Shown: piece after piece, positions 1 through 64,000 of the stretch | Position numbering within the stretch: position 1 is the first letter of the stretch | Layout: each line of letters starts with the position of its first letter | Origin: Saxibacter everestensis | Lineage (GTDB): Bacteria > Actinomycetota > Actinomycetes > Actinomycetales > Brevibacteriaceae | Length of the DNA: 64,000 nt | NCBI RefSeq assembly: GCF_025787225.1 | Contig: NZ_CP090958.1 | Span: 2,962,550 to 3,026,549 of the forward strand | Reading direction: 5' to 3' | Program-made: the position numbers and the translations under genes | The notes under the pieces: generated by a model | Database searches by the model: none | What the model was told of the DNA's origin: nothing | The model's input: the letters and a program-made list of their open reading frames with translations, nothing else

Positions 1-136
1 GGGCACCACAAGCGTCACTCTGCCATCAGGCACCTTCATCGACACGCTCACCGGTCGCACGTTCGCCGGTCAGGCCAGGCTTGCCGATGTATTCGCCGAG
101 TACCCGGTCGCCCTGCTGGCACCGGAAGGCTTCTAG
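1..136 (+). CDS. treY: Malto-oligosyltrehalose synthase, C-terminal end (partial)
   Basis: An open frame enters from the left edge (codons from base 2) and stops with TAG at 134-136, giving 45 residues that end in AEYPVALLAPEGF. TreY proteins typically finish with a beta-rich domain ending in a similar LA-x-x-PVALL stretch, and treZ follows 72 bases downstream, the usual treY-treZ order. TreY converts the reducing end of a malto-oligosaccharide into a trehalose unit for TreZ to release. The catalytic GH13 domain lies outside the window, so the call rests on the tail sequence and gene order. Confidence 0.75.
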   Translation, partial: GTTSVTLPSGTFIDTLTGRTFAGQARLADVFAEYPVALLAPEGF

Positions 137-208
137 TCCGGCAGGATTCACCGGCATCCCGATCACAGGCTTCGCGAACCAGACCCCGAACACAACGAAA
201 GTGGCGCC

Positions 209-2026
209 ATGACACAACGCAATGAGCACTCACATTTCGCCGTCTGGGCGCCGAAGCCCGAAACGGTTTCACTATTCGCCAATGGCGCCAACTATCCGAT
301 GCATCGGGCGGAAGACGGCTGGTGGACCCTCGACGACCCGAAGACCGCCAACCAGCTGCTCGCGCTGCCTGAGGTCGACTACGGCTACCTGCTCGACGGC
401 GCTTCCGATCCGCTACCCGATCCGCGCTCACGAAGGCAGCCTGCGGGCGTGCACGAGCCCTCCCGGACCTTCGACGCCGACGCCTTTCACTGGACCGATT
501 CGGCATGGCTGGGTCGCGACCTCGCCGGTGGTCTCATCTACGAGCTGCATATCGGCACCTTCACTCCGGACGGTACCTTCGATGCCGCCATCGACAAGCT
601 TCCGCACCTGAAGTCCCTCGGCGTTGACTTCGTCGAGTTACTGCCGGTCAACGCCTTCAATGGCACCCACAATTGGGGTTACGACGGTGTGCTCTGGTAC
701 GCCGTCCACGAGCAGTACGGCGGCCCGGAAGGCTACCAGCGGTTCGTTGACGCCTGCCATCGGAACGGACTCGGCGTCATCCAGGATGTTGTCTACAACC
801 ACCTGGGGCCGAGCGGAAACTACCTGCCGAACTTCGGGCCCTACCTGCACACGGCCGCGGTGAACACCTGGGGCGACTCGGTGAATCTCGACGGCCCGGA
901 CTCCGATGAGGTACGCACATACATCGTTGACAACGCGCTGATGTGGCTGCGCGACTACCACGTCGACGGCCTGCGACTGGATGCCGTGCACGCGCTCGTC
1001 GACAGCCGCGCGGTCCATATTCTCGAGGAGTTGGCAACGGCCGCAGACGAGTTGTCGACCCAGCTAGGCAGGCCGCTGAGTCTGATTGCGGAATCCGATC
1101 TGAACAACCCCCGGCTGTTCACCCCCCGCGCGTCCGGCGGGTATGGCCTGGCCGGGCAGTGGAGCGATGACTTTCACCACGCGGTGCACGTGGCAGTATC
1201 CGGCGAGACAGCGGGCTATTACGCCGACTTCGATTCGCTTGCCGCGCTCGGCAAGGTGCTCACCCGGGGCTTCTTCCACGACAACACATATTCGTCATTC
1301 CGCCGACGGCACCACGGCCGGCAGATCGACACTGTGCACACTCCCGCCTGGCGACTTGTTGTCTGCACCCAGAATCACGATCAGATCGGCAACCGGGCGG
1401 CAGGCGACCGGCTGAGCGCGATGGTCGATCCGGGCGGACTGGCGATCGCCGCGACGCTCAACCTGCTCGGTCCGTTCACGCCGATGCTGTTCATGGGCGA
1501 GGAATGGGGCGCATCGACGCCTTGGCAGTTCTTCACCTCTCATCCCGAGCCGGAGCTCGGCGAAGCTACCGCCCTGGGACGGTTACGTGAATTCGCCGAG
1601 ATGGGTTGGGACGAGTCGCTGGTGCCGAATCCGCAGGACGAGTCGACATTCACCAACTCGAAGCTCAATTGGGATGAGCCGACCGCCGACGGCCATGCCC
1701 GTTTGCTTGAGCTCTACCGGCAACTCGGCAAGTTGCGCAAGGAGCTTCCCGAGCTGCGCGACCAGCGGTTCTCGACACTCGACGTCCGGTTCGATGAGGA
1801 CGAACGCTGGCTGGTGCTGTGCCGGGACGGGGTACAGATCGCGCTGAATTTTGGCACCGGACCCGCCAGGGTACCGCTGCCGCTTGCGTCCGGCGGTCTG
1901 CTGCTGGCCACCGCCGGCGAACCAGCAGAGACAGCAGCGGAAGGCGACGGACCCGATGCAGGCCCGCTGGTGACCCTACCGGGTCGTTCTGCCGCGGTCT
2001 TCGCCGCCAGCACGGCGGATGATTAG
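209..2026 (+). CDS. treZ: Malto-oligosyltrehalose trehalohydrolase
   Basis: This 605-residue GH13 enzyme hydrolyses the bond next to the terminal trehalosyl unit made by TreY, releasing trehalose from glycogen-derived oligosaccharides in the cytoplasm. An N-terminal immunoglobulin-like domain ([12 protein letters not shown], about residues 9-20) precedes the barrel. The four GH13 motifs are visible: DVVYNHLG near 193, GLRLDAVHA with nucleophile Asp258, IAESD with acid/base Glu295, and QNHDQIGNR with Asp391. Length and spacing match the TreZ family. The gene sits directly behind the treY end and ahead of another GH13 gene, so it belongs to a trehalose/glucan cluster. The ATG at 209 has only a weak upstream purine run. 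Confidence 0.95.
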
Positions 2027-2079
2027 ATCGAGTGACAACGTGCGAACAAGCCTGACAGTACCGAGGAAGGATCCCATTC

Positions 2080-4434
<2,355 letters not shown>

Positions 4435-4435
4435 G

Positions 4436-4475
4436 TTACAGCACGGGGCCGGTGTGCCCTGGCCCCGTGCTGTAA
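4436..4475. terminator. Bidirectional terminator hairpin between convergent GH13 and mak-glgB genes
   Basis: Perfect 15-bp arms (4436-4450 and 4461-4475, TTACAGCACGGGGCC and its complement) enclose a 10-base loop. It begins one base after the TGA of the rightward GH13 gene and lies 30 bases beyond the stop of the leftward mak-glgB gene, so it can serve both. The GC-rich stem has A/T bases at its foot but no long U-tract, which is common in actinobacteria. Confidence 0.85.
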
Positions 4476-4504
4476 GTTCTCCAGGCGGGCACTGCCTCGT
4501 CGGC

Positions 4505-7500
4505 TTACTCGCCTGGTGTCAGGTACAGCACGCCCAATGGCGGTAGGCGCAGATCGGCGTGAGCCGGCTGGCCCATGTGGTGCCCGGCGACCGCGGTCAC
4601 CTGACCCAAGTTTCCGCTTCCTGACCCGCCATACTGCTCGGCATCGGTGTTGACCCGCTCGATCCAGGTTCCCTCGAACGGCAGAGCCAACCTGTAGCTT
4701 TCGTGCGCCATCCCGGCGAAGTTCGCAACACAGACCAGCGGTTTGTCGTCGCGGTCCCAGCGCACGAAGGACACCACATTACGAGCCGCGTCCGCACCAT
4801 CGAGCCATTGGAAGCCGCCTGGCTCGTTATCCCTTGCATACAGCGCCGGCGTGTTCCGGTAGACATCGTTGAGCGAACCGACCAACCGCTGCACACCGGA
4901 ATGCCGCGGGTCGTCGGTCAGCCACCAATCCAGGCCGTGGTCGTGCGACCATTCAGCTTCCTGGCCGAACTCGGTACCCATGAAGATCAGCTGCTTGCCG
5001 GGATGCGCCCACTGATAGGCCAGAAAGGCCCGGAGGTTCGCGAGCTGCTGCCAGCGGTCGCCCGGCATCTTGCGCAGCAGCGATCCCTTGCCGTGCACGA
5101 CCTCGTCATGGCTGATCGGCAACAGGTAGTTCTCACTGAATGCGTACACGATGGAGAACGTCAGCTGATTGTGCTGATGCTGGCGGTACAAGGGATCAGC
5201 GGAGATGTATCCGAGAGAATCGTGCATCCAGCCCATGTTCCACTTGAGGCCGAAACCGAGACCACCGCCGCTTGTCGGTGCGGTGACACCCGGGAACGCG
5301 GTCGACTCTTCGGCAATCATCAGGATTCCCGGGAAGCGACGGTAGGCCGTGGCGTTAACTTCCTGCAGGAAGCCGATGGCCTCAAGATTCTCGCGGCCAC
5401 CCTCCTTGTTCGGGCTCCACTGGCCCTCCTCGCGCGAATAGTCAAGATAGAGCATGGATGCCACGGCATCAACGCGAAGCCCGTCGATATGGAACTGATC
5501 GAACCAATACAGGGCGTTGGCGACCAGGAAGTTCCGCACCTCCCGGCGGCCGTAGTCGAAGATCAGCGTTCCCCAGTCCGGATGCTCGCCGCGCTGCGGG
5601 TCCGGGTGTTCGTACAGGGCCTCGCCGTCGAACTTCGCCAGGGCGAATTCGTCTTTCGGGAAGTGGGCAGGCACCCAATCCAGAATGACGCCGATCCCGG
5701 CCTGGTGCAGGGAATCGACCAGGAAGCGGAACTCATCGGGGTGGCCGAAGCGCGACGTCGGCGCGTAGTAGGACGTGACCTGGTAGCCCCAGGAGCCGCC
5801 GAAGGGATGTTCGGCCACCGGCATGAACTCGACGTGGGTGAAGCCGAGCTCCACCACGTAGTCGACCAGCTCAGTGGCGAGCTCACGGTACCCGAGACCG
5901 AGACGCCACGATCCTAGGTGCACCTCATAGGCGCTTACCGGAGCGTCATGCGGATTGGTCGATGAGCGCTGGGCAATCCATTCGTCGTCGTTGAATGTGT
6001 ACCGCGATTCGGTGATCACCGAACCTGTGGCCGGCGGGAGCTCGGTGCCGAACGCCATCGGGTCGGCTTTCTGCAGCCACTGGCCGTGGCGGCTGAGGAT
6101 CTCGAACTTGTAGGCGTTGCCCACCCCGACTCCCGGAATGAATAGCTCCCAGACTCCGGATGAGCCGAGCGAGCGCATGGCATGGCCGACGCCGTTCCAG
6201 CCGTTGAAGTCGCCGACCACCCGGACAGCCTGGGCAGCTGGCGCCCATACCGCGAAGCTCGTCCCGCTGATGTCGCCCTGGTTGCCGGGATAACGGCGTG
6301 GGTGGGCGCCGAGTACGGTCCAGAGTTCCTCATGGCGTCCCTCGCCGATCAGGTGCAGATCCATTTCGCCCAACGTGGGCACGAAACGATAAGGATCGTC
6401 GGTGACGTGCAGGTCGTCGTCGATGTAGCTGGTTTCGAGCCGATACTCCGGAATCAGGCCGTCGGCGGGACGGAATGCGGCGCTGAAGATGCCGCCGTAC
6501 TCATGCGTGAGCGGAATCGTTTCGGTTGGCGTCCGGGCGACAACGGATTTCGCCAGATGCTTACAAGCACGAATAGTTACAGTGCCGTCGGCGTCCTGAT
6601 GCGCGCCAAGGACGGAGTGCGGGTTGTGATAGCTGCCGTCCGACACTCGCTGCAGGACGTCCTGCGAGACCGGGCGCGGGCTGGGCGAGCCGGAAAACTC
6701 GGGATCAGACTCCGCGTCAGCCATGTCGGTGCCGTCATTCTCAAACCCGGACTCGGACTCGGACGCTTCAGGCGCTGCCGCCTCAGCAGGCGACCCAACC
6801 GCTTCACTGTCAGCCGTGGTGTCGGCCGCGACCTCCGCCCGACCCGCTTCTTCGGCCTCCGGCTTGGCTGCTTCAGCGGCCGGCCCGCCGGTGACTTCGG
6901 ATTCGTTATTCAATATCGCTCCTACTGAACGTAATGGGACCTGGAGCCAGTTCGGCCGGTTTCGCAGCTCGTAGACAACCTCATACAGTGCCTTATCCAA
7001 CCAGTACACCCGCAACAGCGGGTCGGTACCGATCGCTGGCTGGCCGGATTCTCGAGCATAACCGTCGAGGAAAGCCGCCGACGCTTTTTGCGCCCAGGCG
7101 GCGGTGCGCTTGGACACCACGTCGCGTGACGCGGGGTCCGGGTCTTCCAGTGCGACGAAATTCGCCGCGTAGTCGAAGGACCGAAGAATGCCGACGACGT
7201 CCCGCAGCGGAACGTCAGGGTGCGAACGCTCCGACAACGGTCGCAGCGGCTCGCCTTCGAAGTCCAGCACCACCCAGCCACGCGCCTCGGAGTGCAGCAC
7301 CTGGCCGAGGTGCAGATCGCCGTGGATTCGCTGCACCATGCCGACGTTGTCGATATCCCCCAGCCGGCTGATGTGTTCGTGGAGCTGCTCGTTATATGGC
7401 GACAGCACATCACGCGCCTCCGACAGCGCCCACAACACACGCTTCTGCAGGCCGTCAACGATGCGACCCGTTTGCGCCGGCCCTGGATGTCGCGCTCCAA

Positions 7501-8302
7501 AGACATCTGAAAGTGTTTTGTGGATGCGTGCCACCGCGATGCCGAGCTGATCCGCGGGTTCGCTGAAGTCCAGGTCGAGCTGCGCTGCCTGTACCGCTGC
7601 GGCCCAGGCATCGGTCGAGCCGGCAATGAATTCGGAGAGCACCGCGAAATGCCCGGACTCCTCCTTAAGCGAAACAGGATTGAACCACTTTCCCTCCAGC
7701 CATCCCATTGTCTGCGGCACGGAGGTACAGCTGGCGGCACTGAGCGCTGCAGTTACCTCAACGTCCGGGTTTGCTCCAGCTGACAGCACCCGAAAGAGTT
7801 TCAGGATTGCGGGCGCGGAGCGGTCCGAAATGACGATCGAGCTATTCGACTGCTCCCCGGTAATGACTTTGGTCGGCGCACCGGTAATGGTTGGCTGCTG
7901 GATACCGGCCACGGTACGGCCGGCGAGTTTCCGGTCGGCATGTGTACGCCCGCTGGTGATCAGCGAGGCGATCGCCCGGACGAACTCCGGGTCGTGCACA
8001 CCATCGTAAACGTGGCGCCGGCCGAGGGTTATGTCATCGACTTCGCCGAGGTACGCGGAATCAGGCGCGTCGAGTCGCGAGACCCGAAACGTCAACGGCA
8101 CCTGAATTATGTCCATCCGGTCACCCGAATCGAGCATCAGGATGTGGTTCCTGCCGGTTACTGCGTCGCCCGCGAGCGCACGATCGAAAACCTGCACCGA
8201 CGACAATGCGGAAATGGAGATCCCGCGTCCCTTAGCCGGAAACCAGCGCTGTGCAGGCAGCCAGGAATGCAGAAGCCGTTGTAGTTCGCCGCTAACTGAC
8301 AT
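4505..8302 (-). CDS. glgB: Maltokinase-glycogen branching enzyme fusion protein
   Basis: One uninterrupted frame of about 1265 residues joins two enzymes. Residues 1 to about 470 form an aminoglycoside-phosphotransferase-fold maltokinase (Mak/Pep2), with the ATP-site region [12 protein letters not shown] near 150, catalytic HGDLHLGQ near 329 and metal-binding DFEGEP near 349. An acidic Ala/Glu-rich linker (about 475-545) leads to a full GlgB with [17 protein letters not shown] (nucleophile Asp), MIAEEST (Glu) and ISHDEVVHG. The first half makes maltose-1-phosphate from maltose and ATP; the second adds alpha-1,6 branches to the glucan that GlgE builds. The ATG at 8302 has AGAAGGGG five to six bases upstream; a GTG at 8308 is in frame but touches the ribosome site. 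It lies 130 bases downstream of glgE. Confidence 0.93.
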
Positions 8303-8437
8303 GTACACCCCTTCTCAGTCTTCTGGGTTTGCCGGCGCCCCGGTCGATAGTTGCGCCCACTCCGGCCGGCGAGGTGGCCTCCTCGATGGGCCCCCGCGTT
8401 CGCTTCCACGCCAACGACGGGAGCCGGGCCGACGTGC

Positions 8438-10495
8438 TCAAGGACGGCTCCTGATCTGCAGGATGTGCGCCGGTTCGCTGCGCGGATCGAGCCGCACATA
8501 ATTGTGTTCGCTCCAGAACCAGGTTTGGTCGGTCAGCAGGTCGTGAACCTCGAACTCGGTCGGCGTCCCCGCCAGCGACGTGTCGCCCGGAAACAGCTCC
8601 TCGAGGTCGAGGTGCACGATTGTATCTCGGGTGGCGTGCGGATCCAGGTTGATAACCACGATCAGCGCATCGTCGTCCTTGCGTTTCGAGTACACCAGAA
8701 TGGACTCATCATCGGCGTCGTGCAGTCGGATGTTGCGCAGGTCTCCGAGGGCCGGGTGTTCCTTCCGGATCGCGTTCAGCCGTCGGAGGTACGGCGCGAG
8801 TGAACGACCGTCCGCCTCTGCGGCATCGAAGTCACGAGGGCGGTACTGATACTTCTCATTATCGATGTACTCCTCTGCGCCGGGACGCGGCACATGCTCG
8901 TACAGTTCATAGCCGGCATAGACACCCCAGAGCGGACTCGAAGTAGCGGCCAGGACGGCGCGGATCTTGAATCCGGCCGGCCCACTGAATTGCAGGTACT
9001 CGGTAAGGATGTCGGGGGTGTTGACGAAGAAGTTCGGTCGCAGGAAAGCACCAGATTCGTCACGGAGTTCGGCGAGGTACTCCTCAAGTTCCTCCCGGGT
9101 GTTCCGCCAGGTGAAGTACGAGTAGGACTGCTGGAAGCCAAGCTTGGCCAGCGCATGCATCATCGGCGGCCGGGTGAATGCCTCGGCAAGGAAGATCACG
9201 TCCGGATGTCTGTCATTCACCGTGGCGATCAGCCATTCCCAGAACATCACCGGTTTGGTGTGCGGATTGTCGACGCGGAAGATTTTCACGCCATGGTCGA
9301 TCCAGAGTTCGACGATCCGCAACACCTCGCGGCTGAGGCCTTCGAAGTCGTTGTCGAAGTTCAGCGGGTAGATGTCCTGGTATTTCTTCGGCGGGTTCTC
9401 CGCATAGGCGATGGTGCCGTCGAGCTGGGTGGTGAACCACTCGGGATTGCTTTTCACCCATGGGTGGTCCGGGGCAGCCTGCAGGGCGAGATCCAGGGCC
9501 ACTTCGAGGCCGAGCTGATTCGCGCGTGCGACGAATTCGTCGAAGTCAGCGAAGTCGCCCAGGTCGGGATGGATCGCATCGTGACCGCCGTAACGGGAAC
9601 CAATTGCCCATGGCGATCCCGGGTCCTTAGGCCCGGGGTTCAGCGTGTTATTCGGTCCTTTTCGGTTGACTTCACCGATCGGATGGATGGGCGGCAGGTA
9701 AATGACGTCGAAGCCCATGTCCGCCACCGCGCCGAGGCGCTTTGCCGCCGTCCGGAAGGTGCCGGAAACCCACTCGCCGGTCTCTTCGTCCTGCTTCGCA
9801 CCTTCAGAGCGCGGAAAGAACTCATACCAGCTGGCCCGTCCGGCAAGCTCTCGCTCGACGTTCAACGGCATCCGCTTGCTGACGCTGATCAGGTCTCGCA
9901 ATGGATGCGCGACGATCGCCGATTTCACCTGCGCAGTGGTCGCGGCGGCAAGCCGGTCGGCGGCTGGCAGTGCCGCGGAGTTGAGGGTGTTTATCGCATC
10001 GGCCAAGACGGCTCGATGCTCGAAGGTGCGGTCACCCTGCTGCTCGGCGTCGGTGAGCAGCTGCAACCCCTCGGCGAGCATCAGGTCGACATCGACTCCG
10101 GCGGGGATCTTCAGAGTTGCCGCGTGTTCCCACGTCGCGTAGAGATCTGCCCACGCCTCGATGACGAAGCTGTAGTGACCGGCCTTCTCCGGCCGAAAGG
10201 TTCCGACAAACCGGTCGGTGCCCGGGATGCTCTCCTGCAGACGGATCCGGTCGGCTTCTTCCCCGGCGCCATCGAGCAGGACAGCATTCACGCCGATCAG
10301 GTCGTGCCCCTCACGAAATACCGTAGCGGCAAGCGGGATGTCTTCGTTCACGGTGGATTTGGCGGGGAAGGCGCCGCCGTCGACTACTGGTTGTATTTCG
10401 GTTATGACGATTCGGTCATAGTGCAGCCGTTGGCTGTCGGGACTGGGCGCTGCTGAAAATCTGGTCACAGTTACGACCGTATCGACAATACGCAC
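8438..10495 (-). CDS. glgE: Alpha-1,4-glucan:maltose-1-phosphate maltosyltransferase
   Basis: This 685-residue GH13_3 enzyme transfers maltosyl units from maltose-1-phosphate to the non-reducing end of alpha-1,4-glucans. The N-terminal domain (RIVITEIQPVVDGGAFPAK) is typical of GlgE. The barrel shows YLPPIHPIG, IFRVDNPHTKP with the nucleophile Asp, FLAEAFTRPPMM with the general acid Glu, and the conserved YSYFTWRN. The length is that of the family. It is the probable supplier of linear glucan to the GlgB half of the downstream fusion protein. The longest frame begins with GTG at 10495. No strong ribosome site is seen there, and a second GTG at 10468 is possible. Confidence 0.95.
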   Translation of the reverse strand: MRIVDTVVTVTRFSAAPSPDSQRLHYDRIVITEIQPVVDGGAFPAKSTVNEDIPLAATVFREGHDLIGVNAVLLDGAGEEADRIRLQESIPGTDRFVGTFRPEKAGHYSFVIEAWADLYATWEHAATLKIPAGVDVDLMLAEGLQLLTDAEQQGDRTFEHRAVLADAINTLNSAALPAADRLAAATTAQVKSAIVAHPLRDLISVSKRMPLNVERELAGRASWYEFFPRSEGAKQDEETGEWVSGTFRTAAKRLGAVADMGFDVIYLPPIHPIGEVNRKGPNNTLNPGPKDPGSPWAIGSRYGGHDAIHPDLGDFADFDEFVARANQLGLEVALDLALQAAPDHPWVKSNPEWFTTQLDGTIAYAENPPKKYQDIYPLNFDNDFEGLSREVLRIVELWIDHGVKIFRVDNPHTKPVMFWEWLIATVNDRHPDVIFLAEAFTRPPMMHALAKLGFQQSYSYFTWRNTREELEEYLAELRDESGAFLRPNFFVNTPDILTEYLQFSGPAGFKIRAVLAATSSPLWGVYAGYELYEHVPRPGAEEYIDNEKYQYRPRDFDAAEADGRSLAPYLRRLNAIRKEHPALGDLRNIRLHDADDESILVYSKRKDDDALIVVINLDPHATRDTIVHLDLEELFPGDTSLAGTPTEFEVHDLLTDQTWFWSEHNYVRLDPRSEPAHILQIRSRP

Positions 10496-10547
10496 ATCGA
10501 TACAGTGCCGGCGTCATTAATTCCTCTCAGCCTCACCCCGGTCCCGG

Positions 10548-11006
10548 TTATTCCTCGTCGATCACGTGCATCGCCGCTTCCTCGGCTCCAGCGGCACCGC
10601 CGTCGATGCCGACGTCCTCGGCGAGCACATCGTCCTCGGTTTCGCCGCCAAGTCCGCTGTGGTCAGTGAGCCGACCGGCGCGTTCCGTGCCGACTTCCCC
10701 GCCGACATAATCGCCGTCGGTAAATGCGCGCTGATCTTCGTCGGCCGCGAGTTCGTCGAAGTCTGGCTCCTCGGTTTCGAGCCGGTGGTCGAGCGTTTCG
10801 CCGTTGCGTTCATCGTCCTCGGTATAACCCTCACGCGTCATCACCGAAGGACGTTCGGGTGGCGAGTACCCCTCGTCAAGCAGGTCATCGACTCCGCGAT
10901 CCTCCAGAGTGTCCTCAGAAGACAACTGATTGGAGTCGCCCGAAGCGGCCTGGCCCGGGATGTTAGCCTCCGAACCGTCATCCTGATTCGTGGTGTTCTC
11001 ACTCAT
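10548..11006 (-). CDS. DUF5709 family acidic protein
   Basis: A 152-residue, strongly acidic and probably disordered protein rich in Asp, Glu and Gly. The segment DDLLDEGYSPPERPS followed by REGYT, ETLDHRLETEEPD and a C-terminal EEAAMHVIDE matches my memory of the actinobacterial DUF5709 family, whose function is unknown. The ATG at 11006 is preceded at eight bases by GAGGAG; a GTG nine bases upstream is in frame but overlaps the ribosome site. It is 52 bases upstream of glgE on the same strand, so co-transcription is possible. There are no membrane segments or catalytic motifs. Confidence 0.75.
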   Translation of the reverse strand: MSENTTNQDDGSEANIPGQAASGDSNQLSSEDTLEDRGVDDLLDEGYSPPERPSVMTREGYTEDDERNGETLDHRLETEEPDFDELAADEDQRAFTDGDYVGGEVGTERAGRLTDHSGLGGETEDDVLAEDVGIDGGAAGAEEAAMHVIDEE

Positions 11007-11155
11007 CGTGCTCACTCCTCATTCGAGATAGAAACCGCTGCTGTCACCTGCGACCCTACGACCGTGCGGGACAGTCCGCAATCGGCTCAGCTATCGATGG
11101 CGAATACCCCGCGAGACGGTGCTGCGCCGTCCCGGCAGGATGGCAGACTAATGGT

Positions 11156-11851
11156 ATGACCGAGCAACGCGACAACGAAGCAAGCATGAATCTTGCTGCC
11201 GTCGTGCTTGCCGGCGGCGAAAGCTCCCGGATGGACGGCCAAGACAAGCTGGAAGCAGTCCTCGCCCACCGCACGCTTCTGCAAACCACGATCGATTCCA
11301 TCAGCAGTGGGGTCGGTGCCCTGGCCGGCGGCGCAGGCAGAGCCAGCATCGCGCTGACCAAAGTCGTGGTGGTCGGGCCGAATCGCAAGCTGTCCCGCGA
11401 CGGGATACACCTTGAGTTCGCCCGCGAACAACCACCGGGCGGCGGACCGGTCCCCGGCATCCGCGCCGGTCTGGACGCGCTCCGCCAGGACCCACCCGAC
11501 CTGGTGGCGATCGTCGCCGGTGACATGCCGGCCGCCGGCGAGGCGCTCGCCGGCCTGGCCGAGAATTTCCGGTTCCCGAACGTCTACGGCAGCACGGCGC
11601 TGGAGGCCACAGTTGCCCGATCCGACGGCGCCCTTCAGCCCCTCCTGACCGTTTACCGGCTCGACGCCCTGCGCCGAGTACTCGACGGCGCGACGGCTCT
11701 ACACTCCGCCCGCAGCGTGCTCAGCCAGACCAGGTATCAAATCATCGATGTTCCCACCTCCGTGACCTACGACGTCGACACACCAGCGGACCTGGAAGCC
11801 GCCAAGCTGGCTCACGGCGGAAGCCGCCGATCCAGACGAGCGCGTCATTAG
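11156..11851 (+). CDS. mobA: Molybdenum cofactor guanylyltransferase-like NTP transferase
   Basis: A 231-residue nucleotidyltransferase. The N-terminal nucleotide-binding motif VVLAGGESSRMDGQDK (about residues 15-30) resembles the LAGGxSxRMGxDK signature of MobA. The second motif VAIVAGDMP (about 118-126) supplies the metal-binding Asp. MobA adds GMP to molybdopterin to form the guanine dinucleotide cofactor. The extra Asp after RM departs slightly from the consensus. No other molybdenum cofactor gene is in the window, so the substrate is assigned by family similarity only. The gene is divergent from the DUF5709 gene across about 150 bases. Confidence 0.75.
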   Translation: MTEQRDNEASMNLAAVVLAGGESSRMDGQDKLEAVLAHRTLLQTTIDSISSGVGALAGGAGRASIALTKVVVVGPNRKLSRDGIHLEFAREQPPGGGPVPGIRAGLDALRQDPPDLVAIVAGDMPAAGEALAGLAENFRFPNVYGSTALEATVARSDGALQPLLTVYRLDALRRVLDGATALHSARSVLSQTRYQIIDVPTSVTYDVDTPADLEAAKLAHGGSRRSRRARH

Positions 11852-11911
11852 GGCGTTTTCGACCCAATCGGATACCTATCAGCTGCCACTGACGTAGAAG
11901 AGGAATGACCA

Positions 11912-12892
11912 ATGCGTGCCATCACTATCGCCGAACCTGGCGACCCAAGTGTTCTAACAGTTTCCGACGTCGCCGAGCTAGCAGTGGGTCCCGGGGAGGT
12001 CGCAATCGAGGTGGTCGCGGCCGGGGTGAACCGGGCGGACCTTCTGCAACGACAAGGCCTGTACGCTCCGCCGGCTGGGGAGTCGGCAATTCCGGGGTTG
12101 GAGGTCTCCGGCCGGATCAAAGAGACCGGCGCAGGTGTCACCAGTTTTTCGGTCGGCGATGAGGTCTGTGCCCTGCTCACCGGCGGCGGCTACGCGGAAA
12201 CGGTCGTCGTATCCGCCGAGCAGGTTCTTCCGGTACCCGCCGGCCTGGATCTCGTGGATGCCGCCGGCCTGCCAGAAGTCGTCTGCACGGTTTTCTCCAA
12301 TGTCTTCATGTCTGCCGGCTTACACCCAGGAGAATGGCTGCTCGTGCACGGTGGCGGAAGTGGAATCGGCACTGCCGCCATTCAGATCACCAAGGCTCTC
12401 GGCGGCCATGTCGCAGTGACGGCCGGCTCCTCGCACAAGCTCGACTTCTGCCGTGAGCTCGGCGCCGACGTGACGATCAACTACCGGGAGCAGGATTTCG
12501 TTCAGGAAATCAAGGGCGCAAGTGACGGTCGCGGAGCCGACGTCATCCTCGACGTTATGGGCGCGAAGTACCTCGAACGAAACATCGAGTCCCTCAATGT
12601 TTCCGGACGTCTGGTGATCATCGGGCTGCAGGGCGGCAGGAAGTCCGAAATCGACCTCAACGAAGTAATGCGACGCAGGCTCGCAGTAATCGGCACAACG
12701 TTGCGCGCACGGCCAGCGGCCGAAAAAGCGACAATCGTCGCTGCCGTCCGCGAGCAGGTATGGCCGCTCATCGAAGACGGCTCGGTGCTGCCGATCATCC
12801 ATTCCCGGCTCGCCTTCGACCAGGCGCCCGAGGCGCACCAGATTCTGGAGGACGGCGAGAATATCGGCAAGGTCCTGCTGGTTAAGGGCTAA
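11912..12892 (+). CDS. NAD(P)H:quinone oxidoreductase, zinc-independent MDR family
   Basis: A 326-residue medium-chain reductase of the quinone oxidoreductase (zeta-crystallin/PIG3) type. The GroES-like N-terminus contains GVNRADLLQRQGLYAPP and the Rossmann fold contains LVHGGGSGIGTAAIQITKALG (about 146-166). The structural and catalytic zinc Cys clusters of alcohol dehydrogenases are absent, pointing to a zinc-independent quinone or enone reductase using NADPH. An AGAGGAATG ribosome site precedes the ATG. It stands alone between mobA and bpa, with no operon partner to narrow its substrate. Confidence 0.88.
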   Translation: MRAITIAEPGDPSVLTVSDVAELAVGPGEVAIEVVAAGVNRADLLQRQGLYAPPAGESAIPGLEVSGRIKETGAGVTSFSVGDEVCALLTGGGYAETVVVSAEQVLPVPAGLDLVDAAGLPEVVCTVFSNVFMSAGLHPGEWLLVHGGGSGIGTAAIQITKALGGHVAVTAGSSHKLDFCRELGADVTINYREQDFVQEIKGASDGRGADVILDVMGAKYLERNIESLNVSGRLVIIGLQGGRKSEIDLNEVMRRRLAVIGTTLRARPAAEKATIVAAVREQVWPLIEDGSVLPIIHSRLAFDQAPEAHQILEDGENIGKVLLVKG

Positions 12893-13013
12893 CCCGGACC
12901 TGACCCAGACGCAGAAGCGCCGCCGGATGCCTTTCACAGCAACCGGGCAGCCACCACCGAAGGCATTGTCACCCCTGAGTGACAGAATGAGGAACCTGAC
13001 GAAGGGATGAACA

Positions 13014-13736
13014 TTGAGCGACGCACAGTTTGACCGAACCATCCTTAATACCGAAGAGGGCCCGGAAGCCGAAATCGCCCGGCCGGATTCGAATGGCGCG
13101 GCCAATGCCGGGCATCGAACCAGCGCGGACAGCCCAGCCGCCGTGCGAACGGCCGCGTCCGGCGCCGATGGATCGCAGGATGACGAACCATTGAGTGGAG
13201 AGACGCTCGAGGTGCAGGCCGACGGGGAGCCGGAAGAAGGCGAGAGCGGAGAGCGCAGCCCGGTAGAGGACATCTCGCAGCCAGCGAAGGTGATGCGGAT
13301 CGGCTCGATGATAAAGCAGCTGCTCGACGAGGTGCGTAACGCGCCCTTGGACGACGCTGGTCGAGCGCGGCTGGCCGAGGTGCACGAACGCTCGTTGAAA
13401 GAGCTTGAGGAAGGACTGTCGCCGGAACTGGTCGGCGAGCTGCACCGGATCACTCTGCCGTTCGCGGACGGTGATGCGCCGCCAAGCGACGCCGAGCTGC
13501 GGATTGCCCAGGCACAGCTTGTGGGTTGGCTCGAGGGCCTGTTCCACGGCATCCAGACCGCGCTCGTCGCCCAGCAGATGGCGGCACAGGCTCAGCTCGC
13601 CCAGATGCGCCATGCCCTGCCGCCCGGCACGGACCCGCGTCAGGCAGCTGCGGCTCAGGCCGCGGCCCAGGGAATGCCCGGGCCCAGGCAGGATGCCTCC
13701 GATCCGCATTCGCACGGCACCGGCCAGTATCTATGA
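13014..13736 (+). CDS. bpa: Bacterial proteasome activator Bpa (PafE)
   Basis: A 240-residue protein whose central part (KVMRIGSMIKQLLDEV, then LAEVHERSLKELEEGL and LVGWLEGLFHGIQTAL) is the helical core of Bpa/PafE. Bpa forms a dodecameric ring that opens the 20S proteasome gate without ATP. The last four residues are GQYL, the C-terminal motif that docks in the proteasome alpha ring. The N-terminal 85 residues are acidic and low in complexity. Translation most likely starts at the TTG at 13014, seven bases after GAAGGGA. The genome should therefore encode proteasome subunits elsewhere. A small unknown gene follows after 21 bases. Confidence 0.93.
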   Translation: MSDAQFDRTILNTEEGPEAEIARPDSNGAANAGHRTSADSPAAVRTAASGADGSQDDEPLSGETLEVQADGEPEEGESGERSPVEDISQPAKVMRIGSMIKQLLDEVRNAPLDDAGRARLAEVHERSLKELEEGLSPELVGELHRITLPFADGDAPPSDAELRIAQAQLVGWLEGLFHGIQTALVAQQMAAQAQLAQMRHALPPGTDPRQAAAAQAAAQGMPGPRQDASDPHSHGTGQYL

Positions 13737-13757
13737 GCCGCGGATGACTTCAGATCG

Positions 13758-14267
13758 ATGGGACTGCTAGATGGGCTTTTCGGTTCACGACCTTCCGGCG
13801 ACGACGAGGTGCTCGGGCGCGGCGTCTGGCGGCGGGCATCCGACCGCTTTTCCAGGGCCGTCGACCGATTCATCCACGTCGTCGAAGGAATCGATGCCGA
13901 TGCCCTCGGGCGTGAACTCACTGGCGCGACAGTCGTGCGGGACAGCCTCGCCACCAACACACACGTGCTGGCTGGCCTGGCCGATCAGGTGCACGAGCTG
14001 TGCGTTTCGGCTCAGCGGCTCGCGCCTACCGACCGACTGGAGATCCCCGGCGGGCCAGACGGCTCGTTTCCCGAGTTGCACCGCCACATTTCCCGCGCGG
14101 CTACCTGCGTTGCGCAGGCAGCCGAGGCGGCGACGATGGCGAGAGTCTCGCTGCGCGCCGACAGCGCACAGGCCACCGAACGAGCCGCCGGCGCCGACCG
14201 GGCGATCACGGCTGCCTCGGGCAACATCGAGGCCGCCCGAAAGCTCCTAGCCCGGCACTTGCGATAG
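13758..14267 (+). CDS. Hypothetical protein downstream of bpa
   Basis: A 169-residue protein that I do not recognise. It opens with the hydrophobic MGLLDGLFG, then is predominantly helical and Ala/Arg-rich, with no membrane segment, Cys cluster or nucleotide motif. The C-terminal half (AATCVAQAAEAATMARVSLRA and following) looks like a helical bundle or coiled coil. It lies 21 bases after bpa on the same strand, so the two may be co-transcribed; a role connected with Bpa is speculation. The stop codon lies inside the first unit of a 49-50 bp tandem repeat. The ribosome site is weak. Confidence 0.65.
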   Translation: MGLLDGLFGSRPSGDDEVLGRGVWRRASDRFSRAVDRFIHVVEGIDADALGRELTGATVVRDSLATNTHVLAGLADQVHELCVSAQRLAPTDRLEIPGGPDGSFPELHRHISRAATCVAQAAEAATMARVSLRADSAQATERAAGADRAITAASGNIEAARKLLARHLR

Positions 14268-14360
14268 CCGCGGGGCAAGACTCGCCCGGAAGCTTCTAGC
14301 CCGGCAACTGCGATAGCCGCGGGGCAGAAGCTCGCCCGGATGCTTCTAGCCCGGCAACTG
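14238..14360. repeat. 49-50 bp tandem repeat spanning the 3' end of the bpa-adjacent gene
   Basis: Units start at 14238, 14287 and 14337 (periods 49 and 50). Each contains CTCCTAGCCCGGCA or CTTCTAGCCCGGCA, GCGATAGCCGCGGGGC and CTCGCCCGGA; the third copy is partial. The first unit encodes the last ten codons and the stop of the 169-residue gene, and the later units are non-coding. Short GGGC...GCCC inverted pairs within each unit could form small hairpins between these convergent genes. Confidence 0.85.
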
Positions 14361-14421
14361 GTTGCCCTGCGCCTGCTGCAGCCGACGGGTGCCTGTTCCA
14401 TGTGCTGGGTTCCAAGCCTAG

Positions 14422-15219
14422 CTATGGCTCGCCAAGTATCCGCTCAAGCACCTGCGCGACGCCATCCTCGAGCAGTGCCGGAGCAACGTCATGAGCTGCG
14501 GCGATGGCGGCCGGGTGGCCGTCCGCCATCGCATATCCGCGACCGGCCCAACCCAGCATCTCGAGGTCGTTCGGCATATCCCCGAACGCGACCACGTCTT
14601 CGGGACCAATGCCGAGCATTTCGGCGTATTCCGCAAGGCTTCGTGACTTGTTCACTCCCCGGGGCGCGATCTCAATCAGGGCGCCGTTCGGACTTGAGTG
14701 GGTCGGTGAGACGAAGTCACTGATCACCGGCGCGGCGAGCGCAAGCAACTCGTCGCTGTTACCGTTCGGCAGGTGGGCGAGCATTTTCACAATTGTTGGT
14801 TCACCGGTCAGCAGATCGTCGAACTGGGTTACCTCACCCGCAGCGGGCACTTCCCCACGCCCGGCATATGCAGGTTCAGCCCTGAACCCGTCCAGGGTTT
14901 CCAGCGCGAAAACCACGTCCGGCGCAGCGGCACGCAGTGCCCGGGCGGCGCGGCTGGCGTCCTGTACCGAGATTGCATGCGTGTTGAGCACTTTCCGGTT
15001 GGCCAGATCGTAGATCAGGCTTCCGTTGGAGCAGATTACGGTTCCGGCGTGATCCAACTGGTCCTCCAGGGGCGTGACCCAGCGGAAGGGCCGGCCCGTC
15101 ACGAACACCACCTCAATGCCAGCCGTGCGGCAGGCGCGGAACGCCTCGACCACACGAGGACGGATGATTCCCGTGTGGTCCAGGATGGTTCCGTCGATAT
15201 CGCTTGCCACAAGACGCAT
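14422..15219 (-). CDS. Cof-type HAD family phosphatase
   Basis: A 265-residue haloacid dehalogenase superfamily hydrolase. Motif I is ASDIDGTILD (nucleophile Asp8 and acid Asp10). VTGRPFRWV follows near 40, and motif IV is AFGDMPNDLEML near 217, with a C2B-type cap between. Such enzymes dephosphorylate sugar phosphates, nucleotides or flavin intermediates; the substrate cannot be told from sequence. It is the last gene of a leftward series serS-HAD-HAD and is a diverged paralogue of the HAD gene 94 bases upstream. Its 3' end faces the tandem-repeat region. Confidence 0.88.
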   Translation of the reverse strand: MRLVASDIDGTILDHTGIIRPRVVEAFRACRTAGIEVVFVTGRPFRWVTPLEDQLDHAGTVICSNGSLIYDLANRKVLNTHAISVQDASRAARALRAAAPDVVFALETLDGFRAEPAYAGRGEVPAAGEVTQFDDLLTGEPTIVKMLAHLPNGNSDELLALAAPVISDFVSPTHSSPNGALIEIAPRGVNKSRSLAEYAEMLGIGPEDVVAFGDMPNDLEMLGWAGRGYAMADGHPAAIAAAHDVAPALLEDGVAQVLERILGEP

Positions 15220-15313
15220 GGCGTCTATTCTTCCCTACGCCGGGGTGTCGCGCGTGACCGTAGCGCCGTGCGCAGGCTCAAGGCGCGGGCACGGTGCGTG
15301 GGGTCAGCGCCGC

Positions 15314-16150
15314 TCAGCCGATCAGCGGCCGCAGCGCGGTGACCAGCCCGTCCTCATCGACGGTGCCGGTGATCTCACTGGCAACTGCCTTGAGCTGTTC
15401 GGCGGCATTGCCCATCGCGACCGCACGACGCGACCACTGCAGCATCTCGATGTCGTTCGTTCCGTCGCCGGCGGCAAACGTGTGCTCCTGCTCGATGCCG
15501 AGCCACTGCCGAACGTCCTCAAGCGCGCTTGCCTTCGACACTCCCTCGGGGGAGATATCGAGCCAGGCACTCCAGCCGACCGAGTATCCCACGCCCTGCA
15601 GGCCACTCTCCCGGACAACGGCGTCGAACTCTTCGGCTGTACGACTCGGATCGCGCATCACAATGCGAGTGGCTTCCTTGGTCAGCAGCTCGTCGAACGG
15701 AACTTCGTGCAACGAACCGGTCAGCTCGTTCTCCGGGAACGGTGCGCTGACCCAGCGCTCGAGATCGCTGTCCTCAACCATAAACGCAGCGGTTCCGGCA
15801 ACCCGATGCAGAGACTTCAACGCCGGCGCAGGGTCGAAGGTGATTACCTTGTGCACCGTCCAGCCCAGGTCGAGCTCCGGATCAAGCCGGACAATCACCG
15901 AGCCGTTGGCGCAGACTACGTAGCCGGACATCAGGCCGAGCCGATCGGCGACCGGCAGCGCACCGGTAACGCCACGTCCGGTGGCGATGACGATGTGATG
16001 CCCTGCCTCATCCGCATCGCGAATCGCATTCCGAACCGGATCACTCAGCTCGTCGTCGTAGTTGACTATCGTTCCGTCGACGTCGAGGGCAATAAGGTGC
16101 CGTGGACTGTCATTGTTGGCTCTCGGGTTCAAAACTTCGCAACTGCTCAT
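15314..16150 (-). CDS. Cof-type HAD family phosphatase (next to serS)
   Basis: About 278 residues from the ATG at 16150. Motif I is LIALDVDGTIV, followed by IATGRGVTG and the late motif AGDGTNDIEML, the same architecture as the paralogue immediately downstream. The frame is open further upstream to 16276, but that would overlap serS by more than 100 bases; the start at 16150 leaves 15 bases after the serS stop and places the HAD domain at the normal distance. A Cof-type phosphatase beside serS is, to my knowledge, a recurrent actinobacterial arrangement and suggests shared transcription. The substrate is unknown. Confidence 0.87.
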   Translation of the reverse strand: MSSCEVLNPRANNDSPRHLIALDVDGTIVNYDDELSDPVRNAIRDADEAGHHIVIATGRGVTGALPVADRLGLMSGYVVCANGSVIVRLDPELDLGWTVHKVITFDPAPALKSLHRVAGTAAFMVEDSDLERWVSAPFPENELTGSLHEVPFDELLTKEATRIVMRDPSRTAEEFDAVVRESGLQGVGYSVGWSAWLDISPEGVSKASALEDVRQWLGIEQEHTFAAGDGTNDIEMLQWSRRAVAMGNAAEQLKAVASEITGTVDEDGLVTALRPLIG

Positions 16151-16164
16151 TTCGTATCTGTGGA

Positions 16165-17445
16165 CTATGTCGCCGGCGTGAGCACTTCCAGGCCGCCAAG
16201 GTACGGCCGGAGCGCCTCGGGTACCCGGACAGATCCGTCCGGCTGCTGGTGGTTTTCCAGGATGGGCACGATCCACCGCGTGTTCGCCATCGTGCCATTC
16301 AGGGTGGCGACCGGGGTCGTGCCCGAGTTGCCGCCAGCCTCACGTTCGCGGATGGCGAGCCTTCGCGCCTGATATGTCGTGCAGTTGGAGGTCGAGGTCA
16401 GCTCGCGGTACGTGTTCTGGGTGGGCACCCAGGCCTCGCAGTCGTACTTGCGCGCTGCCGAACTGCCGAGGTCACCAGCTGCGGTGTCGATAACCCGGTA
16501 GGGCAGCTCGCACCTGGCCAGCATGTCCTCCTGCAGGCTCAGCATCCGGGCATGCTCCGTCTCAGCATCGTCGACATGGACGTAGGCGAACATCTCCACC
16601 TTCTGGAACTGGTGCACCCGGATGATGCCTTTGGTGTCCTTGCCGTACGAACCAGCTTCCCGGCGGTAGCACGATGACCATCCGGCATACCGGATCGGGC
16701 CCGACGACAGATCAAGGATCTCGTCGGCATGGTAGCCAGCAAGTGCTACCTCGGACGTCCCGGTGAGGAACAAATCATCGGCCTCGAGCCGGTACACCTC
16801 ATCCGAGTGTTCGCCAAGGAAGCCCGTACCGGCCATGATCTCCGGCTTCACAAGTGTCGGGGTGATCATCGGTACAAAACCGGCTTCCATCGCCCGGTCA
16901 AGGGCAAGGTTCAGCAGGGCCAGCTCAAGCCGGGCCCCGACACCGGTCAGGTAGTGAAAGCGAGCCCCGGAGACCTTTGCCCCCCGCTCGGTGTCGATGG
17001 CCTTCAGACCCACGCCGAGGTCAAGGTGATCGCGCGGTGTGAAGCCGTCCGCGGTGAAGTCGCGTGGTGCGCCGACTTCCTTCAGAACGACGAAGTCGTC
17101 TTCGCCGCCCGCCGGCACTCCATCGAGAATCAGGTTGGGCAGCTTCGCCAGGTAGCGGTTCAGTTCGCTCGCGGCATCGTCGGCCTCACGGGTGAGGCTC
17201 TTGACCCGGTCGGAGAGCTCTTTCGCCTGGGCGACCAGAATCTGCTTCTCTTCGCCCTTGGCCTGTGCGACCTTCTTGCCGAAACTCTTCTGTTCCGCGC
17301 GGGCGCTTTCGAACTCGGAGATCGCGGTTCGACGAGAAACATCGGCCTGCAGAATCGAGTCGATCAGGCCGGGCTCGGCACCCCTGGCACGTTGCGAGGC
17401 GCGGAAGAGTTCTGGATTTTCGCGTAACAGTTGAAGGTCGATCAC
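16165..17445 (-). CDS. serS: Seryl-tRNA synthetase
   Basis: A 426-residue class II aminoacyl-tRNA synthetase that charges tRNA-Ser. Residues 1-110 form the N-terminal helical arm that contacts the long variable arm of the tRNA ([17 protein letters not shown], then a charged helix pair). The catalytic domain has [10 protein letters not shown], the motif 2 loop [15 protein letters not shown] and motif 3 [12 protein letters not shown]. Length and motif order are standard. It is divergent from the lipid kinase gene, and two HAD phosphatase genes follow downstream on the same strand. Confidence 0.97.
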
Positions 17446-17515
17446 AGCCTAAGCGTACCGATGCCGCACCCACAGTGCTAAAAGGCGGACTCGTTCGGGT
17501 TACGGTTGTCGCACT

Positions 17516-18643
17516 ATGTATGAGATTTCGCTGTTATGGACGGTCCTGATCGGCATCGTCGCGCTTGTCATCGGTGCGCTGGTCGGCGGGTCGATAGCCC
17601 GACGACGGCTTGCCGCGAGCAGTTCGCCGCAATCGCTCGCCCGGCCGACCCTCGACAGTGAGATCCGACCGGAAGAATCGGTCAACTACAAATCGCGTGC
17701 GGCGGTCGTCATCAACCCGTTGAAGTCCGAGGGTCACGGCTTGCGCGCCACGGTGGAAGCCGTCTGCCGGCAGGAAGGGTGGGCCGCACCACTGTGGCTT
17801 GAAACCACGGCCGATGATCCGGGCTCCGGGCAGACCCAGCAGGCGATTGACCAAGGGGTGGATGTCGTCATCGCCGCCGGCGGAGATGGAACCGTGCGCA
17901 CGGTTGCCGAACAGCTGGCAGGGACCGATATTCCGCTGGGTATCCTTCCGCTTGGCACCGGGAACCTGTTGGCCCGCAATCTCGACTTCACCCTGACCCG
18001 GAATGAATGGGCGATTCGGGTAGCCCTGTGGGGGCGGGACCGCAGGATTGACGTCGCCCGCGCACAGATGGCTCCAGACCTCGATGAGAGTCACGTTTTC
18101 CTGGTGATTGCCGGACTCGGTTTCGATGCCGCCGTGATGGCAGGAACCAGTTCCGATCTGAAGAAGAAGGTTGGCTGGTGGGCCTACCTGGATGCCGGCA
18201 TGCGCAACCTCTCCGGAAAACGTGCCCGGGTAGAGCTGCAGATCGACGACGAGCCTCCGTTCAGGCGAAGGGTGCGCACGGTGCTTGGCGGCAATTGTGG
18301 CAAGCTTCCGGGCGGAATCGAGCTGATGCCGGATGCGAAAATCGATGACGGGCTGCTCGACGTCATGTCGGTGGCTCCTCGCGGCATCGTCGGCTGGTTC
18401 GGCGTTGCCGCCCGGGTGCTTGGCCGTCAACGCCGCGGTTTGCCCATCGTCGAGCATTTCCAGGGCAGGAGCGTGCATATCCAGTCAGAGGAGACCCTCG
18501 AGGTGCAGCTCGATGGCGACCCGATCGGCTCCACGCACAACCTGACCATGTTCATCGATGAAGGCGCCCTGCTGGTTCGGGTGCCGACACCGGAGCAGCA
18601 ACGCCAGATGCGTCCGCAGATGTGGCCGGCGCTGAACAGCTAG
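17516..18643 (+). CDS. Diacylglycerol kinase family lipid kinase, membrane-anchored
   Basis: A 375-residue protein with an N-terminal membrane segment (about residues 6-27, LLWTVLIGIVALVIGALVGG). A DAGK catalytic domain follows: AVVINPLKSEG near 62, the ATP-binding IAAGGDGTVRTVAE near 120 and LPLGTGNLLARN near 145. The C-terminal beta-sandwich contains GGIELMPDAKIDDGLLDV. Members phosphorylate diacylglycerol or related lipids such as sphingosine or undecaprenol. The N-terminal anchor places the kinase at the inner face of the membrane. No strong ribosome site is visible, so the ATG is supported mainly by frame and domain position. Confidence 0.88.
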   Translation: MYEISLLWTVLIGIVALVIGALVGGSIARRRLAASSSPQSLARPTLDSEIRPEESVNYKSRAAVVINPLKSEGHGLRATVEAVCRQEGWAAPLWLETTADDPGSGQTQQAIDQGVDVVIAAGGDGTVRTVAEQLAGTDIPLGILPLGTGNLLARNLDFTLTRNEWAIRVALWGRDRRIDVARAQMAPDLDESHVFLVIAGLGFDAAVMAGTSSDLKKKVGWWAYLDAGMRNLSGKRARVELQIDDEPPFRRRVRTVLGGNCGKLPGGIELMPDAKIDDGLLDVMSVAPRGIVGWFGVAARVLGRQRRGLPIVEHFQGRSVHIQSEETLEVQLDGDPIGSTHNLTMFIDEGALLVRVPTPEQQRQMRPQMWPALNS

Positions 18644-18666
18644 CATTGGCGTCCGACGTCCCTGGC

Positions 18667-18739
18667 GCTACCGGCGGGGGCCGCGTTCGCTACCGGCGGG
18701 GGCCGCGTTCACTACCGGCGGGGGCCGCGTTCACTACCG
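18667..18739. repeat. 22-bp tandem repeat in convergent intergenic DNA
   Basis: Three units of GCTACCGGCGGGGGCCGCGTTC begin at 18667, 18689 and 18711; the third starts with A instead of G. A fourth, degenerate unit (ACTACCGACGG) follows. The array lies between the lipid kinase stop and the pheA stop, beside a second unrelated array. Confidence 0.88.
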
Positions 18740-18742
18740 ACG

Positions 18743-18838
18743 GTGCCGCCCTCCGAATGCTTTAGCTTCTCCTTGGCCCTCAGCCGCGGGTGCCGCCCTC
18801 CGGACGCTTTAGCTTCGCCCTGGCCCTCAGCCGCGGGT
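18743..18838. repeat. 47-bp tandem repeat overlapping the pheA 3' end
   Basis: Two units start at 18743 and 18790 (period 47), containing GTGCCGCCCTCCG, CTTTAGCTTC and TTGGCCCTCAGCCGCGG or CTGGCCCTCAGCCGCGG, with the beginning of a third (GTGTCGCCC). The second unit includes the pheA stop codon (18827-18829) and its last codons. The array therefore looks like a duplicated gene end. Confidence 0.85.
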
Positions 18839-19798
18839 GTCGCCCTTGATCCGGGTCAGCCAGTCATTTGCCTGCGCGAAGGCATCGTCGGTGTTCTGTG
18901 CATCGATGGTCGAGGCCTCCCGGTCATCGCGCGGGTAGGACCCCAGGAACCGGACGTGCCGGGACGTCCGGTGCACCCCTGCCAGCGCCTCGGCGACCCG
19001 GGCCTCGTCGATATGACCGTCCACGTCGAGCGAGAACTGATAGAGGCCCAGTCCGTCGCCGGTCGGCCGGGATTCGATCCTGGTCAGGTTCACTCCCCTG
19101 ACCGCGAACTGTTCGAGCAGCTCCAAAAGCGCGCCGGGCCGTTCGCTGCGCAGGCCCGCCACCAGCGTCGTCTTGTCGGCACCCGTCGCCGGGGCTACCG
19201 GACCGGGCTTCCGGACCAGGACAAAGCGGGTGACCGCGGTACGGACGTCGCCGATATCGTCGGCCAGAACATTCAGGCCGTATCGCTCGGCGGCAAGCAA
19301 CGGACAGATTGCTGCCTGGTACTCGGCCTGGCCCGCTCGGTCTTGTCCTGCGCCCCGATCGATGGCCTCAGCCGAAAGGCCTGCGGCCGCTGCGGCGGTG
19401 GAACCTGCTGGCAGATAGGCCGCATCGGGCAGGTACTGGCCGGTGAAGCGCCGGGTCTGCGCCTCGGCGTGCGGATGCGTCGAGTACGCGGTGATGTCGG
19501 CCAGCTCTACGCCGGACGGCGCCGCCAGCACGAACTTCACCGGGATGACGATCTCCCGGACGATCTGTAGCGGAATGTCCGAGGTCAGCGCATCGAGCGT
19601 TGCCGGAACGCCGCCTTCAACCGAGTTCTCGATCGGAACCACGGCGGCGTCGATGTCTCCGGTGCGCACGGCGTCAAGCGCGACCAGCACGTTCGGCATC
19701 GGCACACGTTCAGCACCGCGTGCTTCATCCAGCTTCAGCAGGGCGGCCTCGGTGAAGGTCGCCTCCGGACCCAGATAGCCGAATCGTTGCTGCGTCAC
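18827..19798 (-). CDS. pheA: Prephenate dehydratase
   Basis: A 323-residue enzyme converting prephenate to phenylpyruvate in phenylalanine synthesis. The catalytic domain begins FGYLGPEATFTEAAL and contains AVVPIENSVEGGV (near 65) and TRFVLV. A C-terminal ACT domain with LTRIESRPTGDGLG is the usual phenylalanine-sensing allosteric site. A GTG start at 19798 is chosen because GAGGA lies about seven bases upstream, it fits the expected N-terminus and it overlaps the TGA of the upstream glycosyltransferase by four bases (GTGA), indicating translational coupling. The frame is open further upstream, but that part overlaps the neighbour. The stop lies within a 47-bp repeat. Confidence 0.95.
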   Translation of the reverse strand: MTQQRFGYLGPEATFTEAALLKLDEARGAERVPMPNVLVALDAVRTGDIDAAVVPIENSVEGGVPATLDALTSDIPLQIVREIVIPVKFVLAAPSGVELADITAYSTHPHAEAQTRRFTGQYLPDAAYLPAGSTAAAAAGLSAEAIDRGAGQDRAGQAEYQAAICPLLAAERYGLNVLADDIGDVRTAVTRFVLVRKPGPVAPATGADKTTLVAGLRSERPGALLELLEQFAVRGVNLTRIESRPTGDGLGLYQFSLDVDGHIDEARVAEALAGVHRTSRHVRFLGSYPRDDREASTIDAQNTDDAFAQANDWLTRIKGDTRG

Positions 19799-20547
19799 TG
19801 ACTGTTCCTCGTCTTCCGCGCGCGTTTCCTGCGGACTGCGAGTGCTCGCCAGACGTCCTTGTACTGCATCGCCCGATGCAGCTGCGCTTTGAAGTTCTTG
19901 CCGGTCACCCGGTGCTGCAGAGCGCACTCAACTTCCTGCACCCGGAAACCCTGCGTCACCAGATCGATCGTCAGCCCGGTCTCCACTCCCCAGCCGGACG
20001 CAAGCGGAAGGGCGGCCTCGTACGCCTCCCTGCTCAGGCAGCGCATACCGGAAAGCGGCTGCGTTGCCTCGAATCCGGAGAGTTCCCTGATTCCCTTCGC
20101 GGCGAGGCCGACGACGAAGCCGAAGCCGCCGCCCGCCGCACTCTGCCGAGGCAGGATCGCAATCGTCATGTCGGCATGGCCCGAGGTCACGGGGGCGGCC
20201 AGTGGCGCGGTGTTCACGGCTGTCTCCCCCAGGTCGGCGTCGATGAACAGCAGCGCCCGAAACCGCGCCGCCGCATCGTCATCGCTGCCCGGAGCCGTGC
20301 TGATGTCCCGATTCTTCACGGCCAGGGCACCGGTCATCATCGCGGCGGCCTTGCCCCTGTTCCGGGGATGAGTTATCACCGTCGCGCCGGCGGCGGCAGC
20401 CCGTTTGCCGGTGTCGTCACTGCTTCCGTCGTCGACCACGATGACCAGATCGGTCCGCGGGATGGCCTTCGCGGACGCCACCGTTGCTGCGATCCGTTCG
20501 GCTTCGTCCTTGGCCGGAATGACAACTGCCAGTTTCGTTTCAGTCAC
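19795..20547 (-). CDS. Glycosyltransferase family 2 protein
   Basis: A 250-residue GT-A fold glycosyltransferase. Motifs are LAVVIPAKDEAERI near the start, IVVDDGSSDDTG (nucleotide-sugar binding) near 37 and ALLFIDADLGE near 97, the DxD-like metal site. No membrane helices follow, so it is a soluble or peripheral enzyme. It resembles the dolichol-phosphate mannosyltransferase and glucosyl-3-phosphoglycerate synthase branches, and the acceptor cannot be decided from sequence. Its stop overlaps the pheA start by four bases, so the two are probably translated together. A functional link with phenylalanine synthesis is not evident. Confidence 0.85.
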   Translation of the reverse strand: MTETKLAVVIPAKDEAERIAATVASAKAIPRTDLVIVVDDGSSDDTGKRAAAAGATVITHPRNRGKAAAMMTGALAVKNRDISTAPGSDDDAAARFRALLFIDADLGETAVNTAPLAAPVTSGHADMTIAILPRQSAAGGGFGFVVGLAAKGIRELSGFEATQPLSGMRCLSREAYEAALPLASGWGVETGLTIDLVTQGFRVQEVECALQHRVTGKNFKAQLHRAMQYKDVWRALAVRRKRARKTRNSQ

Positions 20548-20594
20548 TGCCCTAGCCTAAGCGCAAGGCGGCGCCGGCCGATGTAGGCACTCGC

Positions 20595-21482
20595 CTACCT
20601 GAGGGTGAGCTGACGGGAGACGACGCCAGCTCGGGCGCGACGCTCGTCGGCGTTCAGGTTGCCGTCTTCGGCCAGCGCGGCCTTGAGTTCGGCGTCGAAC
20701 GTCTTGGCGGCCTCTTCCACATCGTCTGCCTGCGTGCCGTGTTCCAGCTCCCACACCGGAACGACGATGCCGTGGGCCCGGAAGCACCCGAGGTACCGGC
20801 TGCCTTCACCCATGGTGTTCTTTCCGGCGTTGTGCAGACGGGCAAATGCGTCCAGCACCTTCTCTTCGTCGTCGGTCAGCGCCCAGCGCAGGTACGTGCG
20901 GCCGCCGATCATGGTCCAGTAGGCCGATTCAACGCTCGCCAGCCGTTCGGTGGGCGAGATCGTTTCGTTGGCCTGGTCGAGCGATGCCTTGACTTCCTCG
21001 TCGTAGTCCGAGTCGCCGACTGCCTCGGGCAGCCAATAGTCGAAGGTTTCGTGCACAGTGACTTTCCAGCCGAATTCAGGGTCCAGGATGTCCTGCAGAC
21101 GCGGCCCGGTCCCGGGGCTCGAGCCACCAGCCTCCGAGGTGCCCGCGGCGGAATCGGCGACCTTCAGCAGCGCCGCTGCTGCATCACGGGACAGATCCGA
21201 CGACGATACCGGGGTCTGCAGTCCGAGGAACAGCTTGCCGTCGTTTCGCCGCATCGCCTGCCATGCGGCCGGAAGCAGGGTGGCGACGGTGGCTTCCTCG
21301 CCCCCGTGCTCTTCGGTGAGCTTCACGGTCGCTGTCGCGGCCGGGACCAACTCGCGCATCGCGACGAGATCGGCCTCCCCATGCAGCCCCTCGTAGGGGC
21401 GCCGGACGAACGCGACCTGCGCTGCTTTCGCCTGTAGCTTTGCGACGCGTTCTTCTTTGGATTTACGTGACTTTTTTCCCAT
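20595..21482 (-). CDS. DUF5926 family protein
   Basis: About 295 residues from the ATG at 21482. The N-terminus is a basic helix (MGKKSRKSKEERVAKLQAKA). The body includes FVRRPYEGLHGEADLVAMREL, LQDILDPEFGWKVTVHETFDYWL and RYLGCFRAHGIVVPVWEL, which I recognise as the actinobacterial DUF5926 family; its function is unknown. The frame stays open to 21638, but that extension has no family character and runs towards the ATPase gene. An AGGTG lies close upstream of the chosen ATG. It is on the same strand as, and upstream of, the glycosyltransferase-pheA pair. Confidence 0.8.
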   Translation of the reverse strand: MGKKSRKSKEERVAKLQAKAAQVAFVRRPYEGLHGEADLVAMRELVPAATATVKLTEEHGGEEATVATLLPAAWQAMRRNDGKLFLGLQTPVSSSDLSRDAAAALLKVADSAAGTSEAGGSSPGTGPRLQDILDPEFGWKVTVHETFDYWLPEAVGDSDYDEEVKASLDQANETISPTERLASVESAYWTMIGGRTYLRWALTDDEEKVLDAFARLHNAGKNTMGEGSRYLGCFRAHGIVVPVWELEHGTQADDVEEAAKTFDAELKAALAEDGNLNADERRARAGVVSRQLTLR

Positions 21483-21573
21483 AGCACCTAACACCTTAAT
21501 CGTGTGTCTCGAGCAACGCCTATTCAGTCGTTCCGAACAGCGTCCCAGTCTTTCCTGCCAGCAGCCGGCTAAC

Positions 21574-22809
21574 TCAGCTGTCCACGTGCGCGCGCAGGTA
21601 CCGGCCGAAATGCGGAACCGTGAAGGCGATCCGTCCACGCTCGGCAGAATAGACCAGACCTTTTTTCATCAGCCCGTCCCTGGCAGGCGACAACGACTGG
21701 GGCTTCCGGCCGAGGTGATTCGCCAGCGCGGCGGTCGTCACGACAAGGTCGCCCTCGATAGGGCGAGGCGTGCTTTCGGGGCAGTCCGGCTCGGCTGACT
21801 GCGCCTCCAGCTCGGCCAAGGCACGCATGTATTCCCGTTCCGCCGGAGTGGCACGTTCATAGCGCGAGCCGAAGAATCCGACCGCGAGTTCCGATTGGGC
21901 GACGGGCGCGGCGACCTCGATGTCCTCGGCGGTGATCGGACTCTGTGGTGCGACGTCCCAAGCCCCTTTCCCGTAGGCCTGCACGAAGTACGGGTAACCA
22001 TCTGTTGCCTCGTAGAGCGCCTCGAGCGCTTCCGCGGTGAAGTCTGCCTCCTCCTCCAGGGCGGGTGTTCGCAGCGCTCGGTCGGCCTGATCGCGAGCGA
22101 GTCGGTCAATCTTGAGGTAGCTGAAGAGACGTTCGCTGTACGATTTCGAGGCCGACAGCACGGCTGGCAGGTGGGGCAGACCGGCGCCGACGACGATAAG
22201 CGGGAGGCTCTGCTGGCTGAGCTCGTGGCACGCTGCGCACAGGGCCGAAACGTCCTCCGGGCGCAGGTCCTGCATTTCGTCGATGAACAGCGCAACTCCG
22301 CGGCCGGAATCCTGAGCCAGCCCCGCGATGTCGCTGAACAGCTCCACCAGATCGATCTCGATATCGCCGGAATCCGCGCGTCCGGACACCGCCGGCACAT
22401 CGATCCCCGCCTGCCACCGGTCGCGGAGCTTGGCGTTACTCGGCGCGCTGCGCTGGGCGAAGGATTTGAGCGTGCCCAGCACCTGGTCGCGGCCCTCGGC
22501 ATCCTGGAGTCCGAGCTCACGAATGGCGAGGTGAAGCGCCGCAGCCAACGGACGCCGCAGGTCCGTATCGGGACGCGCCTCGATCTTGCCAGTCCCCCAC
22601 CCCGCACGTACCGCGGACGAGCGCAGGCTGTTCAGCAACACGGTTTTTCCGACGCCGCGCAGCCCGGTAAGTACCAGCGACCTTTCGGGTCTTCCACGGG
22701 CTATTCGTTCGAGCACAACGTCGAACGAGCGCAGCTCGTTGTCCCGGCCAGCGAGTTCGGGAGGCCGCTGCCCGGCGCCGGGTGCGTAGGGATTGCGAAT
22801 CGGGTCCAT
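21574..22809 (-). CDS. AAA/orc1-like ATP-binding protein
   Basis: A 411-residue P-loop ATPase. Walker A is LTGLRGVGKTVLLNSL (about residues 45-60), and Walker B is VALFIDEMQDL (about 170-180) with the catalytic Glu followed by Met-Gln. A sensor-like LPLIVVGAGLPHL and a C-terminal winged-helix-like part (LVVTTAALANHLGRK) follow. The architecture matches the AAA_16/archaeal ATPase group found in many bacteria, often of unknown role. The start at 22809 (MDPIRNPYAPGAGQRPPELAGRD) is chosen because the domain begins there; the frame is open a further 120 bases upstream. It is divergent from a rhodanese gene across a repeat-bearing gap. Confidence 0.82.
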   Translation of the reverse strand: MDPIRNPYAPGAGQRPPELAGRDNELRSFDVVLERIARGRPERSLVLTGLRGVGKTVLLNSLRSSAVRAGWGTGKIEARPDTDLRRPLAAALHLAIRELGLQDAEGRDQVLGTLKSFAQRSAPSNAKLRDRWQAGIDVPAVSGRADSGDIEIDLVELFSDIAGLAQDSGRGVALFIDEMQDLRPEDVSALCAACHELSQQSLPLIVVGAGLPHLPAVLSASKSYSERLFSYLKIDRLARDQADRALRTPALEEEADFTAEALEALYEATDGYPYFVQAYGKGAWDVAPQSPITAEDIEVAAPVAQSELAVGFFGSRYERATPAEREYMRALAELEAQSAEPDCPESTPRPIEGDLVVTTAALANHLGRKPQSLSPARDGLMKKGLVYSAERGRIAFTVPHFGRYLRAHVDS

Positions 22810-22887
22810 GGTCCTACGGTATTGGTGTCTGTGCCGATCTAGGCTCAGCGACATACGGTAATAGACGGAAGGCTTGTCACCAGTCTC

Positions 22888-22976
22888 GTCACTCGTTGGT
22901 TTGTCGCCGAATCGTCGGTTGCGGCTCAAGCTCGGGAGGGCTTGTCACTCGTTGGTTTGTCGCCGAATCGTCGGTT
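22888..22976. repeat. 33-bp perfect direct repeat upstream of the ATPase gene
   Basis: The same 33 bases, starting GTCACTCGTTGGTTTGTCGC and ending CCGAATCGTCGGTT, occur at 22888-22920 and 22944-22976, start-to-start 56 bases. They lie in the 254-base gap between the divergent ATPase and rhodanese genes. A preceding GGCTTGTCAC is also duplicated in part. No gene is seen in this gap. Confidence 0.9.
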
Positions 22977-23063
22977 TTTTCACACGTCTCGACGACAAAG
23001 TGAGGATTCACCTCCAAGTGCGCACTGGATTCACTCCCAGGTGCGCGGGGATAGCCTAGGATC

Positions 23064-23399
23064 ATGAACTTTTCAGACGTGCCTAGCGTTAAGCCGGCCG
23101 ATGTGCCGGAAGGAACAGCGATTGTCGATGTCCGCGAGGACGACGAATGGCAGGCCGGGCACATCGAGGGCGCCCAGCACATTCCGCTCGGTCAGTTGAT
23201 GGAGCGCTACGGCGAAGTACCGATCGACGATGAGGTTGTCGTGGTCTGCCGTTCCGGCGGCAGGTCGGCCCGGGCGGTGCAGTGGCTGAACGCGAACGGC
23301 TTCGACGCCGTCAATCTCTCCGGCGGCATGGGAGCGTGGTCGCTGGACTGCGAGCTGCCAATAGTTTCCGACGGCGAGAACGAGCCGACTGTGCTTTAG
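23064..23399 (+). CDS. Rhodanese-like domain protein
   Basis: A 111-residue single-domain rhodanese. The domain start AIVDVREDDEWQAGHIEGAQHIPLG is classical, and the active-site loop VVCRSGGRSARA (about residues 70-81) has the catalytic Cys. Such proteins move sulfane sulfur or detoxify cyanide or persulfide; the acceptor is not known. There is no signal peptide, so it is cytoplasmic. It converges with a small hypothetical gene 61 bases away. Confidence 0.92.
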   Translation: MNFSDVPSVKPADVPEGTAIVDVREDDEWQAGHIEGAQHIPLGQLMERYGEVPIDDEVVVVCRSGGRSARAVQWLNANGFDAVNLSGGMGAWSLDCELPIVSDGENEPTVL

Positions 23400-23460
23400 C
23401 TGTCGCCTCGAGAAGCGGCTGTGAACAGCGCCCGGTCCTGCGACAAAATGCCTAGCTGAG

Positions 23461-23898
23461 TTAGGCCTCATCGGTCCCTTCACGACTTATTTGCACCGGC
23501 CCATTCTTTGAATCAACAAACCATGCTCCGCCGGGCGTGACGTCGGTCGACACTTCCTGCTCAGATCCGGTGCTGTCGACTCCACTCTCAGTTATCTTCA
23601 ATCTCAATCCCTGATCGACCCCCCGCGTCATCACCATCTCTTCCAAATTTACCGAGAGGAGACGCCGACCGGCGGTCGCCAGATCTACATCCGGCCACAG
23701 CGCGTCCCTTGAATCCGAGTCCATGCTGTCCACGAATCGATCTACCGCGGCGGGTGTGACGTCAACTAAGACGGGTTTGCCAAAAGCTCCCGAGTGCCAC
23801 GAGTGTATTTTGAGGACCCCGGAGCCCTCTTCGTACTCGGCCTCCGGATCCGCCGTCCTAACCATTTGCATAAATGCGTGGAAATGCTGTGATGTCAT
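23461..23898 (-). CDS. Hypothetical protein
   Basis: A 145-residue protein that I do not recognise. A strong ribosome site (GGGAGGGA, three bases before the ATG) supports it as a real gene. It has no signal peptide or membrane helix and is moderately acidic, with an alternating polar/hydrophobic pattern suggesting beta structure in the second half (WPDVDLATAGRRLLSVNLEEMV, then GLRLKITESG). Its base use is less GC-rich than that of its neighbours, which may indicate later acquisition. Confidence 0.7.
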   Translation of the reverse strand: MTSQHFHAFMQMVRTADPEAEYEEGSGVLKIHSWHSGAFGKPVLVDVTPAAVDRFVDSMDSDSRDALWPDVDLATAGRRLLSVNLEEMVMTRGVDQGLRLKITESGVDSTGSEQEVSTDVTPGGAWFVDSKNGPVQISREGTDEA

Positions 23899-23949
23899 GA
23901 GTCCCTCCCGAATAAACTTCTCGCCCGGTAACCCCCGCGGGTGCTGAGG

Positions 23950-24027
23950 CAGCTGTCCGGCAGCTACAGCTGTCCGGTAGCAGCGGAGGCCGGTTGGGGC
24001 GCTTAGCAGCAGCTGTCCGGTAGCAGC
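23950..24027. repeat. Imperfect AGCTGTCCGG repeats 3' of the Fpg/Nei gene
   Basis: The segment AGCTGTCCGG followed by CAGC or TAGCAGC recurs at 23951, 23968 and 24011. The last copy ends eight bases before the stop codon of the leftward glycosylase gene. The 136-base gap otherwise contains nothing recognisable. Confidence 0.7.
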
Positions 24028-24034
24028 CGAGCCG

Positions 24035-24985
24035 CTACTTCAGGAACTTCGACGTTCGGCGGTCGGCCAATGGTTTACCTCCGGTCTGACAGGTGGCGCA
24101 GTATTGCAGCGAGGAGTCGGCAAAGGTGACCTCACGGACAACGTCGCCACAAACCGGACACGCCTCGCCGGTCCTGCCATGCACCCGCATCCCGGCCCGC
24201 TTCCGGTCCTTTAATTCCGCCGCAGGTTTTCCATCGGCCGCCGCGACCGCGGTCGCCAGCACCTCGTGCAACGCCGTGTACAAGCGATCCATCGCTTCGT
24301 CATCGAAGCTGTTCGCCGACGCAAACGGCGAAAGCTTCGCGGCGTGCAATATCTCGTCGCTGTAGGCATTTCCGATCCCGGCTATCACGCTCTGACTGCG
24401 CAGCAGGCCCTTGATCTGAGCTCGCCGACCGGAAATCAGACCGGCAAGCGTTGCCTTGTCGAAGTTCGGGCCAAGCGGATCCGGCCCCAGCGAGGCGATT
24501 CCGGGAACGTCCTGCGGGTCATTCACCACATATGCGGCGAGCCCCTTGCGCGTCCCCGCCTCGGTGAGATCGAATCCGGTCGATGGCATCGCACCGGACG
24601 ACACTGCCGGGTCTGACGACGCAGTCGGGCTGTCATCGTCGTCTGCGGAGCCGAGCTCGAACCGTGCGCGCAGGGCGATCGGGCCTTTGCCCGGTTTCAG
24701 CTTGGTGGCGGCGAGCCGATCCGACCAGCGCAGCCATCCCGCCTTGGCCAGGTGAAAGATCAGGTGCAGGCCATCGACGTCGAGATCGATGAACTTTCCA
24801 TGCCGGTGCACACCTGTGACGGTGAGTCCGGCCAGTGCGGTGGCCGGCGGCGACACCGTCTTCAGCACGGTAAAGGAGGCAAGCTCGATATCGGCTAGTA
24901 CGGCGCCTTCCTCGGGCTCAGCCTCATTAGTGAGCTTTGCCCGCAGGAACCGAACCAGCCCTTCAACTTCTGGAAGCTCCGGCAT
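24035..24985 (-). CDS. Fpg/Nei family DNA glycosylase
   Basis: A 316-residue base-excision repair glycosylase/AP lyase. It starts MPELPEVEGL: Pro2 is the Schiff-base nucleophile after Met removal and Glu3 the catalytic acid, which fixes the start at 24985 although the frame is open upstream. A helix-two-turn-helix segment (GIGNAYSDEILHAAKLSP) and a C-terminal zinc finger (CPVCGDVV ... CATC) complete the fold. An insert of about 30 residues (SADDDDSPTASSDPAVSSG and following) is low-complexity and unusual. Whether it prefers oxidised purines (Fpg) or pyrimidines (Nei) is not certain. Confidence 0.9.
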   Translation of the reverse strand: MPELPEVEGLVRFLRAKLTNEAEPEEGAVLADIELASFTVLKTVSPPATALAGLTVTGVHRHGKFIDLDVDGLHLIFHLAKAGWLRWSDRLAATKLKPGKGPIALRARFELGSADDDDSPTASSDPAVSSGAMPSTGFDLTEAGTRKGLAAYVVNDPQDVPGIASLGPDPLGPNFDKATLAGLISGRRAQIKGLLRSQSVIAGIGNAYSDEILHAAKLSPFASANSFDDEAMDRLYTALHEVLATAVAAADGKPAAELKDRKRAGMRVHGRTGEACPVCGDVVREVTFADSSLQYCATCQTGGKPLADRRTSKFLK

Positions 24986-25099
24986 GGTTCCATACTGCAC
25001 TCTCGCGCTGACATTGTGGCGCACGCCACGGCGCACGAGCGTGCTGACGGGCGGCGAGCGCTCCTTCCCCCAAAGCCTCGCCCGCCGCCCGTCGGTCTG

Positions 25100-27289
25100 T
25101 TAGTCCGGCCGCGGCGAGGTGTCGGCCAGCACTTGCCGCAGGATCGGACGGGATCCGGCCGATGCCAGGACCACCAGGGCGATGCCACCGGCCAGGCAGC
25201 CGAGTAGCAACAGCAGACCCTGCGGAGCCAGCACCAGTGCCGACCCGAGCAACGGCAGGGTGAAGAACAGGCCCAACCCGGCCGAGATGCCACAGGTCAG
25301 CAGCAGCGGCCACAGCGTCACCCGGAACCGGGTGCGGTTCAATACCCGCTCGTCAGTACCTGCCAGGTGCATCAAGCCATAGATCTGCCGCCGGTCCAGG
25401 GTCGAACTGGCTTGGGCGATTCCAGCCGACGCCGCCGCGACCAGGAAGCTCATGATCAGGGTGAACAGCACGCCGGTCTGGACGTCCTGGGCCATCGTCG
25501 CCGAGGCGTATGCCTCTGGCTCGTAGCTGTTCGGCGGCGAACCGGGCAGCACGCCGACCAAGGCGGTCGTGGTGCGGTCCAGCGTTTCGGCGCGCGCCGC
25601 GCTGTCCCGGAGATTCTGGGTTATCTGCACCTCCCCGGCCTCCACGCTGACCGAGCCGGAGACACCGGCACCCTGCAGCGCATCCTCAACCTTGGCTTTC
25701 GCCGTCGCCGCGGCATCGTTCTGCTGCGATGACAGTTCCGGCTCCTGGGCGCCGTCCTGCTCGCCATCCTGCTGCGCCAGTTCCTGCGCCAAGCCGGGAA
25801 TGCTCACCGAGGTCTGCGCGACGGAGTCGTACCCAAGCTGAGTCAGCGCCGGCATCACCGAGACGATAGCCGCGACGAACCCGGCAAGCGCCACGCCGGA
25901 AACAGCCCGCCACGCCGCTTTCGGGTCGTCGATCAGACGTCTCGCCGCCAGCAGGCTTTCGGCGCGCTTTGCCCGCTTGGCCACGATCCGAGCCATCACT
26001 GACACCACCCATGGCCCGATCAGGTTTACGATCAGGAAGACGACGCCGAGGGAGATCAGAATGAACGAGATGCCGAAGTTCATTGCCGATGGCGCTAAGA
26101 CATTCCAGCCGATGATCACCACAACGAAGATGACCAGCCGGATGATTTTCACTCGGGGCGGGGTCTGCCGCTGGGCAACTCCGAGCGGGCTCACAATCAC
26201 CCGGCCGAGCCCGACGATCGCGCTGACCCCTGCCAGCAAAACGACGCCGGCAATCACCGCCACCAGCCACAATGGGTTGAGCATGAGCTGACCGAAGGAG
26301 AACCCCGAGCCCTGGAAGGGCACCAAGCCGACTAGGGGGAGCAGCGCGAGTGCCAGTCCAACGCCTGCCACCGCCCCGACGGCCGCATGAATCATCGACT
26401 CAATGGCGGTCATTCCCACCACCTGGCCAGGCGTCGCTCCGATCAGCCGCAGTGCGGCAAGCCGGGCATCCCTCCTGGCGACGCCGAGCCGCGCCGCGGC
26501 TGAGCCCAGCGTGATCAGCGGGATGATCATCAGGATCACCGCGAGCACGGCCAGGCTCAGGTAAATCGGCGACATGGATCCGACAACAGTGCGAAAGTCG
26601 CCGCCGACGGAACCCAGCTCGAACGAGACCTGGGCGTCGGCATCATGCACACCAAAGGCGGAATAACCCTGGGGTTCGAGCAAGTTCCAGCCGGAGGTCG
26701 AGCCCTGAGGATTCATCGCCGGGTCGTCGGTCGATCGGCCGATCACGGCCACGAGTTCCTTGTCCGACGGCAGGCTGGCGGCGGGAAGCTCGCCCGCTAG
26801 GCTGGCGTCTGCCACCCGCGCATCCGTGGTGAGGCGATCGGCGAGGCGGTCGGCAGGAAGCGTCTCGATGAGTTCGGCCAAAGCGGGAGACACCCACACC
26901 TCGCCAGGTGCCGGTAGCCGGGACATGCCGGGCGGTACGAGGTTCGAGGAAGCCGCACCGCCATCCTTCGGCGCTGCGATGTCCACGACTGTCATCGAGT
27001 GGCCGTCGGCTACCTCGCTGTGCACCGCGATCCGGCCATGCTGGCCGGATGCCGTCTGCTCAGTCTGCTCGCCGGAGGCCCCGCCGGCCCGGCTTTCAGA
27101 TGTCGTCACCGGCTGCACCGACCAGTCGACCGCGCGATCGTTGCGCTGGATGAATCCGTGTAGTCCGCCAAGGATGACGACCAGCAAAGCCGTAGCCACC
27201 GCATAAGCCACGATGGCGAGGCCGACGGTCTGCAAATCACGTTTGCCGCCACCCTTCAGCAGGCGAACGGCTATCCGAAGAGCGTTCAT
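25100..27289 (-). CDS. ABC transporter permease, FtsX/MacB type
   Basis: A 729-residue integral membrane protein with two FtsX-like halves. A first membrane segment lies near residues 20-45 (VGLAIVAYAVATALLVVILGG). A large extracytoplasmic domain follows (about 50-245), then several helices (about 250-470), a second outer loop (about 480-590) and a terminal helix group. Such permeases work with a LolD/MacB-like ATPase to export lipoproteins, peptides or drugs, or to transmit a mechanical signal. The ATG overlaps the stop of the upstream ATPase gene by four bases (ATGA), so the two are translationally coupled. The substrate is unknown. Confidence 0.88.
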   Translation of the reverse strand: MNALRIAVRLLKGGGKRDLQTVGLAIVAYAVATALLVVILGGLHGFIQRNDRAVDWSVQPVTTSESRAGGASGEQTEQTASGQHGRIAVHSEVADGHSMTVVDIAAPKDGGAASSNLVPPGMSRLPAPGEVWVSPALAELIETLPADRLADRLTTDARVADASLAGELPAASLPSDKELVAVIGRSTDDPAMNPQGSTSGWNLLEPQGYSAFGVHDADAQVSFELGSVGGDFRTVVGSMSPIYLSLAVLAVILMIIPLITLGSAAARLGVARRDARLAALRLIGATPGQVVGMTAIESMIHAAVGAVAGVGLALALLPLVGLVPFQGSGFSFGQLMLNPLWLVAVIAGVVLLAGVSAIVGLGRVIVSPLGVAQRQTPPRVKIIRLVIFVVVIIGWNVLAPSAMNFGISFILISLGVVFLIVNLIGPWVVSVMARIVAKRAKRAESLLAARRLIDDPKAAWRAVSGVALAGFVAAIVSVMPALTQLGYDSVAQTSVSIPGLAQELAQQDGEQDGAQEPELSSQQNDAAATAKAKVEDALQGAGVSGSVSVEAGEVQITQNLRDSAARAETLDRTTTALVGVLPGSPPNSYEPEAYASATMAQDVQTGVLFTLIMSFLVAAASAGIAQASSTLDRRQIYGLMHLAGTDERVLNRTRFRVTLWPLLLTCGISAGLGLFFTLPLLGSALVLAPQGLLLLLGCLAGGIALVVLASAGSRPILRQVLADTSPRPD

Positions 27290-28140
27290 CGCCGCGCCGC
27301 CTCGGGCAGCACCGAAGTGACAGGCTGAGCAGCCGGCGCCGTTTCGGGCATCGCCGGGTGCTGCTGAGCCACCGATTCCTGTCCCGGTTCCTGTCCCGGT
27401 TCCCGGCGGTACTCGGCAACGATCCGGCCATCACGCATCGCGATGGTTCTTTCGCACCACCTCGCGACCTGTGGGTCATGCGTTACGAGCACCAGCGCCG
27501 CGCCGTGCGCCTTGCAGGCCGAACTCAGCACGTTCATCACTTCGGTGCCGGTGCGGGAGTCCAGCGAGCCGGTCGGTTCATCGGCAAAGATCACATCAGG
27601 GCTGGTCACCAGGGCACGGGCGACCGCAACTCGCTGCGATTGGCCGCCCGACAGCTCGCCGGGCCGCCGCGACTCCATGCCGGCTAGGCCGAGCGGCGCG
27701 AACAGTTCCCGCGCTCTGGCTTCGGCTGCCTGCCGCGGCATGCCGCCCAGCATCAGCGGCAGGGCAACGTTTTCGACCGCGGGCAGCTCGGGCAGCAGCT
27801 GGCCGAACTGGAAGACGAAACCGAATCGGCTGCGCCGCAGTTCGGTGCGTGCTCGCTCGGAGAGCTGGCCGATTTCCTGGCCGGCGAGCTCAATGCTGCC
27901 TGAATCAGGTTTGACGATGCCGGCCAGCAGATGAAGCAGGGTGGACTTTCCGGAGCCGGAGGGACCCATCACCGCGGTTGTCTCGCCTGCCTCGATCTGC
28001 ACCGAGACGCCGCCGAGAGCCACGGTCGGGCCGAAACTCTTGGTCAGGCCGGAACCGGTCAGGACGTAGCTGTTCCCCGTCGAGGGATGCTGCGCTCGGT
28101 TTGGCAACGAGTGAGTGTGAGGAGTGTCGGAAGTTGTCAT
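27286..28140 (-). CDS. ABC transporter ATP-binding protein (LolD/MacB type)
   Basis: A 284-residue ATPase with Walker [16 protein letters not shown]-loop FGFVFQFGQLLPELPA, signature LSGGQSQRVAVARAL, Walker B DVIFADEPTGSLD and switch His VTHD. The PTGSLD form and the length are typical of the MacB/LolD export group. The start at 28140 is placed just before the domain; the frame remains open to 28359, but that region holds the divergent pgm promoter and start. The C-terminal 45 residues are Pro/Gln/Ala-rich. It forms one transporter with the overlapping permease gene downstream. Confidence 0.9.
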   Translation of the reverse strand: MTTSDTPHTHSLPNRAQHPSTGNSYVLTGSGLTKSFGPTVALGGVSVQIEAGETTAVMGPSGSGKSTLLHLLAGIVKPDSGSIELAGQEIGQLSERARTELRRSRFGFVFQFGQLLPELPAVENVALPLMLGGMPRQAAEARARELFAPLGLAGMESRRPGELSGGQSQRVAVARALVTSPDVIFADEPTGSLDSRTGTEVMNVLSSACKAHGAALVLVTHDPQVARWCERTIAMRDGRIVAEYRREPGQEPGQESVAQQHPAMPETAPAAQPVTSVLPEAARR

Positions 28141-28357
28141 GGTTCTACTGTCCCGCCAGGACACCTGCGGGCACATCGACACAGATGGCGATCTGATCCG
28201 CAAACAAGTCGTCCCGGAGGATGACGTAGGTGCAGGCCGGCCTGCGACCCGGGTCGCTGCTGTCTCGGGGCCGAAAGCCTGGAAGCTGACATTTCGCCAA
28301 CTGAGATATATCGCCGGAATTGAGGCATCGCGGGTGCGGAACTGGCAGGATCGCTGC

Positions 28358-29995
28358 ATGAGTGAATTTGCCGGACAAACCGCGCGTGCGGAAGATCTGA
28401 TCGATGTGTCGGAGCTACTCGATGCGTATCACGACATCGTGCCTGACCCGGATAATCCGGATCAGCAAGTGGTTTTCGGAACCTCGGGTCACCGAGGTTC
28501 GAGCCTGAACGGATCGTTCAACGAACTGCACATCGCGGCGACAACGGCCGCGATCGTCGACTACCGCGAAGGGCAGGGTATCTCCGGCCCGCTGTTCCTC
28601 GCCCGGGATACTCACGCGCTCAGCGAGCCTTCATTTTTGACCGCGCTCGAGGTCCTGGCCGCACGCGAAGTACGGGTCTTCATTGACGACCGGGACGGAT
28701 ACACCCCGACGCCGGCACTGTCACACGCAATTCTGACCTACAACGCTTCGAAGAAGTCCGGGCTGGCCGACGGCATCGTGGTCACCCCGAGCCATAACCC
28801 GCCTGCCGATGGCGGTTTCAAGTACAATCCGCCGAACGGCGGTCCGGCCGACACCGACGCAACGAGCTGGATTGCGGCCCGTGCCAATGAGCTGATGAAG
28901 GCGGGCCTGTCGGCGATCCCGCGCACCTCCTTCACCCGGGCATACGAGCTGGATTGCACCACCGGCCACGACTACCTGATGCACTACATCGATGATCTGC
29001 CCAACGTCCTCGACATCGATGCGATTGCGGGCTCATCGTTGAAGATCGGCGCGGATCCGCTCGGTGGAGCCAGCGTCGACTACTGGGCGGCGATCGCCGA
29101 GCGTCACGACCTGAACCTGACAGTGGTCAACCCCCAGGTCGATCCGACCTGGGCGTTCATGACGCTGGATTGGGATGGCAAGATCCGGATGGACTGTTCC
29201 TCCCCGAACGCGATGGCCTCGCTGATCCAGCAAAAGGATAAGTACGATATCGCCACCGGCAATGACGCCGACGCCGACCGGCATGGCATCGTCACGCCGG
29301 ACGCGGGTCTGATGAACCCCAATCACTACCTCGCTGTCGCCATTGACTACCTGTTCTCGCACCGACCCGGCTGGTCAGCCAGCGCGGCCGTCGGCAAGAC
29401 CCTGGTGTCGTCATCGATAATCGACAAGGTCGCCCGTTCAAACGGGAGGACGCTGCTCGAGGTACCGGTGGGCTTCAAGTGGTTCGTACCGGGACTGCTT
29501 GACGGCTCGGTCGGTTTCGGCGGTGAAGAGTCCGCAGGAGCCAGCTTCCTTCGCCGAGATGGCAGCACCTGGACGACTGACAAGGATGGCATCCTGCTGG
29601 CACTGCTTGCCAGCGAGATCGCCGCTGTGACCGGCGAGACGCCGAGTCAGCACTATTCGAAGCTTGCCGCGAATTTCGGCGAGGCCGCCTATGCGCGCGT
29701 CGATGCTCCCGCGACCCGGGAGCAGAAGGCCAAGCTGGCAAAGCTGAGCCCTGAACAGGTCACCGCCACTACGCTCGCCGGTGAGGAGATCACCGCAAAA
29801 CTCACCAGGGCGCCCGGGAACGACGCGGCAATCGGCGGCCTCAAGGTGACTACTGAAAATGCGTGGTTCGCGGCACGGCCGTCCGGAACCGAAGATGTCT
29901 ACAAGATCTACGCCGAGTCTCTTCGCGGACCTGCGCATCTCAGCGAGGTCCAGGACGCGGCGAAGTCGCTGGTCTCCGACGTCCTCGACGGTTGA
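28358..29995 (+). CDS. pgm: Phosphoglucomutase (alpha-D-glucose phosphate-specific)
   Basis: A 545-residue enzyme interconverting glucose-1-phosphate and glucose-6-phosphate. The phosphoserine loop is VTPSHNPPADGGFKYNPP near 143; the metal loop GNDADADRHG lies near 305, the sugar-specificity region GFGGEESAGASF near 386 and the phosphate-binding ARPSGTEDVYKIYAES near the C-terminus. Length and motifs match the E. coli Pgm family rather than the phosphomannomutases. The ATG at 28358 follows GCAGGA at about eight bases; the frame is open to 28124 but without family sequence. The reaction supplies the glycogen and trehalose pathways encoded at the left of the window. Confidence 0.95.
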   Translation: MSEFAGQTARAEDLIDVSELLDAYHDIVPDPDNPDQQVVFGTSGHRGSSLNGSFNELHIAATTAAIVDYREGQGISGPLFLARDTHALSEPSFLTALEVLAAREVRVFIDDRDGYTPTPALSHAILTYNASKKSGLADGIVVTPSHNPPADGGFKYNPPNGGPADTDATSWIAARANELMKAGLSAIPRTSFTRAYELDCTTGHDYLMHYIDDLPNVLDIDAIAGSSLKIGADPLGGASVDYWAAIAERHDLNLTVVNPQVDPTWAFMTLDWDGKIRMDCSSPNAMASLIQQKDKYDIATGNDADADRHGIVTPDAGLMNPNHYLAVAIDYLFSHRPGWSASAAVGKTLVSSSIIDKVARSNGRTLLEVPVGFKWFVPGLLDGSVGFGGEESAGASFLRRDGSTWTTDKDGILLALLASEIAAVTGETPSQHYSKLAANFGEAAYARVDAPATREQKAKLAKLSPEQVTATTLAGEEITAKLTRAPGNDAAIGGLKVTTENAWFAARPSGTEDVYKIYAESLRGPAHLSEVQDAAKSLVSDVLDG

Positions 29996-30080
29996 GCATT
30001 GCCGGCGTCGCCCGGCAGCGGATGCCGGTCTGCCTAACAGGAGCCGGTTGAGCATCGCTGCGGATGCCGGTTGAGCCGGC
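29990..30080. repeat. Imperfect repeats overlapping the pgm stop codon
   Basis: GGTTGAGCAT, which contains the pgm TGA (29993-29995), recurs at 30046, and GGTTGAG again at 30069. GCGGATGCCGG occurs at 30018 and 30060. Together these form a degenerate tandem array in the 237-base gap before the lipoprotein gene. The rest of the gap shows no clear element. Confidence 0.65.
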
Positions 30081-30232
30081 AGGCGACGGTGCGAAAACCT
30101 CCCGGGCTGTGACAGGATAAAGGCGCCAGAACGTGGAGGACCGCGTTCGCATCTTCGCCGGCAACCACCCGATGTGCGGTGGACGACGGTGTCCCGCGCG
30201 TCGTCATCCGGCGCAGATGAACAGGTTTCACC

Positions 30233-31924
30233 GTGAGTTTTTTCGCCTCTCGCTCTGCCGCGCAGTCGTCCTCCAGGCCTAACCCGGTTCCGTCCAGCCC
30301 GCCGACTCAAGTCTCACGACGCACCGCACTCACCGCCTGCGTGTCCGCAATCGGGATAACCGCGCTGCTGTCGTCGTGTGGCACGGGTCAGGGCGGGTCG
30401 GGCTCGGCATCTACCCCAAGCGCACCGCAACTGTCCGACTGGTCTGCCAAGCCAAGCGGTCCGATCGACTCGTTCAGCTGGGTAGTTTCCGGCGAGCCAA
30501 CCAGCTTCGACTCGACCCGGGACAACAGCACCCACCTCGCCCGGGTGCTGCCCAATGTCGTCGAACGACTGCTGTGGCGCCAACCCGATGGAAAACTCGT
30601 TCCCGGGCTCGCCGAGTCCTGGCAACAGCTCACCCCCACTCGTTATTCGTTCGCCCTGCGCTCGGGAGTCACCTTCCACAACGGGGACCATCTCGGACCG
30701 CAAGACGTTATCGACAGCCTGAATCGAAGCCGGGCGGACGACTCGGTCTGGGCACACGGCCTCGCCTCGATAGAGTCGATCGAGGCCGACGGCGACGCCG
30801 GCGTGGTGATAACGCTGGGCAGGCCGGATGCGCTGTTGCTCGCGTACCTGTCTACCGCTGCCGGAAGCATCGAGTCCAGGAAGACACTCCGTGATGCCGG
30901 CGATAAGTACGGCAGTTCGCCGGAATTCATCAATGGCACCGGGCCGTTCGCGCTTACCTCATGGCAACGCGGCAGCACCATCGAACTGGCCAAACATGAC
31001 GATTACTGGGGGACGGCGGCGCTGGCCGGTGCCGTGACGGTCAAAATCCTTGAGGACTCGGTAAGTCGAAACCAGGCACTTTCGGCTGGCGAGATCGATG
31101 GCTCCTCAGCGATCAGCGCCGGGTCGGAGAGCTCCATCACCACCGTCGGAGCCGGCAAAAAGGGCAGCATGTACTTCGGCGCCGGGAGCTCGACCTGGGC
31201 GGTCGCGTTCTTCAACTCCGATGGCATTCTCGCCGATCCGAAGGTGCGCCGCGCGCTATCGATGGCCATCGACCGCGAAGGCCTGGTGATCGCGGCCTCG
31301 GGTGGAAACGCTGAGCCGGCAGGCGACTTCGCCGCCCCGGCGCTGTGGGCCGGCGACAAGCAGCGCGCACAACCGTTAGGCCAGGACATCGATAGCGCGA
31401 AAAAACTGATCGCGTCCGCCAGAGTCTCAGGCAGCGAACTCGTGCTGTCCTACTCGGCGCAATCCTCAACTGTCACCCCGATGGCAACCGCGGTGCAGGC
31501 CGCAGGCGAGGCGATCGGCCTGAAAATAAAGCTGCGGGAGGTCAGCGTCGAGGTCACGAATGCTTTCCAGGCCGACCCGGAATCCCGCAAGGGAACCGAT
31601 ATGTCTCTTGCCCAGATCAGCACCCAGGCCTACGACCCGTTGGACGTGTACGAACGTTTCACCAGCGGCAGCCCGCGCAGCTACAGCGGCTACGGCAATC
31701 CGAAGGTCGATTCGTTGCTGGCCAGGGCACGAAATGAATCCGATCAGGCGAGCCGGGAGACGATTCTGGCCCAGACGCGCTCACTGCTGCTCGGGGACAT
31801 GCCCTGGATTCCGCTGATCTCGGCCCCGGTCGCCGTGTTCTTCGGCGAGACGATTACCGGCGGGCCCACCTCGGCGGCGGGAACCCAGAACTTCCCCTGG
31901 GCAGCGTACGTGGGGTCGCGATAA
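30233..31924 (+). CDS. ABC transporter substrate-binding lipoprotein, family 5 (peptide/nickel type)
   Basis: A 563-residue extracytoplasmic solute-binding protein. After a polar leader there is a twin-arginine-like pair (SRRTALTA) and a hydrophobic core ending in the lipobox LLSSC (Cys about residue 47), so the mature protein is a lipoprotein. The body has the family 5 features: LAESWQQLTPTRYSFALRSGVTFHNGD near 125-150, FALTSWQRGSTIELAKHDDYWG near 240 and DPKVRRALSMAIDRE near 335. Ligands of this family are peptides, nickel or opines. It is followed by fused permease and fused ATPase genes. Translation starts with GTG. Confidence 0.9.
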   Translation: MSFFASRSAAQSSSRPNPVPSSPPTQVSRRTALTACVSAIGITALLSSCGTGQGGSGSASTPSAPQLSDWSAKPSGPIDSFSWVVSGEPTSFDSTRDNSTHLARVLPNVVERLLWRQPDGKLVPGLAESWQQLTPTRYSFALRSGVTFHNGDHLGPQDVIDSLNRSRADDSVWAHGLASIESIEADGDAGVVITLGRPDALLLAYLSTAAGSIESRKTLRDAGDKYGSSPEFINGTGPFALTSWQRGSTIELAKHDDYWGTAALAGAVTVKILEDSVSRNQALSAGEIDGSSAISAGSESSITTVGAGKKGSMYFGAGSSTWAVAFFNSDGILADPKVRRALSMAIDREGLVIAASGGNAEPAGDFAAPALWAGDKQRAQPLGQDIDSAKKLIASARVSGSELVLSYSAQSSTVTPMATAVQAAGEAIGLKIKLREVSVEVTNAFQADPESRKGTDMSLAQISTQAYDPLDVYERFTSGSPRSYSGYGNPKVDSLLARARNESDQASRETILAQTRSLLLGDMPWIPLISAPVAVFFGETITGGPTSAAGTQNFPWAAYVGSR

Positions 31925-31984
31925 CTCATCGCTGTCACCGGCCTGAAACCACCCTCGAATAGCGAGCCTCTCGCCAAGAGCGGC

Positions 31985-33811
31985 GTGCGGCAGGCTTTGC
32001 TGTCGCTGCTGATCTTCCGCCGGGTCCTGACGGCGCTGACCACGGCACTCCTGGCGTCCTTGCTGGTGTTTCTCGCGCTCGAGGGCACACCGGGAAATGC
32101 CGCAGCGCTTGGCAGCGGCGGCGAGGGCAATGACTTCGACCCGGACATGATCAGGCGACGCGAGGCTCAATTTGGCCTCGACCTGCCCGCGCCGATCCGA
32201 TACCTATCGTGGATTGCCAGCGTCTTCCGCGGCGATCTCGGGCAATCAATCCAGTTCCGGATGCCGGTGGCCGACCTTCTGGTCGAACGCGCCCCGGTGA
32301 CGCTCGGGCTTGCGGCCATGGCGGTGGTGCTATCGGTTTCCGGTGGTCTGCTTCTCGGCTGGTTGGCCGCGAGGTTCCGGAGGGCAGACGGCACAGTGGT
32401 CGGCGTGACGGCGCTGTTCTCGGCCTTGCCGGGTTATGCCCTGGGAACCCTGGCCATCGCCATTTTCGCTGTGCGGCTGGGCTGGTTCCCGAGCTTCGGG
32501 GCGGGCGTCGGCCAGGTCGAGAGACTGCACCATCTGCTGCTGCCCGCCATCGTGCTGGGCCTCGGCGGTCTGCCGCTGATTGCCCGGATTACCCGCAGCT
32601 CCCTCAAAGAGGAGCTCGCCAAGCCGCATTCGCTGATGGCGCAGGCTCGTGGCGCAGCCAGCGGGAGCCTGCTCCGACGACACGCGTCTCCCGGAGCCTG
32701 GCCGACGATTGCCGCCATCAGCGGACTCGAGATCGCGGGCCTGCTCGGCGGCGCCGCCGTCACCGAGACGGTCTTCGGCCTACCCGGCTGGGGCGAGTTG
32801 ATGGTCAGCAGCGTCGGCACGAAAGACTTCGCGGTGGTTCAGGCGCTACTGCTGGTCAGCCTCGCGGCCTACGTCGTGGTCAACCTGCTGCTCGACCTGC
32901 ATCGGATCGTCCGGCAACGCCGTTACGGAGCCGATGCCAGCTCGGTTGGTATTGCCGGCGGCGTGACACGCGCCGGCGGGTACCTCGGTGCGGGTCAACC
33001 GGGCAGCAGCCCGCTCCGCCGCGACTGGGTCACCGTGGCAGCAATCGCCATCCTGATCGGTTTCTGCCTGCTCGCAATCACCGGACCGCTTCTCGCGCCC
33101 TACGATCCGCTGCTTCCCGAGCTGCGGTTGCCGTACGCGCCTCCCGGAGCCGAGCACCTGCTCGGCACCGATGCCGTCGGTCGCGACGTGCTTTCCCGGA
33201 CGATAGCGGCAACTCGGCTCAGCCTGTTGTTGCCGATCGCCGTGGTGTTGCTGTCATCCCTCGTCGGTACCGTCGTCGGAGTGGTCGCGGCCTGGCGCGG
33301 CGGATGGCTAGACACGGTGCTCGCCCGCGGTATCGACGTTTTGCTGGCCTTTCCCGGTCTGCTGATCGCAATCCTGGTCGTCGCCCGGCTGGGACCGGGA
33401 ACTGTCGCGCCGGTACTCGCGGTCGCCGTCGGAGCGGTTGGGCATATCGCGGTTTTGATCCGGGCAGCTACCCACCAGGTGCTTGGGCAGCAGTCGATGA
33501 CCGCCTACCGACTGCAGGGGTTCGGCGGCGGCTGGCTTGCCGCACGAAGGGCGAGCCGTCATTTGCTTCCGCTGATCAGCACGCAGGCAATCACGAATGT
33601 CGGGTCCTCGCTGCTTTGGCTTGCCGGGCTCTCGTTCCTGGGTCTCGGGCTGCAACCACCTGATGCCGACTGGGGGCTGTTGCTGCGTGACGGCCGGGAA
33701 GCCGCGATGCAGGGAATCTGGTGGCCCGCCGTGGCGCCAACGCTGTCGCTGGTGCTATTCGTGCTGGCAATCCATCGGGTCGGCGAGAAGCTGCGGGAAC
33801 GACTGTTATGA
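31985..33811 (+). CDS. Fused ABC permease (DppB- plus DppC-like) for peptide-type importer
   Basis: A single 608-residue frame carries two binding-protein-dependent permeases that are normally separate. Residues 1 to about 310 are DppB-like: IFRRVLTALTTALLAS, GLDLPAPIRYLSWI and the coupling region AQARGAASGSLLRRHA. Residues about 335-608 are DppC-like: LLAPYDPL, LLGTDAVGRDVLSRT, the loop VLGQQSMTAYRLQG and the late LSFLGLGLQPPDADWG. Both have five to six membrane helices. The stop overlaps the ATPase start by four bases (ATGA). The GTG start at 31985 has no strong ribosome site, and the frame is open back to the lipoprotein stop. Confidence 0.9.
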   Translation: MRQALLSLLIFRRVLTALTTALLASLLVFLALEGTPGNAAALGSGGEGNDFDPDMIRRREAQFGLDLPAPIRYLSWIASVFRGDLGQSIQFRMPVADLLVERAPVTLGLAAMAVVLSVSGGLLLGWLAARFRRADGTVVGVTALFSALPGYALGTLAIAIFAVRLGWFPSFGAGVGQVERLHHLLLPAIVLGLGGLPLIARITRSSLKEELAKPHSLMAQARGAASGSLLRRHASPGAWPTIAAISGLEIAGLLGGAAVTETVFGLPGWGELMVSSVGTKDFAVVQALLLVSLAAYVVVNLLLDLHRIVRQRRYGADASSVGIAGGVTRAGGYLGAGQPGSSPLRRDWVTVAAIAILIGFCLLAITGPLLAPYDPLLPELRLPYAPPGAEHLLGTDAVGRDVLSRTIAATRLSLLLPIAVVLLSSLVGTVVGVVAAWRGGWLDTVLARGIDVLLAFPGLLIAILVVARLGPGTVAPVLAVAVGAVGHIAVLIRAATHQVLGQQSMTAYRLQGFGGGWLAARRASRHLLPLISTQAITNVGSSLLWLAGLSFLGLGLQPPDADWGLLLRDGREAAMQGIWWPAVAPTLSLVLFVLAIHRVGEKLRERLL

Positions 33812-35667
33812 ACCAGCCCGCTGCACTGGTCCAGGTCGACGGCCTGAATCTGACTATCGGTGAACGTCAGCTGCTGCACGGGGTGGACTTTTCGGTGCAG
33901 CCTGCCGAAATCGTCGCGATCGCCGGGCCGTCCGGATCCGGTAAAAGCCTGTCGCTGCGCGCGGTGCTTGGGCTATTGCCGCCACATGCCAGCGCCTCCG
34001 GCCGGATCTGGGTCAGCCAGGACCACACACCCGGAGCGTCGAGTGTGCCTTGGAGCCGGGCGGACCAACCCGCGTCACCGGTCGATGTGCTCAACGCGAC
34101 ACCGGCCCAGCTGCTTGAGCTGCGCCGGCATCAGATCGGAGCCGTTTTCCAGGAGAGCCGGGCGAGTCTCAATCCGGCTCGCACGGTCGGGCAGCATCTG
34201 ACCGAAATCACCCGGGAATCCGGAATGAGCCGAAACGACGCCGAGGTGAAGGCTCTCGGGCTGCTCGAAGAGGTGGGGCTGGATGGCGCCATAATGGGCC
34301 GCTATCCCGGGACTCTCTCCGGCGGAATGGCGCAGCGGGTCGCCATCGCTGGTGCCCTGATGGGCGACCCGCGGCTGTTGATCGCCGACGAACCGATGTC
34401 CGCCCTCGATGTGGTGACCGCCCGGGTGATCTCCGATCTACTGGTCCGGTTGTGCCGCACGCACGGTATGGCGATGTTGCTGGTCACCCATGACGCCCGG
34501 CTGGCGCGTGCGATCAGCGACCGGATCTATTCCATCGATGTCGGGCGGATGCACGAAGCTCAGTTCGACGAAAGCATGGTTCCGCGCGAGTACCTCGGCC
34601 GACGCCAATCCAGCAGGAGCGGGATGCCCGTGGGTTCGGCGTCCACCTTGGATGCGGGTCGATCGTCAGCAGGTAGCTGGCCGGCAGATAGGGCGTCAGG
34701 TGGAGCGGCAGGTGAGTCGTCAGGCGAGTCGATAAGTGAGTCGTCGATCCCTGGAACGCTGACACATGAGTCGTCATCCGTTGGCGGGACGAGCGACACG
34801 GTGCTTGAGGTTCGCGGACTCAGCCACCGGTTCGGCGACCGGCAGGTGCTTCGCAACGTGTCGTTCGACATCCCACGCGGCGCGGCCCTCGGGTTGATCG
34901 GAGTTTCCGGCAGTGGCAAGACCACGCTGGCCGGGTTGCTGCTTGGGTTGGAACGTGCCGATTCCGGCCGGATCGATTTCCACCTGCCGCTAGATCTGGA
35001 GCGAGAACGCGCCGCCGGCCCCGGTGCGCGCCCCCGCCGAGCCATGCGTCTCGCGCATCCGGGCCGCGGGCAGCGTCTCGCGCATCCGGGCCGCGGGCAG
35101 CGTCTTGCGGATGCAAGGCGCGCGCAGCTGGTGTGGCAGGACCCCGATCTGGCACTGGACAGCAGAACGAGGATTGGCGCAGATCTCGTGGCACTGCTCA
35201 ATCTGCACGACGTCGCGGATCGAGCAGCCGGTCGTCCGCTCGACCGCGCGGCCGAACTCCTGGCCACAGTTGGCCTCTCGAGCAGTGTTCTCACCGCGGT
35301 ACCTTCACAATTGTCCGGCGGGCAACGACAGCGCGTCGTGATCGCCAAGGCGCTAGCCATCGCTCCCGGGCTGCTGATACTCGACGAGCCGACCTCCCAG
35401 CTCGACGCCGAGGTGGCCGACGGGATAGTGGAGCTGCTGAACCGGCTACGCGTCCAGCGGAAGCTCAGCCTGTTGGTGATCAGCCACGATTTCCAAATCA
35501 TCAGTGCCCTCTGTGGCAATGATGAGGATCAAGTCGGCGTGCTCGATCATGGTGAACTGGTGGAAACCGGCAGTACAAAATCACTGCTGAACTCGCCGCA
35601 GTCAGCAGCCGGGCAGGCACTGGTAGCTGCCGCGATCTGGCTCGCCGACACCCCGCCAATTCACTAA
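33808..35667 (+). CDS. Fused ABC ATPase (two nucleotide-binding domains) for peptide-type importer
   Basis: A 619-residue protein with two ABC ATPase domains, like DppD and DppF joined. Domain 1 has [14 protein letters not shown] (about 46), LSGGMAQRVAIAGAL and LLIADEPMSALD. Domain 2 has GVSGSGKTTLAGLL (about 370), LSGGQRQRVVIAKAL and LLILDEPTSQLD. A Ser/Gly-rich linker (about 270-325) joins them. Just before the domain 2 Q-loop (QLVWQDP) sits a 27-residue insertion made of three 9-residue repeats. The ATG at 33808 overlaps the permease stop. The transporter is thus built from only three polypeptides. Confidence 0.92.
   Translation: MNQPAALVQVDGLNLTIGERQLLHGVDFSVQPAEIVAIAGPSGSGKSLSLRAVLGLLPPHASASGRIWVSQDHTPGASSVPWSRADQPASPVDVLNATPAQLLELRRHQIGAVFQESRASLNPARTVGQHLTEITRESGMSRNDAEVKALGLLEEVGLDGAIMGRYPGTLSGGMAQRVAIAGALMGDPRLLIADEPMSALDVVTARVISDLLVRLCRTHGMAMLLVTHDARLARAISDRIYSIDVGRMHEAQFDESMVPREYLGRRQSSRSGMPVGSASTLDAGRSSAGSWPADRASGGAAGESSGESISESSIPGTLTHESSSVGGTSDTVLEVRGLSHRFGDRQVLRNVSFDIPRGAALGLIGVSGSGKTTLAGLLLGLERADSGRIDFHLPLDLERERAAGPGARPRRAMRLAHPGRGQRLAHPGRGQRLADARRAQLVWQDPDLALDSRTRIGADLVALLNLHDVADRAAGRPLDRAAELLATVGLSSSVLTAVPSQLSGGQRQRVVIAKALAIAPGLLILDEPTSQLDAEVADGIVELLNRLRVQRKLSLLVISHDFQIISALCGNDEDQVGVLDHGELVETGSTKSLLNSPQSAAGQALVAAAIWLADTPPIH
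35048..35128. repeat. 27-bp tandem repeat inside the fused ATPase gene
   Basis: Three in-frame 27-bp units begin at 35048, 35075 and 35102. The first two are identical and the third is degenerate. They encode RLAHPGRGQ, RLAHPGRGQ and RLADARRAQ, directly before the second domain Q-loop. Being a multiple of three, changes in copy number would keep the frame. Confidence 0.92.
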
Positions 35668-35708
35668 CCGTCCGGGCGGTACACAAACGCCAAAACCGAT
35701 GGGCCAGA

Positions 35709-36926
35709 ATGGAAGCTGTGTTCCGCCCATTTCGTGATGTCCTCGCCCTGCCTGGTGCCCTGGCGTTCTCACTCGCCGGCCTGCTGGCGCGGATGCCAAT
35801 CTCAATGCTCGGCCTCGGCATCGTCTTACTCGTCGCCGACGCTACCGGATCCTACGGGATCGCCGGAGCCGTCACGGCCGTTTTTACAGTGACCCAGGCC
35901 GTGCTCTCCCCCACCCTGGCGCGACTCGTGGACAGCCGCGGTCAGTCCCGAATCATGGTTCCCGCGGTGGGCGTGCATATTCTGGCCTTGCTCGGCTTGC
36001 TGCTCTCGACCATGTACGACTGGGGTCTGCCGTCGATCTTCATTTCGGCCATCCTTGCCGGCGCGACGGTAGGATCGGTCGGCTCCATGGTCCGCGCCCG
36101 CTGGGCCAACGTGGTCAGTTCCCCCGCTCAGCTGCACGCCGCGTTCTCCTGGGAATCGGTGATGGACGAGGTGGTGTTCATAATAGGGCCGGTACTTGTC
36201 ACGGTGCTTGCGACGACCGTGTACCCCGGAGCGGGAATCGTCACCTCGCTGATCGCAGTCGTCGTCGGTTCGGTGTTCCTGTACAGTCAGCGAGCGTCCG
36301 AGCCGGCTCCTACCCGGAACAGCTCACGCGGCGGAGAATCCGTCATCCGCTCGGCCAGCATCCTGATCGTGATCGTCTGTTTCGTGTTCCTCGGTGCCTC
36401 GCTGGGCTCTGTCGACGTCATCATCGTGGCCTTTACCGCCGAGAAGGGCGTGCCCGCGCTGGCAGGTTTCGTGTTGGCGCTATTCGCGCTCGGCTCGCTG
36501 CTCTCGGGCGTCATCTACGGCGCGATCCAATGGAAGATCCCGGTCGGACGACGATTCGTCGGGACCGTCATCCTGATGACGCTCGGCACCGCGGCGATCC
36601 TGCTGGTGAATGAGATCTGGAGCGTGACGCTCGTCTTGTTCATCGTCGGCTTCACCATCGCGCCGACCCTGGTGGGCGGCAATACAGTTGTGCAGAGCCT
36701 AGCCCCCAAGGGACGACTGACCGAGGCCCTGGCCTGGATCGGCACCTCGCTCGGACTGGGCGTTTCGGTTGGCTCGGCTGGGGTCGGTCAGGTGATCGAC
36801 AAGTTTGGTGCGCAGGCTGGTTTTATCGTGCCGGTGGCGGCCGGAGGGGTGGCAGCACTCGTGGTACTGCTTGGCGCGCGGAAGCTCACAGCGGGAGACG
36901 CGTCGTCGATTAACACCGACGAGTAA
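35709..36926 (+). CDS. MFS transporter
   Basis: A 405-residue major facilitator with about 12 membrane segments, from ALPGALAFSLAGLLARM at the N-terminus to LALAWIGTSLGLGVSVGSAGVG and VPVAAGGVAALVVLLG at the C-terminus. The conserved loop motif is represented by LARLVDSRGQSRIM (about 73-86), a variant of the MFS A-motif. No operon partner clarifies the substrate; it lies 41 bases behind the peptide importer on the same strand and may be read from it. The start is the ATG at 35709; a GTG nine bases downstream is also possible. Confidence 0.87.
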   Translation: MEAVFRPFRDVLALPGALAFSLAGLLARMPISMLGLGIVLLVADATGSYGIAGAVTAVFTVTQAVLSPTLARLVDSRGQSRIMVPAVGVHILALLGLLLSTMYDWGLPSIFISAILAGATVGSVGSMVRARWANVVSSPAQLHAAFSWESVMDEVVFIIGPVLVTVLATTVYPGAGIVTSLIAVVVGSVFLYSQRASEPAPTRNSSRGGESVIRSASILIVIVCFVFLGASLGSVDVIIVAFTAEKGVPALAGFVLALFALGSLLSGVIYGAIQWKIPVGRRFVGTVILMTLGTAAILLVNEIWSVTLVLFIVGFTIAPTLVGGNTVVQSLAPKGRLTEALAWIGTSLGLGVSVGSAGVGQVIDKFGAQAGFIVPVAAGGVAALVVLLGARKLTAGDASSINTDE

Positions 36927-37086
36927 TTTTGGTTTAAAGTACCTTTACCGTTCCGGTCGGGCTGCAATAGCGCGGCCGGCGCGGCCTTAAATCTCTCGCC
37001 GGGCGGCTGCGATCAGTTCAGGGTGCGGCTGCGATTGGCCAGCCCTGCATCTACCGCGATTCACGGCTTCTCCTAAGCTCTAAGTC

Positions 37087-38229
37087 ATGACTGCGCCCGC
37101 AACAATTCTGATTGCACCGGACAAGTTCAAGGGCTCGCTTGACGCCGCCGAAGTCGCCGCCGCTATCGCGGCCGGCATTCACGCCGTTGCACCGGAAGCC
37201 AGGACGGTCGAAATCCCGATTGCGGACGGCGGTGACGGCACCGTGGCCGCGGCACTCTCGGCTGGCTTCAGCCCTGTCGATGTCGAGGTTCGTGGGCCAG
37301 TGGGCGATCCGCACAACACCCGGATCGCCATCCGGGACGAGATTGCCGTCGTCGAGCTTGCCTTGGCCAGCGGACTGGCTCTGCTTCCCACCAACCGGCT
37401 GAGTCCGATGACGGCAAGTAGCTATGGCACCGGCGAGGCGATCCGACATGCTCTCGACGCCGGCGCCCGAACGATCATTCTCGGGATAGGCGGGAGCGCC
37501 AGCACCGACGGTGGCGCCGGGATGCTCCAGGCGCTCGGAGTCAGGATCAGCAACAGAATCGGCGAGGAACTGGAACCTGGAGGAGCAGCGCTTGCCTCGA
37601 CGCACGCCGTCGATACTTCCGGCCTGGACCCTCGGATCGGCGATGCGACGTTCATCCTGGCCAGCGATGTCGACAATCCGCTGCTCGGCCCGGCAGGTGC
37701 CGCCGCGGTATACGGCCCGCAGAAGGGTGCAAATCCCAAGCAGGTTGAGAAGCTGGATGCGGCCCTCGCCCGCTTCGCGGAAAGGACCGCGGAATCGATT
37801 GGCGGCGATCTGGATTTCGTTACTCTTCCCGGCGCCGGCGCCGCCGGCGGGGTTGGCTACGCCGCGATGGCAGTCCTCGGCGCGACGATGCGCCCAGGCG
37901 TCGATGTGATCCTCGAGCTAACCGACTTCGAGACGACGTTGCCGCAGGCAGGACTGGTCATCACCGGCGAGGGCCGGTTGGACGCCCAAACACTGCACGG
38001 GAAAGGCCCCGCCGGCGTTGCTCAGCGCGCACTGCGGCAGGGAATTCCGGTTGCAGCCGTCTGCGGCAGCCTTGACCTCAAGCAGGACGCGCTGCGAGAC
38101 GCCGGGTTCATCGCGGCCTATCCACTCACCGCGGTCGAACCGGATATCGCCATCTGCATTGCCGAACCTGCCCGGCTGCTGAAAATCTGCGGCGAACTAC
38201 TTGCCCGCGAGCTTTTGCTCGGCGACTAG
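37087..38229 (+). CDS. Glycerate kinase
   Basis: A 380-residue glycerate kinase of the GarK/GlxK type, phosphorylating D-glycerate (normally at the 2-position in this family) for entry into glycolysis. It begins ILIAPDKFKGSLDAAEVA and contains IPIADGGDGTVAA near 47, GIGGSASTDGGAGMLQALG near 135 and LVITGEGRLDAQTLHGKGP near 293, all family signatures. No glyoxylate or galactarate genes lie beside it. The upstream 160-base gap has a duplicated GCGGCTGCGAT (37003 and 37025) and no other clear element. Confidence 0.93.
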   Translation: MTAPATILIAPDKFKGSLDAAEVAAAIAAGIHAVAPEARTVEIPIADGGDGTVAAALSAGFSPVDVEVRGPVGDPHNTRIAIRDEIAVVELALASGLALLPTNRLSPMTASSYGTGEAIRHALDAGARTIILGIGGSASTDGGAGMLQALGVRISNRIGEELEPGGAALASTHAVDTSGLDPRIGDATFILASDVDNPLLGPAGAAAVYGPQKGANPKQVEKLDAALARFAERTAESIGGDLDFVTLPGAGAAGGVGYAAMAVLGATMRPGVDVILELTDFETTLPQAGLVITGEGRLDAQTLHGKGPAGVAQRALRQGIPVAAVCGSLDLKQDALRDAGFIAAYPLTAVEPDIAICIAEPARLLKICGELLARELLLGD

Positions 38230-38352
38230 TACGAGGTCGCTCGTGACGGCGGGCAAAGCTGCATGCGAGGCGACCGGCCGAGCTGCGGGCACCAGACAGC
38301 TGGCCAAACTGCGGCTACCGGCCGAGCTGTGTGGTCCGCAATAGTCGTAAAC

Positions 38353-38733
38353 TTAATCGGCTGCGACCACCGAGAGGACATTGCCTGCCGGATCTTTGAA
38401 CCAGGCAATTTCGGGGCCGTATCCCCGCATGATTCCCTTCTCATCGGTGGGCAGGTTGGGATCGTCATAGATATTGGTGTTGACGCCCAGCTCATTCAGC
38501 TCGTCGACGGCCTGCTCTACATCAGCTACGGCAAAATTCAGGATCGTGAAAGTCGCTGGCTCATGGTTGTCTTTTGGGTAAATCAGCACATTCCCGCCTG
38601 ATGGCAAGGTGAGCTGCAGCAGCCCCATCTCGGCATCGCCGACAGGTAGCCCCAGCTTGTCACCGTAAAACTCCCGGGCAGCCTCAATGCTGTCGACGCT
38701 GAATCCGCTGAACACATTCTTTGGCTTGAACAT
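38353..38733 (-). CDS. VOC (glyoxalase/bleomycin resistance) family protein
   Basis: A 126-residue protein with paired beta-alpha-beta-beta-beta units. It shows [21 protein letters not shown] at the start and [15 protein letters not shown] at the end, both characteristic of vicinal oxygen chelate proteins. The late Glu ligand position is occupied by Asn or Ser rather than Glu, so metal binding is uncertain. It is convergent with the glycerate kinase gene; the 123-base gap contains a duplicated ACCGGCCGAGCTG (38273 and 38317). The specific role is unknown. Confidence 0.87.
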
Positions 38734-38880
38734 GACACTCCCTTGTGTCAGACACTCCTGATTCGACCACTGATGTGATCACCGTTCACAATGGCATAGT
38801 CGGACCGACGGGGCAAGAAGGAAACGGATCTTGCGCTTTGCTGTCTTTTACGTTCCTGCCTGTGCAAAGTTTCAGCTGCC

Positions 38881-40731
38881 TCATTCCAGCGGCAGTTCGG
38901 CTGGTGGGGCTGGGCCCTCGCTCCGGCGATGGGTACGTCCGGTACGTTTACCGCTCTGGCGTGCCTGCCGGTCACCTGCTCGTGAATCTCTCGTAGCGGT
39001 GCTCCCGGCTCGCCCGTCACCGGTAATCCTGTCGCCTGCCCGCCCGTCGCCGGTATCGCTGCTACCCGCGTAAGGGTCGCCGGTAATCCTGTCGCCCGCA
39101 TACCCGTCACCCATATTGCTGCTGCCCGCATACCCGTCACCCATATTGCTGCTGCCCGCATACCCGTCACCCATATTGCTGCTGCCCGCATGCCCTTCCC
39201 CGGTATCACTACTGCCGACGCCTGCGTCAACTTCCCCGCCATCACTACCATCGGGTCCGGGTCCGGCTTTGGGTCTTGGTTTTCGGGGCTGTTGCCGGCT
39301 GGCATGGTGTCGAAACTGGTGTTCGCCGATCAACACACCATCGGCGCTAGTGAAACGGAAGCCACCCGGGATCGGGGTGATCACCGTCCTGGTCGCGTGG
39401 AGCAGGTGATGGTGAAAGGAACACAGCAGCAGCCCGTTATCCACACTCGTCGAACCCTGACCGGCCGCCCACTCGTTGATGTGGTGCCCGTCGGTGAACT
39501 GGGCCGGCATCCCACACGCCGGCCAGGCACACCCACCATCCCTCAAATGCAGGGCCTTACGCAGCGAACCGGTAAACGTCCGGGAATCCCGGCCAAGATT
39601 CACCGGCTGATTCTCCGCATCCAGCACAGCACGCATCACCACCGAATCACACAGTAGAACATCCAACTCCACCGGCGGCACCGGAACCCCATCCCCCAGC
39701 ACCGGAACCCCACCAGCCCCGGCAGTAGCGGCGGTGGCTGCGTTATCGGCGTCAGTAGCCGGGCGCATGAACGCGCTGCCAGCCGCTGCAGCAGCGGCGT
39801 TACCGGTAGCGACATCGCTCCCGCCGGTCGGCACTCCTGCCGCCCCGCTACCGGCGGTCGCGCGTTGCGCCTGCTGGTGTTTCTGCTGGTGTTTCCAGTG
39901 CTGCCACGCGGCCCACTGGCCCTGGGTCAGGGTGACCATCACATGCGGGCGGACCTGCCCGCCCGGCTTGAACTCCCCAAGATTCAACAACGCCGACGCC
40001 AGAGTCTCCAAGGCATCCGCCCGTAACTGATCCGGCGACCGCCCATCGCCGGCCCCCGGCCGCGGCGACGCCGCATTCAACGCGACCGCGAGTTTCTCCC
40101 CCGCGACCGGATCCAGCAACGCCTCCAACACCACCCCGCCACACCGCTTGAACACCCGCGCATACCGACGCTCACGCACCGCATCCTGACCCCGCTGCAG
40201 CTTCGCCGCGTCCACCGCAGCCATCCGGTGTTTCAACGCTTTACCAAACACCCCGGCATCCGCACCCTTCGCGCCTCGCAGCAGTTCTGCTTGGCCCTGC
40301 GGGCTAGTCAGTGCGGCGCGTTGCGGGGCAGAGGCGTGCTCGAACTGCCGGGACACCACCCGGACATGCTCCCCACACACTTCACCGGACTCCAACGCCT
40401 CCCCCAACGCCGGAAGCTCCGCCAAAGCACGAGACACCGCCAGATCTGCCTTCGCTTTTCCGTACCCGGACTTCGTCTGTTTCCCCAGCCACGACTCGAT
40501 AGACCGCTCCCCGTCGCCCTGCCAGTCACCGGAGCGCTCCTCGGCCGCGATCAACCGCGCCTGCACCGACTCCAACAACCCAGCCATCTCCCCAACCACC
40601 CACAGCGCCTCCCGCCGCGTACCCCGATCCCAAGACCCAATCACCACAGCAGACGACAGCGACACCTCATCAGCTAACGCCCGAGCAAGGACAGCAAACG
40701 GCGACCCGCCCGCCACCTGTACATCCGCCAC
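38881..40731 (-). CDS. 13E12/DUF222 HNH endonuclease domain protein with tandem-repeat tail
   Basis: About 616 residues. The N-terminal half is the helical DUF222 region of 13E12-type proteins (ESWLGKQTKSGYGKAKADL, LPALGEALESGEVCGEHV). Near residue 415-460 is an HNH nuclease motif: CAWPACGMPAQFTDGHHI, then NGLLLCSFHHHLLH. The C-terminal about 110 residues are Gly/Asp/Ser-rich, with 10-residue repeats of the kind GSSNMGDGYA. A GTG at 40731 sits eight bases after AGGAGG and is preferred to the ATG at 40737, which is only two bases away from it. This family is abundant and repeated in actinobacterial genomes; its function is unclear, possibly mobile-element related. Confidence 0.88.
   Translation of the reverse strand: MADVQVAGGSPFAVLARALADEVSLSSAVVIGSWDRGTRREALWVVGEMAGLLESVQARLIAAEERSGDWQGDGERSIESWLGKQTKSGYGKAKADLAVSRALAELPALGEALESGEVCGEHVRVVSRQFEHASAPQRAALTSPQGQAELLRGAKGADAGVFGKALKHRMAAVDAAKLQRGQDAVRERRYARVFKRCGGVVLEALLDPVAGEKLAVALNAASPRPGAGDGRSPDQLRADALETLASALLNLGEFKPGGQVRPHVMVTLTQGQWAAWQHWKHQQKHQQAQRATAGSGAAGVPTGGSDVATGNAAAAAAGSAFMRPATDADNAATAATAGAGGVPVLGDGVPVPPVELDVLLCDSVVMRAVLDAENQPVNLGRDSRTFTGSLRKALHLRDGGCAWPACGMPAQFTDGHHINEWAAGQGSTSVDNGLLLCSFHHHLLHATRTVITPIPGGFRFTSADGVLIGEHQFRHHASRQQPRKPRPKAGPGPDGSDGGEVDAGVGSSDTGEGHAGSSNMGDGYAGSSNMGDGYAGSSNMGDGYAGDRITGDPYAGSSDTGDGRAGDRITGDGRAGSTATRDSRAGDRQARQSGKRTGRTHRRSEGPAPPAELPLE
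39091..39180. repeat. 30-bp tandem repeat in the HNH protein tail
   Basis: Three copies of a 30-bp unit begin at 39091, 39121 and 39151. The second and third are identical and the first differs only in the second base. Degenerate copies extend on both sides (about 39000-39220). The repeats are in frame and encode 10-residue units on the minus strand. There are no spacers, so this is not a CRISPR array. Confidence 0.93.
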
Positions 40732-40737
40732 CGCCAT

Positions 40738-41455
40738 CACCTCCTCAGCATTCAAAGCAGCCCGTAGGAACACGATCTTCGTTCTACACCAAACGTATAC
40801 TTGAGCACCGACAGTGCCCCAAAACTCAGTTAGTAGTTGCACTAAATCACTAACAGATCGGAAGTATAGTTCGTTCTATTCATAACCGTACAAGACGGCA
40901 CTGACAGTGGGACCAATGCGGAAACTCGGACCCTGAGCGTCCACCCGGGCAGGTCCGCCCATGTCACAACACCGCGATACGAGGCCCTCAGTTGAAGACT
41001 GCTCCTATGACTGCCTCGACCCCGTGGAGACGCAGACGAACGCTTGACGTGCGGCACCTCAGGGACGAAGAAGAACCCACGGAGTCGCACTTAAGAGCCC
41101 GACGCCGATTGGTCGAATGTCATGTCGGTGGCGCATCGCAACCTTGTTCAGAAGGCCAGCGCAGCACCTGGACCTTCTGGCGGCTCGTGGTGTGTCCGTG
41201 GCAGGTTCGTTTTGAACGTGATGACCGGATGGTCGGGGATGACTATCGACGAGTCGTCGAGTGTTGCGCACTCCATCGGTGGATCGACGGGCAATGCTGC
41301 AGACATGACAGTTTGCAACGCCCGGCGGGTGGGCTTGCTGGCAGAGCGGTATTGGCGCAGTCGTCGCCTCGCTGGGCTGACTTACCCGCGGCAAGCCTTG
41401 GCAGGCCAGTCGTTCAACAGACCTCGAGAGCGCCAGCGGAGCAACTACCGACTCC
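40738..41455. other. Intergenic stretch with no supported gene
   Basis: Between the HNH gene and the CopC-like gene about 0.7 kb contains only short overlapping frames on both strands, without ribosome sites, domain motifs or codon bias of real genes. The part nearest the HNH gene (40790-40900) is clearly AT-richer than its surroundings. It contains an interrupted palindrome GTTAGT...ACTAAC (40829-40854), which might mark a promoter or operator region. The remainder could be a decayed gene, but I found no recognisable relic. Confidence 0.55.
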
Positions 41456-42238
41456 CTAGTGCTTCGCCTGCCGACGACGCACAATCAACAGGATGATCAA
41501 CACGACTAGAATTACCCCGACCGCAACTGCCGCAACGATAATGCCGGTCGCCATTGGGGAGCTGGTCGGCTCGGAATCATCGACGTTTTGACTCTGGGTT
41601 TGCATCGATTCAGGCGGAGTACCGATCGGCGGCGCGCCGGTGGGATTTGAGCTCTGAGGGGCCGACTCCGATGCCGACGAACCCCCGCCGGTCGCGATCT
41701 CGAAGCTGTATTCGCCGCTAATCGGGTGCCCGTCAGACGACACGGTCCGCCACACGACCGTGTAGTCACCGTCTTTCAGGTCTGTTGGCAACGCGACGGT
41801 CAACTTCGTGTCCTCCACGGCAAGTTCTCCCGCAGAAACGTCCGTCCCTTCGTGGTTGACCTGCACCTCGGAACCGATTTCCTTGACAGTGCTGCTGAAG
41901 TTCAGCTCGATCCAGCCCGGGGCTTCTTTCACAGTTTCGCCATCCGCAGGACTGCTGGAGACCAGCCGGTCGTGCGCCGAAGCCGGAACGGCGAACAGCC
42001 CAACGGTAAGCAGCGCAACCGCGGATACCGCGGCCAACATCAACGCGAGCAGCGCCCCCCGCGACAGCGGTCGCGACGCAGACTGCAAAGACGCAAACCG
42101 TAAAGACACAGCCGCCCCCGACGCAGGCTGCAAAGATCCAGACCGCAAAGACACGGACCGAGAAAACACAGCCCGAACTGACGCACGGAACAGGGACAAC
42201 GGACGCACGACTGCTCCCCTCGACATATGAGTTCGCAT
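41456..42238 (-). CDS. CopC domain copper-resistance-type secreted protein
   Basis: About 260 residues. A long basic leader precedes a signal peptide core (ALLALMLAAVSAVALLTVGLFAVPASA). The mature protein would begin HDRLVSSSPADGE, placing the N-terminal His typical of CopC/YobA copper-binding domains. The domain continues through IELNFSS and YTVVWRTVSSDGHPISGEYSF. A Ser/Pro linker leads to a C-terminal membrane anchor (IIVAAVAVGVILVVLIILLIV) and basic tail. The leader contains near-repeats (VSLRSGSLQPAS, VSLRFASLQSAS) from a repetitive DNA stretch. The ATG at 42238 is seven bases after the amino-acid ABC ATPase stop, so it may be read through from that operon. No CopD is nearby. Confidence 0.85.
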   Translation of the reverse strand: MRTHMSRGAVVRPLSLFRASVRAVFSRSVSLRSGSLQPASGAAVSLRFASLQSASRPLSRGALLALMLAAVSAVALLTVGLFAVPASAHDRLVSSSPADGETVKEAPGWIELNFSSTVKEIGSEVQVNHEGTDVSAGELAVEDTKLTVALPTDLKDGDYTVVWRTVSSDGHPISGEYSFEIATGGGSSASESAPQSSNPTGAPPIGTPPESMQTQSQNVDDSEPTSSPMATGIIVAAVAVGVILVVLIILLIVRRRQAKH

Positions 42239-42245
42239 CTGAGAT

Positions 42246-43025
42246 TTACGCACTTTCCGCCACATCTACATGCGTCGGATCGAGTACGCGCCGCAGGAAC
42301 TGCTTTGTGCGCTCCTCGGTTGGCGCAACAACGACCTGCGAAGGCGGCCCGGACTCGACCACATAGCCCTCGGCCATAAAGACAACCTGATCGGCCACAT
42401 CACGGGCAAATGCCATCTCATGCGTCACAACGAGCATCGTCATACCCTCGTCGGCGAGCTGCCGCATGACCGATAGCACCTCTCCGACGAGTTCGGGATC
42501 CAGCGCGGAGGTCGGTTCGTCGAAGAGCATGACCTCCGGATTCATCGCGAGCGCGCGGGCAATCGCCACCCGCTGCTGCTGACCGCCGGAAAGCTGGCTT
42601 GGCATCGCCTCAATCTTCTCGCCAAGTCCCACCTTCTCCAGCGTCTGCTCGGCCACTTTGTTTGCCTCTGCCTTGGAGCGTTTGAGCACCCGGCGCTGCG
42701 CGATGGTCAGGTTGTCCCGCACGCTCAGGTGGGCAAACAGGTTGAACGACTGAAAGACCATGCCGATTCGGGTCCGTGCGGCATCGATATCGATGTCGGG
42801 GTCGGTGAGATCGGTGCCGCCGACCGTCACCGAGCCACCGCTGGGCGACTCCAGCAGGTTCACGCAACGCAGCAGGGTCGACTTTCCGGACCCCGAGGGC
42901 CCGATAACGCAAACCACCTCACCCTTGCGAACCGTGAGATCGACAGATTTCAGCACCTCGAGATCGCCGAAGGACTTCTGCAGCTGCGAGATCTCAATGA
43001 CTTTTTCAGCTGTTGCGTCCATCAT
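42246..43025 (-). CDS. Polar amino acid ABC transporter ATP-binding protein
   Basis: A 259-residue ATPase of the GlnQ/HisP type. It shows Walker [16 protein letters not shown] (about 40-54), Q-loop [13 protein letters not shown], signature [15 protein letters not shown], Walker [15 protein letters not shown] and switch VTHE. It energises uptake with the permease gene two bases upstream and the binding protein beyond. Two Met codons stand at the start (MMDAT). The exact amino acid cannot be assigned. Confidence 0.94.
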
Positions 43026-43027
43026 GA

Positions 43028-43903
43028 TTACGCACCTCCTGACGTAGTAGAGCTGACGGCGTCCGATCCGTAACGCTTTTCCAGGCGACGCGACAGGTAC
43101 GACAGCGGAATGGTGATGATCAGATAGGCCAGCGCAATAACCATGAACGGCGTCAGACTTGCGGTGCTGACAATTTCGGATCGCGCGAGTTGGGCCAGCT
43201 CCAACTGCTCAACGCTGGAACCGAGGATGTACGCCAGTGACGAGTCCTTGGTGAGCAGGATCAGCTCATTGGTCAACGGCGGCAGGATGATCCGGAAGGC
43301 CTGCGGGATGACGATTGTCGCCATCGCGCGTGCGGGCGACATCCCGAGCGATCTGGCCGCCTCTACCTGTCCCTTCGGCACCGCCTGAATGCCGGCGCGA
43401 ATCGTTTCAGCCATGTAGGCACTCGAAACGAAACCGAGCGCGAGCATGATCGTTGTCAGCTTGGTCAGGCCAAGTCCGGGGAATGCCACCGGGATGCCGA
43501 ACCCCATGCCGAGGAAGACCACCAGGGCTGGCAGTCCGCGGAAGAATTCGATATAGGCAAAGGACACCCAGCGGTATGGTCCGACCGTCGACAGCCGCAT
43601 CAGCGCGAGCACAACGGCCAGCACAAGGCCAAGCGCAAACCCGAGCAGGGTGAAAATCAATGTGTTCTTCAGCGCCACCGTGATGACGCGCGGGAACATT
43701 CCCTTGACGACTTCTGGATTGAAGAAGGTCTGACCGAGCTTTTCCCAGTCGGCGACAATCACGATGACAACCAAAACGACGGCAATGACCGCGTACTGGA
43801 TGCCGCGGGATATCTGCCCGCGCCGGCGTTTACTCATTTTGTTGGATCGCACCGGCGGGCGCGCGGGGGCGCTGCTACCGGTGCCTTCGGTATCTGTTGT
43901 CAC
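43028..43903 (-). CDS. Polar amino acid ABC transporter permease
   Basis: A 291-residue permease of the His/Glu/Gln/Arg (HEQRo) group. After a basic cytoplasmic leader, membrane helices begin at [17 protein letters not shown]. The family start [31 protein letters not shown] and the coupling loop [25 protein letters not shown] are clear. A GTG start at 43903 follows AAGGAA. It is the only permease in the operon, so it probably acts as a homodimer. It lies 139 bases downstream of the binding-protein gene; a long hairpin occupies that gap. Confidence 0.93.
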
Positions 43904-43978
43904 AGAATTTCCTTGCCTGGAAGTCGATTTCCTTACACCGTGGAACAGCCACGTTGTGAGTTCGGCGCGTGCTCGAGT

Positions 43979-44033
43979 CTAGAGGAGCCGCGGAGCCTGC
44001 ACCATTTGCTGGGCAACTCCGCGGCTCCTCTAG
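43979..44033 (-). promoter_or_regulatory. Large intercistronic hairpin between binding-protein and permease genes
   Basis: Perfect 17-bp arms (43979-43995 and 44017-44033, CTAGAGGAGCCGCGGAG and complement) enclose a 21-base loop. The hairpin starts about 10 bases after the stop of the leftward binding-protein gene and precedes the permease gene by about 75 bases. Such structures commonly stabilise the upstream message or partly terminate transcription, raising binding protein over membrane components. No U-tract follows on the minus strand, so an attenuating or stabilising role is more likely than complete termination. Confidence 0.8.
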
Positions 44034-44042
44034 TGATTCGTT

Positions 44043-44840
44043 CTAGAAACCCTCAGGAGGTTCCGTGTTGAACCATTTCTTGTAGATCTCGGCGTAGCGA
44101 CCGTCTTCCTTCGCGGTCTTCAACACCTCGTTGATCCGCTCCTTGAGCTCGGTATTGCCCTTCTTCACCGCGATGCCGTAGCTCTCGCCGGTTTCGATGT
44201 CGAAACCAACTGTGTAGTCAGTATTCTCCTTGGCGAAGTCGTACAGCACGCCGTTGTCATTGATCACGGCGTCGACGTCGCCATTCTGAATCGCCTGCAG
44301 TGACAGCGGCAGATCCTCGTAGGTGATAACCTCGGCGTCCTTGATCTTCTCTTCCGCATACTGCAGGCCTGTGGTTCCGGTTTGTGCCGCCAACTTCTTG
44401 CCAGCCAGGTCCGCCTCGGACTTGATGCCGGAATCTCCCTTGGCCAGGACCGACTGGTTTGCCTTGAAGTACGGATCGGCGAAATCGATAACCTTGGCGC
44501 GCTCGTCGGTGATAGTCATACCGGCCGCAGCTACATCGCACTGTTCGTTATTGAATGCAGCACCGGTCGTGATGGTCTCGAACGGAGTATTCTCGATCTC
44601 CTGCTCGACGCCCAGGTCCTTGGCGACCAGGTCAACGAGGTCAACGTCGAACCCGACGACTTCGCCGCCTTCTTCGTACTGGAACGGCTTGTACGACAAG
44701 TGGGTGCAGGTCGTCAGCTTGCCCTCGTTGACGACCTCGATCCCGTCGGCAGTACCACCGGAACCACCGGAACAGGCCGTGAGCATAAGCGCTCCGGCGA
44801 GTGCGGCGGCCGCTACGGCCGAGCGAGTCGCTCTTTTCAC
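44043..44840 (-). CDS. Polar amino acid ABC transporter substrate-binding lipoprotein
   Basis: A 265-residue family 3 solute-binding protein. The signal peptide ends in a lipobox LMLTAC (Cys about residue 23) followed by a Ser/Gly-rich spacer. The ligand domain contains YKPFQYEEGGEVVGFDVDLVDLVAKD (about 51-76), AAGMTITDERAKVIDFADPYF and LAGKKLAAQTGTTG, typical of Glu/Gln/Arg/Cys binders. A GTG start follows GGAGGAAAT. It is the first gene of the three-component importer, separated from the permease by the 17-bp-arm hairpin. Confidence 0.94.
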   Translation of the reverse strand: MKRATRSAVAAAALAGALMLTACSGGSGGTADGIEVVNEGKLTTCTHLSYKPFQYEEGGEVVGFDVDLVDLVAKDLGVEQEIENTPFETITTGAAFNNEQCDVAAAGMTITDERAKVIDFADPYFKANQSVLAKGDSGIKSEADLAGKKLAAQTGTTGLQYAEEKIKDAEVITYEDLPLSLQAIQNGDVDAVINDNGVLYDFAKENTDYTVGFDIETGESYGIAVKKGNTELKERINEVLKTAKEDGRYAEIYKKWFNTEPPEGF

Positions 44841-45018
44841 ATTTCCTCCACAGATTGATACCTAAGTTCTGATGCGAGTATGCAAGACCGGCCGCGTATT
44901 TTTCTGCCGTATCGCTGTCATCGAGACGTAACCGCAACTTACCGACCCGGATTTCGTCCCGTTGTGCCAGCCGCCACCTGCCGGGCTCGCACTATCGCCG
45001 ATACGTCATCCTTGATAG

Positions 45019-46173
45019 GTGAGTGTCAAGAAGGTTGGAACAACAGCTAGGCCATCGGTATCCCGGACTTTTCTGCGCCAGTCGCCGGGCCTGGCAGCAG
45101 CGCTGTTCGGTGTCGCCGCGGCCTGGGCTATCCACTCCGCGGTGCCCGACGTTCCACTCCTGACCGCCGCCGTCGTGCTCGGCATCATCGCAGGCAACGT
45201 CACCGGTATCCGGCAATTTAGCGACGGCGTGCTCAAGCCGGGCCTCAGCCTCGCGGGTAAGCGGCTGATGCGGATCGGCATCGTGCTGCTCGGGCTGAAA
45301 CTCAGCCTATTCGACATCGCCGGGCTTGGATGGCGGGCGGTGCTGATTGTCGTCGGCATTGTCATCATCAGCTTTTTCGGCATCTGGTACCTCGCCAGGC
45401 TGCTGAAGCTTCCGGGCCATCAGCCTCTGCTCGTCGCCGCTGGCTTCTCCATCTGTGGTGCTTCGGCGATTGGCGCTATGGCCGGCGTCACAAAGAGTGA
45501 CGACAAGGAGGCCGTCACACCGGTCGCCCTGGTCACGCTGTGCGGAACGCTGGCAATATTCGTACTGCCGCCGTTGATGGTGCCGCTGGGACTCAGCGAC
45601 ATCGACTTCGGGCGCTGGGTTGGCGCCGGCGTGCATGATGTCGGTCAGGTCGTCGCAACCGCGCAAACAGCTGGCACCACCGCCTTGGCCGCGGCGGTCA
45701 TCGTGAAGCTGACCCGCGTGCTGATGCTTGCCCCGATGGTCGCCGGGACCGGTCTTGCGCTCCGCCGCACCGAACGGCGCGCAGCCAGCGCTGCCGCGAT
45801 CGCCGAGAGTAGCGCAGCCGCCGCTGCCACGGGTACGGATGGCGCGATGGCCGAGCGTACGGATGGCGCCGCGACGACCGGGCGTCCGGCTCAGCGGGCG
45901 CCGAATAAGCCGGCCGCAACGCCCATCGTGCCCCTGTTTGTGCTTGGTTTTCTGGCTGCCGTCGTGGTTCGCACAACCGGCATCCTGCCCGACTCCGTGC
46001 TCGCCGTGGCCGACCTCGTGCAGACCATCCTGCTCGGCGCGGCGCTTTTCGGGCTGGGCTCCGCGGTCCGGATCGGAAAACTACTCACAACAGGCGGACG
46101 GTCGCTCGCCGTTGCAGGCCTTGCCTGGTTGGTGATTGCGATCCTCGCCTGGTGCGGCGTGCAGTTGATGTAA
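45019..46173 (+). CDS. YeiH family putative sulfate exporter
   Basis: A 384-residue membrane protein with about ten helices. It shows the YeiH/UPF0324 signatures GVVAAWAIHSA-like start, LKPGLSLAGKRLMRIGIVLLGLKLS (about 73-97), GFSICGASAIGAMAGV (about 149) and VGAGVHDVGQVVATAQTAG (about 200). A cytoplasmic Ala-rich insertion (about 255-300) separates the halves. Family members are annotated as putative sulfate exporters on limited evidence. The GTG start has no convincing ribosome site. It is divergent from the amino acid importer across about 180 bases. Confidence 0.88.
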   Translation: MSVKKVGTTARPSVSRTFLRQSPGLAAALFGVAAAWAIHSAVPDVPLLTAAVVLGIIAGNVTGIRQFSDGVLKPGLSLAGKRLMRIGIVLLGLKLSLFDIAGLGWRAVLIVVGIVIISFFGIWYLARLLKLPGHQPLLVAAGFSICGASAIGAMAGVTKSDDKEAVTPVALVTLCGTLAIFVLPPLMVPLGLSDIDFGRWVGAGVHDVGQVVATAQTAGTTALAAAVIVKLTRVLMLAPMVAGTGLALRRTERRAASAAAIAESSAAAAATGTDGAMAERTDGAATTGRPAQRAPNKPAATPIVPLFVLGFLAAVVVRTTGILPDSVLAVADLVQTILLGAALFGLGSAVRIGKLLTTGGRSLAVAGLAWLVIAILAWCGVQLM

Positions 46174-46216
46174 CCGCTGTTGCAGCCCAACCAGCCACGC
46201 AAGCCACGGAGGATGA

Positions 46217-47110
46217 ATGACCACCCGCACGACACCGACTGTTGCTCAACTTGCCGAGATCACCAGGACGCTGAGTGAGTGGCAGACCGCTGACTGGAAG
46301 GGATTCCTGCATCCCGGAGACCTCGGTTGGCACTCGATGGTCGGCGCCGAGAAGTTGGCCGCAGACCTGCGGTGCTGGACCGTCTCTGGATCGATCGTCG
46401 CGATCGGTATGTTCGATGGCGACGATCTCTTCCGCATGGCGATGGGCCCCTCAGCTCTCGACGATGACGAACTCGCCGGCCAGATCGAAGCTGATCTCAC
46501 GAGTGCTCGCGTACTTCCCCCAGGAACGGTGACCGTCGAAGCCCGCGGCGCGCTTGCACTGCAGGCCCGCCTTCGCGCCCAGGGATGGGACACGGACGAA
46601 CCCTGGACGCCGCTACAGCTCGACCTGCGCACCCCCGTCCCCGCGAATCCACGCAACGCGGCGCTGCGAGTCGAGGAGATCGGCCTCGACGAGGCACAAG
46701 AGTGGACGACGGTGCACTGGTCCGCGTTCAAGGGAACGTCGCCGAGCGCCGAGGAAAGGCAGAGGCTCATCCAGCGGTGGACAACGATGGCAACGGGCCC
46801 GTTCGCACACCTCGCCCACCACCTCATCGGCTACGACAACACCGATCAGCCCGTTGCCGTCACCACTGTCTGGATAGCCGGAAGTGGGCGCCCTGGCCTC
46901 ATCGAACCGATGGGAGTGCACCGCGACCACCACGGCCACGGTTACGGTACGGCCATCACCCTCGCCGGTGCGCAAGCTCTGCAACAGCACGGCGCTTCTA
47001 CCGCAGCCGTCGTCGCCGAGAACTCCAACGCCGGTGCACTCGCCACATATCTCGCAGCCGGATTCACGGCGAGCGAACCCGTTGCCGACCTCACTCGCAC
47101 ACAGGACTGA
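46217..47110 (+). CDS. GNAT family N-acetyltransferase
   Basis: A 297-residue protein with the acetyl-CoA-binding GNAT motif in the C-terminal half: IEPMGVHRDHHGHGYGTAI (about 227-245; Q/R-x-x-G-x-G/A form with HGHGYG), followed by AVVAENSNAGALATYLAAGF. The N-terminal half is probably a second, degenerate GNAT fold. A ribosome site GGAGG lies four bases before the ATG. It could acetylate an antibiotic, peptide or small amine; nothing nearby indicates which. It follows the YeiH gene on the same strand by 43 bases. Confidence 0.85.
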   Translation: MTTRTTPTVAQLAEITRTLSEWQTADWKGFLHPGDLGWHSMVGAEKLAADLRCWTVSGSIVAIGMFDGDDLFRMAMGPSALDDDELAGQIEADLTSARVLPPGTVTVEARGALALQARLRAQGWDTDEPWTPLQLDLRTPVPANPRNAALRVEEIGLDEAQEWTTVHWSAFKGTSPSAEERQRLIQRWTTMATGPFAHLAHHLIGYDNTDQPVAVTTVWIAGSGRPGLIEPMGVHRDHHGHGYGTAITLAGAQALQQHGASTAAVVAENSNAGALATYLAAGFTASEPVADLTRTQD

Positions 47111-47199
47111 AGCGCACTGCAATAACAGTGTCGACAGTAAGGCCGTGGTCCCGATTTGGTCCCGGCTAGTCACAACCGGTGGCCTCTAGCAGCGCGCGT

Positions 47200-47715
47200 T
47201 TAACCCGCCTCGATCCTGGCCCTGACGAAGTCAACGATTGGATCGGCACCGGCCTCAATGTAGGAAATGGTCTGCTCGAAATCGGTCATATCGCCGTACC
47301 AGGGGTCATTGATGTCGAGCTCCTGCTCGGATACCCCCTGCGGCGATGCTGGGTCGAACTCCCGGTAGAGCCTGATCCTCAGCCGCTCCTCATCCGTGAC
47401 CGCGAGTCGGCGGAGTGCTGCCGCGTGGCCCGACGTCATCGCAAGCACCAGGTCGCGCTCGCCGAGCCACGCCGGATCCACCTGCCGGGCGCTGTGCCGA
47501 TGATCTGGATAGCCGTGTGCCAGCAGAACTTTCCTGGCCCGCGGGTCCATGGGGTTGCCGAGTTCTTCGCTACTGATCGCGCCGGAGTCGATGACGACCC
47601 GGTCCTGCAGCCCGTTCGCGGCAAACCGCTCAGCCAGCACTACCTCGGCAATTGGCGAACGGCAGATATTTCCGGTGCAGACAGTCAGGATCCGGTACGG
47701 ATGGTTCGGGAGCAT
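47200..47715 (-). CDS. Low molecular weight protein-tyrosine-phosphatase
   Basis: About 171 residues from the ATG at 47715. The phosphate loop VCTGNICRSP (C-x5-R-S) lies near residue 10, as usual in this family, and the general-acid region is INDPWYGD near 135. It dephosphorylates protein tyrosines; in actinobacteria such enzymes often oppose capsule- or cell-wall-linked kinases. The frame is open upstream to 47763. The ATG at 47715 gives the standard N-terminus but has GGGAGG immediately adjacent, so a GTG at 47733 cannot be excluded. Confidence 0.9.
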   Translation of the reverse strand: MLPNHPYRILTVCTGNICRSPIAEVVLAERFAANGLQDRVVIDSGAISSEELGNPMDPRARKVLLAHGYPDHRHSARQVDPAWLGERDLVLAMTSGHAAALRRLAVTDEERLRIRLYREFDPASPQGVSEQELDINDPWYGDMTDFEQTISYIEAGADPIVDFVRARIEAG

Positions 47716-47867
47716 CCTCCCATCGTGACGCACCGCAGCTGGTTCGGGACATCCAGGGTGCACCGAGCGGGGGGTAAGCAGACGTGAAGGTTAGCGGGCG
47801 GCATCCACCTGATGGCGCATCCCGACGAGCTAAAGCTCGACAAGCTGAAGCCTGGTCGGCGGAAACC

Positions 47868-48869
47868 TCACTCATCGAAGTTGGCCAGCTCGCAATTCAC
47901 GGTCCGCAGGCCGGCGGAGGGCTTCCGTCCTTCGATCGCGTCGACGAGGAGCTTGATGGCGTTCGCCGCGAGTGTGCTGGGATCCACGGTGAGAAGCGTA
48001 ACTGCCCCTGGGTCACTCCGTTCGGCATCCGCCTCGGAGAAGCAGCCCAGGCCGATATCCTCAGGAACACACAGGCCAGCAGCGGCTGCCTCCGCTCGGA
48101 GCACCTGAACGTGAGAGTCTTCGAGGCCGAAGAGGGCGTCAGGCCGATCTGCGGCACGCATGAGCGCGCGTACTGACTCTGCAGGTGCTCCTCCTTCATG
48201 GCCGACGGTGATCACCGACCGTGTCTTGTTCGCACGTTTGCACCACCTGGAGTACGCAGCGATGCAGGCACGGGTGTAACTGTCCTTGCCGTCCGCAGCG
48301 AGCAGGACTGGCGACCGGGTGCCTTCGGCGCTGAGATGGTCGCACATCAAAGTGACCGCGCGGTCGTGATCGAAGTCGACCCACAGGTGGTTAGGCTGGG
48401 TCGCGTTGGCGCGATCGGCTATGACGGGCAATCCGCGTCGCCGAGCGTCGGCGATCACTGGATCGTTGTGGAGCGGGTCGACCACAAACAATCCGTCGAG
48501 CGGATAGGCGAGCAGGCTTTCCAGGTGCTCGCCCGCGGGAAGCACGACCAAGGCGTACCCCTGCTCCAAGGCTGTGGCCAGTGCGGTATCAACGATCTTC
48601 GAGAAGTAGGGAAGACCGGTAAAGGTCCACGGCGTTCGGCCGTATTTGGTGACAACAAGCCCGAGCAATTGGGACCTGCCCGCCCGCAGCCCCTTCGCCA
48701 GCGCGCTGGGACGGTAGCCGAGCGTACGCGCAACTTCGCGAACCCGGCTACGTGTCGCCTCGCTGATTCTGCCCTTGCCACTCAATGAATCCGAAACAGT
48801 TGTGATCGAGACCCCTGCCATCGCGGCAACGTCACGGATGCCGGGATTCGCAGGGGTTTGTCGAGGCAT
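47868..48869 (-). CDS. LacI family transcriptional regulator
   Basis: A 333-residue repressor. The N-terminal helix-turn-helix is IRDVAAMAGVSITTVSDSLSG (about residues 11-31), followed by the hinge TRSRVREVARTLGYRPSALA. A periplasmic-binding-protein-like effector domain extends to the end. The recognition helix has the Thr-Thr-Val-Ser core found in PurR-like members. It is divergent from the NCS1 permease gene, with a perfect palindrome GCAGAAACGTTTCTGC between them, so it very likely controls the permease and the two deaminase genes. The effector is inferred to be a purine or purine-like base. Confidence 0.93.
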   Translation of the reverse strand: MPRQTPANPGIRDVAAMAGVSITTVSDSLSGKGRISEATRSRVREVARTLGYRPSALAKGLRAGRSQLLGLVVTKYGRTPWTFTGLPYFSKIVDTALATALEQGYALVVLPAGEHLESLLAYPLDGLFVVDPLHNDPVIADARRRGLPVIADRANATQPNHLWVDFDHDRAVTLMCDHLSAEGTRSPVLLAADGKDSYTRACIAAYSRWCKRANKTRSVITVGHEGGAPAESVRALMRAADRPDALFGLEDSHVQVLRAEAAAAGLCVPEDIGLGCFSEADAERSDPGAVTLLTVDPSTLAANAIKLLVDAIEGRKPSAGLRTVNCELANFDE

Positions 48870-48933
48870 ATCGCAAGCATATGCTCCACTCTTCAGGCTC
48901 AGCCCGCGATAAGCGACCGAAATTGCCTATTGT

Positions 48934-48949
48934 GCAGAAACGTTTCTGC
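48934..48949. promoter_or_regulatory. Probable LacI-family operator
   Basis: GCAGAAACGTTTCTGC is a perfect 16-bp palindrome with a central CG and AAACGTTT core, the form expected for LacI/PurR-type operators. It lies 65 bases upstream of the regulator start and 46 bases upstream of the permease start, in the only gap between these divergent genes. One site could repress both directions. Confidence 0.85.
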
Positions 48950-48994
48950 TACTAACGTCGCCGCCAACGCAAGTGGCCGCGATGAGGAGGGCAC

Positions 48995-50401
48995 ATGGAC
49001 GGAACAGCAGCAGGAGAGAACCGGATCGAACGCCGGGGCATCGAACTCGTTCCTGAGTCGGCGAGGTACGGCAAACCTCGAGACTTGATGTTTCTGTGGG
49101 CAGGCACCACCACCACAGTGTTCACAGTCGTCTACGGCGCACTCGTCGTCACCCTGGGGCTGAATTTCATTCAGGCAGTGGTCGCCATCATTCTCGGCAA
49201 CCTCCTGGCCTACCCGTTGCTCGGGCTTGCCAGCGTCCAGGGACCGAAAACCGGAACGACGACGCTCACCGTTTCTCGAGCTTCCTACGGCCCGAAGGGC
49301 GGACGCATCCTGGGCGTCTTCGGGTGGCTGACTTTGGTTGGATTCGAGGCGGGCGGCTTCATTCTGGTTGTGTTCGCGGGCCTCACGTTGCTGGACCGGG
49401 CCGGAATCAGCTCAACGCCGCCGGTTCAGATCGTCACCATCGTTGTCCTGGCTGGCATCCAGCTTCTGCTGCCACTATTCGGCCATGCGGCCATGATGAA
49501 GTTGCAGAAGTATTTCAGCGCGATTTTCGCCGTGGCGTTTGTGCTTATGGCTGTACTCGTCCTTCCGAAGGTCGACTTCGCCGCTGCCAGCGTGACCGGC
49601 GGGGCATCTTTGTCGATGTTCACGGTCGCCGTGGCATTGATCATGGCATCCGGAGGCCTCTCCTGGGCGCCGGCCGGATCCAACTTCTCGCGCTATCTGC
49701 CGCAGAACGTATCGGGCCGCGCGGTCGCGTTCTACGCAGCCGTCGGTGGTTTTGTGCCCTACGTGCTTCTTCAGATTCTTGGTGCCGCCACTGCCTCGAT
49801 AACCCTTGACGTTTCTGATCCCATTTCGGGATTGCCGGGAGTGCTTCCGGCATGGTTCGTCGTCCCTTATCTCATACTCGCGATGGTGTCGCTGCTCGTG
49901 CAGAACAGCACCAATCTGTATTCATCAGGATTGAATCTCCAGACAGCGGGCGTCAAGGTTTCGCGTGTTGGGATGGTCCTCGTCGATACGGTACTGTGTG
50001 CCGTCATCACATATGTGGCGGTGACCGGCGAATCATTTTATGCATTACTTAATGCATTTCTCGGTTTGTTGGTGATCTGGCTGGCGCCTTGGGTGGCGAT
50101 CTACATCACGGACTGGCTGATGCGCAGGGGCAGATATGACCTAGCCGCACTGGCCGACGAGCCCGGCAGAAAGCGCGCCGGTGGCTATCGGCTCTCGGGG
50201 ATGGCTGCGCAAGCGCTGGGCATGCTCGTGAGCGGGCTCTGGTTGAACTCGTCGACTTACGTCGGCCCGCTCGCGAAGCTGACTAATGGGGCCGACCTGA
50301 GTATCCCGGCCGGGCTTGTCATTGCGGCACTGACGTACTGGATTTTGGCTCGGCGAACCATAAATAAAACTCCGACTGCATTGCTTTCAGAACATGCTTA
50401 A
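48995..50401 (+). CDS. NCS1 family nucleobase permease (cytosine/purine type)
   Basis: A 468-residue transporter with about 12 membrane helices. The N-terminus IELVPESARYGKPRDLMFLWAG and the loop GPKTGTTTLTVSRASYGPKGGR (about 85-105) are typical of NCS1 purine-cytosine permeases, as is SGGLSWAPAGSNFSRYLP (about 215-232). AGGAGG lies six bases before the ATG. It is the first gene of a rightward operon with two deaminase-family enzymes, under a probable LacI-type operator. The likely substrate is a purine base or derivative. Confidence 0.92.
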   Translation: MDGTAAGENRIERRGIELVPESARYGKPRDLMFLWAGTTTTVFTVVYGALVVTLGLNFIQAVVAIILGNLLAYPLLGLASVQGPKTGTTTLTVSRASYGPKGGRILGVFGWLTLVGFEAGGFILVVFAGLTLLDRAGISSTPPVQIVTIVVLAGIQLLLPLFGHAAMMKLQKYFSAIFAVAFVLMAVLVLPKVDFAAASVTGGASLSMFTVAVALIMASGGLSWAPAGSNFSRYLPQNVSGRAVAFYAAVGGFVPYVLLQILGAATASITLDVSDPISGLPGVLPAWFVVPYLILAMVSLLVQNSTNLYSSGLNLQTAGVKVSRVGMVLVDTVLCAVITYVAVTGESFYALLNAFLGLLVIWLAPWVAIYITDWLMRRGRYDLAALADEPGRKRAGGYRLSGMAAQALGMLVSGLWLNSSTYVGPLAKLTNGADLSIPAGLVIAALTYWILARRTINKTPTALLSEHA

Positions 50402-50428
50402 GAATTTCAATCCATGAAAGGCACCTCA

Positions 50429-52189
50429 ATGATTCACCAATCTCTACTCGACGTTGCATACGGGCGCAAAGCCGCCGAGACCGTAATCACCGGCGGAAGG
50501 CTGGTCAACGTTCTGACCGGCGAGATATATCAGGCCGATGTCGCCATCGAAGGAACTCGGATCGCTGCCGTCGGGGACGTCAAAAGTCGCTGTGACGCGA
50601 ACACGAAAGTGATACCGGCGGATGGGCGCTTTCTCACGCCAGGCCTGATCGACGGACATCTGCATATCGAATGCAGCAAGTTGTCGGTGACAATGTTCGC
50701 AAATCTCGTCTCCCGTTACGGGACGACAAGCGCTGTCTCGGGCCTGGATCAGATCCTCGTCGTCGCGGGGCTCGAAGGGGTCCGCGAGTTTCTCAACGAG
50801 TCCAAACGCAGTCCGCTACGCGTCTTCTGGGGAGCACCGGCCAAGGCCCCTTACACAGTTCCCGAGTCAACGGTCGGACACCGGTTCGGACCGGATGAAC
50901 ACCGCGAGGCCCAGCTGTGGCCCGAGTGCGTCGGCCTATGGGAAACGGTTCAGGAGTTCATCGAGATTGGTGACGATGAGGTCCGGCAGGCCTTTGAGCT
51001 TGCTGCTCAGAACCGTTTGCCCATCTTCGGCTGCGCCCCGATGTCGGATGATCGGCGGATTGCGGGGATCGCCGCCGCGGGAGTACGCCTGGACCACGAG
51101 TCCTACTCGGCGGACGAGACAATGCAGAAGCTGCGTAACGGGCTGCATGTGATCATCCGGGAGTCCGCTGCGGCGCCTTTCCTCAATGAGAACATTCAGG
51201 TACTCACAAAGTTCGGGGCCGCATCCAATCGAATCGCATTTTGCACCGATGACGTGTCGGCGAGCGATCTGCTCGGACGAGGGCACCTTGATCACCTGGT
51301 GCGGATGGCAGTCGAAGCGGGTGTCGAGCCGGTGACAGCAATCCAAATGGCAACTATCAACTGCGCCAGCATGTACGGCATAGACCAATCTGTTGGCTCG
51401 ATTGCGCCGGGCAGGTTTGCCGACATCCTGATGGTCGATGATCTCGCCGATTTCCGCGCGCAGACCGTGATCGCGGGAGGCAGCGTTTTCGCGGTGGACG
51501 GTCAGCCGCTCGAGAAGCCGACGCCGCCCGAGCGCGCACCGTTTCTCCGGGACACTATCGTCCTGGACCGTCCCTCGGGTGATGACCTCGTGCCGACGGC
51601 GCCCGGGAAGGAGACGGTGCAGGTTCTTGCGATGTCGCTGAACCCGGATGTCGCCTTCGTCCGGAGCCGGAAGGACGCGAATCTGACGGTCCGCCAGGGC
51701 AAGATTCTTGCTGACATCGATCAGGACATAATCTATGTCGCCGTTGCCGAGAGATACGGCAAGACTTCCAACCTGCCGGTGGCATTCGTGCACGGTTTCG
51801 GTCTCCGTAGCGGCGCCATCGCCACATCCGCTGCTCCCGATGACAACAACATAATCTGCGTTGGGACGAATGGCGACGACATGGCCCTCGCGATCAACGA
51901 AATCGCCAAGGCAGGAGGAGGGCAGATCGTGGTTCGAGACGGCGAGGTCCTGGATCTCCTGCCGCTGCCGATCGGCGGAATTGTCGCCGACCTCACGCCG
52001 GAATCAATGTCGGAACGCGAGCAGGCCCTGGACAAGCATGCCCAGGAACTCGGCAGCAAGTTGCCATCGCCATTCGGATACCTTTATTTCCTGTCCATTA
52101 CTGCTATCCCGGAATACGCGATTACCGACCTCGGCCTGATCGATTGCACGGCTCTGCAAGTCATCGAACCAATCGTCGAGGCACACTAA
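50429..52189 (+). CDS. Adenine deaminase family amidohydrolase (COG1001 type) with altered metal motif
   Basis: 586 residues from the ATG at 50429, which follows AAAGG at seven bases; an ATG at 50414 is in frame. The fold is that of adenine deaminase: FLTPGLIDGHLHIEC (metal His77 and His79), Glu166 in WPECVG, LDHES with His223 and CTDDVSASD with Asp274. The Ade C-terminal domain is present. Where Ade proteins usually have GHAxGL, this has GCAPMS (Cys202), so a conserved metal-ligand His is replaced. Adenine deamination to hypoxanthine is the family reaction; an altered substrate is possible. It lies between the NCS1 permease and a second deaminase gene. Confidence 0.85.
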   Translation: MIHQSLLDVAYGRKAAETVITGGRLVNVLTGEIYQADVAIEGTRIAAVGDVKSRCDANTKVIPADGRFLTPGLIDGHLHIECSKLSVTMFANLVSRYGTTSAVSGLDQILVVAGLEGVREFLNESKRSPLRVFWGAPAKAPYTVPESTVGHRFGPDEHREAQLWPECVGLWETVQEFIEIGDDEVRQAFELAAQNRLPIFGCAPMSDDRRIAGIAAAGVRLDHESYSADETMQKLRNGLHVIIRESAAAPFLNENIQVLTKFGAASNRIAFCTDDVSASDLLGRGHLDHLVRMAVEAGVEPVTAIQMATINCASMYGIDQSVGSIAPGRFADILMVDDLADFRAQTVIAGGSVFAVDGQPLEKPTPPERAPFLRDTIVLDRPSGDDLVPTAPGKETVQVLAMSLNPDVAFVRSRKDANLTVRQGKILADIDQDIIYVAVAERYGKTSNLPVAFVHGFGLRSGAIATSAAPDDNNIICVGTNGDDMALAINEIAKAGGGQIVVRDGEVLDLLPLPIGGIVADLTPESMSEREQALDKHAQELGSKLPSPFGYLYFLSITAIPEYAITDLGLIDCTALQVIEPIVEAH

Positions 52190-52206
52190 AAGAAGGCGCG
52201 AGAACC

Positions 52207-53205
52207 ATGAGTAGCGAAAGCATCATCGATAGGCTCCCCAAGTGCGAGTTGCACCTGCACATCGAAGGCACGCTCGAACCGGAGCTCAAGTTCGTTCTGG
52301 CCAAGCGTAACGGCCTGCAATTGCCCTACGACACTGTGGAGGACATCCGAGCTGCGTATCAGTTCAGTGACCTCACCTCCTTCCTGGTCGGGTATTACGA
52401 CGGCATGGAAGTACTCCGGACGGAACAGGATTTCTACGACCTCGCCTGGGCTTACCTGGAGAAGGCGACGAGTCAGGGCGTGCTGTACGCCGAGATCTTC
52501 TTCGACCCGCAGGCGCATACGTCCCGTGGCGTTCCATTCGACATCGTGATCCGCGGAATCCGGCGCGCCCAGCTGGACGGAGAACGTCAGCTGGGCATTC
52601 AGACCGGACTCATCATGTGCTTCTTGCGCGATTTCCAGGCGGAATACGCAATGGCCACTCTGCTTGAGTCATTGCCTTACCGGAAGTGGATCATCGGAGT
52701 CGGGCTCGATTCGGACGAGCGGGGCAACCCACCGAGCAAGTTCGCCAGAGTATTCAGCAGAGCGCGCCAGGAAGGCTACCTCTTGACCATGCACTGCGAC
52801 GTGGATCAGGAGAATTCCGTGGAGCATATCCGGCAATGTATCGAGGACATCGGGGTGGACCGGATTGACCATGGCACCAACGTCGTATCCAGCCCGGAAC
52901 TGATCGACGAGCTCAAACGCCGGGGAATCGGCCTCACCTGCTGCCCCATCTCAAACTCCTGGGTAAGCGATGGGACAAAGTCTGCCGTGATCAAGTCCCT
53001 TCTCGACCAGGGAGTCAAGGTGACCGTCAACTCTGACGATCCCGCGTACTTCGGCGGGTACATCGCCGAGAACCTCGCGGCGGTGCAGGCTGAGCTGGGG
53101 TTGACTGCGCAGGACTTGGTGACGCTGCAGCGCAATGCGATTGACATTTCCTGGGCTCCCCCGGAAGTCAAGCACTCGTTCCGCAGCAAGTTGGATGCGA
53201 TCTGA
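52207..53205 (+). CDS. Adenosine/adenine deaminase family protein with variant catalytic motif
   Basis: A 332-residue TIM-barrel deaminase. It has KCELHLHIEG (zinc His pair), GLDSDERGNPPSKF, RIDHGTNV and VNSDDPAYFGG, which resemble the adenine-deaminase branch more than classical adenosine deaminase. The segment that normally reads HAGE, with the catalytic Glu, is HCDVDQE here (His196 kept, Val199 at the Glu position). The start at 52207 is set by the conserved N-terminus; the frame is open upstream into the previous gene. It is the last gene of the LacI-controlled purine operon. The substrate is probably an adenine derivative, unproven. Confidence 0.83.
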   Translation: MSSESIIDRLPKCELHLHIEGTLEPELKFVLAKRNGLQLPYDTVEDIRAAYQFSDLTSFLVGYYDGMEVLRTEQDFYDLAWAYLEKATSQGVLYAEIFFDPQAHTSRGVPFDIVIRGIRRAQLDGERQLGIQTGLIMCFLRDFQAEYAMATLLESLPYRKWIIGVGLDSDERGNPPSKFARVFSRARQEGYLLTMHCDVDQENSVEHIRQCIEDIGVDRIDHGTNVVSSPELIDELKRRGIGLTCCPISNSWVSDGTKSAVIKSLLDQGVKVTVNSDDPAYFGGYIAENLAAVQAELGLTAQDLVTLQRNAIDISWAPPEVKHSFRSKLDAI

Positions 53206-53307
53206 GCCGCCGCAGCCGGCCCGGTCGGGGCGGGCTGCTGAGCCGCGGCAGCTGGCCCGGCCGAGGCGGGCTGCTGGCCGCGGCAGCTGGCCCGGTCGGG
53301 GCGCTGC
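53203..53307. repeat. 36-bp tandem repeat starting at the deaminase stop codon
   Basis: Units begin at 53203, 53239 and 53275 (period 36). Each contains GCCGCGGCAGCTGGCCCGG or close variants and a GGGCGGGCTGC or GAGGCGGGCTGC end; the third copy is truncated. The first unit begins exactly with the TGA stop of the deaminase gene. Confidence 0.9.
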
Positions 53308-53369
53308 TTTCACGACCTCGGGTCCACCTGTCCGTGGCTCTGTCACTGACAGCAGCTAACGTGTGAAAC

Positions 53370-55343
53370 ATGACTTCAGGCATCGACACTCAATATACGG
53401 ACAGCTCCGTCCGGCTCCAGGATGACCTTTTCCGGCACCTCAACGGCCGCTGGCTTCGCGATGTGCCGATTCCCTCAGACCGGTCGACCGACGGCGCGAT
53501 GCGCGCGCTCTTCGACCAGGCCGAGACGCAGGTACGCACCCTGATAGAGGAAGCGGCGAACAGTAACGCGGAACCGGGCACCGAAAGCCAGAAGGTCGGC
53601 GACCTCTTCGCCTCCTTCATGGATGTGGAGCGCCTCGACCGACTCGGAGTGACAACACTCGAGTCACGGCTCAAAGCCGTCGCCGAAGCCCCCGACATCA
53701 CCGAGCTGACCAGGCTGCTCGGCGAAGCCAATCGCGAGGGCTCCGCCGGACTGTTCTACCTTTGGGTATCGCCGGACGCCAGGAAGTCCGACGAATACAT
53801 CGTGTACCTGAGCCAGGGCGGTCTGAACCTTCCCGACGAGTCCTACTACCGCGAGGCCAAGTACGCCGAGATCCGCGCCGCCTACCTGCGTCATATTGCC
53901 AAGATTGCAAAGCTCGCTGGCTTGACCGCGTTGACCGGAGGCAGCGCCGACTCTTTCGCAGAGACAGTGCTCGCCGTGGAAGCCGATCTCGCCAAGAACC
54001 ACTGGGATATCGTTGCCTGCCGAGATGCCGAGAAGACTTATACCAAGGTGAGCGCCGACGAGCTGGCCGACATCAGCCCGAATTTCCCCTGGGCGGTCTA
54101 CCAGCAGGCGGCCCAGATGCCTGAGGGCAGCCTCGACCACGCCGTGGTTCAGCAGCCGAGCTTCGTCACCGCCGCCTCGCAGGCCTGGGAGAATCGCCCG
54201 CTGGATGACTGGAAGGCGTGGCTGCTCTTCAACCTGGTGCACGATGCGGCACCGTACCTGAGCAGTGAGATCGTCGAAGAGAATTTCGACTTCTATGGAC
54301 GGACGCTCTCCGGAACCGAAGAGAACCGCGAGCGGTGGAAGCGCGGCGTTTCGCTGGTCGAGGGACTGCTCGGCGAGGCGGTAGGCAAGGTATACGTCGA
54401 CCGTCACTTCCCGCCGACGGCTAAATCGCGGATGGATGAACTCGTTGCGAACCTGATCGAGGCGTACCGCTCCTCGATCACTGAGATCAGTTGGATGGGC
54501 GACGACACCAGGCACAAGGCCCTGGCAAAGCTGGACCGGTTCACGCCGAAAATCGGGTACCCGAGCAAGTGGCGTGACTACTCCGACCTTGAGATCCTGA
54601 GCGACGATCTACTGGGTAACGTGCTGCGTGCCAACACCTTCGAACATCACAGGCAGTTGAACCGGATCGGCGGCCCGATCGACCGGGAAGAATGGCTGAT
54701 GACGCCGCAAACCGTCAACGCCTACTACCACCCGATCATGAATGAGATCGTCTTCCCGGCGGCCATCCTGCAGCCACCGTTCTTCAATGCCGAGGCAGAC
54801 GACGCCGCCAACTACGGCGCGATCGGCGCGGTGATCGGCCATGAGCTCGGTCATGGCTTTGACGACCAAGGGTCCAAATACGATGGCGATGGGAACCTGA
54901 TCGACTGGTGGACACCCGATGATCGCGCGGCCTTCGAGAAGCTGACCGGCAGCCTGATCGACCAGTACGAGGCGCTGGTTCCGGTCGGCCTCGATGCCGA
55001 CCATCATGTGAACGGTGCGCTGACCATCGGTGAGAACATCGGCGACCTGGGCGGGCTCGGAATTGCGTATAAGGCGTACAAGCTGGCGCTGGGAGACGGC
55101 GAAGCCCCGGAGATGGACGGTCTCAGTGGCGACCAGCGGTTCTTCCTGGCCTGGGCGCAGGCCTGGCGGGGCAAGGCGCGTGATGCCGAACGGATTCGCC
55201 GGCTTGCCATCGATCCGCACTCTCCCGAAGAGTTCCGTTGCAATCAGATCGTGAAGAATCTCGACGCGTTCTACCAGGCGTTCGACGTGCGCGAAGGCGA
55301 TGGCATGTTCCTCGCACCGGAACAGCGGGTGCAGATCTGGTAA
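53370..55343 (+). CDS. M13 family zinc metallopeptidase (neprilysin/PepO-like)
   Basis: A 657-residue endopeptidase. The zinc motif is GAVIGHELGHGFDDQGS (HExxH, about residue 490), the third ligand is in GENIGDLGGLGIAY (about 552), and a substrate-binding NAYYHP is present. The C-terminus ends VQIW, as usual in the family. No signal peptide is visible, so it is probably cytoplasmic like PepO. Its stop at 55341-55343 directly abuts the stop of the convergent aminotransferase gene, with no intervening base. Confidence 0.95.
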   Translation: MTSGIDTQYTDSSVRLQDDLFRHLNGRWLRDVPIPSDRSTDGAMRALFDQAETQVRTLIEEAANSNAEPGTESQKVGDLFASFMDVERLDRLGVTTLESRLKAVAEAPDITELTRLLGEANREGSAGLFYLWVSPDARKSDEYIVYLSQGGLNLPDESYYREAKYAEIRAAYLRHIAKIAKLAGLTALTGGSADSFAETVLAVEADLAKNHWDIVACRDAEKTYTKVSADELADISPNFPWAVYQQAAQMPEGSLDHAVVQQPSFVTAASQAWENRPLDDWKAWLLFNLVHDAAPYLSSEIVEENFDFYGRTLSGTEENRERWKRGVSLVEGLLGEAVGKVYVDRHFPPTAKSRMDELVANLIEAYRSSITEISWMGDDTRHKALAKLDRFTPKIGYPSKWRDYSDLEILSDDLLGNVLRANTFEHHRQLNRIGGPIDREEWLMTPQTVNAYYHPIMNEIVFPAAILQPPFFNAEADDAANYGAIGAVIGHELGHGFDDQGSKYDGDGNLIDWWTPDDRAAFEKLTGSLIDQYEALVPVGLDADHHVNGALTIGENIGDLGGLGIAYKAYKLALGDGEAPEMDGLSGDQRFFLAWAQAWRGKARDAERIRRLAIDPHSPEEFRCNQIVKNLDAFYQAFDVREGDGMFLAPEQRVQIW

Positions 55344-56528
55344 TCAGATCGCTCGATCCACTGCCGCGGCCAGCTGTCTGACCATTTGCACGAGGATTGG
55401 CCGCGGGGTGGCGAAGTTCAGCCGGACGTGGCCTTGTCCGACGGTTCCGCACAGCGCGCCGTCTGTCAGGGCCACGTTTGCGTTGTCGAGAAAGAACTCC
55501 ACCGGGCTGGTGCCGAGCTTCAGCGGCCGGCAATCCAGCCAGGCCAGGTAGGTGGCGTCGGGAACGGTGAAGTTCACCTCCGGGAGGAGCTCGGCAAGAA
55601 GTTCGGCCAGCAATGACCTGTTGCCGTCGAGGTATCCCATCACGTTCCGCAGCCAGGTTTCACCGTGCTGGTAGGCAGCAATATTGGCAACTACTCCCGG
55701 AGTCGCTGCGCCGTCCCCGACGATTAACCGGGTCGCGTCCCAGCGGTCGACGTCATCGGAGTTACTGAAGATCAGCTGCGCGCATTTCAGGCCGGGGATG
55801 TTCCAGGATTTCGATGCCGAGGCCGCGGTGACGGTGTGTCTCGCGGTTGTTTCGTTGATCGTGGCATACGCAATGTGACCCTGCCCCGGGTAAATCATCG
55901 GCGCATGGATTTCGTCGGCAAACACGCGGGCGCCATTCCGCTCCACGATCTCGGCGATCTGTTTCAGCTCGTCCTTCGAGTAGACCTTGCCGATCGGATT
56001 ATGTGGATTCACCAACACCAGCAGACCGCCATCGCCAAGCGCCCGGTCGAGCGCCGGCAGGTCGAGCTGCCAGTGCCCGTGCTCGTCGCCCGGCTCAACC
56101 ATTGGCACCTGGACCAGTCGGCGTCCGTGCCGCCTCGGCAAGGAGACAAACGGCATATACGCGGGAGTCAACAGCACAATCGGATCGTCAGGCGAGGTGA
56201 AGTACTCGATCGTCTGTTCCAGGGCGACGAGCACGTCTGCAGCCGGCCGGATCCAGGCCGCCGGAACGTCACGTCCGTGATGGTCCAGTTGCCAGCGGGC
56301 CGTCGCCCTGCCCAGCTCGTCGGCCAGCCGCGGAGAGAGGTAGCCGGTGGATTCAGTGTCGAGCGAACTGGCGACTGCCTCGCGAATCGGCGCGGCAAGA
56401 CCAAAGTCCATCTCAGCGATGAAAGCACCGATCGCTTGCGGATGAGCAGCCCACTTGAATCCGCCCTGTTGCCGCAGGGCGTCGATCGATCTGGCGTCTA
56501 TCTCGCGATGAAAAGCGGCCATATCCAT
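55344..56528 (-). CDS. MalY/PatB family aminotransferase (cystathionine beta-lyase type)
   Basis: A 394-residue fold-type I PLP enzyme. The PLP Lys is in ASASKSWNIPGLKCAQ (about 237), with LVNPHNPIGKVYS near 167 and VFADEIHAPMIY near 195. The early GGFKWAAHPQAIGAFIAEMDF is typical of the MalY/PatB group, which cleaves cystathionine and other C-S bonds. The ATG at 56528 is five bases after AGGGTGG; a GTG nine bases earlier is in frame. It is divergent from the DapA-like operon across about 120 bases. Confidence 0.9.
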   Translation of the reverse strand: MDMAAFHREIDARSIDALRQQGGFKWAAHPQAIGAFIAEMDFGLAAPIREAVASSLDTESTGYLSPRLADELGRATARWQLDHHGRDVPAAWIRPAADVLVALEQTIEYFTSPDDPIVLLTPAYMPFVSLPRRHGRRLVQVPMVEPGDEHGHWQLDLPALDRALGDGGLLVLVNPHNPIGKVYSKDELKQIAEIVERNGARVFADEIHAPMIYPGQGHIAYATINETTARHTVTAASASKSWNIPGLKCAQLIFSNSDDVDRWDATRLIVGDGAATPGVVANIAAYQHGETWLRNVMGYLDGNRSLLAELLAELLPEVNFTVPDATYLAWLDCRPLKLGTSPVEFFLDNANVALTDGALCGTVGQGHVRLNFATPRPILVQMVRQLAAAVDRAI

Positions 56529-56649
56529 GACGCCCACCCTACTGAGAATCGGTCACCTCAGTCTTGCGATCCGGTCAGAAATTGGCTCACCGACAGCGTG
56601 GTACGCTCCGGTGACATTGTGCTGCCGATGGCCATTGGGAGGTCGACTG

Positions 56650-57549
56650 GTGAATCCGGAACCATTGAGCCCCGGCTTATGGGGAATTCTTGCCACGCCA
56701 TTTCACGGCCCGGACCTGAGCGTCGACCTGGCCTCTCTCGGCCGCCAGGTTCAGCTCTTCCGTGAGCTACCGGCAGCCGGCGTCGTTGCCCTGGGCGTCT
56801 TCGGCGAAGGGGCCGCCCTCGATTCGCGAGAGCAGCGGGATGTGGTTGAAGCGGTCGTCCAGCAGGGCGACGGGCTTCCGGTCGTCGTCGGGATCTCCGC
56901 CCGGTCCACCGCACCCGCCGTCGAGCAGGCGCGGCTGGCGGTAGAGGCCGCAGGCCAGAACCTGGCCGGTCTGATGGTCCAGATCAACGGCGCTCGACCG
57001 CAGCTGCTGGCACAGCACTTCTCTGCCATCTTCGAGGCCACCGGCGTCGGCATCGTGGCCCAGGACTATCCCCTGGTCAGTGGCGTACACATCACTTCTG
57101 ACCAGATCCTGGATACCCTTCGCCGCTGTCCGTTCATCGTGGCGGTCAAGTCGGAGGCCCCGCCTACCGCCGCCGCCATTGCCCACCTGACCGGGGGTAC
57201 GCAGGTGCCAATCTTTGGTGGCCTGGGAGGGGTGGGCCTGCTGGATGAGCTGGCTGCCGGCGCTGCAGGGGCGATGACGGGCTTCTCGCGGCCGGAGGCA
57301 TTGCTGGCAGCCATCGAGGGATGGAATGCCGGCGGCATGGCTGCCGCCCACGAGGCCTTCGCCCGTTGGCTTCCGCTGGCCAACTTCGAGGCCCAGCCAG
57401 GTATCGGGCTCGCGCTGCGCAAGGAAGCCTTTCGCCGTCGGGGAATTTTCGAGGAGGCGGATGTGCGCCCACCGATGCCAAAAATGCCGGCCTCGCTCGG
57501 ACCAATTCTGCAGCAACACCTCGTCGTTCTGGAAAGGACGAACGTCTGA
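56650..57549 (+). CDS. Dihydrodipicolinate synthase family (DapA-like) aldolase
   Basis: A 299-residue class I aldolase/lyase. The GTG at 56650 follows GGGAGG. It begins SPGLWGILATPFHGPDLSVD and contains GVFGEGAALDSREQRDVVE, IVAQDYPLVSG (catalytic Tyr) and FIVAVKSEAPP (Schiff-base Lys). GVFGEG replaces the GTTGE of true DapA, and the setting with an SDR and a FAH hydrolase argues for a catabolic keto-acid aldolase rather than lysine synthesis. Its TGA overlaps the next ATG by one base (TGATG). Confidence 0.88.
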   Translation: MNPEPLSPGLWGILATPFHGPDLSVDLASLGRQVQLFRELPAAGVVALGVFGEGAALDSREQRDVVEAVVQQGDGLPVVVGISARSTAPAVEQARLAVEAAGQNLAGLMVQINGARPQLLAQHFSAIFEATGVGIVAQDYPLVSGVHITSDQILDTLRRCPFIVAVKSEAPPTAAAIAHLTGGTQVPIFGGLGGVGLLDELAAGAAGAMTGFSRPEALLAAIEGWNAGGMAAAHEAFARWLPLANFEAQPGIGLALRKEAFRRRGIFEEADVRPPMPKMPASLGPILQQHLVVLERTNV

Positions 57550-58322
57550 TGGATTTAGGACTGAACGGGAAGACCGCGCTGGTACCCGGTTCCACCTCTG
57601 GCCTGGGGCTGGCGGTGGCACAGACTCTAGCCGCTGAGGGCGTCCGGGTAGCCATCTCCGGGCGCCGAGGCGACCTCGCCCACCGCCAGGCAGCCGAGCT
57701 CGACGGCGCGGCCGGCTTCGAAGTCGACCTCACGGAATCCGGCTCGGCGAAGCGGCTCACCGACGCGGTGATCAGCGAACTGGGTGCTGTCGACATTCTC
57801 ATCTTGAACTCCGGCGGTCCGGCGCCCGGCACCGCGGCGGGACTCGACGCCGAGACAATTCAGAGGGCGACCGAAACCCTGCTGCTACGTCAGGTCGAAC
57901 TGGTTTCCCAGGTGCTCCCGGCGATGCGAGCCACCGGCTGGGGACGCATCGTCGGACTGGGGTCCAGCGGCATCCAGGCACCGATCCCCGGTCTGGCGCT
58001 GTCTAACATCGCGAGGGCGGGATTGGCGGGCTACCTCAAGACGCTTGCGGCGGAGGTCGCCGCGGATGGCGTGACAGTCAATATGGTGCTTCCGGGCCGC
58101 ATCGCTACGGACCGGCTGGCCAGCCTCGACCGCGCCGCAGCCGAACGGGAAGGTGTCGATCTCTCCGACGTGCAGGCCCGGTCTCGAGCCGCCATCCCAA
58201 TCGGCCGTTACGGCAGGCCGGCGGAATTCGGTGCCATCGCTGCCTTTCTGTGCAGCGAACAAGCGTCGTACATCACCGGCGAGCAGATTCGCTGCGACGG
58301 CGGACTCGTCGGCGCCTACTGA
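57549..58322 (+). CDS. SDR family oxidoreductase lacking the canonical Tyr-Lys pair
   Basis: A 257-residue short-chain dehydrogenase fold. The cofactor motif is ALVPGSTSGLGLAVA (TGxxxGxG variant), with NSGGPAPG in place of NNAG and a catalytic-strand Ser in VGLGSSGIQ. At the YxxxK position it reads ALSNIARAGL, so Tyr is replaced by Ser152 and Lys by Arg156. The C-terminal GEQIRCDGGLVGAY is normal. It may act on an unusual substrate or use a different proton donor. It is translationally coupled to the DapA-like gene (TGATG) and 11 bases before the FAH gene. Confidence 0.88.
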   Translation: MDLGLNGKTALVPGSTSGLGLAVAQTLAAEGVRVAISGRRGDLAHRQAAELDGAAGFEVDLTESGSAKRLTDAVISELGAVDILILNSGGPAPGTAAGLDAETIQRATETLLLRQVELVSQVLPAMRATGWGRIVGLGSSGIQAPIPGLALSNIARAGLAGYLKTLAAEVAADGVTVNMVLPGRIATDRLASLDRAAAEREGVDLSDVQARSRAAIPIGRYGRPAEFGAIAAFLCSEQASYITGEQIRCDGGLVGAY

Positions 58323-58333
58323 AAGGACCTGCC

Positions 58334-59212
58334 GTGCAATTGGGCACAACCGTACTGACTGACGGCACGACGACGGCGGTCCTGATCGACCCCGCCCGCG
58401 GGGCACTGTTCGCCGGCGACCTGCTCGACGATGACTACCCAGACGCTGGTGAAGTGCTTCGCGCGTTCCCGGCTGAGGACCTCGCCCGCAAGCTCGACAA
58501 GGTCCCCGAGGCCGCTTTCCACTCACCAAATGGCCTGACGCTGGCGGCTCCCTACCGCAATCCGCGGATGATCTGGGGCATCGGGCTGAACTACCGCGAG
58601 CATGCCGCCGACCTTGCAGAAACCGCACCAGCCGAAGAACCGGCCTCGTTCATCAAGGGTGACCACACCGTCATCGGGCCCGGAGAGCCGATACCACTTC
58701 CGTGGCAGAGTGAGCGCGTCACGGCCGAGGCGGAGCTGGGGCTGATCATCGGCCGTGAGTGCCGCAACGTCGGAGAAACCGAAGCCCTGGACTACGTCTG
58801 GGGTGTGGTGCCCATCCTCGACCAAACGGCGGAGGACATCCTCGCCAAAAACCCTCGCTACCTGACCAGGTCGAAGAACTTTCCCGGGTTCTTCTCCTTT
58901 GGTCCTGCCATCACGCCGATGCAAGACGTGCTCGACCAATTCGGGGATATAGGAGACGTCGCGGTGTCAACCGTGCGCAACGGACAAGTGCATCGCCGGA
59001 ACACGGTCGAGCAGATGATGTTCGGTCCGGCGAACCTGGTGAGCTTCCACAGCCAGGTGATGCCGCTGTACCCCGGAGACATCATCTCGACCGGGACTCC
59101 CGGTGCCGTGCAGATCCACCCCGGAGACGTTGCCGAGTGCCGGATCGACGGGATCGGCACGCTGAGCAACCCCGTGACAGCGTCCGCACGACGGCAAACT
59201 GACGCGACCTGA
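58334..59212 (+). CDS. Fumarylacetoacetate hydrolase family protein
   Basis: A 292-residue FAH-fold enzyme. The core contains MIWGIGLNYREHAADL (about 80-95), the metal-binding AEAELGLIIGRE (about 135-146) and VVPILDQTAEDI with Asp. It ends with PLYPGDIISTGTPGAVQIHPGD, a family hallmark. Such proteins hydrolyse, decarboxylate or isomerise oxo-acids from aromatic or sugar-acid breakdown. The GTG at 58334 follows AAAGGA; the frame is open upstream into the SDR gene. It is the third gene of the DapA-like/SDR/FAH operon. Confidence 0.92.
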   Translation: MQLGTTVLTDGTTTAVLIDPARGALFAGDLLDDDYPDAGEVLRAFPAEDLARKLDKVPEAAFHSPNGLTLAAPYRNPRMIWGIGLNYREHAADLAETAPAEEPASFIKGDHTVIGPGEPIPLPWQSERVTAEAELGLIIGRECRNVGETEALDYVWGVVPILDQTAEDILAKNPRYLTRSKNFPGFFSFGPAITPMQDVLDQFGDIGDVAVSTVRNGQVHRRNTVEQMMFGPANLVSFHSQVMPLYPGDIISTGTPGAVQIHPGDVAECRIDGIGTLSNPVTASARRQTDAT

Positions 59213-59266
59213 GCGGCGGCCTCGCGGCGTCCTCGCGGCGAGGGCGGTCGTGTCCGGGACGCCCGG

Positions 59267-60004
59267 TTACTGCCGAATAGCCGCCGAGCTCTTCACCAAG
59301 TCAGCAAATCTTTGGGCGAAGGCTCGCCATTGCGGCTCCGAGACCGGTTCAGCTGCCACCGCCTTGCGGACGATGTCATCCGGGTCGAAGCCCTGCTCGG
59401 CGAGCTCTTCCCTGTCCCAGGCCTGAACCCGGTCCGCGCCGACCTCCGGATGGAACTGGCAAGCCCAGGCGGCATTACCTAATCGGAACGCCTGGATCGG
59501 GCACCGTTCGCTGCTGGCCAGCCACACGGCATCCGGCGGCAGCTCGGTTATCGAGTCCACGCGGTGCTCGATTGCCTGAAAACTCCGAGGCAGCGGACCG
59601 AACAAGGCATCGTTCTCGGCCTCGGGTAGCCGGGTCAACTCGGTGCTGCCATTTTCAGGCAAGCCGTGCTTAGCCTGAACCTTGCCGCCGGCAACGTGCG
59701 CCATCAACTGCCCGCCAAGGCAGAGGCCGAGCAGCGGCAATCCGGCTTGGAGCGCCTCGCGAGTCACCTCACGTTCGCGGGGCAGCCATGGTGCGCGATC
59801 ATCCTCATCGGGCATCAGGCCGCCGCCAAGCAGGACGAGCGCGTGGTACCCGCCGAGGTCCGGTATGGCATCGCCGTCAAAGGCACGGACGATATCGACG
59901 GCGAGCCCGTCCTCGGCCCACCATTCCCCGAACCGCCGCAGGGCGCTGCCGGCCGAGTTTTGCACCACAAGTATCCGCGGCGCTCCGGCTTCTGGCTCCG
60001 GCAT
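59267..60004 (-). CDS. Class I glutamine amidotransferase
   Basis: A 245-residue GATase1 domain protein. The nucleophile elbow is LLGLCLGGQLMAHVAGG (Cys about residue 100), and the His-Glu pair is in CQFHPEV (about 185). It stands alone without a synthetase domain, as in GMP synthase-like amidotransferases or gamma-glutamyl hydrolases. The ATG at 60004 follows GGAGGA closely; the frame is open upstream without family sequence. It lies 116 bases downstream of an APC permease on the same strand, which may link it to amino acid or amine use. Confidence 0.88.
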   Translation of the reverse strand: MPEPEAGAPRILVVQNSAGSALRRFGEWWAEDGLAVDIVRAFDGDAIPDLGGYHALVLLGGGLMPDEDDRAPWLPREREVTREALQAGLPLLGLCLGGQLMAHVAGGKVQAKHGLPENGSTELTRLPEAENDALFGPLPRSFQAIEHRVDSITELPPDAVWLASSERCPIQAFRLGNAAWACQFHPEVGADRVQAWDREELAEQGFDPDDIVRKAVAAEPVSEPQWRAFAQRFADLVKSSAAIRQ

Positions 60005-60120
60005 GCTCCTCCAATCGCTCGGACCGGTCGGCGACGTGCGTGCTAACGCAAGGCGCCGGTCTCCTGCCTGTAATCTAACGGCCGTGGAAATATCCACCGC
60101 ACCGGCCACACCGTCCGTGC

Positions 60121-61467
60121 CTACTCCGCCAGGTCCATCTGCGGCGGCTTGACCCGGAACAGTTTGGTGAGCCCCGCCAGATAGATCAGACCCATTCCGG
60201 CCCAGATCAGCCCGACCACGAACGAAGTTCCCGGCAGTGATGTCCACAGCCATATCGATAGACCGAAGCCGATCAGTGGCAGCACTATGTTCGTCAGCAC
60301 GGCAATGCCCTTACGGTCCCGCCGGTCGATCGCGTGCGACTTGACCACCGAGATGTTCACGAAGGTGAAGGCGACCAGGGCCCCGAACGAGATAATCGAG
60401 GCAGCGAGCGCCAGATCGATGAACAAGGCGATCAGCGAAACGACGCCGACCAGTATCGTCGCATTTGCCGGGGTGCTGAAGCGTCGGTTCAATTGGCCGA
60501 AGAAGCGCTTCGGCAACACGCCGTCACGTCCCATGGAATAGAGAATCCGGGACACCGAGGCCTGCGACGCTAGCGCGGATGCGAAGGCGCCGGCAACGTA
60601 GGCAGCAGTGAAGAAGTTCGACAGGAAGGCACCGCCCGCCTTCTGCATGACATCGAGCGACGCGGTGTCGGGGCTGCTGAAGCTCTGCCAATCCGGGAAG
60701 ACCCAGTGCGCAACGAGCGAAAGCCCGATGAAGATCAATCCGCCGGTCAAAGTGGTGATCAGGATAGCCCGCGGAATGCTGCGCTTCGGGTTCGTGGCCT
60801 CCTCGGACAGGGTCGATATCGCGTCGAACCCCAGGAAAGACAGGCAAAGGATCGAAGCACCGGTCATGATCAGGCCGAATTCCGCATTGTCGCCGAAGAA
60901 CGGTCCGAATACTGACACTTCGCTGCCACCAGAGATCGTCCGGATGCTCAGGATCAGGAAAAGCACGATGAATGCGGCCTGAGCTGCTATCAGAACAACG
61001 TTCATCCTGGCCACCGACTTGATGCCCAGGATGTTCAGGACGGTGACGATCAGGATCCCCAGTAGAATCCAGACCCACTGCGGGATCGCCGGGAAGGCCG
61101 CCGCTAGATAGAGCCCGATCACCAGATAGTTGATCATCGGCAACAGGATGTAATCGAGCATCAGCGACCAGCCGACGATGAAGCCGACATTCCCGCCGAA
61201 TGATCGCTGGGCGTAGGTGTAGGCGCTGCCGGCGACCGGGAACAGCCGGGACATCTTTCCGTAGCTCAACGCGGTGAACAACATCGCGATAAGCGTGACC
61301 AGATAGGCGCCGGGCAGGTGTCCCTCGGTGAGTTGCTCGACCGGCCCGTAGGTGGTGAATACGGTTAGCGGCACCATATAGGCCAGGCCGAAGAGCACGA
61401 GCGACGGAATGCCAAGGACCCGGGAGAGGCCAGTCTTACGGGCGTTAGTGGCTGATTGCGACGACAT
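60121..61467 (-). CDS. APC family amino acid permease
   Basis: A 448-residue transporter with 12 membrane helices. The signature start LSRVLGIPSLVLFGLAYMVPLTVF and SYGKMSRLFPVAGSAYTYAQRSFG identify the APC superfamily (amino acid/polyamine). FLGFDAISTLSEEATNPKRSIPRAI (about 210-234) is highly conserved in it. The ATG at 61467 lies 23 bases inside the 3' end of the amidohydrolase gene, so the two are probably coupled. The substrate may be the amide or amine handled by that hydrolase. Confidence 0.92.
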   Translation of the reverse strand: MSSQSATNARKTGLSRVLGIPSLVLFGLAYMVPLTVFTTYGPVEQLTEGHLPGAYLVTLIAMLFTALSYGKMSRLFPVAGSAYTYAQRSFGGNVGFIVGWSLMLDYILLPMINYLVIGLYLAAAFPAIPQWVWILLGILIVTVLNILGIKSVARMNVVLIAAQAAFIVLFLILSIRTISGGSEVSVFGPFFGDNAEFGLIMTGASILCLSFLGFDAISTLSEEATNPKRSIPRAILITTLTGGLIFIGLSLVAHWVFPDWQSFSSPDTASLDVMQKAGGAFLSNFFTAAYVAGAFASALASQASVSRILYSMGRDGVLPKRFFGQLNRRFSTPANATILVGVVSLIALFIDLALAASIISFGALVAFTFVNISVVKSHAIDRRDRKGIAVLTNIVLPLIGFGLSIWLWTSLPGTSFVVGLIWAGMGLIYLAGLTKLFRVKPPQMDLAE

Positions 61468-63181
61468 CGTCGTGTCCCTTCGAGGCGGAGTCCGGTACCC
61501 GTCCGGGCATCGGGGCGGAATCGGCAGCGTTGTCGTCGGCGTTGGCGTCGAACACAATCCGGCCACCGGCAATCGTCATGGTGACTTTGGCATCGGCTAT
61601 CCGCGGCTGGATGGCAAAAATGTTGCGATCCAGGATGGCGAGGTCCGCGCGCTGCCCGACCCCGAGCCATCCGCCACGGGAGTCACCGTTGACGTGGGCG
61701 CTCCCGCCGGTGAACGCCCGCAGCGCCGTGGCGAGATCCAGCTTCTGCTCTGGCAGGAATGGCTCGGCGTCGCGCTCATCCGGATCGACCCGGGTCACGG
61801 CGACCTCGATCTGCGGCAGCGGGTTCGCGGTGGAGACTGCCCAGTCGCTGCCCATCGCCAGCATTGCCCCACTTCGGTGCAGGTCGCCGAAGGGGAACTG
61901 CTGCTCCGACCTCTGCTCACCGAGGATGGGCAATGTCAGCTCCGTCATCTGCGGCTCTGCGCATGCCCACAACGCCTGCAGGTTGGCGACGACGCCGAGT
62001 TCGCGGAATCGCGGCAGATCGTCGGGATTGACGATCTGGACGTGCGCGATGTGGTGCACATTGTCGCTGAAGCCATTCGCCCGCCGAGCAGCCTCGACGG
62101 CGTCAAGACAGTTGCGCACGGCGCGGTCCCCGATGGCGTGCATATGCACGCCGAAACCGAGCCGGTCGAGTTCGGTCACGGCTTGCTGCAACACCTCCGG
62201 TTCGACGTAGCTCAGGCCGCTGCCCCGGCCGCCTTCCCGCTGCTGTCCTCCGCACCCATCGCAGTACGGCTCCAGCAGCGCGCCGGTGTAGTTCTCCAGC
62301 ACTCCGTCGGCCATGATCTTGACCCGTTGGGGGAGGAAATTGGGCGCCGCGCCCTCGTCCCGTTGCCGCACGAAGCGCTCGATCTGTTCGAGCCCCTGCT
62401 TGCGTTCCCACCACAGCGCTCCGACCACACGCGCGGTCAGCAAACCGGACTCACCCAATTGGCGGTATGCCTCAAGCGTGTCCGGAGAGACCCAAGCATC
62501 CTGCCAGCCCGTGATGCCCAGCGCATGCAGGTGCTTCTGGGCCGTCAGAATGGCAGCTTTCCAGTCCTCGATACCGGCCAGCGGTACGATCGTCTCCTTG
62601 AACGTGTACGCCGCGCCTTCATGCAGACAGCCGGTGAGTTCACCGGTCTCGGGGTCGCGTTCATAGCGCCCGTCCGACGGGTCAGGCGTGTCATTGTCGA
62701 TTCCGGCTATCTCCAACGCCTTTGAGTTGGCCCAGGCGCCGTGCACGTCGCGGTTCATAATGAACACCGGACGATCGGGCACAATCGCGTCGAGGTCTGC
62801 CTTGTGCGGGGTTCCACCCGGGAAGGCCTCCATCGCCCAGCCACCGCCGGTGATCCAGTCGGCTTCGGGGTTGTCGGCCGCGTACTGACGAATCTGCTCC
62901 AGGTAGGCCTCTTTGCTCGGCTCGGTGTCGTTGAGCCATAGCTGCTGCATGTCGCGGGCGGCAAAAGCCGGATGAATATGGGCGTCCTGGAAGCCCGGCG
63001 TCACCATTCCACCGTCGGCATCGATGACCTGCGCACCACTACCGGCCAGGGCTTCTGCCTCGGTGCCGAGCGCAACAACGGAATCTCCGCGGATCGCCAC
63101 CGCGTGCGTCCACGAGCCTGCGGCGTCCCCAGTCCACACGGTGGCATTGGTGATGACGATATCTGCTTCGCTGTTCTTCAT
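61445..63181 (-). CDS. YtcJ-like amidohydrolase (metal-dependent, amidohydrolase 3)
   Basis: A 578-residue hydrolase. Metal ligands appear in MVTPGFQDAHIHPAFAARD (HIH, about 66-68), HMHAIGDRAVRNCLDAV, HIAHVQIVNPDDL and MGSDWAVSTANP (late Asp). The C-terminus is the usual composite beta-sandwich (ADLAILDRNIFAIQP). YtcJ proteins act on N-acyl or amide compounds and are often of unknown specificity. GGAGA lies six bases before the ATG. It is followed by an overlapping APC permease and preceded by a TetR regulator on the same strand. Confidence 0.93.
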   Translation of the reverse strand: MKNSEADIVITNATVWTGDAAGSWTHAVAIRGDSVVALGTEAEALAGSGAQVIDADGGMVTPGFQDAHIHPAFAARDMQQLWLNDTEPSKEAYLEQIRQYAADNPEADWITGGGWAMEAFPGGTPHKADLDAIVPDRPVFIMNRDVHGAWANSKALEIAGIDNDTPDPSDGRYERDPETGELTGCLHEGAAYTFKETIVPLAGIEDWKAAILTAQKHLHALGITGWQDAWVSPDTLEAYRQLGESGLLTARVVGALWWERKQGLEQIERFVRQRDEGAAPNFLPQRVKIMADGVLENYTGALLEPYCDGCGGQQREGGRGSGLSYVEPEVLQQAVTELDRLGFGVHMHAIGDRAVRNCLDAVEAARRANGFSDNVHHIAHVQIVNPDDLPRFRELGVVANLQALWACAEPQMTELTLPILGEQRSEQQFPFGDLHRSGAMLAMGSDWAVSTANPLPQIEVAVTRVDPDERDAEPFLPEQKLDLATALRAFTGGSAHVNGDSRGGWLGVGQRADLAILDRNIFAIQPRIADAKVTMTIAGGRIVFDANADDNAADSAPMPGRVPDSASKGHDDVVAISH

Positions 63182-63242
63182 TCAGCGTCTCCTTCGATTG
63201 GGTGGTTGGTAGCGTGTCTGGTCAGCGGTGAGGTGCCTTGTC

Positions 63243-63293
63243 ACCGCTGAGGTGTCTGGTACCGCTGGGGTGTCCTTGCACCGCTGGGGTGCC
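63243..63293. repeat. 18-19 bp tandem repeat between tetR and amidohydrolase genes
   Basis: ACCGCTGAGGTGTCTGGT, ACCGCTGGGGTGTCCTTGC and ACCGCTGGGGTGCC follow each other from 63243, 63261 and 63280, with a reverse-like CAGCGGTGAGGTGCC just before. They occupy the 145-base gap downstream of the TetR gene stop. No gene is seen in the gap. Confidence 0.75.
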
Positions 63294-63326
63294 AGCGATG
63301 TCCGAGTTCCGTAACATTCAACGGCC

Positions 63327-64000
63327 CTATCCCTTACGAGACCCGGACTTCGGCGCGCCTGGCGCCGGTCCTTCGTCATGGACGGCCCTGGATGCCGACG
63401 GGTGCAGGCCGAGATCCGCGTAGCGCTGACTGAGACCCGCGATGAGCGCATTGAGGCCGACATCGACGGATACCGCCGCACGATTCGCCGGCCTGGCGTC
63501 GAAAACCCGCCGGTAGAACGGCTCAGCCCCATCGCCCCGGGGCGCCATGTAGGAATCGGGAGCTCGAATATCGAGGACCGAGCCGACAACAAACGATTCG
63601 ACCGCGACCAGGATCGGCAGAAGCTCCTGCGCCGGCCATCCGCTGGCGAGCAGATTGCGGCTGACCCGGTCGTACATCCGCATGGTTGCAGGTTCTGCCT
63701 CCATCGGAAGCACCGCAATCGAGGCTGCGGATGACGGATGCAGTGTCGCGAACGCTGCCACATAGGACTGGGCCCAGTGCCGCAAAGCCCGATCCCACGG
63801 CTGCGAGTCGAAAACTGAGGTGTCGATCTGCGCCACCACCCGGCCCCGAACGTCGTTGAGCAGGGCAGCCTTGCTAGCGACATGGTTGTAGAGCGAAGGC
63901 GTTTTGACCCCGAGTTCCCTGGCGAGCCGGGCCATGGTGAGGTCCTCCACGCCGAGTTCACGCAGCAGCTGATACGCGGTGTCGACAATCAGGGCGCGGT
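63327..64000 (-). CDS. TetR family transcriptional regulator (N-terminus beyond window)
   Basis: The frame is open to the right edge, reading RALIVDTAYQLLRELGVEDL before TMARLARELGVKTPSLYNHV, the complete TetR helix-turn-helix. The true start therefore lies beyond 64000 and only a few residues are missing. The C-terminal part has the all-helical ligand-binding form (WAQSYVAAFATLHPSSAAS, then VAVESFVVGSVLDI) of the TetR_C/WHG-like class. It lies 145 bases upstream of the YtcJ-like hydrolase gene on the same strand and probably regulates that operon. Confidence 0.9.
   Translation of the reverse strand, partial: RALIVDTAYQLLRELGVEDLTMARLARELGVKTPSLYNHVASKAALLNDVRGRVVAQIDTSVFDSQPWDRALRHWAQSYVAAFATLHPSSAASIAVLPMEAEPATMRMYDRVSRNLLASGWPAQELLPILVAVESFVVGSVLDIRAPDSYMAPRGDGAEPFYRRVFDARPANRAAVSVDVGLNALIAGLSQRYADLGLHPSASRAVHDEGPAPGAPKSGSRKG

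Follow-up and report, generated by a model that had tools for sequence, protein, structure and literature searches.

A fused maltokinase–branching enzyme gene with a predicted internal glgB start, beside a stutzeri-type trehalose synthase gene, in Saxibacter everestensis

The window analysed here, a stretch of 64,000 nucleotides from contig NZ_CP090958.1 of Saxibacter everestensis, carries a frame in which a maltokinase (Mak) and a glycogen branching enzyme (GlgB) are joined. The explanation that we favour, and regard as probable, is that loss of a stop codon gave a bifunctional Mak-GlgB and that a retained internal start additionally gives free GlgB; use of this start, the route to fusion and the role of the products are deduced from sequence. 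In the proposed pathway a trehalose synthase (TreS) of the stutzeri type would convert trehalose to maltose, the Mak half would make maltose 1-phosphate from the maltose, GlgE would polymerise maltose 1-phosphate and the GlgB half would branch the glucan chain. The stop codon would have been lost between adjacent or overlapping mak and glgB genes, leaving the glgB ribosome-binding site and start codon inside the fused frame, and the one frame would give Mak-GlgB plus extra GlgB. We consider two points worth following: the glgB start kept inside the frame, and the alternative TreS.

Table 1. Features of the mak-glgB locus (positions in the window)
Feature	Position	Strand	Basis or remark
treY, 3' end	1..136	+	TIGR02401, 834.9 bits; remainder of treY upstream, outside the window (locus L027)
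treZ	209..2026	+	TIGR02402, 758.7 bits
Stutzeri-type trehalose synthase (maltose alpha-D-glucosyltransferase)	2080..4434	+	TIGR02455; convergent with mak-glgB
G+C-rich hairpin, 17 bp	4436..4475		Between convergent treS and mak-glgB; possible two-way terminator
mak-glgB fused gene	4505..8302	-	1265 aa from ATG 8302; GTG 8308 is an alternative start
GlgB half (GlgB_N, CBM48, GH13, C-terminal domain)	4505..6667	-	Pfam; match to 3k1d
Predicted second product: free 802-aa GlgB, acidic linker as N-terminal tail	4505..6913	-	Predicted
Acidic linker, 79 aa	6668..6904	-	Composition: 21 D/E, 3 K/R
Maltokinase half (N-cap and kinase)	6905..8302	-	Pfam PF18085; phmmer to 5jy7, 4u94, 4o7o
Predicted internal TTG start of free GlgB	6911..6913	-	In frame with the fusion
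Predicted internal Shine-Dalgarno AGGAG	6919..6923	-	Near the end of the Mak half; TAGGAGCGATATTG at 6911-6924
glgE	8438..10495	-	PF11896, PF21702; 3zss/4u2y; same strand as mak-glgB, upstream

Frame 4505-8302 has no internal stop codon, and a Shine-Dalgarno (SD) sequence, GAGAAGGGG, with a duplex energy of -9.5 lies upstream of its ATG. The Pfam domains follow in the order Mak_N_cap, GlgB_N, CBM_48, Alpha-amylase and Alpha-amylase_C, each over its cut-off, with Mak_N_cap at residues 16-106 and the GlgB_N, CBM_48, GH13 and C-terminal domains from residue 549 on (numbering from the GTG start). The Mak half aligns to the three solved maltokinases in Table 1 through the HGDLHLGQ and DFEGEP motifs, and it is on the alignment of N-cap and catalytic motifs with solved Mak, with the invariant columns checked, that it is classed as a maltokinase; the GlgB half aligns to 3k1d over 714 residues with 974 bits. 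The preliminary description of this DNA had read a single frame with an intact Mak, an intact GlgB and an acidic linker, and this was confirmed by the open reading frame, the Pfam domains, the structure-family alignments and the motifs it quoted, which lie at residues 327, 347, 941, 995 and 1063. We conclude that the gene encodes a putative bifunctional Mak-GlgB of the GlgE pathway, with both enzyme activities predicted. A stop or frameshift in the linker, raised in that description as a possibility, was not found. We give almost no credence to an assembly error, in which mak and glgB would in truth be separated by a stop or frameshift: the same frame is present in the other three genomes of the window's clade and in many others, and the occurrence in four clade genomes is therefore not a sequencing slip.

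Upstream of treY, outside the window in locus L027, lies glgX (TIGR02100, 1028 bits). It can be seen in Table 1 that glgE, mak and glgB stand together, as in a GlgE-pathway locus, and the locus does cover the route from trehalose to branched glucan, as had been proposed; of the treYZ pair named in that description, treY lies mostly outside the window. The hairpin between treS and mak-glgB is not one of the three terminator-like sites that were called (shuffle mean 4.1). Directly upstream of glgE on the same strand is an acidic open frame of 155 aa (10548-11015, minus strand) that matches DUF5709 with 64.4 bits. Near glgX, upstream of the window, a 306-aa open frame (L027 3018-3938, minus strand) contains runs of DERDERGLDSDERDERG-like repeats, with a PRC-barrel match over cut-off and a DUF2382 match just below it.

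The Mak-GlgB architecture is ordinary and not new. A model of this shape, 1224 aa long, is already in NCBIfam: NF011293 (PRK14705), named '1,4-alpha-glucan branching enzyme', which resembles the window protein in its long N-terminal part before GlgB and in having both halves in one chain, Mak then GlgB; its name is silent on the kinase, and the window protein, which matches it in two stretches with 1661.7 bits, under the cut-off of 2376, is not filed under this equivalog. Among 198 genomes of the order, 145 had a Mak-like match and 186 a GlgB match, and loci were retrieved for part of the matching genomes, mostly those with the better Mak matches. Mak and GlgB shared one frame in 42 of the 81 loci retrieved first. 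glgE and mak occurred together in 95 of 103 loci (two from the family sample), and 43 of these 95 had the fused frame; many related bacteria share the architecture, for which a genome search had been suggested. The proportion is higher among named loci (62 of 80), which are biased toward relatives because they are the best matches to the Mak alignment. Six of 12 loci inspected in a phylum sample of 296 genomes, picked mostly for long frames, were fused, and the order glgE-treS-mak-glgB is common (97 of the 106 fused loci tallied).

Named fused loci in Arthrobacter, Pseudarthrobacter, Paenarthrobacter, Tersicoccus, Sinomonas, Kocuria and others resemble the window in having Mak then GlgB in one frame; they differ in that 61 of the 62 have a canonical treS (the remaining one is a 3.7-kb contig), where the window has the stutzeri type, and in that their internal start is mostly ATG or GTG, where the window has TTG. 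Stop-to-stop frames of 1853-1993 aa had suggested a triple TreS-Mak-GlgB fusion, which we rejected because canonical TreS, where present, lies in another frame. Within the window's own family the cluster is sporadic: the fused gene is found in five, and the stutzeri-type TreS in four, of 60 genomes. When fused and split states are mapped on a Mak tree with 83 rows, 12 changes are required, and starred branches force ten of these; next to the window's clade is a second clade that is mostly fused (9 of 10 rows). In the literature searched we found no described Mak-GlgB fusion, though a 2011 survey of the links between glycogen and trehalose may mention one; nor did that literature describe an internal glgB start or a stutzeri-type TreS in the GlgE pathway.

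An AlphaFold model of residues 1-758, made with 12 sequences, has a mean pLDDT of 71.5, falling below 50 at residues 468-510 and 512-537, and the linker is accordingly modelled as disordered. Its length varies from 4 to 309 aa, with a median of 28, across 108 fused frames. Among split mak and glgB pairs the stop and start codons overlap as GTGA in 12 of 58, most others are close together and six are more than 2 kb apart; most of the overlapping pairs have, by eye, an AGGAG-like site. Given these overlaps, genes that adjoin or overlap and then lose the stop between them are the simpler account of the disordered, variable linker, the repeated changes of state and the retained GlgB starts, and linker disorder and length, together with the spacing of split pairs, favour chance stop loss between coupled genes over a designed channel. 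The same facts may be compatible with co-localisation.

It had been proposed that the fusion points to substrate channelling through a GlgE-containing complex, with Mak-GlgB as a scaffold for GlgE: GlgE would receive maltose 1-phosphate directly, and GlgB the newly made chain. That glgE adjoins mak-glgB and that the gene order given above is so common speak for this; we nonetheless find it unsupported and consider it very improbable, given a disordered linker of widely varying length, about 12 switches between the fused and the split state on the tree, and the presence of start sites for free GlgB. A review also argues against channelling in the TreS:Pep2 complex (PMC11046441). TreS-Mak (TreS-Pep2) enzymes and the mycobacterial TreS:Pep2 complex are similar to the present case in that Mak is bound, covalently or tightly, to a second enzyme of the GlgE pathway; there the partner is TreS, on the N-side of Mak, whereas in the window Mak has GlgB on its C-side and canonical TreS is missing. 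The further statement that TreS-Mak fusions are well known in actinobacteria is off: two papers describe this fusion as the usual arrangement, with actinobacteria such as mycobacteria and streptomycetes as exceptions (PMC11046441, PMC7935935).

We then turn to the evidence for an internal glgB start, for which the 108 fused frames, which include some genomes twice, were reduced to 44 representatives by greedy dereplication (Mak identity <70%); the six phylum-level fusions were left out of this SD test. An in-frame ATG or GTG with an SD energy of -7 or below was present in the linker of 35 of the 44. This compares with means of 6.8 (maximum 13) for in-domain starts, 10.2 (maximum 16) for codon-shuffled linkers and 24.2 (maximum 29) for synonymous resampling, over 100 runs each. 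The threshold was relaxed from -7 to -6.5 after the TTG site of the window's clade had been seen, and -6.5, -7 and -8 were all computed: with ATG, GTG or TTG at -6.5 or below a site was found in 37 frames (control mean 11.4, maximum 18), leaving seven of the 44 without one, and at -8 in 19 (control mean 4.9, maximum 10). Ranked for structure against windows of their own frame, the 37 sites are less structured than 95% of these at the median, as compared with 40% for 245 in-domain decoys with equally strong SD sequences (p 4e-17) and 31% for random other linker positions.

Many linkers of fused frames carry start signals like those of glgB, for example GGAAGGTAACAAAATG. Before dereplication, 44 of the 108 frames carry the linker motif EGxxM, a count that does not represent 44 independent events because the loci are related; its glutamate is encoded by GAA in 43 and its glycine by GGT in 44, and across those frames GAA makes up 0.47 of Glu codons and GGT 0.15 of Gly codons. 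A conserved in-frame SD and start codon are thus found beyond chance, this being post hoc for the TTG of the window's clade. That GlgB retains its own ribosome-binding site and start codon in most fused frames looks new. Bacterial genes with two in-frame starts giving a long and a short product include infB and clpB. mak-glgB would resemble these in making two proteins with a common C-terminus from one frame; the difference is that its predicted short form would be the whole product of a formerly separate gene.

In the window's clade the first SD scan found no ATG or GTG site reaching -7 in the linkers of any of the four genomes, and an initial reading of the fusion as obligate in this clade was dropped once a TTG site had been seen; this site is therefore a post hoc finding. 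The sequence AGGAG-CGATA-TTG closes the Mak half, and the same 14 bases (TAGGAGCGATATTG) are present in all four genomes, with duplex energies of -6.5 to -6.8. One of 20 in-domain TTG codons in these genomes reaches an equal SD, which counts against the site. The site includes several rare codons (ATA 3%, GTA 3%, CTA 2% and TTG 5% of the codons for their residues). For codon rarity it takes third place among 1205 five-codon windows, and it is the only one of the top three in which four of the five codons agree in every genome. Local G+C is 0.43, as compared with 0.63 for the window's frame, and in all four genomes the local value falls below that of 98-100% of windows.

Against use of the internal start stand the weakness of TTG as a start codon, the modest energy of -6.5, the seven frames without a site, the drop to 19 of 44 at -8 and the 24 of 44 sites that synonymous resampling by itself retains; part of the rare-codon stretch may moreover be drift, as it begins several codons before the SD. 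These points bear on the rival reading that only full-length Mak-GlgB is made, the internal start being a fossil glgB start or the outcome of amino-acid constraint, and the fusion serving to fix the ratio of kinase to branching enzyme. This reading, which gains from the weakness of TTG, from linkers in the clade of 42-77 aa against the median of 28 and from the 0/4 result for ATG and GTG, we regard as the unlikely one: the SD and TTG are written largely in rare codons and are kept in all four genomes though identity of the Mak half to that of the window is no more than 77-84% in the other three, and sites across fused frames are unstructured beyond their matched decoys. From the retained start signals we infer that ribosomes also initiate inside the frame, in the window at TTG 6913. 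Given the retained, unstructured sites and the conserved rare-codon site, we conclude that the gene probably yields both Mak-GlgB and the free 802-aa GlgB, by conserved start signals.

The second point concerns TreS. The window gene belongs to TIGR02455, 'TreS_stutzeri' (903.6 bits, cut-off 719.4; 903.8 bits in the genome-wide search). What had been called a TreS-like gene is accordingly a predicted trehalose synthase; it is of this separate family and is not a piece split from TreS-Mak. No canonical TreS (TIGR02456) over cut-off was found in the same genome, the best match having 220.6 bits against a cut-off of 678.35. Among the 198 genomes of the order, TIGR02455 is over cut-off in 30 and canonical TreS in 113, and the window's own genome has TIGR02455 only.

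Sixteen of the 95 glgE and mak loci are without canonical treS, and stutzeri-type TreS is encoded in 15 of those 16 genomes, as compared with 15 of the 79 with a canonical treS (naive Fisher 1.9e-8). The tree-aware test of this association was not significant: independent pairs gave means of 2.9 in the same direction, 0.3 in the opposite direction and 2.9 with no difference. Absence of canonical TreS needs six changes on the Mak tree, and showed no association there with fusion (6 of the 16 loci are fused). All 16 were also without TIGR02456 over cut-off genome-wide (14 by best E-values; G237 and G242 checked separately), and GH13 relatives below cut-off are present in genomes lacking canonical TreS, for example at 514.8 bits in G190. 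The one exception, G242, is of the same family as the window and has glgE, fused mak-glgB and treYZ (L280, 6829-17398), with neither TreS family over cut-off.

Stutzeri-type treS lies inside the cluster in all four genomes of the window's clade. In other genomes, 18 stretches of 9.7-17 kb around stutzeri-type treS contained none of the pathway genes searched for, save one Mak-like gene in G167. There (L277, 6897-10212) the treS is convergent with the stand-alone Mak-like gene, and glgE is not in the stretch. Enzymes of this type have been characterised from P. stutzeri and other Pseudomonas and are about 20-30% identical to several other TreS; they have been studied as free industrial enzymes, from P. 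stutzeri CJ38 and P. monteilii (697 aa, 76 kDa), the latter presumably also in TIGR02455 because it is 71% identical to the P. stutzeri enzyme (PMC9705850). The window gene shares their family and differs in lying inside a GlgE-pathway cluster. These findings suggest that stutzeri-type TreS stands in for canonical TreS, which, as far as the available literature goes, looks new.

Maltose 1-phosphate may also have a second source in this organism. Far from the window (G000:C1:1413645-1416052), glgC (443 bits) is divergent from a gene of the glgA_Coryne family (576 bits), a family that we take to include the maltose-1-phosphate synthase GlgM.

On balance we lean towards extending the dual-product reading to Mak-GlgB across the Actinomycetota: stop loss would have given a bifunctional enzyme, and selection would have kept the internal site for excess free GlgB, accompanied in the window's clade by stutzeri-type TreS replacing canonical TreS in a compact glgX-treYZ-treS / glgE-mak-glgB cluster. 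Recognition of the stutzeri type corrects a naive reading of the GlgE pathway as incomplete in these bacteria, and the enzyme that opens the pathway in them is suggested by the distinct TreS family that recurs where canonical TreS is absent. Gene fusions are often taken as evidence of channelling; here the fusion has been gained or lost many times between neighbours, with the start of the second enzyme mostly kept. If our reading is true, the fusion would, through the retained start, be a device for expression no less than an enzyme with two functions.
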